From positions 1 to 37,910 of the IMG/VR virus record IMGVR_UViG_3300038678_000107: a stretch of DNA of 37,910 nt; one strand, written 5' to 3'. The notes beneath the pieces are model-generated. The model was not told the DNA's origin. It saw only the letters and a list, made by a program, of their open reading frames with translations, and searched no databases. Source of the DNA: a virus. Below are positions 1 through 37,910 of this stretch, piece by piece. Position 1 is the first letter of the stretch. The number at the start of each line of letters is the position of its first letter. The translations under genes and the position numbers were made by a program.

Positions 1-826
1 TGAATCGATACGAGATCCGGTTGAGGTTTGCACCAGAGAGTGTGAAGTCTCCTGAGCCTGGGATCGCAATCGAGACGAAGTCGAACGCGATGACAGAGCC
101 TGTGCTCAATCCAACAGTGAAGAAGTCGGTGCCGTCCGTGAAGATGAAACACGAGTCGTTGGGATCGAGGTTGATACTCGCAGAATCATCGATCACTCCA
201 GAAGGAGGCACGATGTTGAGTGTGCCCGTTCCAGAGTTTCTCAGCATGAAGAACCAGTCGTCACCGACTGCAGCTGGAGAGGGCAGGTTGCACGTACCTG
301 TGCCGATGGTGTAGATCAAACACTTCGCTCGATCCGCATCGACCACTGTGAACGGAGTCGCTGCCTCGACATCGGACTCGATCATCTGGTTCAGCGTGGT
401 GGAGATCGCTTTGATGCCTGCACCAGTCAACGCACCCGCTGTAGCAGTAGAGACCGCTGAGCCCATCTGAAAGAAAGTCCACGTTCCTGCAGCTGTCGTA
501 TTGTCCGTGAGGGTGAACACAAACTGCTCACCCGGTGCGACCGTCGAGATCGTGCCTCCTGCATCGTCACGCACCGTGTACAGGTTGGCACCAATGTTGT
601 TGAACAATACTTTCTGACCTGTGCCTGACTGCCGTGCATCCGGCATGTCGATGTTGATCGCAGGCACCGTCGCGTCGATATCCATGAAGTCAGCGACTAC
701 ATCGATACCCGCAATCTGCTGCTCAATGGGCCATTGCAACGTGACGTCTACAGCAGTCGTGATCGCGAGGTAACTTGTCTGCGACGGGAAGATCAGCTGC
801 CCACCAAAAACTTCTGCGTATGCCAT
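1..826 (-). CDS. Partial virion (tail/fibre-like) protein, cut by left edge
   Basis: An open frame starts at the ATG at 826-824 (MAYAEVFGGQLIFPSQTSYL) and runs off the left edge without a stop, giving at least 275 residues. Its start overlaps the upstream gene's stop (TGATG), so the two are probably translationally coupled. The protein is beta-rich, with Gly, Thr and Asp in repeated short strands and a segment reading NLPSPAAVGDDWFFMLRNSG. That texture is common in phage tail and fibre proteins that carry sugar-binding or trimerising beta domains. It follows the adaptor gene at the end of the structural operon, which fits a distal tail role. I see no catalytic motif. The real length and C-terminus are unknown. 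Confidence 0.7.
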   Translation of the reverse strand, partial: MAYAEVFGGQLIFPSQTSYLAITTAVDVTLQWPIEQQIAGIDVVADFMDIDATVPAINIDMPDARQSGTGQKVLFNNIGANLYTVRDDAGGTISTVAPGEQFVFTLTDNTTAAGTWTFFQMGSAVSTATAGALTGAGIKAISTTLNQMIESDVEAATPFTVVDADRAKCLIYTIGTGTCNLPSPAAVGDDWFFMLRNSGTGTLNIVPPSGVIDDSASINLDPNDSCFIFTDGTDFFTVGLSTGSVIAFDFVSIAIPGSGDFTLSGANLNRISYRF

Positions 827-1470
827 CAGACACTCTCCCTCGTGACTTGTCTGTCGATGATGCGCCGCACATCCTGCTGTTCGAGGATCATCACGTCCCT
901 GTCATAGATACCTTGCCACACAGGGATGCGCTCATCGTTGTTCAAAAAAGGAGTTGCCTGGAGAAGTGACGCATGCAACAGAGCATTGGGGGCAAAGTCT
1001 GTTGTCCAGTTTGTCTGGTTTGCGCCATCCAACAATGCAGGCAGCTCCCAATAATTGACCTCGAACGGATAAGCGAAATCCGCTGAGGGTGCAATCAACC
1101 AGTTGAAGTAGTCGTAGTCAGCATAGAACTTCGGCTGGTCCGTGAGATCCTCATCGGGCCAATACCGACGCAGGTACTCATACACACGAGGAAACAATGG
1201 TGTGCGTATCTGCGTTGCACCTACCCCGAAGTTGATCGAGATCGTGTCCCTCCATCGATCAGGCTTGGGAATCACCGACTGACCTATCGTCATCACATCC
1301 GTCACGACGTTTATGAAGCCCAGGATCTTCAACGAGTTCGCAAGATTTCTCTCTGCGAGGTTGATCAGACGAGGAAGCTCAGAGAACACCGTGGGATCGA
1401 CGGACGTGCCCCGCTCCAAGTACTTGCGCAGGTCATCCTGCAACGAGTCAAAGGTCAGTGTCTCTGCCAT
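826..1470 (-). CDS. Head-to-tail adaptor / tubular-protein-like protein
   Basis: 214 residues starting MAETLTFDSLQDDLRKYLER. The opening pattern is typical of podovirus adaptor proteins that sit under the portal and seal the head: a helix, then LPRLINLAERNLANSLKILG, then a beta part with PDRWRDTISINF and repeated aromatic/Arg strand segments. Such proteins belong to the broad T7 gp11 / SU10-adaptor type. It lies after the lysis cassette and just before the truncated beta-rich protein, with a one-base overlap. The assignment is by sequence texture from memory and not by alignment. A second adaptor candidate lies at 6773-7834, which is usual because podovirus necks stack two adaptor rings. Confidence 0.55.
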   Translation of the reverse strand: MAETLTFDSLQDDLRKYLERGTSVDPTVFSELPRLINLAERNLANSLKILGFINVVTDVMTIGQSVIPKPDRWRDTISINFGVGATQIRTPLFPRVYEYLRRYWPDEDLTDQPKFYADYDYFNWLIAPSADFAYPFEVNYWELPALLDGANQTNWTTDFAPNALLHASLLQATPFLNNDERIPVWQGIYDRDVMILEQQDVRRIIDRQVTRESV

Positions 1471-1481
1471 CGGTTACGTCC

Positions 1482-1886
1482 TCAGGGTTGTCCTGGCGTG
1501 CCTTCGCCGGGAGGTGCAGGGTCGGCTTCTTCTTCCGCTTCTGGTTCAGCCTCAGGAACCGGCTCTGCTTCCGGGGTTTCTTCTTCTTCAACTGGCTCCT
1601 CCTCCGCTGTGAGTTCGTCCTTCACAGCTTGCAGTCGATCATGTGCAGCCTGACCACGCGAACGCATGTCATCCCACTCAGCGGATGTTGGATCTCGATT
1701 GTCAGCCACCATAGCCTCGATGGTTGCAGTGAAGGCTTTCAGGTCTTCAAAGGTCTCCGCACCTTCTTCGATCAGGGAAGCGAGGAGACCCAGGAGTTCA
1801 GACCCATCCCTTCCTCGAATTTTGATTCCCCCAAGCAACATGGAGATACCGCGCAGTGCAACAATTACTAATTCGACTGGACTCAT
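1482..1886 (-). CDS. Small protein with hydrophobic start and acidic Glu/Pro tail
   Basis: 134 residues. Residues 1-20 (MSPVELVIVALRGISMLLGG) could form an amphipathic or membrane helix. The middle is helical. The last 40 residues are almost entirely Glu, Pro and Ala, and must be strongly acidic and disordered. The start ATG overlaps the stop of the lipoprotein gene by 4 bases, so it is expressed with the lysis cassette. Function is not recognisable. An accessory lysis role or a small virion protein are both possible. Confidence 0.75.
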   Translation of the reverse strand: MSPVELVIVALRGISMLLGGIKIRGRDGSELLGLLASLIEEGAETFEDLKAFTATIEAMVADNRDPTSAEWDDMRSRGQAAHDRLQAVKDELTAEEEPVEEEETPEAEPVPEAEPEAEEEADPAPPGEGTPGQP

Positions 1887-2260
1887 TCCTGTGCTCCTTT
1901 GACGCTACGAACCAGATCATTGATGAGCGGGAGAGCCCGGTCGATCCATGCTTCAAGACTCGTGCGAGTGGTTGAATTGTTCAGTGCTTGCATGTCCTCC
2001 GCTGCATTGAGCAGTGAAGTGACGACAGGACTCGCTCGCTCTTCAGCTTCCACGAGACCGAGTCGAACCGAACGGGGCAGTGCGTCGTTCTCTGCGAGAT
2101 CCGCAGCCTTCTCCGCGAAGAGGGTGTACATGCCGTAGACGGCATACGCACGTTGCTCCAGTGTCTCTGCCTTGCCAGCGGGATTGATTGACTCGCACGC
2201 TACGAGGGCAAATCCCATGACGAGCCAGAGTGGGAATGCGTAGTGAAGTACTCTAGCCAT
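1883..2260 (-). CDS. Small lipoprotein of the lysis cassette (possible outer-membrane spanin)
   Basis: 125 residues from the ATG at 2260, which overlaps the holin stop by 8 bases; a longer in-frame extension upstream lies inside the holin gene and is less likely. The first 22 residues form a lipoprotein signal: MARVLHYAFPLW, a hydrophobic stretch, then the lipobox LVAC with Cys22 as the predicted lipidated residue. The mature part is helical. A lipoprotein encoded directly after holin and endolysin in a phage of a Gram-negative host suggests an outer-membrane spanin that helps disrupt the outer membrane. It lacks the Pro-rich character of classical Rz1, and no clear inner-membrane partner is adjacent, so the spanin call is inference; the lipoprotein call is direct. 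Confidence 0.7.
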   Translation of the reverse strand: MARVLHYAFPLWLVMGFALVACESINPAGKAETLEQRAYAVYGMYTLFAEKAADLAENDALPRSVRLGLVEAEERASPVVTSLLNAAEDMQALNNSTTRTSLEAWIDRALPLINDLVRSVKGAQE

Positions 2261-2456
2261 TGCCAGTCCCCTTCGTGAATTTGTCTTTCGGCAGGACGTA
2301 GCCTGCCATGACTGCAACGACACCTGTGATCGCAGCTTCGAGACCAACTGGTGCCGTTGACATCAGGGCAGGCGCAAAGAAGCCCAGCAGCCACATCACG
2401 ATGACCGTTGCTCCTGCAGCTAACCCAACCGTTTGTATATTCGTTTGATCGTTCAT
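2253..2456 (-). CDS. Putative holin
   Basis: 67 residues with two predicted membrane spans (about 10-33 and 38-56) and a short basic tail (KDKFTKGTGNG). Size, topology and position directly after the M15 peptidase gene match a small holin that permeabilises the inner membrane so that the endolysin can reach peptidoglycan. The stop overlaps the start of the lipoprotein gene. Family identity within the many unrelated holin types is not assigned. Confidence 0.7.
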   Translation of the reverse strand: MNDQTNIQTVGLAAGATVIVMWLLGFFAPALMSTAPVGLEAAITGVVAVMAGYVLPKDKFTKGTGNG

Positions 2457-2866
2457 TAGTCCTCCTCCACCAGCTCCCAGTGAGGGAGATCGTGAAAGCT
2501 TTGGTCGGTGAATGTCAGATCGCTATCCCAATCCCCACCCCACCGGACTGGGATTTGCAAATCGTCCGCCACCGCAAAGACGAATCCGGCAAAGAAGATG
2601 AACCTCTCTCTACTGTCCCAAGGGATTCCCTCACCGGGGTAGTACGGACCCACGTCCACAGCGCGGGACGGTGAGTGATTGTGAAGAGAAGCCCCCCACT
2701 TGAGTTGTGAACGTCCCTGTCGGTGCATTTCATTCTGTCGTTCTTCATCACGGAAGCCTTCGATGATGGTGCAATCACGATGCACAAGGACCTTGTGGAA
2801 AAGTGCCTGCAATCTCGTATCGCAGGTGTCTAACTGCCTCAAGGAGTTGGTAGAGAACGCAGGCAT
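2456..2866 (-). CDS. Endolysin, M15-family L-alanyl-D-glutamate-type peptidase
   Basis: 136 residues, the usual length for single-domain M15 phage endolysins. The zinc site is visible: His64 and Asp71 in SLHNHSPSRAVDV, and His129 in LPHWEL. Upstream, IIEGFRDEERQNEMHRQG (from about residue 34) matches the conserved helix-strand region of VanY / Ply-like peptidases, including the Arg-rich segment. The enzyme should cleave the peptide stems of peptidoglycan at the end of infection. There is no signal peptide, so it depends on the adjacent holin. Its start overlaps the preceding small gene and its stop overlaps the holin start. Confidence 0.88.
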   Translation of the reverse strand: MPAFSTNSLRQLDTCDTRLQALFHKVLVHRDCTIIEGFRDEERQNEMHRQGRSQLKWGASLHNHSPSRAVDVGPYYPGEGIPWDSRERFIFFAGFVFAVADDLQIPVRWGGDWDSDLTFTDQSFHDLPHWELVEED

Positions 2867-3153
2867 CAGTTAACCTTGTCGTCCTTCACCGGCTTGAGAT
2901 TGCCTCGTCCCTTCCCTTGAGGTTCCTTCTCACCATCCGGTGGTGGATCAGTTTCTTGCTTCGCTGCCAGTTCTGGATTCGGTGAGACAATCAACTCGCC
3001 GCGTGCAATCGCACCCAGCAAGTTTTCGAGCATCGCCAGTGCGCCACTCTTCGAGATGACCAGTGGTACAGCAAGATTATCTACCTGTAACAGCTGTACT
3101 CCAGCAGACGCTGCCATCTGGACTTGTTGTGGTGTCACGTTCATGTTTGCCAT
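2866..3153 (-). CDS. Small hypothetical protein between fibre and endolysin
   Basis: 95 residues starting MANMNVTPQQVQMAASAGVQ. The N-terminal 55 residues look helical (QMAASAGVQLLQVDNLAVPL). The C-terminal 40 are charged, with many Pro, Gly and Lys, and are probably disordered. It sits between the tail-fibre gene and the endolysin gene with a shared base at the endolysin side. No family is recognised; a virion or lysis-timing role is possible from position only. Confidence 0.7.
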   Translation of the reverse strand: MANMNVTPQQVQMAASAGVQLLQVDNLAVPLVISKSGALAMLENLLGAIARGELIVSPNPELAAKQETDPPPDGEKEPQGKGRGNLKPVKDDKVN

Positions 3154-3170
3154 TTCTAGTTCTCCTTTGG

Positions 3171-6100
3171 TTATTGAATCACATCAATTGCTTGTAGATC
3201 GGCAATCAACGTGCCGAGTACATCGGCAAGTTCATCCAACGTCGTTGCATTAGCATCGTAGGCACGATCCGTTGAGACGTTAGTCGGTGTATAGATCTCT
3301 GCGCTCCGACGATCTGCTGTGGTCAGCACTCGCTCGAACCCAGCACCCGTTAAAGTGTTGTTGGCAAAGAGACCACCGAGTGCTGCCGTAGCTGTACGCG
3401 CAACTGAGACACCTACTTCATATAACTCGATGCTGTTGGCACCATCGGGGTCCATCGTGATCAGGTTTCGAGTGACGGCTCCGGTATCGTCGCCTACGAT
3501 ATTGATCACATTAGCGTTGATGAAGCTACGAATCTGAGTGATCCCAGCGGTCACATCAATGTGGAAGATCGTAGCGACACCCGTATCTTCCATCGTGAAG
3601 TTGCCAGAGTCCGCACCGTCTCCGCGTAAGGTCAGACCGACTGAATTGGTATACGCACGAAGCAAAGCATCGTGATACAGCTCAACAGGACCATCAGGGT
3701 CCCCAGTAATCAGCGGGACATCAGCAGACAAAAGATCAGTGGCACGAATCTGTACATGTCCTGAAATCTCTCGGTTTCTCAGTTCGGAGACTCCGGTCGC
3801 TATAACATGCCGCCACGTTCCACGAAGACTAATGTTTTCAATCAACTGAAAAACTGGATCAGCCGCTGCTGATCGAGCACCAAAGCCTTCCGCCACTGTT
3901 TCTGCGGTCACAACCCCAGCGAAACTAAGATCAACGCTATTATCGGGGTCCATCCGAAGCATCTCGCGTGCAACGCCACCAGCATCAGAAAGAAGAAAAC
4001 GGAAGGCTTGACCGTCATTAGTAGCATTGGGGATTAGTTGAATCTCATTGACACCACCTCCACCGATGGTCATCAACCCAACCAACGTAGTTCCATTGCT
4101 TCCAAAGAAACGCAGTGTGCTTCCAGTCGCTGAACTCCCGATGAACTCAGTGCCGAACTGCGCAGTCCGAACGCGAAGGTTATCCTGCCAATACAGAATC
4201 GTTTGGTTATCCGGGTCCCCCGTAAGCAACCGTCGATCAACGCCAGCACTACTTCTGGCACGAAGTTCAAGATGCCCGGAGTTAACTTCGTTTCGGATGA
4301 GCGTGATGTCGGTGCTGACGTCATGCAAGAACGTAGTCGAGAGCGTGACGTTCTCGGTGAGCGTAAGCGTCGGATCAGCAGCAGCACCTGAAGCGATGTC
4401 GAACGGAGATACACCACTAGTTGCTACCGATGTCAGGTCGCCAGTCGTGAGTACTCGCTCGAATCCTGCACCCGTTAACGTGTTGTTTGCCTGTGCTCCA
4501 CCTGATGCTGCAGCTAGCGTACGAAAGACCTCCGCTCCAGCCTGGAAGAGTTTTGCATCAGCAACAGGATCAAAGATAGCCAGGAGAATATCGCCACTAG
4601 CTGCACTACTTCCTCGAAGCCGCAGAGTTCCAGTGTCTTGGAAGAGCTTAAGAGAGAAATCATTGGTGCCTTCGAGGAATCCTATCTGCCAGATGGTTTG
4701 CGCAGACGGGTTCCTGAATGTCAGCCGTGTATCTTGGATCGAGGCATCTGTCGCAGGGTTGTTGTCGAGCGGTCCAAAGATGATCGGACCCGAATTGTCA
4801 GGATCGTAGAAGAAGAGAATACGCTCGGTGCCTGCAGCATTCTCACCAACGAGTTCGACAGGACCACCATGCACGAAGTTCTTCACCCGCATGGTAGTCG
4901 AAAGACCCCCCGTCGCAGGGAATCCGAATTCACCTGCAACTTGAGCAGAGTTGTTCGTTACCCGGAACTGACCATGTTGTGCGAGTCCACTTGCCGGATT
5001 GTTCCCAACATTGGCAACCTCCGTTACAGCGTCAACCCCGGTGTCCAACCGCATCTTCTCAGCAGTACCATTCGCCTCGAAGAAGCGCGTTGAACCGGCA
5101 GGCAGTGCACCAGTGTCGAAGTCAATGACGATAGCTTCACGAAGAACACCCGGTGCTCCAGGGCTTCTACCCCCTAAGATCAGACGTCCACCTTCTACCG
5201 TAGGCTGAACAAAAAACGTATCGCCTGCTGGCTCGAAACCAACTCGCGCCGTTTGTAAATTGTTAGCGTTCTCGAATCGTAGAAGACCGTCCCACGTTCC
5301 ACCGGGGGTTTCAGGGCTATCAGTGCTGGAGCCTGTAATGATTCCAGTGAAAGCATCCGACGCTGTGAGCACACGCTCGAAGCCCGCCCCGGTTAACGTG
5401 TTATTGGCTTCTGCACCACCTGCTGCAGCAGTGGTCGTGCGTAGCGTTGCAACACCCACGTTGAAAATCTGCGCAATACCATCGGGATCAGCTACGAAAA
5501 TATTGCGCTCGACACCACCTGCATCTTCACCAATGAGTTCAACTGTACCTCCGTGAACGAAATTTTTAAGTCGGAGATCAGTGGTGCTGGTAGGGAAGCC
5601 CAACTGAGCTGCAAACGCACCTAATGAGTTGCTCAAGGTAAGATCGACATCCTGAGCAGCACCCGTTGCGGGGTTACCTACACCATCTCCTTGAACATTG
5701 ATGCCTGTGAACGACGTGAAGAATCTGAGAGCACCATCCCAGAAGAGCAGCACACCATTACCGGGATCGCCTTCAAACAGGGTGTTCAGAACACCTAAAA
5801 GATCTTCGCCGCGTATCCTGACAACTCCACCATGTATGACACTGTCGATAGCGAAGACAGCATCCGCATTGAATCCGAGATTGGCTAGCGGATCAGCAAG
5901 TGCGTTCTGCCACTGAAGTTGCGCATTGAAGGAACCCGGTGCTGTTGGATCATCGACGCTCGTTCCCACCGGACCTGCGAAGAAGTCCGAAGCCGTCAGA
6001 ACACGTTCGAGCCCTGCACCCGTGAGCAGGTTGTTAGCAAGCAGTCCACCTGCAGCTGCAGCAATCGTCTCAACCAACACCGTTCCATCTCGGATCGCAA

Positions 6101-6416
6101 TCTGGTGGAAGCCACCTTCCGCATCGTTCGACCAGATGAAGTTATCGCCTGCAGGGTCGAAACCAAAGACACCCGTTTGCTGCAAATTGACATTGCGCCA
6201 GAGAAGCTGTCCATCGAATACTCCCCCACCAATTGATGGGTCATCCGTACTGGTGCCATTGATAAAGAGAGTGGTCGCACTGACGACGAGATCGTCTGCA
6301 GCGACTCTTCGACTGACAACCACTCCACCCTCTGTAGCTTCCACCTCGAAGAACGTAGTCGCACCTATCAGAGGTGTGATGGCGAAGGGCAGATCTGAGA
6401 TTTGTACGTTAGCCAT
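3171..6416 (-). CDS. Large tail fibre / appendage protein with repeated modules
   Basis: 1081 residues, the largest gene of the window. After the start (MANVQISDLPFAITPLIGAT) it consists of repeated beta modules. A block ending in a variant of ANNTLTGAGFERVLT recurs four times, near residues 137, 349, 655 and 1028, followed each time by ASD, TGD or TAD. A shorter motif with DPD or DPG followed by a hydrophobic strand recurs about ten times, in VADPDGIAQIF, LTGDPDNQTILY and LRMDPDNSVDLS among others. The C-terminal 45 residues (TLDELADVLGTLIADLQ) look like a trimerising helix. Fibrous repeats of this sort form trimeric host-recognition fibres in phages. No enzymatic depolymerase motif is evident. 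The module array suggests growth by internal duplication. Confidence 0.75.
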   Translation of the reverse strand: MANVQISDLPFAITPLIGATTFFEVEATEGGVVVSRRVAADDLVVSATTLFINGTSTDDPSIGGGVFDGQLLWRNVNLQQTGVFGFDPAGDNFIWSNDAEGGFHQIAIRDGTVLVETIAAAAGGLLANNLLTGAGLERVLTASDFFAGPVGTSVDDPTAPGSFNAQLQWQNALADPLANLGFNADAVFAIDSVIHGGVVRIRGEDLLGVLNTLFEGDPGNGVLLFWDGALRFFTSFTGINVQGDGVGNPATGAAQDVDLTLSNSLGAFAAQLGFPTSTTDLRLKNFVHGGTVELIGEDAGGVERNIFVADPDGIAQIFNVGVATLRTTTAAAGGAEANNTLTGAGFERVLTASDAFTGIITGSSTDSPETPGGTWDGLLRFENANNLQTARVGFEPAGDTFFVQPTVEGGRLILGGRSPGAPGVLREAIVIDFDTGALPAGSTRFFEANGTAEKMRLDTGVDAVTEVANVGNNPASGLAQHGQFRVTNNSAQVAGEFGFPATGGLSTTMRVKNFVHGGPVELVGENAAGTERILFFYDPDNSGPIIFGPLDNNPATDASIQDTRLTFRNPSAQTIWQIGFLEGTNDFSLKLFQDTGTLRLRGSSAASGDILLAIFDPVADAKLFQAGAEVFRTLAAASGGAQANNTLTGAGFERVLTTGDLTSVATSGVSPFDIASGAAADPTLTLTENVTLSTTFLHDVSTDITLIRNEVNSGHLELRARSSAGVDRRLLTGDPDNQTILYWQDNLRVRTAQFGTEFIGSSATGSTLRFFGSNGTTLVGLMTIGGGGVNEIQLIPNATNDGQAFRFLLSDAGGVAREMLRMDPDNSVDLSFAGVVTAETVAEGFGARSAAADPVFQLIENISLRGTWRHVIATGVSELRNREISGHVQIRATDLLSADVPLITGDPDGPVELYHDALLRAYTNSVGLTLRGDGADSGNFTMEDTGVATIFHIDVTAGITQIRSFINANVINIVGDDTGAVTRNLITMDPDGANSIELYEVGVSVARTATAALGGLFANNTLTGAGFERVLTTADRRSAEIYTPTNVSTDRAYDANATTLDELADVLGTLIADLQAIDVIQ

Positions 6417-6418
6417 TA

Positions 6419-6769
6419 TTAACTCTCTGAAATTGGTCCCAATGAACTGCTCTCAAGCTGACGCAGGTCACCACCAGCTGTTATGCGAGGGTTACCACCA
6501 ACGGTGGAGCGAATGCCAAACAGAGCAACTGTGTTTTCACCACCAGCAGTCAGCGGCTCGTCAGGTCGATAGAACGGCAGCGTCACATCCTCTGTGCGCC
6601 GTGCAGGCAAACGATACGGATCGTAGTCATCGAGATCATCGAGACAGACTTTGAGCCCAGGCGAGTTCGGATCGGAGTACAGATCTTCCAGACTCATCTT
6701 GCGCCAGCAGCGTGCACACACTCCTATGCCGTATGTCGATCTACCTGTAGGGTCAATGAACAGTGCCAT
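6419..6769 (-). CDS. Conserved CxxC virion-neighbourhood protein
   Basis: 116 residues starting MALFIDPTGRSTYGIGVCARC. Cys18 and Cys21 (CARC), plus Cys42 in LKVCLDDLDDYDPYRLP, suggest a small zinc knuckle followed by a conserved DPYRLPARRTE segment. I remember similar small proteins beside adaptor and fibre genes of podovirus-like genomes, but no role is established. It lies between the adaptor and the giant fibre gene, 2 bases from the latter, and is certainly co-transcribed with them. Confidence 0.75.
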   Translation of the reverse strand: MALFIDPTGRSTYGIGVCARCWRKMSLEDLYSDPNSPGLKVCLDDLDDYDPYRLPARRTEDVTLPFYRPDEPLTAGGENTVALFGIRSTVGGNPRITAGGDLRQLESSSLGPISES

Positions 6770-6772
6770 GAT

Positions 6773-7834
6773 CTACCTCGTGTACGGTGAGATGTTGGGA
6801 CGCAGGAACGTATCAGCACCATCCCCTTCGCCTGTCCAAGCATCCGCTAGGTAAAGAGCTGCATCCGCATCGATGATTGGGATCAGCTCGACACGCACTT
6901 CCTTGATCTCGCGTGCGAGATGCGCAGCTAAGCTACAAACGATTGCGAGATACCAACGATCAGGCACCTGCAGCTCATCAGTCATCTCACCCACGTCCTG
7001 CATCTGGCTCTGCACGAAACCCGTGATCTGTGCGAAGGTGAATTGGAACTCAGGGCTCGGCCAGATCTCCAGCTCAGGGATCGTGCGCTGTCGGTCGTAC
7101 CACAGCTGCGTCGGTCGCCCCAGGTTTGTCTTGTCAGGCAGGTTCGAGTAGTCCGTCCTGTTGAGCGTGTGGTAGAACGGAATCTCCTGAGGGGTGTCCT
7201 GATACACCAGCTCCAACACGTTGAGCACCGTGGTGCCGGTCGCACGCAGTCGATAGCTATCAAATGCAGTGACACCCTGCACATCGATCCACAACCATTC
7301 ACCCGCGACCATAGCCTGACCTGTACGTGTAATGAGCGCAGTACTGGTCACGTAGTTGTCATTCGTCGCCTCGATGACGAAGTCCCAGCTCTCAGTCACA
7401 TTGGGCAAGATCCCAAAGGTTCTGATAGCCGTCGCTGAATCGAGTGCCATCGTGATCGTGCCCAGCGTTAACGTCTGTATGGTCGCAGTCGTCACGTCAC
7501 CATCGAACGCATTGTCGGCATCACCCTCTGACGCACTCGCAGTCCCGGTGATCCGAGTCTGAGTGCGCAGGTTAATGTCGAGGATGTCCTCCGTGCCCAG
7601 AGGCAGAGGCACCGTCTGCTCAGCCTCATATATGGGCAAGATGATCGGCTGGACATTCCAAAGCTTGATGCCCTTGTTGACCAACGTCATGCAGAACAGC
7701 CACAGCAGATCGAGTGCCGTGTCTATGTGCTCTACCGTGATCTCCTGCGGGACCATCTTGCAGCGTCTAAACGCATGGTCGATGATCTGCTGGTTCAGGA
7801 AGATCGTTGAACCGACTGTTCCCGATGTCGCCAT
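6773..7834 (-). CDS. Head-to-tail adaptor (P22 gp4-like) with inserted discoidin-like domain
   Basis: 353 residues. The N-terminus (IIDHAFRRCKMVPQEITVEH, with the helix LDLLWLFCMTLVNKGIKLW) and the later segment SNLPDKTNLGRPTQLWYDRQ with ELEIWPSPE read like the P22 gp4 type of DNA-stabilising adaptor below the portal. Residues about 95-212 interrupt this: NAFDGDVTTA, then FDSYRLRATGTTVLNVLELV resemble an F5/8 type C (discoidin/galactose-binding) beta sandwich. The helical part resumes after residue 260. The inserted domain would project from the neck and could bind glycans or reinforce the capsid-tail joint. Both parts are inferred by eye. Confidence 0.65.
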   Translation of the reverse strand: MATSGTVGSTIFLNQQIIDHAFRRCKMVPQEITVEHIDTALDLLWLFCMTLVNKGIKLWNVQPIILPIYEAEQTVPLPLGTEDILDINLRTQTRITGTASASEGDADNAFDGDVTTATIQTLTLGTITMALDSATAIRTFGILPNVTESWDFVIEATNDNYVTSTALITRTGQAMVAGEWLWIDVQGVTAFDSYRLRATGTTVLNVLELVYQDTPQEIPFYHTLNRTDYSNLPDKTNLGRPTQLWYDRQRTIPELEIWPSPEFQFTFAQITGFVQSQMQDVGEMTDELQVPDRWYLAIVCSLAAHLAREIKEVRVELIPIIDADAALYLADAWTGEGDGADTFLRPNISPYTR

Positions 7835-7837
7835 CGT

Positions 7838-9052
7838 TTACCTCCGTCCACCTCGCGCACGTCGCGCTGCCTTTTTCTTGCCGCCTTTCGCAGCGCTAAC
7901 GACACCACCACCAGCGAGCTTCGCATGCATCACAGGTTTCATCTCCCTACCGAAAGCAGGCTCGCCCGATTTCCCTACCCCAGTCTGTTTGATGCTGGGC
8001 TCTGGCTTCGATGCTGCCTTGGCTGCTTCAGTAGCGGCTGAAGGTGTCGTAACCTGAAACTCAGGGTCATCTAGAGACCTCGACCGTGTGGCTCTTGCAG
8101 CAGTTGTTCCAGAAGTCGTCATTATCTTAGAAGCTGCTGCTGCCTCTTGAAGGAGGTCTTCCGTATCGGATATCTGTTCTTGGATGTTCCTTATAGTCAG
8201 CTCTATCCCACTGCCTGCCTCTTCACCCTTTTTTGTCCCGCCTTCGGCATACCCCCCTGCCGCGTATTTTGCGAGTCCACCATGCGCCTTCACACCTTTG
8301 GGCATTCCTTTCTTCGATGCCTTGCGCCTTCCTTTTGCGTCTCCACTCTCACGAGTTTTCGCGCCTTTGATCTTGCTGAGGTCAACCTTGATCGCGCCAC
8401 CATCGGCATATCCAGCATCACGCACGTGACGAACACCTCCACCCTTCTTGAACCTGGGTCGAAGTTTCTTCCGTGGACCTGACTCCTTGTCACGTGCACT
8501 CGATGGATGCCCCGGTGGATAGTTGGCATTGTCCATCGTGGCTTGCTTGCCACTCGTCTGCACGAACTCCGCAGAGGTGTTCTTGACTGTGCCTCCGTAG
8601 GCATAGCCCATCTTCGCGCCTTCGGCTTTGAGCTTGTCGTGCACGGAGCCACCTTCGGCATAATCCATCATGCCGCCACGATTCTTCGCAGCGCTCTTCG
8701 CAGCGTAGTGCTCCTGCTTCCCTTGCTGAGGCATTGACTTGCCCCTTCGTGGAGTCGTTACCCCCACGGTGCCGCCCTCGTTGTACTCCATCTTGCCGCC
8801 ACGCGCCTTCACGTTCTTCGGCATGCCTGCACCTGATGCCTTACGACGAGCACCCGCTTTCACCTCTCCACCGTGTGAAGCTCCAGGCCCAGCTGCGCGA
8901 GGTTTCTGCGCAGCTGCCTTAACCGGATCTTTCTTGACGCGACCACCACGGTAGTAACCGCGCACGTTCTCTTTACCAGCAGAGCCAGTGAATCCTTGTT
9001 CCGTAGGGAACGTAAATTCATTGACGTACTGCAACCCTGCAATCTTTGCCAT
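7838..9052 (-). CDS. Gly/Lys-rich repeat protein of the virion operon
   Basis: 404 residues from the ATG at 9052, which has a GAGGAG ribosome site just before it; a longer start at 9097 would overlap the upstream gene. The protein is very basic and low in complexity. A short motif, an aromatic residue, two variable residues, GG, then often a Val or Ile two residues on, recurs at least eight times: YRGGRVKK, YNEGGTVG, YAEGGSVH, YAYGGTVK, FKKGGGVR, YADGGAIK, YAAGGYAEGG, LAGGGVVS. Stretches rich in Lys and Ala separate the motifs. The role is unknown; packaging as a DNA-binding internal virion protein or forming a disordered adhesive surface are the obvious possibilities. Confidence 0.75.
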   Translation of the reverse strand: MAKIAGLQYVNEFTFPTEQGFTGSAGKENVRGYYRGGRVKKDPVKAAAQKPRAAGPGASHGGEVKAGARRKASGAGMPKNVKARGGKMEYNEGGTVGVTTPRRGKSMPQQGKQEHYAAKSAAKNRGGMMDYAEGGSVHDKLKAEGAKMGYAYGGTVKNTSAEFVQTSGKQATMDNANYPPGHPSSARDKESGPRKKLRPRFKKGGGVRHVRDAGYADGGAIKVDLSKIKGAKTRESGDAKGRRKASKKGMPKGVKAHGGLAKYAAGGYAEGGTKKGEEAGSGIELTIRNIQEQISDTEDLLQEAAAASKIMTTSGTTAARATRSRSLDDPEFQVTTPSAATEAAKAASKPEPSIKQTGVGKSGEPAFGREMKPVMHAKLAGGGVVSAAKGGKKKAARRARGGRR

Positions 9053-9065
9053 CACTCCTCTCCTG

Positions 9066-9608
9066 TTAATGAAGTCTCTCGTAGCCCAAGCAGGCACCGA
9101 TGAGATCTATGAGTCCGACACCCACGGTGTTTGTCAGGTGAAACTCGACTGCAAGTCCAATCGCATTTGCCAGTGGGTTGGTCGCATCGGCTACAGCAAA
9201 CGCGAATGTCTGCGAATAGATGTCCCCTATTGCCAAGCCGTTAGCTGTCGTCACCGGGAGATTATTGGTGAGCTGTGTCGATGTCTTGGCAATACCACTG
9301 CCTGTTGAAAGATCAATGGGCGCGGTGTAGTCGAGCGTGACGCTCAGCTCGTCAAGGTTGATCTCAGTCGCAGCCAGACTCCACACCAATACCAATTCTG
9401 GATTTACAGTGCGGTCCATGTTGAATGGCAGCACGAAGAACGTCGAGACGAGCTGAGCCGTTGTTGAGAATTGCAGTGCGTCAACTGTCGGTGTCGTGCC
9501 AATCGTGACAGACGAAGGTGCAGTACCACCAACACGGAACTGCTCAGCCGTGATGATGATCTGCTCTGATAGAGCTTGACTGCTTAGGATTGCACCAAAG
9601 GCTGTCAT
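9066..9608 (-). CDS. Beta-rich virion protein
   Basis: 180 residues starting MTAFGAILSSQALSEQIIIT. It is predicted all-beta, with few charged residues and many Thr, Val and Ala, typical of phage surface or tail proteins. Its start overlaps the stop of the 396-residue protein by 4 bases (ATGA), so the pair is coupled and may form one structure. No family recognised. Confidence 0.7.
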   Translation of the reverse strand: MTAFGAILSSQALSEQIIITAEQFRVGGTAPSSVTIGTTPTVDALQFSTTAQLVSTFFVLPFNMDRTVNPELVLVWSLAATEINLDELSVTLDYTAPIDLSTGSGIAKTSTQLTNNLPVTTANGLAIGDIYSQTFAFAVADATNPLANAIGLAVEFHLTNTVGVGLIDLIGACLGYERLH

Positions 9609-10795
9609 GTGAGCATTACCCTTCTTTCGCGGAAAGTGACGTTCAGCACTGGACCATCGACAAGACCCGTAAAGAAATTGCTGCGCCAGATTCGGTTAAG
9701 CAGCGGATCGGTTTGAACTCTATCGACACCGATGATGATGCCAGCGTCAGCCGTGTAGCCAGGATCTTGGATCTGTGCTTGCACGAGCGCTGTGATGTCT
9801 GGAGTGGAAAAGGTGACACCCGTAAAAAACTGAGGCATGTCCCAGTCAATGTCTGCCGCCACGCGAGGCGATCCCACAGTGTGCCACTGATTCGCATCGA
9901 CGCTACCCGGCGCGTTCTGCCAGTCATTGCCCAGTCCCTCGCCAAAGTGGTAGAGCTGACCGTCTTGAAGGAACTGGTTCAGGTGCCCGATTGAGATACG
10001 GTTGGGGATGCTGGTCGGATACTCCACGTCGATGACGAGAAAATAGTCCTGTCCAGTTACCAGCACAGGGTTGCTTGGGAAGAAGAAGATGACTCCGCTG
10101 AGTCCCGTGTTCGACAGGCTACTGGCTGCGACAGGTGTACTGACATCGACATTGATACCGTCTGGAATAGTGACTCCTCGATCAGTTGTGATGCCTTGAA
10201 TGCTACAAGTAATGTTGCCCGGTGGATTGCCGAATCGCTGCATCTGGTATGAGATGAAAGCGACCGCATTATTACCCGAAGGCAATACAGTGATCTTCTG
10301 TGCCATCCGTTCTCGGTTAGCACCCGTACCTCCCAGCACAGTGAACGCATTCATCTCCCAATCTGCATTACCTACGGCGAAACCGATTGGTTGAGCAATG
10401 AACGTGAACGTGGTGGAGACGACAGCGATCTCTTGATTCGACCAGAAATCTCTGCGCCAACCTGTAAACGGAATGAACGGTGTCTGATACGGGTCTAAGA
10501 GCTGACTACCAAAAGATCGTTCCGGTGCATTGATCGTAGCCGTGTGAGTGCCCACCGCTGAATTGGCGAACGCGATAACATCCATCGTAGCGGAGTCTAC
10601 GGTTGCCCCCGGAGGAATTTGCGTGTCGAACATATTCACCGTCTGCGCTTGCAGACCAATGAAAAAGTTACCCTGAATCTGACGAGCTAGTTGGAACGGA
10701 GGTGGAAGGAACGTAAGGTTTTTGCCTTGGAAGACGTGCGTCCACGTCGCCCAGTAGTCGTTCGTTTCCTGAGTGGATTGAGTGACTGCAGCCAT
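9605..10795 (-). CDS. Virion protein with DNRLRE-like halves around an inserted beta domain
   Basis: 396 residues. Residues about 20-75 (QIQGNFFIGLQAQTVNMFDT, then IPPGATVDSATMDVIAF) and about 335-392 (DITALVQAQIQDPGYTADAG, ending DGPVLNVTFRE) look like the two ends of a DNRLRE-type carbohydrate-binding beta sandwich. The roughly 250 residues between contain another beta domain (SGVIFFFPSNPVLVTGQDYF) like adhesive C-terminal anchor domains. I infer a surface adhesin or decoration protein that binds polysaccharide. It is co-transcribed with capsid genes. Confidence 0.6.
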   Translation of the reverse strand: MAAVTQSTQETNDYWATWTHVFQGKNLTFLPPPFQLARQIQGNFFIGLQAQTVNMFDTQIPPGATVDSATMDVIAFANSAVGTHTATINAPERSFGSQLLDPYQTPFIPFTGWRRDFWSNQEIAVVSTTFTFIAQPIGFAVGNADWEMNAFTVLGGTGANRERMAQKITVLPSGNNAVAFISYQMQRFGNPPGNITCSIQGITTDRGVTIPDGINVDVSTPVAASSLSNTGLSGVIFFFPSNPVLVTGQDYFLVIDVEYPTSIPNRISIGHLNQFLQDGQLYHFGEGLGNDWQNAPGSVDANQWHTVGSPRVAADIDWDMPQFFTGVTFSTPDITALVQAQIQDPGYTADAGIIIGVDRVQTDPLLNRIWRSNFFTGLVDGPVLNVTFRERRVMLT

Positions 10796-10986
10796 TAGGA
10801 TTCCCTCACCGGGAATGGCTTATCTGCTGGCAGTTGGGCAGCAGCCCGCAAAGTCTCCGCTCTCGACTGATCGTCTGACTTCAAACCCAACCTCCGAAAA
10901 GCCGCGACGTCAGCGATGACCGCAGGCACGAGGTCTGGTTGCCTGGAGTCCTTGACAAAGATTAAGGCTTCCTCACGAGTGGGCAT
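10795..10986 (-). CDS. Small hypothetical protein
   Basis: 63 residues (MPTREEALIFVKDSRQPDLV), helical, with balanced charge. Start and stop each overlap neighbouring virion genes by a few bases (TAATG at the 5' side), indicating translational coupling. Nothing identifies a function. Confidence 0.65.
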   Translation of the reverse strand: MPTREEALIFVKDSRQPDLVPAVIADVAAFRRLGLKSDDQSRAETLRAAAQLPADKPFPVRES

Positions 10987-11396
10987 TAGTTGTACACCAC
11001 AGACACGTTGACCTCATCGGGATTATCAGTGACAGCGGTGAACTCTACCCACACCCAGCTTCCAGCTGGAATGACTGCATTGTCGAATGACGTAACTTCT
11101 TGACCACTCGTTGTGCTGGTCACGACTGTTCCCGCGTTGATGACGCTGGTCCCAACGACACTTCTATCAGCATCGAACCTCACAAAAACCGTTACGTCGG
11201 TGGTGCCTGCCAGGACAAAATTTATCTGCTGAATCGTTATCTCTACGGGAGTAAAAAACAGAGTGAAGTTGTCGGCTAGTACCGGACATTCAACAGTGAT
11301 CCCTATCCGCTGGTCAGCACTACCCTCAGCCGAACTGGAGGACTCCTCTGCCGGATTCCATTCCAATGTCCGTTTTTCATCTGTTGGGATACCCAC
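10986..11396 (-). CDS. Beta-rich virion protein, GTG start
   Basis: 136 residues with a GTG start embedded in the upstream gene's stop (TAGTG). Predicted beta sandwich: alternating hydrophobic strands such as TVFVRFDADRSVVGTSVI and AGSWVWVEFTAVTDNPDEVN. The form resembles small bacterial or phage carbohydrate-binding or decoration domains, but no family is assigned. It lies between a ConA-like protein and small virion genes. Confidence 0.65.
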   Translation of the reverse strand: MGIPTDEKRTLEWNPAEESSSSAEGSADQRIGITVECPVLADNFTLFFTPVEITIQQINFVLAGTTDVTVFVRFDADRSVVGTSVINAGTVVTSTTSGQEVTSFDNAVIPAGSWVWVEFTAVTDNPDEVNVSVVYN

Positions 11397-12220
11397 TAGC
11401 GAGAAATCTCCTGATATGCGTAGTAGGCATCGATGAAGAAATCACGAAAAGCCACTCCTGCCAACTTCATGATGTGCGTGTTGTAGAAGTTATTGAAACC
11501 TGTGCCAGACGGAATGTTAGCGGCGACCGCTAAAGTGCCGACCGAAACAGTGTCGATAAAGTATTCCACTGAGGTCCCGGCAGCGTTGACCTCAAACTCC
11601 AAGTAGTACCAAGTGTCCACAGTCACCGTGATGCCGGTGTCAAGCGATGACTCTGCTGCGGCATCCGTGATGCCCTGCCATCTGCCACCGTTCTGGTCGA
11701 ACTGATATTCAAAGCCCACACCGAAGTCGATGGTGTTGGGCAGGCTGATGCTGAAAAGGCCAGAGCGAAGCACGTACTCTTGAACAGCATCCGAAAGCGC
11801 TGCCGGTGTCCGCACCCAGGTTCCAACTCGTGTGAGGCCACCGACTCCGATGTTATAGGAGCCAACTCTGCCAATAACGAATACTCGACCAGCAGCAGTC
11901 GCCCCGGTGCGCAGACCCCAGATGCCTGGGTGATCATCTTGGATGCCTAACGGACTAAAGACCGTTGCACCAGCACCTGCCGAGACCGCTTGAACTCCTT
12001 CCGCAATGGTGGAGCCAATGGTGAAGTCAGATGAAGCGAGCGAGCGAGTGCCCATCGCTTCAAACCAAGCTCTCTGAGGCGAGGGTGCGACGGGATCGGC
12101 TTCCCAGTCGTAATCGTAATCGTCAGGGGATTGCTTGGTGAGCTGCGTTCCCGTAGCACCATCGTCAGGGATCTGTATCGCGACGATCCCTGAAAACCCC
12201 AAACCCGATTGTGCCGTCAA
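11396..12220 (-). CDS. Virion protein with ConA/LamG-like lectin domain
   Basis: 274 residues with a TTG start three bases after the coiled-coil gene's stop. The C-terminal 160 residues look like a concanavalin/LamG-type jelly roll: RVGTWVRTPAALSD, then TWYYLEFEVNAAGTSVEYFI (about 205-224) and a final strand FFIDAYYAYQEISR. This WYYLEFEV plus VEYFID pattern is common in phage lectin-like appendage proteins. A role in binding a host or environmental glycan from the capsid or tail is likely. The TTG start is chosen because no ATG or GTG precedes the conserved region. Confidence 0.6.
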   Translation of the reverse strand: MTAQSGLGFSGIVAIQIPDDGATGTQLTKQSPDDYDYDWEADPVAPSPQRAWFEAMGTRSLASSDFTIGSTIAEGVQAVSAGAGATVFSPLGIQDDHPGIWGLRTGATAAGRVFVIGRVGSYNIGVGGLTRVGTWVRTPAALSDAVQEYVLRSGLFSISLPNTIDFGVGFEYQFDQNGGRWQGITDAAAESSLDTGITVTVDTWYYLEFEVNAAGTSVEYFIDTVSVGTLAVAANIPSGTGFNNFYNTHIMKLAGVAFRDFFIDAYYAYQEISR

Positions 12221-12223
12221 GGG

Positions 12224-12790
12224 CTACCCCAGGATCTCAGCGATCCTCTCGCGCACTGTTGCGAGCTTAGACTTCTCGTCCAGAAGTAGTTGTTCCCGTT
12301 CATGGAGGTCAAGCTGAAGTTTGTTCAACGCCTCCCGCTCTGCCATCAAAGACACTTCTCTCCCTTGCAGGTCTGCATGGGTCTCTGCTGCTTGCGCAAT
12401 GACTTTGCTGGCATCAGCCGTAGTCTGTTGTGAGCGTGCTTCTGTCTCTTGAGCACGCAACAGTAAACCTTCAGCCGTTTCGCGGGCGCGGTCTACTATG
12501 TCAGTGGCTTCACGTTTTGCAAACGCAAGGAGTTCCTCACACTCCTTACGAGTCTCTGCAGTGAGTCGATCTTGCTCATCTCTCTCCGCAGCTGCTTGCG
12601 CACGCAGCTGTTCAATCTGCGATGCATCACCGATGAGCGCAATTGCCTCCTTCGCTCGCTCCTCAGCTGCTCGAAGATCTTCGAGTCTCTTCGCCAATCG
12701 TGGCGAATCCTCAAGGAGATATGCAGGGAGCGTGACCATACCTGATCCACGAGCACCAGCCATATCTCCACCAGAAATGCTTTCGCTCAT
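12224..12790 (-). CDS. Long coiled-coil virion-operon protein
   Basis: 188 residues from the ATG at 12790, which overlaps the upstream stop (ATGA); an upstream in-frame extension would lie entirely inside the preceding gene. Residues about 30-185 are a nearly uninterrupted heptad coiled coil, rich in Ala, Glu, Arg and Gln (AAEERAKEAIALIG, LRAQAAAERDEQDRLTAETR). It could be a fibre stalk, a spacer or an internal scaffold. No catalytic residue pattern is seen. Confidence 0.75.
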   Translation of the reverse strand: MSESISGGDMAGARGSGMVTLPAYLLEDSPRLAKRLEDLRAAEERAKEAIALIGDASQIEQLRAQAAAERDEQDRLTAETRKECEELLAFAKREATDIVDRARETAEGLLLRAQETEARSQQTTADASKVIAQAAETHADLQGREVSLMAEREALNKLQLDLHEREQLLLDEKSKLATVRERIAEILG

Positions 12791-13422
12791 GCCGCTATCC
12801 CCGCTTGTACCAGGGTCAGCGTAGCTTCGCCAATCCCAGAGTTGGTGAATAGACGCACCGCACGAGGCGGGAAGGCGAGGTTGCCATCTCCATTGGCGAC
12901 TACATTTACCAACGTGGGATGATCGAACCACGTCAAGATGGTCGAAGGGTCTTGCCAGGGATCATCGAATGTGTGCTGCACGGTGACGTCCGCTGCAACA
13001 GCAAAGCCGGTGACTCCCAAACCGATGTTCGTCGGTGTGACACCTTGGTCAACGACTATTGGGATAGAACCTCCTAGCGCGTTCGTGCCTCCTTCCATCA
13101 GACCAGCATCCGTTCCATCGGGTGTGATGCTCGTGACGGTGAGGAAGTCCAGGGACGTTGCCGACACTCCAACATTAGGACCGACGATAGTCTCGCTGAT
13201 GATCCGACCTTGCTCGTCCGTGCCAACAACGGTGTAGTTGATAGCCGACAGGTTCGCTGCCGACTCCAACTCCACCTGCCGTTGCTGATCGAGCTGAGCT
13301 ACACCTGCTGTTACGAAGGCACCGTTCAGAGTGAGCGGCACATCCGTAGTAGATCCCTGATCGAGGAAGATCCCATTGGGGTCAGCCGCATCCAACTGTC
13401 GTGTTTGGATAACAGGACGCAT
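12787..13422 (-). CDS. Beta-rich capsid-neighbourhood virion protein
   Basis: 211 residues, starting MRPVIQTRQLDAADPNGIFL. It has alternating short strands and Gly/Thr-rich loops, as in PNVGVSATSLDFLTVTSITP, and no Cys. It follows the capsid gene by one gene and likely forms a decoration or neck part. Similar proteins of about 200 residues occur after capsid genes in uncultured podovirus-like genomes as I remember them; function unproven. Confidence 0.65.
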   Translation of the reverse strand: MRPVIQTRQLDAADPNGIFLDQGSTTDVPLTLNGAFVTAGVAQLDQQRQVELESAANLSAINYTVVGTDEQGRIISETIVGPNVGVSATSLDFLTVTSITPDGTDAGLMEGGTNALGGSIPIVVDQGVTPTNIGLGVTGFAVAADVTVQHTFDDPWQDPSTILTWFDHPTLVNVVANGDGNLAFPPRAVRLFTNSGIGEATLTLVQAGIAA

Positions 13423-13425
13423 GGG

Positions 13426-14151
13426 TTATCTCTCCTGAATGACGACGATGCGATCCAGAGTCAGGACCTTCGCAGCAGCCTCACCAGCCCGAACTGCGAA
13501 CGAAATCGTTAGTTCCTCATCGTCTGGGAAACTGGCATCAGGTTCTGAGAAGCTGCCGATGACACCGTCGAGCGCACCATACAGCCGTCCAGCTGAGCCC
13601 TCGCCATCGTAATAGGCTTGCAGCCTAAACGCTGTGGCATCCACGATGGTCCCAACATCACCAGAGACCTCCACGGTGTTCTTGATAGCGTCCAGCGACA
13701 CGAGACCTGCGCCTTCCGCCTTGTGGAAGTACAGACCATCCGAAGGGGCTGGCAACAGCGTTGCGTCGGTAATCGCCAGACCTATCAACATCTCCGAGAG
13801 GATGACTTCCGATAGCGTGGCAAGGATCTCGATGAAGAAACGCCTGTCAGGATCGAGGAGCCAACTCTCCACCGTGATACCGGCAGCAACACGCTGCAGC
13901 TGAACTTCATCATCGTCCGCACCAGCAAGAGTGTGCGTGATGATGCCACCGTTACCATCTGCTATGGCGACGGTGTTTACACCTTGTATGTCAGTCTCGG
14001 TCCACTGCCCTGCTACGAAGGTGTAGAAATCTTCCTCGAAGACATGTGAGCCGAGATGGCTCGGATACCTCAAGGAATTGAAAACGCTTCCGACGTCTTC
14101 GTTGTTAACCCCATTGCCGAAGCGAGTGAGGATGTTGTCAATAAAAGCCAT
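13426..14151 (-). CDS. Virion protein directly downstream of the capsid gene
   Basis: 241 residues. A helical start (MAFIDNILTRFGNGVNNEDV) is followed by a beta sandwich containing FEEDFYTFVAGQWTETD and RFFIEILATLSEVILSEM, in the manner of ConA-like folds. The ribosome site GGAG before its ATG is buried in a perfect 7-bp inverted repeat at 14157-14179, so translation may be restrained compared with the capsid protein. Probable head decoration or stoichiometrically minor structural protein. Confidence 0.65.
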   Translation of the reverse strand: MAFIDNILTRFGNGVNNEDVGSVFNSLRYPSHLGSHVFEEDFYTFVAGQWTETDIQGVNTVAIADGNGGIITHTLAGADDDEVQLQRVAAGITVESWLLDPDRRFFIEILATLSEVILSEMLIGLAITDATLLPAPSDGLYFHKAEGAGLVSLDAIKNTVEVSGDVGTIVDATAFRLQAYYDGEGSAGRLYGALDGVIGSFSEPDASFPDDEELTISFAVRAGEAAAKVLTLDRIVVIQER

Positions 14152-14156
14152 TAGGT

Positions 14157-14179
14157 TTCTCCATTTCGCGTCTGGAGAA
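14157..14179 (-). promoter_or_regulatory. Hairpin that sequesters the ribosome site of the next gene
   Basis: On the transcript, TTCTCCA (14179-14173) pairs perfectly with TGGAGAA (14163-14157) across a 9-base loop. The second arm contains the GGAG ribosome site located 7 bases before the ATG at 14151. Folding would lower translation of the gene after the capsid gene. Confidence 0.5.
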
Positions 14180-14224
14180 GTTAGGGGTGAGTTTCACGTC
14201 CCCACCCCACCCTTCCGTGAATGT

Positions 14225-15154
14225 CTACAGTCCAGGCGTACCGAAGACCGTACGAGGGTCGGTCCAGTCTGGAATGTATCGCTCGGTGGACTTGTAGCGC
14301 ATCGAGTCCGTCTCGAAGTCGCCTTCCATGCTCTTCTCCAGTCCCCGACGCATCATCATCTGCAGACCACGAGGAGCGTCCGTCTGGACCCACCATGCAG
14401 TCGTGGAGGTGATACGGGACAGGTTCGCTTGACCTTGGTCGAGCAGACCCATCGAGAGGATTGGGTTGATGTCGTTGTTCGCCGTGCCTGCACGCAGGAC
14501 CGACTTCAACAGCACCTCAGCCTGGAAGACTTGGCTCGGACCCGTGACGATCTTGAGCGGCGACAGTCGGATGCGCTTGCCGTTGTTGTCAACAGCGTTG
14601 CGGATCTGAATGAGCAACTGCTCAAGCGACGTTTGCGACAGAGCCGCAGCAGTCGTCAGTAGGTTCGAGAACACACCACCCGCTGAGCCTCCTGGCGCAA
14701 TCGGATGGTTCGTGACGTTCAACGCTACACCGTCGCCACCGACAAACGCACCGTTGAAGGCGCGGTTGAAGATGTTGGCGCAGAGCGTTTCCTTCGTCTC
14801 GATCATCGACTGAGCAAGGTGCTCGGAGTAGATCGTGCCGATGCGGATGTGGTCACCGTCTTCGACCAGCACCTTCGTCATCGCAAACGCGAGACCGAAG
14901 ACGCGATAGACGTAGCGCTGAATGAACAGCACCCCGCCAGCATCGAACGTGACCGGGGTGCCATCCGGCATCTCGGGCGCAGCGTTGAAACCGAACAGGA
15001 CGGGCTCTTCGTGGTAGCTCCGGGGCGTACCCTGTCGCTCCGTGAAAACTCCCTTCCACTCGTCCGCACGCTGGTTATAAATTCCGTCGAACGTCTCGTT
15101 GAGAATCGGTTCAACAATCGACCGGAAGTCAGTTGATCGCATTGGGACAGCCAT
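14225..15154 (-). CDS. Major capsid protein (HK97-fold type)
   Basis: 309 residues, starting MAVPMRSTDFRSIVEPILNE. Size, position after a decoration-like protein, and an acidic coiled-coil scaffold candidate two genes earlier all fit a major head protein. Diagnostic segments are the N-arm (DEWKGVFTERQGTPRSYHEE), the long spine helix region IGTIYSEHLAQSMIETKETL with CANIFNRAFNG, and the A-domain NNGKRIRLSPLKIVTGPSQV. The C-terminus is short and has no obvious extra domain. Residues 112-133 reappear, at 13 of 22 identical positions, in a small Tat-signal protein at 24348-24557. Confidence 0.88.
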   Translation of the reverse strand: MAVPMRSTDFRSIVEPILNETFDGIYNQRADEWKGVFTERQGTPRSYHEEPVLFGFNAAPEMPDGTPVTFDAGGVLFIQRYVYRVFGLAFAMTKVLVEDGDHIRIGTIYSEHLAQSMIETKETLCANIFNRAFNGAFVGGDGVALNVTNHPIAPGGSAGGVFSNLLTTAAALSQTSLEQLLIQIRNAVDNNGKRIRLSPLKIVTGPSQVFQAEVLLKSVLRAGTANNDINPILSMGLLDQGQANLSRITSTTAWWVQTDAPRGLQMMMRRGLEKSMEGDFETDSMRYKSTERYIPDWTDPRTVFGTPGL

Positions 15155-15182
15155 TGCTGATCTCCTTTACTGAGTACGTGCG

Positions 15183-15734
15183 TTAGAGCGCTACGATAGT
15201 AGCGACGTACTGGTGTTCGGAGATCTGCACTTGGACGATGGTGAACGCATCACCAATGATGTTGTCCGCAGCAGGGTTTACACCAATGGCTCTCAACTGC
15301 GCATTAGCCGCTGACGAAGCGATGTTCAATGCAGCAGAAGAAAGACCCGTGGTGGCGTTGCCCGCAAGGGCAGTCGTGTCGAACTGCTCCCCTATAGCCG
15401 TCTGCAAGAAGGGCGCATCCGCCTGGATCTCGTAGATGATGAGGGGGTCTTCCGTGTAGTAGGCAACGATCTCGGTTGCGACCGTGCCTGCCTCCCAGAA
15501 GTTTGCTACTGCACGACGACCATCGGTACGGGTGAATTCCACACCCATGAATGCGCCGACGAGTGACTCACCTGCAGCAGCGTCCTCCAGTGTGCCATCA
15601 GCGGCAACGCGAACTGGAGAAAACTGAAAGATGTCCGTGCCAAAGCCCGACGCTATGGTCGTATGCGACTGGCGAATGATGCCAGACGGATGGAACGCAG
15701 GCTTCAGCCCGAACGGAGATGCAATAGAACTCAT
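15183..15734 (-). CDS. Head decoration / stabilising protein candidate
   Basis: 183 residues, starting MSSIASPFGLKPAFHPSGII. The opening PFGLKPAFHPSG and the segment MGVEFTRTDGRRAVANFWEA followed by DPLIIYEIQADAPF are typical, in my memory, of small beta-rich proteins coded immediately upstream of capsid genes in podovirus-like genomes. Many of these are annotated as head decoration or virion structural proteins. It lies 28 bases before the capsid gene and is presumably made in similar amounts. Confidence 0.7.
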   Translation of the reverse strand: MSSIASPFGLKPAFHPSGIIRQSHTTIASGFGTDIFQFSPVRVAADGTLEDAAAGESLVGAFMGVEFTRTDGRRAVANFWEAGTVATEIVAYYTEDPLIIYEIQADAPFLQTAIGEQFDTTALAGNATTGLSSAALNIASSAANAQLRAIGVNPAADNIIGDAFTIVQVQISEHQYVATIVAL

Positions 15735-15761
15735 CTTGAGTTCCTCCGAATCAGGTTAGGT

Positions 15762-16340
15762 TTAACCCAGGTCCTCCTCTCCCGTCTGTCTTGCAAACGG
15801 TGGAGGCTCTGGTGCCACACCCAATGCAGCTGTGCCGTCTTCGAGTTCCAACTCTACTGCGCCTTTCGACGCTTGGTTCATCTCCGCTTCCATCTGGCGA
15901 ATCCTTGCGCTGAGTTTCTCTTCCTCAGCGAGAGGTGCCTCGTGGTGATTGATACGCATGTACTGTTCGTACAGCTCAAGCGGAAGCTTGAATGCGAGCA
16001 TCTCATTCACACCGATGCAGCCAACCCATTCTCCAGTCTTGATCGAGGCATGTTCCCAACCGGGTATGTCCGTCTCTTTGATCGGTTCATAGCCCAGTCG
16101 CATCCTCGAATGGACCGGATCGCGGGGATTCTCAGTGGTAAGCCAACAAACGTGGTAGCCAGGAATCTTTGGTAGATCAGGCAATGCTGATTGGAAAAAC
16201 TGTTGGCGAAACTCTGCCACCCGTTCATCGTCTGATAGCGTGCGGTCTTGCGTCACATTCCTGTCTTCCATGCGACGATCTGCGCGTGCTCCCGATTGAT
16301 GGGAATTCAGTCTGCCGTCTGATTTTCGCTTAGCGGGCAT
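15762..16340 (-). CDS. Conserved phage protein between scaffold and decoration genes
   Basis: 192 residues. The core HVCWLTTENPRDPVHSRMRL followed by GYEPIKETDIPGWEH and VGCIGVNEMLAFKLPLELYE is a conserved pattern I associate with a phage family found beside capsid genes, of unknown biochemical function. A charged coiled segment (about 140-160) and an acidic tail follow. It is probably an assembly factor or minor capsid component, since it is wedged between the scaffold candidate and the decoration gene. Confidence 0.7.
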   Translation of the reverse strand: MPAKRKSDGRLNSHQSGARADRRMEDRNVTQDRTLSDDERVAEFRQQFFQSALPDLPKIPGYHVCWLTTENPRDPVHSRMRLGYEPIKETDIPGWEHASIKTGEWVGCIGVNEMLAFKLPLELYEQYMRINHHEAPLAEEEKLSARIRQMEAEMNQASKGAVELELEDGTAALGVAPEPPPFARQTGEEDLG

Positions 16341-16342
16341 GA

Positions 16343-17359
16343 TTAGTTGCTCCCTTGTGCTGCATCACGGTCATACTCAGCGTAACGCTTGAGCATCTTG
16401 TTCCGGGCAACCGGATCATCCCAAATACCAGCCTCGACCATTGCGTCCTTGCGCTCGGGGCTGATGTACACCTCGTTATCCTTCAGGGAGCGTTCACGCC
16501 CACCTGTACGAAACGTAGGTCCCTTGTTCCGACGAGTCTGACGCTTCCCCTTTCCGTTACCGGAGTCTGCGTCATCGTCGTCATCATCCCCCTCATTTCC
16601 AGCGTCGAAATGTAGAGGCAATTCTTTCTCGACGCGCTCTCTCAGCTCGTCCCAGTAATCTTTGCTTGTGGGGTCATACCCCTCTTGAACCAGTGCCCCG
16701 TCGATGTCTAGCACTGTTCGTGAATCATTGTCACGTCCTAGTGGGTCCCACCAGTCGTTATCAACCATGAATGATTGTGCGTGGGCGACGTGACGCGGAT
16801 CGAGCCGCATCTCTGGAGCACTAGTACGACGGTTGTCCTCGTCGGTGAGATACTCCTTGGCTTGCTCTAGATCCCGTAGGTTGTCTCGGATGTTGTCACG
16901 ATGGTCCATCGCTTCAGCGAGGTTCTTACCATCGTTTTTCTCGACGGCTTGCGCAATGACTTGATTGGCAAGCTGCAGGTCGGATTTCGATTTGCTGATG
17001 TTCTGATCGATGCCAGAAATCTCAGTGCCTGTGACGCGAGCATCGACATTCGCTTCGAGTTCACTGAAGCGACGTTCCAATTGCTCATTGCGAGTGCGCA
17101 GGAAGCCCACCTCGCGATCCGTGCGCTCTTTGGCTTTGCGCTGGCGTTGACGACGGGTGCGACCATCTTCACGACGAGACTTCTTGCCTTCCTCTTCGTC
17201 GTCACGACCCTCTCCCAAGCGGGTCTCTTCCTTCCCTTCTTCCTCTTGGTCGTCAGTTTCCTCGCCTTCGGGTTCATCCTCGATGGCAGTGAACTGCTCT
17301 TCCTTTTCCTCTTCTATTGCGTCCTCGTCAACGTCCTGAAAGCTTTCGACGTCGGACAT
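16343..17359 (-). CDS. Acidic coiled-coil scaffold protein candidate
   Basis: 338 residues from the ATG at 17359, which has AGGAGG five bases upstream. The first 60 residues are extremely acidic (EEEKEEQFTAIEDEPEGEET), then comes a basic patch (RRQRQRKAKERTDREVG), then a coiled coil from about 85 to 175, then an Asp run (GDDDDDDADSG, about 258-268) and a basic C-terminal region. Charge segregation with coiled coil just upstream of the capsid gene is the classic make-up of a head scaffold that is expelled during packaging. No protease motif was seen in it or nearby. Confidence 0.65.
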   Translation of the reverse strand: MSDVESFQDVDEDAIEEEKEEQFTAIEDEPEGEETDDQEEEGKEETRLGEGRDDEEEGKKSRREDGRTRRQRQRKAKERTDREVGFLRTRNEQLERRFSELEANVDARVTGTEISGIDQNISKSKSDLQLANQVIAQAVEKNDGKNLAEAMDHRDNIRDNLRDLEQAKEYLTDEDNRRTSAPEMRLDPRHVAHAQSFMVDNDWWDPLGRDNDSRTVLDIDGALVQEGYDPTSKDYWDELRERVEKELPLHFDAGNEGDDDDDDADSGNGKGKRQTRRNKGPTFRTGGRERSLKDNEVYISPERKDAMVEAGIWDDPVARNKMLKRYAEYDRDAAQGSN

Positions 17360-17369
17360 GCTCACCTCC

Positions 17370-17870
17370 TTACAGGTATGCGATTACCTCCATCGGGTCA
17401 CAAGTAATCTGGCCTATCATGTCCAGATCGTTGTAGATAACGAAGCACGCTTGGTCTACGCCCATTCGCATAGACGTAGCACCAGGGAGAGTTACGAACC
17501 ACCTGTCGCCACCGTATTTTGGCACGCGCACAATCGCACCCTCCTGGCACCAGTCTCCTTCCGGCCACTCAGCCAGGGTATCGCGGTTCTTGAAAGCACC
17601 GGGTCCAAGAGTAATGACTTTAGCGACTTGAGTGTTCCAGAACTCAGTCTCCTGGGATTCAATTGGAACAATGATCCCACCCTCAGTGACTGTTCTGGGC
17701 GTACGTTTTTGCACGAGAACACGTGACCCAAAAGGTCTCAAGCCGGGTTCCACTTCGGGAAACGCCTGCTCGATGCTGTCGTATTGCAACTTCGTCCGAC
17801 CACCGATAGTCCTGCCTCTCTCCTCTAAGGAGTAATTCTCAGGTAGAACAATTGGATTTTCCTCAGCCAT
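17370..17870 (-). CDS. GroES-like co-chaperonin (Cpn10 fold)
   Basis: 166 residues from the ATG at 17870, which overlaps the upstream stop by 8 bases. Residues about 42-150 follow the Cpn10 pattern: PFGSRVLVQKRTPRTV, then the mobile-loop position TEGGIIVPIE (63-72), then QVAKVITLGPG (81-91), GAIVRVPKYGGDRWFV (111-126) and ACFVIYNDLDMIGQI (141-155). Phage co-chaperonins such as T4 gp31 pair with host GroEL to fold the capsid protein, and this gene's place just ahead of the scaffold and capsid genes fits that. It is longer than bacterial GroES (about 97) by a 40-residue N-terminal extension and an insertion around 92-110. Confidence 0.7.
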   Translation of the reverse strand: MAEENPIVLPENYSLEERGRTIGGRTKLQYDSIEQAFPEVEPGLRPFGSRVLVQKRTPRTVTEGGIIVPIESQETEFWNTQVAKVITLGPGAFKNRDTLAEWPEGDWCQEGAIVRVPKYGGDRWFVTLPGATSMRMGVDQACFVIYNDLDMIGQITCDPMEVIAYL

Positions 17871-18072
17871 CTTCGGTCTCGTCTTCCTCTTCCCCAATCA
17901 ATCTCTCGAACAGCCGCTCGGCGCGATTCAAGCCTTGCAAAATGCCGCATGCTTCACCGTATCCGAAAGCACTCTTATCTTTCGGTGTCGCGAGCAACGC
18001 GAGGCATCCGGCTTGTTCCTGCTTCACTGCCGTCAGGAACTTCTTCAACACGATGTCTACGTCGGCGGGCAT
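17863..18072 (-). CDS. Small hypothetical helical protein
   Basis: 69 residues, starting MPADVDIVLKKFLTAVKQEQ and ending in an acidic tail (IGEEEDETEDG). Helical with one Cys pair region (GCLALL, EACGIL). It precedes the GroES-like gene with an 8-base overlap. The role is not recognisable. Confidence 0.65.
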   Translation of the reverse strand: MPADVDIVLKKFLTAVKQEQAGCLALLATPKDKSAFGYGEACGILQGLNRAERLFERLIGEEEDETEDG

Positions 18073-18084
18073 TCTATGCCCACG

Positions 18085-18309
18085 CTACGGAGGTGTCATC
18101 TTCGATGTTTTGGGCACACTCTTGCCCGAACCACTCCCCGTACTCGTGCCACTCTGACGAATCTTGCCAGGGTGGGTCGTGCCTTTGCCCCAAGGTGATG
18201 GCACCGTCTCCTCGTCGGACGTGTTGGCTTTACGCAAGCCTGCACCCGTCGCCATCATCTTGTGCTGGTTGATTGCACCTTTCGGGTAGTACCCGATGTT
18301 CTTGCCCAT
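18085..18309 (-). CDS. Small Gly/Ser/Lys-rich protein
   Basis: 74 residues, starting MGKNIGYYPKGAINQHKMMA. It is basic, rich in Gly, Ser, Thr and Lys, and probably disordered. It lies just downstream of the portal gene, after an 83-base gap holding a GC-rich hairpin but no U-tract. Possibly a minor head protein; no family known to me. Confidence 0.65.
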   Translation of the reverse strand: MGKNIGYYPKGAINQHKMMATGAGLRKANTSDEETVPSPWGKGTTHPGKIRQSGTSTGSGSGKSVPKTSKMTPP

Positions 18310-18392
18310 GTCTGTCTCCTGTTAGGAATGGAGCTTGTCGCAGCTCACGAGTGTAGCATCGCTTTCTGCGGGCCGACCTGCCGGTCCCCGCG

Positions 18393-20984
18393 CTATCGAG
18401 TCCGGGGGTTGGTTACACCCTCTCCGGTCGTGATCCTACCTCTCTGTTTTGCTGCTTCCGCATTCTTGTCCGCGATTTCTAACGCTGTTTCGTTATCTTC
18501 AGCGTTCATGTCCTCACGGCTCTCAGTCTCGACAAGAGTCTCCTCTCGCTCAGCGTCGAGTCGCTCCATAAGCTCTTCGAGTCGAGCGGCGTACTCCATA
18601 GCTTTTCGAGCATCTTCACGCGCACCACGGAGAGTGCTCTCACGAGTTTCGTGATCAAGCTCCATGAACTTGATTTCTTTCTGATCCGCCCGCGCCTCCT
18701 GCTTATCCACAAGCTGCAACTGTGTTGTCTCACGCTCCCGTGCATCACGCATCTCATCCGACTTCTGCTCTTGCTCGATAGCCATCTGCGTATTCGGGTC
18801 CATGGGAGGTTGCTCGGGCTCGGGCTGCATTTCCTGAATCTGCTGTGCTGTCTGCTCAATGATTGGCAGCAAGCCAGACAGCACTTTACTCACCGCAGGC
18901 ATAACAACCTGCGATTGCACGGCCAAATTCTTGTCCAGCTCTTTGCGCACATCAGGGGTGTTCATCTTCATCATCTCGCTCATCTGCTGCTCACTGAATC
19001 CAGTGGATGCCTGCAGAAGATCGTAGTTGTACTCGACATAATAGAACGCAATGTGCTCTTTAAGGTGCTCCAAGACCATCGGCATGAAGGTCTGGGAGAT
19101 AAGCATATTTTGTCCGAGTACGGGGGACTGGAGATAATCGAGATGCACCTGCATGTGGGCAAGGTGATTTTGTTGAGGAAAAGCTGCAACTGGTCTTCCG
19201 AGAGACATGGAGGCGTTTTCGTTAACGGCATTTTGATCCTCCGGTGTGTCATCGGGTAGGAGCAGCTCGTCAGGGTTCGGGATCTTCGTGCGTTCGAGGA
19301 TGCGCTTCTCGACAGCCTTGACGTTGTAGACCTCAGGCATCTGTGCAGCGCGGTCTGCGATGACTTGCAGCTGTGCCATGCGCTGAACGTCGGAGAAAAT
19401 TTCCGGGTCAGCGACAGGCATGATGTCGAACGGTGGATCAAAATCCTTGCGATATGCGAGCACCTCACCAATGTCGCTCTTCGCTTCCTCCTCCACCAAG
19501 TACATGCGGTTGATCCGATTCAAGATCCGCAGCATGTAGTTCATTGCCTGGAACATGCGCAGGTGAATTGCGCTGAAGACAGTCATGCCTTCTTCGATCA
19601 GAGCGAGGGTGGTGCCTACAGGCATCTGCGTGCTTTGCTCACCCAACTTCTCGAAGGTGGTCTGCACCATCCCTCGACCAGCTTCGGTGAGGACCCCCAG
19701 CAGCTCTAACAGGACGTTTGAGGGGGGGTTGAAGGGCACAGGCATGATCAGCTTGCGAATGTCATCACCAGCAATCCCGCCCTCGATCTCGGTGACCTCA
19801 GCGATGTTCAGTTCCTTCGACTGACCACTGAAGTTTGCCCCCTTGAGCCTGAGCAGGGTGGGCAGGTTGTTCATGTGCGCGGAATCGAGAAGGGCGCGAA
19901 GCGCACCGGTTGCAGCACCGGCTAGGGAACCAATCATTTGGCCTAACCCAACGCTGTACGCTCCGCGCCACGGAACGAAGGGGAACTCGACAGCCCAGTA
20001 GAGAGGCTGCTGGGTCTCGTCGTCCTCCTCCCAGTTTCGGTTGACGGCAGCTATCTTGCGAGCTGCGCCATCGATGGTGATCCTGTAAGGCGCGTAGTCA
20101 TACTTCTCCAGGTCGCAGTAGCACATCACCTCGTAGACGTTGCGCAACCCATCCTCGTTGTATGGCTGCAGCTCGTCTTTGCCTTCGACTGCGTCTGTCG
20201 CCTTCTCCGCTTTGGACTTGTTGGTAGGTTGTGCCGTGGCGACTGAACCCAGATCGAGCCACATCTCACCCTTCACACGCTGCTTAACCTCGTGCTCCGT
20301 GATGTGCTCAACGAAGGTCACTCGCTCTGCGGTGTAGAAATTGGATGCTGCGTAGGGAAGGTAGACGTCGTCGCTGGGCCAATAGGTAGGAACGGGGCGC
20401 TTCTTCTGACCGTCGTACACGAGCTTCATGTACTGGGACCCACCCAGTGGAAGCTGTGTCAGCAGCTGCTCCAGCTCTGATCGAAAATCAGGCATCTGGA
20501 TCAGGAACTGCCAATTCATGTACGTCTTGACCCGCTCGCCTTTGGCGAAGCGTCCGTGCTCTGGATTCTCCCCAGGCACGTACACCTTAACGGGACCGTT
20601 AGGTGGCATCAGCTCCTTGATGGCTCGGGACGCAAAATCAACAACTGCTTCCGTGAGCATCGGGTGTACTGCCTTCGACGCTCCCTCAAAATCTGCTCCA
20701 CCCGGAGTCTCTTTCCCCAAGCCCGTGCGCTTGATGGCTTCCTCGTAGTCCTTGTCCCGCTGTGTTCTCGACTCCCTGTCACGTTCGATGTCCTGCAGCA
20801 GACGTGTACAAATGCTGCTCAGTTCAGCTTGGTCGATATCCTCCGCGATGTTCTCGTACCACTCGCGATTCGGACGAGTGGGGACGTCATCTCCTACCCG
20901 GACAATGGCACCCCCATCGTCGGTATCGGTCACCTCATCAGGAACCTCCTCGAACTCTTCGACTGTGCCGGTAGCCTCAGCCAT
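18393..20984 (-). CDS. Portal protein, very large form
   Basis: 863 residues. Acidic N-terminus, then DKDYEEAIKRTGLGKETPGG, followed by SKAVHPMLTEAVVDFASRAI, a signature of large podovirus portals. The wing/crown region contains GSQYMKLVYDGQKKRPVPTY and VYLPYAASNFYTAERVTF. The dodecameric ring would occupy one capsid vertex and bind the terminase. Residues about 735-850 are a long, charged coiled coil (REDARKAMEYAARLEELMER), which suggests a long barrel-like extension into the capsid. The size is near the upper end for portals (commonly 450-750). It is followed by the small late genes. Confidence 0.88.
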   Translation of the reverse strand: MAEATGTVEEFEEVPDEVTDTDDGGAIVRVGDDVPTRPNREWYENIAEDIDQAELSSICTRLLQDIERDRESRTQRDKDYEEAIKRTGLGKETPGGADFEGASKAVHPMLTEAVVDFASRAIKELMPPNGPVKVYVPGENPEHGRFAKGERVKTYMNWQFLIQMPDFRSELEQLLTQLPLGGSQYMKLVYDGQKKRPVPTYWPSDDVYLPYAASNFYTAERVTFVEHITEHEVKQRVKGEMWLDLGSVATAQPTNKSKAEKATDAVEGKDELQPYNEDGLRNVYEVMCYCDLEKYDYAPYRITIDGAARKIAAVNRNWEEDDETQQPLYWAVEFPFVPWRGAYSVGLGQMIGSLAGAATGALRALLDSAHMNNLPTLLRLKGANFSGQSKELNIAEVTEIEGGIAGDDIRKLIMPVPFNPPSNVLLELLGVLTEAGRGMVQTTFEKLGEQSTQMPVGTTLALIEEGMTVFSAIHLRMFQAMNYMLRILNRINRMYLVEEEAKSDIGEVLAYRKDFDPPFDIMPVADPEIFSDVQRMAQLQVIADRAAQMPEVYNVKAVEKRILERTKIPNPDELLLPDDTPEDQNAVNENASMSLGRPVAAFPQQNHLAHMQVHLDYLQSPVLGQNMLISQTFMPMVLEHLKEHIAFYYVEYNYDLLQASTGFSEQQMSEMMKMNTPDVRKELDKNLAVQSQVVMPAVSKVLSGLLPIIEQTAQQIQEMQPEPEQPPMDPNTQMAIEQEQKSDEMRDARERETTQLQLVDKQEARADQKEIKFMELDHETRESTLRGAREDARKAMEYAARLEELMERLDAEREETLVETESREDMNAEDNETALEIADKNAEAAKQRGRITTGEGVTNPRTR

Positions 20985-21189
20985 TCAAGAATTCTCCATG
21001 GACAGCATCGAGGATCTTCTCGACCCGCTCTGCCGTTGCGGGGATCGCCACGCTGCGCTCTCGATTGTCGCAGGCTTGCGTGATGTAGATCATCGTCTGC
21101 TCGACGTTCCACTGACCATACTTCTCACAGAGAAGATCAAGCTCGACTTGGTCAGGGAAGACCATTTTGTTGATTGCATTGTTTACCAT
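20977..21189 (-). CDS. Small hypothetical protein between terminase and portal
   Basis: 70 residues, starting MVNNAINKMVFPDQVELDLL. Helical, with two Cys. Start and stop both overlap their neighbours (ATG/TGA type), so it is part of the packaging operon. Neither a clear terminase small-subunit HTH nor another domain is evident. Confidence 0.65.
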   Translation of the reverse strand: MVNNAINKMVFPDQVELDLLCEKYGQWNVEQTMIYITQACDNRERSVAIPATAERVEKILDAVHGEFLNG

Positions 21190-21542
21190 CAGTGAGGCTC
21201 CATGAATCTCATTGCCATGAGGTCAGCTACGTGCTGGGTGATGTTGGCGAAGGCGCAGACGGGACAGCCATTGTTCTCATCGACCACCTTGTTGACCCCG
21301 AAGATCTCCAGTGCGCCGATGTTGATCATATTGCAGGCTTCCCAGCAGGGGTCCTTCTCCCCCCGAAGGAACTTAGCATTCAGGGTCTGGGCATCGGGTG
21401 AGATCTGATCCCCCAGACCCCTCTCCTTGAGGGCGAACATCAGGTGCGCCCAGTGATCCTGGCACCACTTGACAGAACGCAGGTGGCGCTGTGGCTCATG
21501 CAGGAAGTAGGGGACGTCGAGCTTGATGGGCACGTCAGTCAT
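21189..21542 (-). CDS. Conserved Cys-containing protein after the terminase
   Basis: 117 residues, starting MTDVPIKLDVPYFLHEPQRH. The segment NNGCPVCAFANITQHVADLM carries a CxxC pair; with Cys27, Cys66 and Cys70 it could bind zinc. It overlaps the terminase stop by 8 bases and is followed by the 70-residue protein and the portal. No family name, but the position suggests a packaging accessory. Confidence 0.7.
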   Translation of the reverse strand: MTDVPIKLDVPYFLHEPQRHLRSVKWCQDHWAHLMFALKERGLGDQISPDAQTLNAKFLRGEKDPCWEACNMINIGALEIFGVNKVVDENNGCPVCAFANITQHVADLMAMRFMEPH

Positions 21543-23130
21543 AAGGGTTGTTCCGCTTCTTCAACCGACGCTCCGCAATCTGCTTCGCTTTGGCTCTCTC
21601 GCGTGCCTCGACGTTGTCCACGACGGTGAACGGGCCAAAGAACTGATCCATAAGGAGTCGCAGTCCCTGAGTGGCAGTGTCGAGTAAATCGTCCCGCTCA
21701 GTAGAGCCGGGACCCACGTAGGAGCAGACTTGGGAGATGAGGGGATCGTGGTGCGTATTGAACGCGCCAGGGTTGATTTCCGATTCAACAGCCCAGACTC
21801 GACCGGCAGCAAACATAGGCGACACGTAATGTAGTCGCGTTAGCTTATCTTCATTACCCGGATTGTAGCCGTGCGTCAAGATATTCTCTTCCGCAAGCTG
21901 CTGTCTCAGGCTGATTCCAGATGCCTTCTCCTCGATCAAAATGATGTCAGGCACTCTCCCCTGGTGCTTGGCTCGCTGACTCTTCGGGATGATCTTTGGC
22001 CTCAGGTAGGGCTCGTCAACATCACCATAGGTGTACATTTTCTCCTTCTTGATCCGGCGCACGAGAGCCGGGAAGCCAAGCCAATCTTCCCACGCATCGA
22101 GCAGCATGACATGCGGGAGCGGTGCCTTGTCCTGACGCGGGATCATGAACACACCCCACGCACTGCAGGCTGTCGGATCATTCTCCTGCTTGCGCTTGTC
22201 GAAGTTCTTCTCGGTGAACGCGGGGTCGATGGACAGCACGATGAAGCTGAACTTCGGGAGTGACTTCTTGTGAGGCCAGAGCCTCCACTGACTGCGCTTG
22301 ACGAAGCCTTCCTCTTCCGGGTCCAGCAGCTCGCCTCGAATCTCCTGGCGACCGACTCGCGTGCCCTCGTACTTGGCGATGCTGTCGAAGAAGTACTCCG
22401 TCAAATTCGCCCGGTTCTCGTAGGTGCTGCCCACCACATCGACTGTACGTTTATCACTCACCAACCGACGCACGAAGGGAGTGGGCTTCGGTGTCCCTGT
22501 CACACAGATCTGAGGCTTGTTGCCCAGACGCAGGCCAAAGCTCAGGTTGTCCCATGCCTCCTGCGGGTACTTCCACGATGCGATCTCGTCGCACCAGATC
22601 TTGGCATGCTGGGGTCCCCGCAAGCGCTCGGGAGTATCCCCCGCGAAGCCACGAATGATCGAGCCGTTCCACAAGGTAATGGAGGGAAGTGCTTGGTTAC
22701 GGTCTGCGATCAGCTTCGGGGGGATACATGCGAGCAGTCCCGTTGGACCTTCAAAGCAGGTGTAGCGCACGTCGTCGTGTGTCGGTGAGATGACTGCGTA
22801 GTACGAAGCGTAAAGGGATGCCTCGATGCCCAACCAGTTGGCTCCCGTCAACGTCTTGCCGAATCCCCGACCAGAACGGATGAGCCAGATCGACTTCTCC
22901 ATCGACTCGAAGACTTCCGGGGGGATCTGCTTCTGCCGCGCCATGCGCTTCCAGCAGATGCGCCAGCGAATGAGATGCAGCTCTTCCTCGCTGAACATCT
23001 GGATGACTTCACCCGTGTCAGCGGGGAGCTGGGCTTTGATATCCTCATCGAGATCGCCCCAGTCGAAATCGTAATCGAATTCCGGGGGATGGTGTACGAG
23101 TCCAAAATTGAGGCTGACGATCTGTGCCAT
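21535..23130 (-). CDS. terL: Terminase large subunit (packaging ATPase/nuclease)
   Basis: 531 residues. Walker A is SGRGFGKT (86-93), Walker B is IWCDE (178-182), and the coupling motif is VTGTPKP (210-216). The C-terminal RNase-H-like nuclease shows SIDPAF with Asp302, LIEEKASG with Glu400/401, and a later acidic cluster ERDDLLD (478-484). The enzyme threads DNA through the portal and cuts it at headful or cos sites. It is the first gene of the late block: its promoter and the terminator of the previous gene lie in the 80 bases upstream. No separate small terminase subunit was recognised. Confidence 0.95.
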   Translation of the reverse strand: MAQIVSLNFGLVHHPPEFDYDFDWGDLDEDIKAQLPADTGEVIQMFSEEELHLIRWRICWKRMARQKQIPPEVFESMEKSIWLIRSGRGFGKTLTGANWLGIEASLYASYYAVISPTHDDVRYTCFEGPTGLLACIPPKLIADRNQALPSITLWNGSIIRGFAGDTPERLRGPQHAKIWCDEIASWKYPQEAWDNLSFGLRLGNKPQICVTGTPKPTPFVRRLVSDKRTVDVVGSTYENRANLTEYFFDSIAKYEGTRVGRQEIRGELLDPEEEGFVKRSQWRLWPHKKSLPKFSFIVLSIDPAFTEKNFDKRKQENDPTACSAWGVFMIPRQDKAPLPHVMLLDAWEDWLGFPALVRRIKKEKMYTYGDVDEPYLRPKIIPKSQRAKHQGRVPDIILIEEKASGISLRQQLAEENILTHGYNPGNEDKLTRLHYVSPMFAAGRVWAVESEINPGAFNTHHDPLISQVCSYVGPGSTERDDLLDTATQGLRLLMDQFFGPFTVVDNVEARERAKAKQIAERRLKKRNNPYD

Positions 23131-23155
23131 CGAAGGTCCTATTCGACGGGGCGGC

Positions 23156-23185
23156 AGTATAGGCGCAAAAAAATGGGGCTCACAA
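23156..23185 (-). promoter_or_regulatory. Candidate late promoter overlapping a terminator
   Basis: On the minus strand TTGTGA (23185-23180) and TATACT (23161-23156) are separated by 18 bases, ending 26 bases before the terminase ATG. The -35 lies inside the terminator hairpin of the preceding gene, so expressing both elements depends on RNA polymerase sensing the same bases twice. Inferred from sequence only. Confidence 0.45.
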
Positions 23186-23194
23186 GGAGCCCCA
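23167..23194 (-). terminator. Rho-independent terminator after the metallopeptidase gene
   Basis: On the transcript a 7-bp stem, TGGGGCT with AGCCCCA (23194-23188 with 23180-23174), has a 7-base loop and is followed by seven U residues (23173-23167). It lies 18 bases after the stop of the 260-residue gene, and the terminase gene begins downstream. Confidence 0.85.
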
Positions 23195-23211
23195 AGATCC
23201 GTCTTCGTGTC

Positions 23212-23994
23212 TCACCCTCCGGGGGAGGGCTCTGCCAGACTAGCATAGACCATCACGCGCCTGCGTGCTTCCTTGGCACTGTCACAGGAGTGGTCATCCC
23301 CGAAGGGATCGTCCTCTGAGTCATTGAGAGCATCGGGTGGATACACCATGTAAACCCCGAACTCCTGATCCACAAGACATCCGTGTTCCTTCGCCACCTC
23401 CCAGATCGTGCCACGTCGCTTCGCGGCCTTGCGAGGCTTCGGCTCAGGGCGAGGTTCCGAGAGCTTCTTGTCGTAGTAGCTCTTCTGCGTCTTGAGTTTC
23501 TTGAGGGCATTCTCAGCTCGCTTGAGCTTCGTCCCCCATTGCTCGATTCGAGCATCGATACTCGCAGCTCGCTTCGCTACATGATCCACTCTCGGCTTCG
23601 ACTTCTTCTCGATCCGTGGTGGATGCTCGGGCCAATCAGCACAGAGAGCATCGAGTTCCTCCTTAGGAATGTCGCTGTACTGCTTGTGCCGGTAACCGTA
23701 CACATGCATCACCTCGTGATAGAAGATCCACGCGATCTTTCGAGTCGTCAGGATCGGATACACCTTGTCGTCAAAGACAACCTCACGACGAGCAAGTGTC
23801 AACGTGATCGGTCCAGTGTTGTAGTAGGCATAGCCCGAACAACCTCTCTTAGTTGGGGACTGTCTCACGGTGACCTTCAAGTACTTCCAGCTACGGAGGT
23901 GACCTTCCGACTTCTTGAGGTGGTTGTGCACCTTGGCGAAGACTGTCCTCAGAAACGCTGTCGGAATATCCGACGTGTTCGATTCCACTTTCAT
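23212..23994 (-). CDS. HExxHxxGxxH metallopeptidase-like protein with coiled coil
   Basis: 260 residues from the ATG at 23994 (GGAG six bases before it); a start 12 bases upstream is possible. The motif HEVMHVYGYRH (93-103) supplies the three His and the catalytic Glu of a zinc-binding metzincin-like site; a SprT-like reading of the HEVMH part is also possible. Before it lie strands with KVYPILTTRKIAWIFY. After it, about 140-185 is a basic coiled coil (ARIEQWGTKLKRAENALKKL), then an acidic tail with DDPFGDDHSCDS. No secretion signal is visible, so an intracellular target, host or viral, is expected. It is monocistronic, between its own operator-like promoter and a terminator. Confidence 0.6.
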   Translation of the reverse strand: MKVESNTSDIPTAFLRTVFAKVHNHLKKSEGHLRSWKYLKVTVRQSPTKRGCSGYAYYNTGPITLTLARREVVFDDKVYPILTTRKIAWIFYHEVMHVYGYRHKQYSDIPKEELDALCADWPEHPPRIEKKSKPRVDHVAKRAASIDARIEQWGTKLKRAENALKKLKTQKSYYDKKLSEPRPEPKPRKAAKRRGTIWEVAKEHGCLVDQEFGVYMVYPPDALNDSEDDPFGDDHSCDSAKEARRRVMVYASLAEPSPGG

Positions 23995-24032
23995 ATGATT
24001 CTCCATCTGTTAAAGAGCGACCACCGTCATTC

Positions 24033-24053
24033 CACGGTAGCGCTACCATTATA
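24033..24053 (-). promoter_or_regulatory. Promoter with perfect palindromic operator at the start point
   Basis: A perfect -10, TATAAT, lies at 24053-24048 on the minus strand. Immediately after it is the perfect palindrome GGTAGCGCTACC (24047-24036), which covers about -6 to +6. No clear -35 is seen. The palindrome is the full form of the box in the spacer of six other promoters in the window. Confidence 0.6.
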
Positions 24054-24177
24054 CACTATGGAGTCTAACGAACTGGCTGAGGGGCGAAAGCATCAATGAC
24101 TTAGAAGGGCGAAACCGGCTGGAGCCCGCATGTTCTCGATCCGACGAACGGTAGTTCCCCTTAGTTCCGCTGTTAGG

Positions 24178-24351
24178 TCAATTAACGGTCCAGTGGCGGG
24201 GATTTAGGTATTTAATCTCGATTCCGGCTACGATGAGGGTCAGGGTGAGGGCAGTCCAAAATCCAGTCTCTGGATAGGCGAAAATCCAAATCAGAGCACC
24301 CCACAAATACCAACGAGTAAAGTGAGCTGCGATCCAGAGGTAGTGGGTCAA
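24178..24351 (-). CDS. Small Trp-rich membrane protein, TTG start
   Basis: 57 residues: begins THYLWIAAHFTRWYLWGALI after the initiator and ends NPRHWTVN. Two hydrophobic spans, about 13-26 and 32-45, contain several Trp. The TTG at 24351 overlaps the upstream TGA and has GGAG at a good distance, so it is coupled to the Tat-signal gene. A holin-like or inner-membrane partner role is conceivable; function is unknown. Downstream, about 125 bases to the next promoter hold nothing I can support. Confidence 0.6.
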   Translation of the reverse strand: MTHYLWIAAHFTRWYLWGALIWIFAYPETGFWTALTLTLIVAGIEIKYLNPRHWTVN

Positions 24352-24557
24352 TCGGGATCTCCGAAGGCACGGTTCAGCACGTTGGCAGTCATCACCTCTT
24401 TGGTCTGGAGCATGCTGGCAGCGAGTGCATCGATCATTGCCTGCTGTCGCTCACCCCATTGACGCACTGGCTCGCGAATGATCGCTGGCACGTAGGGAGC
24501 AGCAGCAACTGCACCCGCTGCACTAATCAGTGTCTTTAGAAAGCTCCTCCGGTTCAC
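24348..24557 (-). CDS. Tat-signal peptide fused to a capsid-like segment
   Basis: 69 residues from a GTG at 24557, with AGGAGG nine bases upstream; a longer ATG start at 24587 lacks this site. The N-terminus NRRSFLKTLISAAGAVAAAP is a textbook twin-arginine signal: RRxFLK, then a hydrophobic stretch. The C-terminal part SMLQTKEVMTANVLNRAF, followed only by GDPD, matches the phage's own capsid protein (SMIETKETLCANIFNRAF) at 11 of 18 positions, 13 of 22 over the wider region. The codons differ, so this is not a recent copy. Function is unknown; see findings. It is coupled to the 57-residue membrane gene. Confidence 0.7.
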   Translation of the reverse strand: MNRRSFLKTLISAAGAVAAAPYVPAIIREPVRQWGERQQAMIDALAASMLQTKEVMTANVLNRAFGDPD

Positions 24558-24846
24558 CGTATGGTCCCTCCTCGTGTCGAGCTGCAATGTACGCCAGCCT
24601 CAGAAGCTGCATGGCGAGCCCCTCAGGCTGAAGCTCAACCCAGTCAACGATAGCGTCGAAAGGCTCTCGAAAGTACATCCCCCGAACATTGAACCATCCC
24701 TCGAACTTCGTGATGTCGCGCATGTCCTCCATGAGTGCACGCGCTACTCTCAGCTCGTAGGTGATGCAGTCCCCTTCGATACTCTGCTTGGTTCGTAAAA
24801 ACATTGAGTGATGAGCCTTCGGATACATGTAGTAGAGATCCCTCAC
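24523..24846 (-). CDS. Hypothetical protein, GTG start
   Basis: 107 residues if the GTG at 24846 is used, which overlaps the previous stop (GTGA). An ATG at the MYPKAHHSMF position, 7 codons on, has a better GAGGGA site. The central part EGWFNVRGMYFREPFDAIVD and a long helix LQPEGLAMQLLRLAYIAARH are the recognisable secondary structures. Its end overlaps the Tat-signal gene. No family known. Confidence 0.65.
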   Translation of the reverse strand: MRDLYYMYPKAHHSMFLRTKQSIEGDCITYELRVARALMEDMRDITKFEGWFNVRGMYFREPFDAIVDWVELQPEGLAMQLLRLAYIAARHEEGPYGEPEELSKDTD

Positions 24847-25025
24847 GGCAATGTGCCTTTCACTTCCGCTTCCAAGATGGTGCGCATCTCGATCAGGGAG
24901 TCGATGAGATGGGAGATACTGACCCACTGATCTTGGACCAGAATCTCCCAGTCGCCGCTCTCCGCGTTGAACTGCGCCACTATGGGAGGCTGCGGAGCCG
25001 TTTTCAGAAAGTCGTCTTCAGGCAT
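24843..25025 (-). CDS. Small hypothetical protein
   Basis: 60 residues from the ATG at 25025, starting MPEDDFLKTAPQPPIVAQFN, with a strand pair (DWEILVQDQWVSISH) and a C-terminal helix. It overlaps both neighbours by a few bases. Unknown function. Confidence 0.6.
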   Translation of the reverse strand: MPEDDFLKTAPQPPIVAQFNAESGDWEILVQDQWVSISHLIDSLIEMRTILEAEVKGTLP

Positions 25026-25251
25026 CGTCAACGTATTTCCAGTGCACGCCCATGAGCGCTCGCGACCAGAATCGGTGCCATCGACTGGGCATTGGGTAGC
25101 TGGAGGTAAGGGTCATCACTGCGAAGTCGTGACCGCAAGGGTTCCACTCCATTCGCGTTAGACGCTCTGTTGGCATCGGATCGTTCTCGGCAGCTGGTGA
25201 CTCTATCACCGGTCCAAACCTTCCGTTCTTACCCCGCGTTTGCTTCGTCAT
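25018..25251 (-). CDS. Small hypothetical protein
   Basis: 77 residues from the ATG at 25251, preceded by GGAGAG; a longer start would overlap the zinc-ribbon gene fully. The N-terminus TKQTRGKNGRFGPV is basic; the middle has MEWNPCGHDFAVMTLTSSYP. No recognisable domain. Confidence 0.65.
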   Translation of the reverse strand: MTKQTRGKNGRFGPVIESPAAENDPMPTERLTRMEWNPCGHDFAVMTLTSSYPMPSRWHRFWSRALMGVHWKYVDDA

Positions 25252-25444
25252 CGTGCTCTCCTCCGCATTTGAGAGCTGGGTCTTTGGGATCGTGCCGGGT
25301 ATAGATACCAGATTCGTGCTTCTGATCACAGAAGCAACAATTCTCCAGAGACCTGTGCTCATTGCGCATGGTCGCCGGAACGGGAAGTCCATCTTCGCGA
25401 AATCGCCAGCAGCGCTCGCAGATCGAGTGGGTCCATGGGCTCAC
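25229..25444 (-). CDS. Small zinc-ribbon-like protein
   Basis: 71 residues. ICERCWRF (Cys9, Cys12) and ENCCFCDQKHESGIYTRHDP (Cys36, Cys37, Cys39) form two Cys clusters spaced like a treble-clef or ribbon zinc knuckle, with Cys60 and His nearby. I remember similar small CCFC...SGIY proteins in other phage genomes. Such proteins often bind nucleic acid or host factors; no target is known. Confidence 0.7.
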   Translation of the reverse strand: MSPWTHSICERCWRFREDGLPVPATMRNEHRSLENCCFCDQKHESGIYTRHDPKDPALKCGGEHDDEANAG

Positions 25445-25653
25445 ATCTGTTTCTCCAGGGGCTCGATCAGCATAATACGTGAAGGTGGGACCCAGTAGTG
25501 ACCTTGACCCTGACGGCAGATCTGGTGGTCAGCGTTGAGCCAGAAACCATCCTTGATCTCCTCGAATGCCCACTGTGACTCTAGCGGTGTCTGTCTGCGC
25601 TGGGGGAGTCGATTAAACTCGAACGTGACTATCCAGTCACCCAGACTCGCCAT
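25441..25653 (-). CDS. Small hypothetical protein
   Basis: 70 residues, starting MASLGDWIVTFEFNRLPQRR, with an aromatic-rich middle (QWAFEEIKDGFWLNADHQIC). Overlaps both neighbours by 4-17 bases. Unknown. Confidence 0.6.
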   Translation of the reverse strand: MASLGDWIVTFEFNRLPQRRQTPLESQWAFEEIKDGFWLNADHQICRQGQGHYWVPPSRIMLIEPLEKQM

Positions 25654-26089
25654 CGGTCTCGATCTTCCCGTTGAGGTTAGCGTAGGGGCTCAGGCTCATG
25701 CCGTTTGCAGTCATCAACCCACTGAGGCCACCTTGCAGGTCGAAGGCGAGTCGTTGCGCCGGTCCTTTGAAGACGATCTCCAGAACCTTCATTGAATCCT
25801 CGTGCGCCGTGCGAGCCCACTCCTGACGGATCTCCATTTTCGCTTCTTGGATCTCCATCTCGTGTTCGCGTTTGAACACCTCGTCCTCACGTTCATCGAG
25901 AGCTGTCACTACAGACTGATGAATCTCCCAGCGGCTGTGTTTCATCTCGTATTCTTTGTTCTGCTTCTCCAGCTTGCCTATACGCTCTGCATCGGCATCA
26001 GCCTGAGTGAGACGCTCGTTGAGACGGGTGCCGATCTCGGCAGTGAGGTTGTTTGCGATAGCTTGACGGATATCGTCATCGAGACTCAT
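25637..26089 (-). CDS. Coiled-coil hypothetical protein
   Basis: 150 residues with a strong ribosome site (AAGGAGG) that begins directly after the T-tract of the hairpin at 26107-26166. Residues about 15-100 are a charged coiled coil (GKLEKQNKEYEMKHSRWEIH, EREDEVFKREHEMEIQEAKM); a Gly-rich C-terminus follows. It starts a run of at least eight overlapping small genes down to 24178. Function unknown. Confidence 0.7.
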   Translation of the reverse strand: MSLDDDIRQAIANNLTAEIGTRLNERLTQADADAERIGKLEKQNKEYEMKHSRWEIHQSVVTALDEREDEVFKREHEMEIQEAKMEIRQEWARTAHEDSMKVLEIVFKGPAQRLAFDLQGGLSGLMTANGMSLSPYANLNGKIETDGESG

Positions 26090-26106
26090 GGGTTCCCCTC
26101 CTTAGT

Positions 26107-26166
26107 AAAAAGTGGGGACCGCTCGCGACTAGGAGTGGAATATTCCTGTTGCAACGAGCGGTCCCC
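26107..26166 (-). terminator. Strong hairpin with U-tract, probable leaky terminator
   Basis: A perfect 12-bp stem, GGGGACCGCTCG with CGAGCGGTCCCC (26166-26155 with 26125-26114), encloses 29 bases that contain the palindrome GGAATATTCC; five U residues follow. The ribosome site of the next gene starts only a few bases later and no good promoter fits between, so downstream genes need readthrough or a cleaved RNA. Confidence 0.7.
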
Positions 26167-26254
26167 GCAACGACTTAGTCCATGAAGCCATTGCACTGCG
26201 TGGCGGAGCGTGAAACAGATGAAGAATCACAGATACCACGCAAGCGCAATCGTA

Positions 26255-26749
26255 TCACATGCCTTCTAGCAAGTTGAGCATGTCTTGTAGCCGGGTCATT
26301 TCTTCTTGCAATCCCCTTCGCGCTATATCCGGCCACCTCTCTATCCCTTGAGGGTGAGCTGAGCTGAACAGAGCGACTTCCTCCTGTTCGATTCCTTGCT
26401 CAGTAGTACGAATCATCACAGCTTCCCCAGGATCTCGATGACGTATGAGAGCATCAGGAGGAGGCTGTCGATCAGGGTAGCGCGCCTGTTGCCGCCGACC
26501 GATATACTCGATGTGAATTCGCACGCGCTGCTGCAGGTCCACACCCATCGAGCAACCCGTAACATCCTCGAACTCCTGACAGAAACCCTGAAGCACGCGA
26601 CTACCCATGAGGATCTGGTAACTCCCGGTATCGTCATGGCGCAGCACCACCGTGCGCGGATGGGATTCCATTGGGCGAATCGCCCCTGCTGCAAATTGCC
26701 CCGGATCAGCTGACTGTGCTTGATCCGGTGTATCCCCTTCGTCGCTCAT
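26255..26749 (-). CDS. Hypothetical protein
   Basis: 164 residues, starting MSDEGDTPDQAQSADPGQFA. A disordered acidic N-terminus is followed by a mixed domain with TVVLRHDDTGSYQILMGSRV and QRVRIHIEYIGRRQQARYPD, then a helical end. It overlaps the winged-helix-like gene (ATGA). A 90-base stretch at 26167-26254 after it, before the hairpin, holds no gene I can support. Confidence 0.65.
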   Translation of the reverse strand: MSDEGDTPDQAQSADPGQFAAGAIRPMESHPRTVVLRHDDTGSYQILMGSRVLQGFCQEFEDVTGCSMGVDLQQRVRIHIEYIGRRQQARYPDRQPPPDALIRHRDPGEAVMIRTTEQGIEQEEVALFSSAHPQGIERWPDIARRGLQEEMTRLQDMLNLLEGM

Positions 26750-27240
26750 TTCAAATCCTCATCTAAATCATTTGCCCTCTCGTCCATCAACTCGCGATAG
26801 TCGAAAGGCTCACCCAGACACCAGCTGGGATCGACCATCTCTTGCGTGAACTCCAAAGGTGTATTGTCGAAGATATACACATGGCTCGGCACTTTGACTC
26901 TCCCCTCTAGGAAGGCAATGCCCTTAGAAAGGATCATCCAATAGCCTGTGTGCTTCTTCGTTGGATCATCCTCGTTGGGCATATTCTCTGCCAGACCCCA
27001 GTGCTGGAGCTTGCCTATCTCAGCCGAATTCAGAACGTGGCGAGGTGCCTCCGATGGAACATGAATGTACTCGTTCACTCCTTTGCGCCATTGTTGGTAC
27101 AGGTAGATCAAGCAGCGAACCATGCCCTTGTTGAGCTTGCGCTTGTGGACCTTGCCCCAACGATCACAGACCGGACACCAATCCCCCTCTCCCCAAGCCC
27201 CCTTCCAAAACCGATCCCTCAGATCTTCCAGCTCGTCCAC
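26746..27240 (-). CDS. CxxC protein with winged-helix-like region
   Basis: 164 residues from a GTG at 27240 with GGAG at seven bases; a longer ATG start at 27270 lacks a site. DWCPVCDRWGKVHKRKLNKG forms a zinc knuckle-like motif. MVRCLIYLYQQWRKGVNEYI followed by SAEIGKLQHWGLAENMPNED and KHTGYWMILSKGIAFLEGRV reads like a MarR-type winged helix (helix, recognition helix, wing). I therefore suspect a DNA-binding regulator or host-transcription modulator. I remember related phage proteins of this layout, but none with a known job. Confidence 0.6.
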   Translation of the reverse strand: MDELEDLRDRFWKGAWGEGDWCPVCDRWGKVHKRKLNKGMVRCLIYLYQQWRKGVNEYIHVPSEAPRHVLNSAEIGKLQHWGLAENMPNEDDPTKKHTGYWMILSKGIAFLEGRVKVPSHVYIFDNTPLEFTQEMVDPSWCLGEPFDYRELMDERANDLDEDLK

Positions 27241-27244
27241 GTCT

Positions 27245-27646
27245 TCACTCCAAATAAGCCACGTACCCATCGCGCAACATGCGCTTCTGCAGCAGCTCGG
27301 GCTTCTGCATCCGATGCGTCTTCAGGTAGTCACGGAAACCCTGGACACTCACATTGCCGATGCCATCCTCGACCTCGCAGTTCTCGAACAGCAGCAGTCC
27401 TCGTGCGACCGCACTGTTCTTCTGCTTCGCCAGCTTCCCAGTCATGGTGAGCTTTGATTCGAGGAGGCTCTGATGCGAACGTCTCACCCCCTTCTTCTTG
27501 CGTTTCTTCGGAGCGATATCACCAGGGATCTCGACATCGAGGAAGTGCGTTAGCTCATAGCGAGCCCCACGAGGAACCTTCAAACCCGCGAGCATACTGC
27601 CCAGGTCTTTGTCAGCTACTTTGTAGACGGTGACCGTAAAACTCAT
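27245..27646 (-). CDS. Hypothetical protein
   Basis: 133 residues from the ATG at 27646, starting MSFTVTVYKVADKDLGSMLA; an upstream extension would overlap the 74-residue gene. A basic linker (PKKRKKKGVRRSHQ) separates a beta N-terminal part from a helical C-terminal part. Ends in VAYLE, where the next gene's ribosome site overlaps its stop. Unknown. Confidence 0.65.
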   Translation of the reverse strand: MSFTVTVYKVADKDLGSMLAGLKVPRGARYELTHFLDVEIPGDIAPKKRKKKGVRRSHQSLLESKLTMTGKLAKQKNSAVARGLLLFENCEVEDGIGNVSVQGFRDYLKTHRMQKPELLQKRMLRDGYVAYLE

Positions 27647-27647
27647 A

Positions 27648-27872
27648 CTACTGGCTCCCCTTCTTCTTCGGATGGTGCCTGGGATGCCCCATGATGAACT
27701 CCATGCGGCTGACCAGCCGATTGCAGCGCCCCAGGTTGTGGCGTTTGTCCGCAACGGGTCTGCCTCGCCACCTCGCTAAGCCGGAATAGCACGCCGCGCA
27801 GACGTGCAGGTGGTAATACCTCACCTCTTGCTCGCAATCGGGAATGATGCAAATCTCAGTCTGTGTTGCCAT
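27648..27872 (-). CDS. Small zinc-knuckle-like protein
   Basis: 74 residues. IPDCEQEVRYYHLHVCAACY contains a Cys cluster (Cys8, Cys13, Cys24, Cys27) with His19 and His22, the spacing of a zinc knuckle, followed by a basic tail (HPRHHPKKKGSQ) that could contact nucleic acid. Its stop lies a base before the next start. Unknown role. Confidence 0.65.
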   Translation of the reverse strand: MATQTEICIIPDCEQEVRYYHLHVCAACYSGLARWRGRPVADKRHNLGRCNRLVSRMEFIMGHPRHHPKKKGSQ

Positions 27873-27919
27873 GTCGTACCTCTCTTATCGACACGTCGTG
27901 TGTTCGAGTTAGTTACTGT

Positions 27920-28102
27920 TCACCTATTCACCCATCGTTCAAGATCTTCGATATCCTTGAGTGCCTTCTCCAGACGTCGATTGGTCTCTTCGAGACGAAC
28001 TATGTGGACGAACCATGTCCGATGATTGATAACTGCCGCAACCACTGTAAAGATGACCGCTACAATCGCCAGCACCGAAGATGCAATCACCACCCAGCTC
28101 AC
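27920..28102 (-). CDS. Small membrane protein with coiled coil
   Basis: 60 residues: a transmembrane segment (MSWVVIASSVLAIVAVIFTV) and a short charged coiled coil (RLEETNRRLEKALKDIEDLE). Overlaps the next upstream gene by 4 bases. Size and layout resemble an inner-membrane spanin, but it is far from the lysis cassette. Unknown. Confidence 0.65.
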   Translation of the reverse strand: MSWVVIASSVLAIVAVIFTVVAAVINHRTWFVHIVRLEETNRRLEKALKDIEDLERWVNR

Positions 28103-28314
28103 TTCTCGTATTTCGCCTCGATTGCGTCGAGCTGCTTCTCGAATTCGGCACGGGTATCCCTGACGTATCCGTGCATGATGCCCTGCAGCTGATCGAACTG
28201 CCCAGCGAGCAATTGCAGTGAGTCCCGTGTGTTCTGCACTTGGCGAAACTGCATGATGACAGCACCTACCAGAATACCCACAACGAACACAAGCACCTGT
28301 TCAATTCCAGTCAT
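28099..28314 (-). CDS. Small membrane protein with coiled coil
   Basis: 71 residues: transmembrane segment (VLVFVVGILVGAVIMQFRQV) then a helical coiled part (DQLQGIMHGYVRDTRAEFEK). Adjacent to and coupled with a similar small membrane protein, so the two may be partners. Unknown function. Confidence 0.65.
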   Translation of the reverse strand: MTGIEQVLVFVVGILVGAVIMQFRQVQNTRDSLQLLAGQFDQLQGIMHGYVRDTRAEFEKQLDAIEAKYEK

Positions 28315-28326
28315 ATTTGCACCTCC

Positions 28327-28506
28327 TTATGGCACCATCCGTTCAATTTCACGTATCGCGCTCCCAACTTCGACCGCTAGATCATGGAGCGCATCTGTTT
28401 CTTCGACGCTCAGCGTGTACTGCGTCCCGATAGCCTCCAGCTCAGTTTGGACTCCCTTCAGCAAGGTGTGCATCGCTAGCAGCGCGTCTTCAATGTCTTT
28501 GTTCAT
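28327..28506 (-). CDS. Tiny helical protein
   Basis: 59 residues, starting MNKDIEDALLAMHTLLKGVQ. Its ATG overlaps the stop of the 62-residue gene (ATGA). Mostly amphipathic helix with acidic character. It is too short for simple length cut-offs but has clean coupling and fits between its neighbours without gap. Unknown. Confidence 0.65.
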   Translation of the reverse strand: MNKDIEDALLAMHTLLKGVQTELEAIGTQYTLSVEETDALHDLAVEVGSAIREIERMVP

Positions 28507-28691
28507 TGGGGCACCTTCATGATCTCGTGCTCCATCAGCTCGATGGTGGTCCTCACGGTGCGCAGGTAATTCAAAACCTGCACCTTCTCTTGCTGTGACG
28601 AGTCATGGTTGAGTTTGACAATACGCCTACCCTGATCAGTGACGTGATCCACGGTCTCCTCAGCTAGCTCGTAAGGTGATTTCTGTTTCAT
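28503..28691 (-). CDS. Small helical protein
   Basis: 62 residues, starting MKQKSPYELAEETVDHVTDQ. Basic and helical. Start overlaps the 33-residue gene's stop (ATGA) and its stop overlaps the next start. Unknown. Confidence 0.65.
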   Translation of the reverse strand: MKQKSPYELAEETVDHVTDQGRRIVKLNHDSSQQEKVQVLNYLRTVRTTIELMEHEIMKVPQ

Positions 28692-28789
28692 CGCACTGCC
28701 ACCTCGATAAACCGAGACAAGACGAGCATGCAGGCACCGACGACCACCAAGGCAATCGAGACATACAGCAGTCGATCATCCTTACTCAT
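28688..28789 (-). CDS. Tiny single-span membrane protein
   Basis: 33 residues, starting MSKDDRLLYVSIALVVVGAC, one transmembrane segment and a basic end. Ribosome site GGGAGG lies upstream; start and stop overlap both neighbours. Such tiny phage membrane proteins often act on host envelope functions, but the target is unknown. Confidence 0.6.
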   Translation of the reverse strand: MSKDDRLLYVSIALVVVGACMLVLSRFIEVAVR

Positions 28790-29156
28790 CGGTGCCTCCC
28801 AACGTCTGAGCTTCTTCACCTTCGGGCTTCGGCATGAACGAGGGTGAGACACTCTTGTAGAAGCGATTGACGATCAGCATCCTCGCAGCCAGTTGGAAGC
28901 CACCTTCAAACACCGGGTCCATCTCGGGCCACCTGCGCATGACGATAGTAGCCTTCGGCCCAGCAGCTTTGACCCACGCTTGGATGTCACGTTTGAACTG
29001 ATCGACCAACAGGATGGGATCGAGACCTTTCAACGCCCACACGTAGAAACCGTGACGTTCCTCGCCCAGGAAGGTGTAAGCCATGTCCGACTGCAGAACG
29101 TAACCCTCATCGACCTGCTGGTAGATGAAGTTGCGCAGTCCATCAGTCTGGTTCAT
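28782..29156 (-). CDS. Hypothetical protein
   Basis: 124 residues, starting MNQTDGLRNFIYQQVDEGYV. Mixed alpha/beta: VWALKGLDPILLVDQFKRDI, then ATIVMRRWPEMDPVFEGG. Overlaps the 159-residue gene. No family known. Confidence 0.65.
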   Translation of the reverse strand: MNQTDGLRNFIYQQVDEGYVLQSDMAYTFLGEERHGFYVWALKGLDPILLVDQFKRDIQAWVKAAGPKATIVMRRWPEMDPVFEGGFQLAARMLIVNRFYKSVSPSFMPKPEGEEAQTLGGTDE

Positions 29157-29632
29157 AGAAACTTCACCTCGTAGAGCCCGTACGGACTTTCGCGCACAAT
29201 CTCACCGACGATCTCGAACTCTTCACCGGTGCTGATGTGCGAATTGCGATCTGCACGCAGAGTCCTGCGGTTGTACTTGGGATAAGCCAAGTACTCCGCA
29301 CCCTTGTGATCCCATCGGGTAAGCTTCGTAATATGCGACAAAGGCAGCGTCCAAACGATGCCACTGAATGAATTCGTACGGAAGGGCTCACCCAAGATCC
29401 CATGGCGCACGATAGGAGTCTTTGCGTAGCCGGGTCGCACTGTTGGATAGGAGACCACCGTCTTGCCGAACTCAATGCCGGGGACCAGCGCATGAAACTC
29501 TTCGAGGATTGCATTGAGTCTCCTCTGGAGCACCTCTCCGCGCTGCGTGTCCAGCACACTGATCTTCTGATCGAGTTCTTGCAAGCGGGGTGCGAACTGC
29601 CCCATGACATTGCTGAAATCAGGAAACTTCAT
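29153..29632 (-). CDS. Hypothetical protein
   Basis: 159 residues from the ATG at 29632, starting MKFPDFSNVMGQFAPRLQEL; earlier starts are possible within GGAGACG. A coiled N-terminal helix is followed by a beta domain (GYAKTPIVRHGILGEPFRTN, IVGEIVRESPYGLYEVKF). No known family. Confidence 0.65.
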   Translation of the reverse strand: MKFPDFSNVMGQFAPRLQELDQKISVLDTQRGEVLQRRLNAILEEFHALVPGIEFGKTVVSYPTVRPGYAKTPIVRHGILGEPFRTNSFSGIVWTLPLSHITKLTRWDHKGAEYLAYPKYNRRTLRADRNSHISTGEEFEIVGEIVRESPYGLYEVKFL

Positions 29633-29846
29633 CATCGTCTCCAAACTGCAGCTCGTACATCTCCTGGGTGCAGCGCTGAATCTCCTTCAACCAGAAATCC
29701 CTGTCCGAGTTAAGGGGGTACATCTTTGTCAGGAGTTTGTTCATGCGCTTCTGGTTCGACTGCAGCCGTTCCTTCGCATACTCATAGTCCTTCTTCAGGT
29801 ACTTGAGTTTCGCTTCCGGGGTGTCGAAGGGATTGGTATCGCTCAT
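29619..29846 (-). CDS. Small coiled-coil protein
   Basis: 75 residues from the ATG at 29846, starting MSDTNPFDTPEAKLKYLKKD; the upstream in-frame extension lies in the previous gene. Charged helix (EYAKERLQSNQKRMNKLLTK), acidic end. Unknown. Confidence 0.6.
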   Translation of the reverse strand: MSDTNPFDTPEAKLKYLKKDYEYAKERLQSNQKRMNKLLTKMYPLNSDRDFWLKEIQRCTQEMYELQFGDDDEVS

Positions 29847-30046
29847 TTGATATCCCCCTTCTGCACCATCAGCTGCAGCTCGGTGAGTACATTGTTGACT
29901 CCACACAGGGCATTATCGAACTCAGTGAACACTCGATTGCACCAGTGATCGTCGTCGTCTTCGGGGGCTTCTTTCTCGATGAGGGCGAGGATCGCACACA
30001 GCTCATCGAAGAGGGTATTGAGGGTTTCCACATCTGCCTTGCGCAT
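29843..30046 (-). CDS. Small helical acidic protein
   Basis: 67 residues, starting MRKADVETLNTLFDELCAIL; ribosome site AGGAG upstream. Acidic patch PEDDDDHWCNRV. Preceded by a promoter-like stretch at 30090-30118 with a variant of the repeated box. Unknown. Confidence 0.65.
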   Translation of the reverse strand: MRKADVETLNTLFDELCAILALIEKEAPEDDDDHWCNRVFTEFDNALCGVNNVLTELQLMVQKGDIK

Positions 30047-30089
30047 ATTTCACACTCCTTTACTACCATGAATTCTTCATCTACCAAGG

Positions 30090-30118
30090 AGCCTACACGG
30101 CAACGCTACCAGATGCAA
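30090..30118 (-). promoter_or_regulatory. Weak promoter candidate with variant box
   Basis: On the minus strand, TTGCAT (30118-30113), a 17-base spacer, then TAGGCT (30095-30090). The spacer contains GGTAGCGTTGCCGTG, a variant of the box seen in six other promoters. The -10 is poor, so activity is doubtful. Confidence 0.35.
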
Positions 30119-30124
30119 CCCCCT

Positions 30125-30295
30125 CTACCTGCGGGGGACCCAGCGAGTCCAATCATCCGGCCAGGGATCATGCCCCCTGCGAAAGCGATAGATGACACCA
30201 GGGACATCTAGTCCCAGCTTGCGCTTGAGACGATAGATCGAAATCGCAGTCGAGTTGTAATTGGTGAGGACGTACTCCTCCTCTTCAGCAGTCAC
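30125..30295 (-). CDS. Small basic protein, GTG start, possible HTH
   Basis: 56 residues. The GTG at 30295 overlaps the previous stop (GTGA). Sequence TAEEEEYVLTNYNSTAISIY followed by RLKRKLGLDVPGVIYRFRRG looks like a small helix-turn-helix-like unit: acidic helix, then a basic recognition-like helix. Ends in WTRWVPRR. DNA binding is inference only. Confidence 0.55.
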   Translation of the reverse strand: MTAEEEEYVLTNYNSTAISIYRLKRKLGLDVPGVIYRFRRGHDPWPDDWTRWVPRR

Positions 30296-30477
30296 AGCTT
30301 GTACGTCTTCTGTATGAGATTGAGGTTGGGGTTCCCCTCGATGAAAGCCTCGATCATCCTGCGATTCATCTCAGCTGCGAAGCGTGCATGCTTCCTTTCC
30401 AGCTCAGCCATCACCTGCATGTCCTGCTCGATCAGGGGTTGCAGCTTCTCCCAGAACTTCCGCTCAACATCCCTCAT
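30292..30477 (-). CDS. Small helical protein
   Basis: 61 residues from the ATG at 30477, which overlaps the stop of the 31-residue gene (ATGA). Starts MRDVERKFWEKLQPLIEQDM; nearly all helix. Unknown. Confidence 0.65.
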   Translation of the reverse strand: MRDVERKFWEKLQPLIEQDMQVMAELERKHARFAAEMNRRMIEAFIEGNPNLNLIQKTYKL

Positions 30478-30569
30478 AGCAACCACTCGATCAGTGCGCG
30501 CAGCTCAACCAAAACGATGACGAACAACACTCCTATCACAAACCCCTGCACGAAGCGGTCCACCCTCAT
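30474..30569 (-). CDS. Tiny single-span membrane protein
   Basis: 31 residues, starting MRVDRFVQGFVIGVLFVIVL, one hydrophobic span. ATG overlaps the preceding stop and its stop overlaps the next start. Clean coupling supports it despite its size. Unknown. Confidence 0.55.
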   Translation of the reverse strand: MRVDRFVQGFVIGVLFVIVLVELRALIEWLL

Positions 30570-30745
30570 CGCAGCTTCGTCCTGCGGATCATCGACATCA
30601 TCTCGAACGCAAACTCGATGTGTTCCTCTGGGATGTAGAAGATGTTCGAGTTCTCGTCATACTCGATCCTGAAGGGAATGCGGGCGCTTACGAGCTGCGC
30701 GGCAAACTCACCACCATAGAGGGTCTCAATTGTTTTGTCAGTCAT
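30566..30745 (-). CDS. Small hypothetical protein
   Basis: 59 residues from the ATG at 30745 (GAGG six bases before); an ATG three bases earlier is equally possible. Contains PFRIEYDENSNIFYIPEEHI. Unknown. Confidence 0.6.
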   Translation of the reverse strand: MTDKTIETLYGGEFAAQLVSARIPFRIEYDENSNIFYIPEEHIEFAFEMMSMIRRTKLR

Positions 30746-31079
30746 CATCTTCCTCGACTGGGCGATCCGCCATCGCATCATCGATCAGGGGAATGAGATA
30801 GGCGAACGCATCGTACTGCCTGCGAAGGGTCTCGATCACAGCGTGGTGTTCCATATTGACAGCGCTCACGATGAGTTCCCTCCTCTGCAGGTCGGCATCA
30901 ATTGCACGGCAGCGCTCGACCAATTCAGCTCGAAGTTCATCGGCTGTCATGACGGGTGCTTCTTCAGCCAGTGCGGCATCCACGTCGATGCCCCTGTAAA
31001 ACCACATCGCGCCCAACTGAGAATCGTCAGGGCGCATCCCCGACATCGTCCACTGATATTTTTGCAGCTCAGCCATCAT
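30738..31079 (-). CDS. Hypothetical protein
   Basis: 113 residues, starting MMAELQKYQWTMSGMRPDDS; a coupled ATG one codon downstream is possible. Helical with an acidic tail (PVEEDDD). Overlaps both neighbours. Unknown. Confidence 0.65.
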   Translation of the reverse strand: MMAELQKYQWTMSGMRPDDSQLGAMWFYRGIDVDAALAEEAPVMTADELRAELVERCRAIDADLQRRELIVSAVNMEHHAVIETLRRQYDAFAYLIPLIDDAMADRPVEEDDD

Positions 31080-31260
31080 CTGCGCCCCTCACCATGTGCT
31101 GGTAGAATGTGGGTCGATCATCGTAGCTCCCATCAGGCTTATCGGGAACCACTTTTACGGCAGGCCCACCCAGAGGCATCCACCCTTTCTCTACCAACTC
31201 TTTCATACGGTCTTCAAACAACATAGACCCGTGAACAGCTACGAACTTGTACTCAATCAT
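31069..31260 (-). CDS. DUF1737-like small protein
   Basis: 63 residues, starting MIEYKFVAVHGSMLFEDRMK and continuing ELVEKGWMPLGGPAVKVVPD. A strand, a helix, then GW-PLGG is the pattern of the small DUF1737 family, whose function is not known. Call from memory of the pattern. Confidence 0.55.
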   Translation of the reverse strand: MIEYKFVAVHGSMLFEDRMKELVEKGWMPLGGPAVKVVPDKPDGSYDDRPTFYQHMVRGADDG

Positions 31261-37848: not shown

Positions 37849-37910
37849 ATTAGACCACGGGAGCGTTAGCGTTAATAGCGACTGCGTCACACTTCTAGAA
37901 ACCCGTTTCT
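37849..37910 (-). promoter_or_regulatory. Cassette promoter P6, near right edge
   Basis: TGTGA (37891-37887), box CGCTAACGCTCCCGTG (37871-37856), -10 TCTAAT (37854-37849). Upstream GGATGTTC element is replaced by GGGTTTCT. The leader is the most diverged of the six. Confidence 0.55.

Follow-up and report, generated by a model that had tools for sequence, protein, structure and literature searches.

A recurrent class of small phage proteins, kept by selection, combines short segments of a major capsid protein with a twin-arginine translocation (Tat) signal or, in fewer cases, with a membrane anchor. Neither Tat-tagged phage capsid pieces nor capsid decoys were described as a class in the literature searched. 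One member is a 69-amino-acid protein encoded in the stretch of DNA analyzed here (the window), which comprises positions 1–37,910 of IMGVR_UViG_3300038678_000107, a 37.9-kb portion of the genome of a tailed phage, read on the minus strand. On the basis of sequence comparisons, the likeliest role of such proteins appears to be that of capsid-epitope decoys or baits for cytoplasmic defences that sense capsid protein, an assignment that we make tentatively. Other phage records and contigs compared with the window are designated by G- and L-numbers (e.g., G001 = L003 and G002 = L004). The relevant features of the window are as follows.

24348 to 24557, minus strand: Tat-signal/capsid-piece gene, 69 aa, GTG start
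24483 to 24557, minus strand: Tat signal region, residues 1–25, VNRRSFLKTLISAAGAVAAAPYVPA, with an RR motif and a hydrophobic stretch (Pfam TAT_signal, 17.6 bits)
24363 to 24425, minus strand: capsid piece, residues 45–65, LAASMLQTKEVMTANVLNRAF, copying capsid residues 113–133 (spine helix)
24567 to 24572, minus strand: Shine-Dalgarno sequence AGGAGG of the Tat gene, read from the sequence and conserved in G001
24178 to 24351, minus strand: 57-aa membrane protein, whose start overlaps the Tat gene stop (TTGA)
14225 to 15154, minus strand: major capsid protein, HK97 fold, 309 aa (AlphaFold model, Foldseek, phrog_4523 and annotated homologues)
14756 to 14818, minus strand: copied capsid segment, residues 113–133, mostly inside helix H101–129
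21535 to 23130, minus strand: terminase large subunit (TerL)

A large protein in the portal position is also encoded in the window.

The open reading frame (ORF) at 24348–24557 is real; its strand, which was absent from the original prediction, is minus. In its product, a short linker separates the Tat signal from LAASMLQTKEVMTANVLNRAF, which is followed by GDPD. Tat signals were identified with a rule that combined motif and hydropathy. The expected Tat signal was confirmed in that the motif NRRSFLK and the hydrophobic stretch after it are of canonical form; a regex and hydropathy scan located the RRxFLK motif and the moderately hydrophobic stretch of a Tat substrate in NRRSFLKTLISAAGAVAAAPYV, though the Pfam TAT_signal score (17.6 bits, E = 0.0036) was below the curated gathering score of 22.7 bits. 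An RRxFLK-type n-region was present in all type A and type B relatives (see below) as well. A PHROG search with the 69-aa protein gave no match.

Residues 45–65 of this protein and capsid residues 113–133 were identical at 13 of 21 positions. The 11/18 identity to capsid residues 116–133 that had been noted earlier was reproduced, as was the stop codon four residues past the match. The BLOSUM62 score of the match was 70, compared with a maximum of 58 among 20,000 shuffles (Gumbel p ~1e-6), and the second-best ORF of the window scored 39. With a profile built from capsids less than 45% identical to the window capsid, the peptide scored 23.9 bits, and none of 20,000 shuffles exceeded 7.7 bits; with near-capsid profiles it scored 18.5 bits against a shuffle maximum of 12.3. 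In a tblastn search of 50,697 phage records with the 69-aa protein, all 10 matches were capsid genes of the same family, at the same segment. The shuffles, the tblastn search and the distant-capsid profiles together rule out a chance match. At the DNA level, the mimic and the capsid segment shared 39 of 63 nucleotides, and serine codons differed (TCG versus AGC). The similarity therefore lies at the protein level, and a recent DNA duplication of the capsid gene is ruled out. A general likeness of small ORFs to large ORFs was rejected too, since an all-against-all comparison within records returned mainly capsid pairs; the exceptions were ORFs that were antisense or rich in repeats, and a single short match, in G010, to a protein of 744 aa.

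The capsid protein of the window was 76% identical to a Caulobacter phage RW protein and 69% identical to an annotated major capsid protein. It matched phrog_4523 (major head and protease protein) at 6.8e-8 and was weakly similar to Mu gpT (18.3 bits, below the cut-off of 20.1). The AlphaFold (AF2) model had a pLDDT of 84.6 and an HK97 fold, and Foldseek matched it to encapsulins, HK97 (1ohg) and Mu (9jod). In this model, residues 113–133 form the end of the long P-domain spine helix (H101–129). By sequence, the 69-aa protein thus contains a homologous segment of the capsid family; it does not contain a complete P-domain, A-domain, E-loop and N-arm, its piece spanning capsid residues 113–133 only. 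The bodies of the small proteins are, in general, segments of Mu-like gpT/HK97-fold capsids, but they are fragments without the A-domain, some of them permuted, that carry a Tat signal or membrane anchor, and are not capsid proteins. The window also encodes a GroES-like co-chaperonin (17370–17897, minus strand; phrog_3188, 7e-9), whose gene lies between those for the portal and the capsid, an arrangement shared with Caulobacter phage RW.

Relatives were sought among the 36,091 small ORFs of 205 records, with a capsid profile at E < 0.01 and truncated capsids removed. Nineteen ORFs matched, 16 of which had a Tat signal, compared with 67 of all 36,091 (Fisher p = 3e-42); because the 205 records had been collected by capsid or mimic searches, this enrichment is an association within the phage group and not a frequency among phages. 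The remaining three ended in a membrane helix. Three types were distinguished. Type A (window, G001, G004, G013, G063–G067 and G070–G073) consists of a Tat signal and capsid residues 81/106–136. Type B (G063, G064, G065 and G067) consists of a Tat signal and a permuted string of capsid residues 140–158, 52–74, 163–182 and 5–34, with a shorter string in G066 and G068/G069. Type C (G006, G064 and G066) carries capsid residues 280–303 and a C-terminal membrane helix. In addition, G002, which like G001 is a close relative, has a Tat signal followed by capsid residues 103–130 and then 5–42, and G013 has two consecutive Tat genes, the first with residues 98–134 and the next with 157–203. In G072/G073, piece 52–72, which belongs to type B in other phages, is part of the type A protein. 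The pieces found inside one phage do not overlap, and the permuted strings are conserved across phages. Capsid residues 183–279 are nearly absent from the pieces, apart from one weak extension to ~203, and their conservation (~3.0 bits) equals that of the copied pieces. The homologues thus retain the capsid helix rather than an unrelated C-terminus, and the proposal of a capsid mimic was upheld in a form far more general than could be seen from one sequence.

A profile scan of GTDB genomes returned capsid genes only. All carriers found are metagenome contigs, many of them incomplete, and no isolate phage carrying the gene was found. The capsid of the window's family was not found in the contigs of G068 (L289–L291; type B locus at 40830–41183) and G069 (L292; 10513–10866); the type B protein may there mimic a capsid that the phage does not have, or the contigs may be incomplete. 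Several Tat proteins with unrelated bodies in one phage were, for the most part, not seen in the window's phage group. In G004, a second small Tat protein (L106, 657–923; MNKTRRGFLKNLGG...) has a body that matches no protein of its own record. A small ORF of G065 (L193, 4742–4966, minus strand) contains APERYVPGWRDPRL, which resembles capsid residues 284–296, and its relative in G066 has an unrelated stretch at that place; a transfer of the C-terminal capsid piece from one gene to another is possible.

The pattern was repeated with other capsid families, usually with the phage's own major capsid protein, in a blind sample of phages that have Tat-tagged small proteins and lack the window's capsid family. 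Carriers with unrelated capsids were G003, G075, G079, G092, G095, G100, L345/L389, L360, L393 and L415. G003, which was found through its Tat signal only and lacks a capsid of the window's family, encodes a Tat protein whose final part copies the C-terminus of the major head protein of the same phage (phrog_9953; p ~2e-4, a modest value, as are those of G079 and G092 taken singly). A narrow Tat-motif scan of IMG/VR yielded G075 and G079. The Tat protein of G075 copies a stretch of its own capsid, a relative of the major head protein of Bacillus phage G (the match scored 67, whereas the null had a mean of 39 and a maximum of 50), and that of G079 scored 45 against its own SU10-type capsid (PF17236, 3.5e-19; null maximum 42). 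In a broader scan with a fixed rule, all 21 contigs of 30–90 kb with a motif ORF of ~60–160 aa were taken, and each motif ORF was compared with every long ORF in its record. The own capsid was the top match at p < 0.01 in G100 (115 against 39; capsid assigned by its TerL-portal-capsid position), G095 (57 against 38; assigned by TerL-portal-scaffold-capsid order) and G092 (46 against 32.5; phrog_14242). A match in G093 was dropped for low complexity.

A panel of ten target proteins (nine capsids and the G086 target, own targets included) was matched at p < 0.01 by 9 of 59 Tat proteins and 4 of 300 control ORFs, and at 1e-4 by 6 of 59 and 1 of 300, respectively. L415, L360 and L393 matched capsids of other phages in this panel, not their own targets, and a tblastn search with the L415 protein among 50,697 phage records gave no match. 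L345 matched phrog_283 (major head protein) at 4e-7, and it also matched coat proteins of 75 phage records; its ORF extends to the contig end, and that of the near-identical L389 is complete. No capsid piece was detectable in most Tat small proteins of the wider sample. The Tat protein of G086 (L459–L461; 20544–20936, minus strand) copies the N-terminal 63 residues, at ~60% identity, of a 436-aa protein of the same phage (45411–46742, minus strand; score 254); no profile or database match was obtained with this target, and it was left out of the capsid count. Virion proteins other than the capsid may also be copied, judging from a Tat protein of L344 (ORF at 10644, plus strand) with a weak match to the head protein family phrog_240 (0.005). 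A 201-aa Tat protein of G075 (L339, 106981–107586) had no PHROG hit; its sequence has the look of a capsid decoration (cement) protein. Among cultured phages, Sinorhizobium phage phiN3 has a small Tat protein, gp393 (L507, 1692–2096), which could serve as a bench model.

The 69-aa protein is under purifying selection, yet it evolves much faster than the capsid. Its dN/dS against the G001 counterpart was 0.38, compared with 0.05 for the capsid, and eleven pairs of type A and B proteins gave values of 0.25–0.49, compared with 0.03 and 0.05 for capsids. These values indicate that the type A and B proteins are products of real genes, and the purifying selection, together with the differing codons, bears out the protein-level constraint suggested from the first reading of the sequence. 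The capsids of the window and G001 were 99% identical and their Tat proteins 81% (75% over the full length in the homologue search); between G063 and G067, the capsids were again 99% identical and the type A proteins 46–56%. The short pieces, their patchy distribution and a constraint weaker than that of the capsid would be expected of non-functional relics, that is, capsid gene fragments placed behind a Tat signal by illegitimate recombination. However, pS exceeded pN in 11 of 11 gene pairs, the Tat fusion recurs with unrelated capsids, and permuted strings persist across phages, so that relics are a most improbable explanation.

The piece had been regarded as a mimic of the phage's own capsid. 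It does belong to the own capsid family, but it is not a simple copy: among 106 capsids ranked as matches to the piece, the own capsid was 65th in the window, 105th in G002, 87th in G004 and 8th in G013. The poor ranks of the first three suit interference with foreign phages better than a decoy. In such interference, the pieces would be dominant-negative inhibitors of assembly: relatives that co-infect or superinfect the cell would have their capsid subunits bound and trapped at the membrane. The higher score of the window mimic with far-capsid than with near-capsid profiles (23.9 versus 18.5 bits) points the same way, as do the rapid evolution of the Tat proteins and the choice of pieces, which in HK97-fold terms are contact elements (N-arm, E-loop, spine helix and C-terminal strand). 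On the other hand, the genes share their direction with TerL and the virion genes, so that the products would meet the phage's own capsid; in G013, G075 and G100, the piece closely resembles the capsid of its own phage; and unrelated phages copy many different capsid regions rather than one interface. Since several mimics resemble foreign capsids, interference is the strongest rival to the decoy reading, though we consider it rather unlikely.

The coupling with the small membrane protein had been taken to suggest a pair. The stop/start overlap (TTGA) and the retention of this position in G001, where the 57-aa membrane protein is 65–69% identical, agree with that suggestion; in G063–G067, however, TerL occupies the place instead, starting 3 bp downstream of the Tat gene, and the pair is therefore supported in part only. 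A relative of the membrane protein lies ~1 kb downstream in G004, and Pfam and PHROG searches with the 57-aa protein gave no match. Between the membrane protein and TerL, the window encodes a protein (23212–24006, minus strand) that weakly matches an SprT-like/YbeY metal site (E = 0.014/0.034) and is 49% identical to its G001 counterpart over half its length only. The adjacency of Tat gene and TerL in these five relatives, and the anchoring of type C pieces by a C-terminal membrane helix, would fit a role in the phage's own head assembly or packaging, with the protein serving as a membrane tether: the piece would co-assemble into the shell, and the Tat signal would dock it near the packaging motor. 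Against a tether stand the permutation of pieces and their exchange between carriers, the divergence from the own capsid, and the fact that no copy was detected in the majority of phages with the window's capsid family, among them Caulobacter phage RW and MW202545. We rank it third and regard it as improbable.

Capsid proteins are an emerging major trigger of bacterial immunity. CapRel-SJ46 binds the major capsid protein of SECphi27, and its predicted contact comprises the P-domain beta-sheet and spine helix, where the escape mutations L114P and I115F are located (PMC9712102). The spine helix that CapRel is predicted to contact is the element copied by the 69-aa protein from its own capsid family, which is another family with no known host sensor. 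CapRel is a host sensor, whereas here a copy of such an element, with a predicted export tag, is encoded by the phage. According to a citation in the CapRel paper, T4 Gol, an internal piece of the major capsid protein, activates the Lit protease (PMC9712102); as cited there, a short internal capsid piece suffices to act on a host defence protein. Gol is, however, part of the capsid protein and triggers defence in that account, whereas the present piece is a separate export-tagged gene product presumed to blunt it. The staphylococcal Thoeris system (Sau-Thoeris), a cytoplasmic immune system triggered by capsid protein, binds the major head protein and senses the hexameric capsid form (PMC11312562); a capsid decoy would thus have a target. 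Finally, Tat hitchhiker export, in which a signal-bearing partner takes out a signal-less one, is documented for HybO/HybC and PaoABC (PMC4273604). Those are cell enzymes, whereas here the body of the carrier would be a capsid piece. Capsid binding by CapRel and Thoeris and Tat export of complexes make a capsid piece with a Tat signal a plausible bait.

In the decoy reading, the carriers, whose genes have the orientation of the virion genes, would bring pieces that bind host (or satellite) factors recognizing freshly made capsid protein. Such factors would be occupied by pieces too small to trigger the response or to poison assembly, and would be held at the membrane or dragged from the cytoplasm by hitchhiker export. 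The 69-aa protein would be a decoy for sensors reading the P-domain spine helix, and its relatives would cover the N-arm, the E-loop and other epitopes, with one to three carrier proteins per phage. An arms race against many sensors would account for the differing pieces, the permuted strings and the rapid change more readily than would a fixed structural role. Several points weigh against the decoy reading. Export is unnecessary for a decoy, and a capsid piece could, by analogy with the activation of Lit by Gol, activate the sensor instead. Moreover, the Tat pathway prefers folded cargo, and the structure model of one type A relative had a pLDDT of 50, too uncertain for structure search.

The exported peptides might instead act outside the cytoplasm, by superinfection exclusion, as a signal between infected cells, or as an extracellular decoy released at lysis. 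The clear export tags and the rapid diversification of the exported part speak for such action. Incoming capsids, however, remain outside the cell, the sequence indicates no receptor, and we know of no periplasmic capsid sensor; action of this kind seems quite improbable.

A wider form of the decoy reading, which is possible but doubtful, is that these proteins make up a common counter-defence class in many kinds of tailed phages, in which cytoplasmic capsid sensors would be bound by Tat-tagged strings of epitopes and cleared through hitchhiker export, so that the set of epitopes would record the sensors of the hosts. Whatever the function, the recurrent combination of an export signal with pieces of unrelated capsids lacks an explanation in the phage biology literature that was found. 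If the decoy reading is true, these proteins would be a direct answer to the question of how phages hide an abundant and indispensable capsid protein, and would represent a new use of the Tat pathway. The copied pieces would then name the epitopes that sensors read, and unknown sensors would become predictable from phage sequence.
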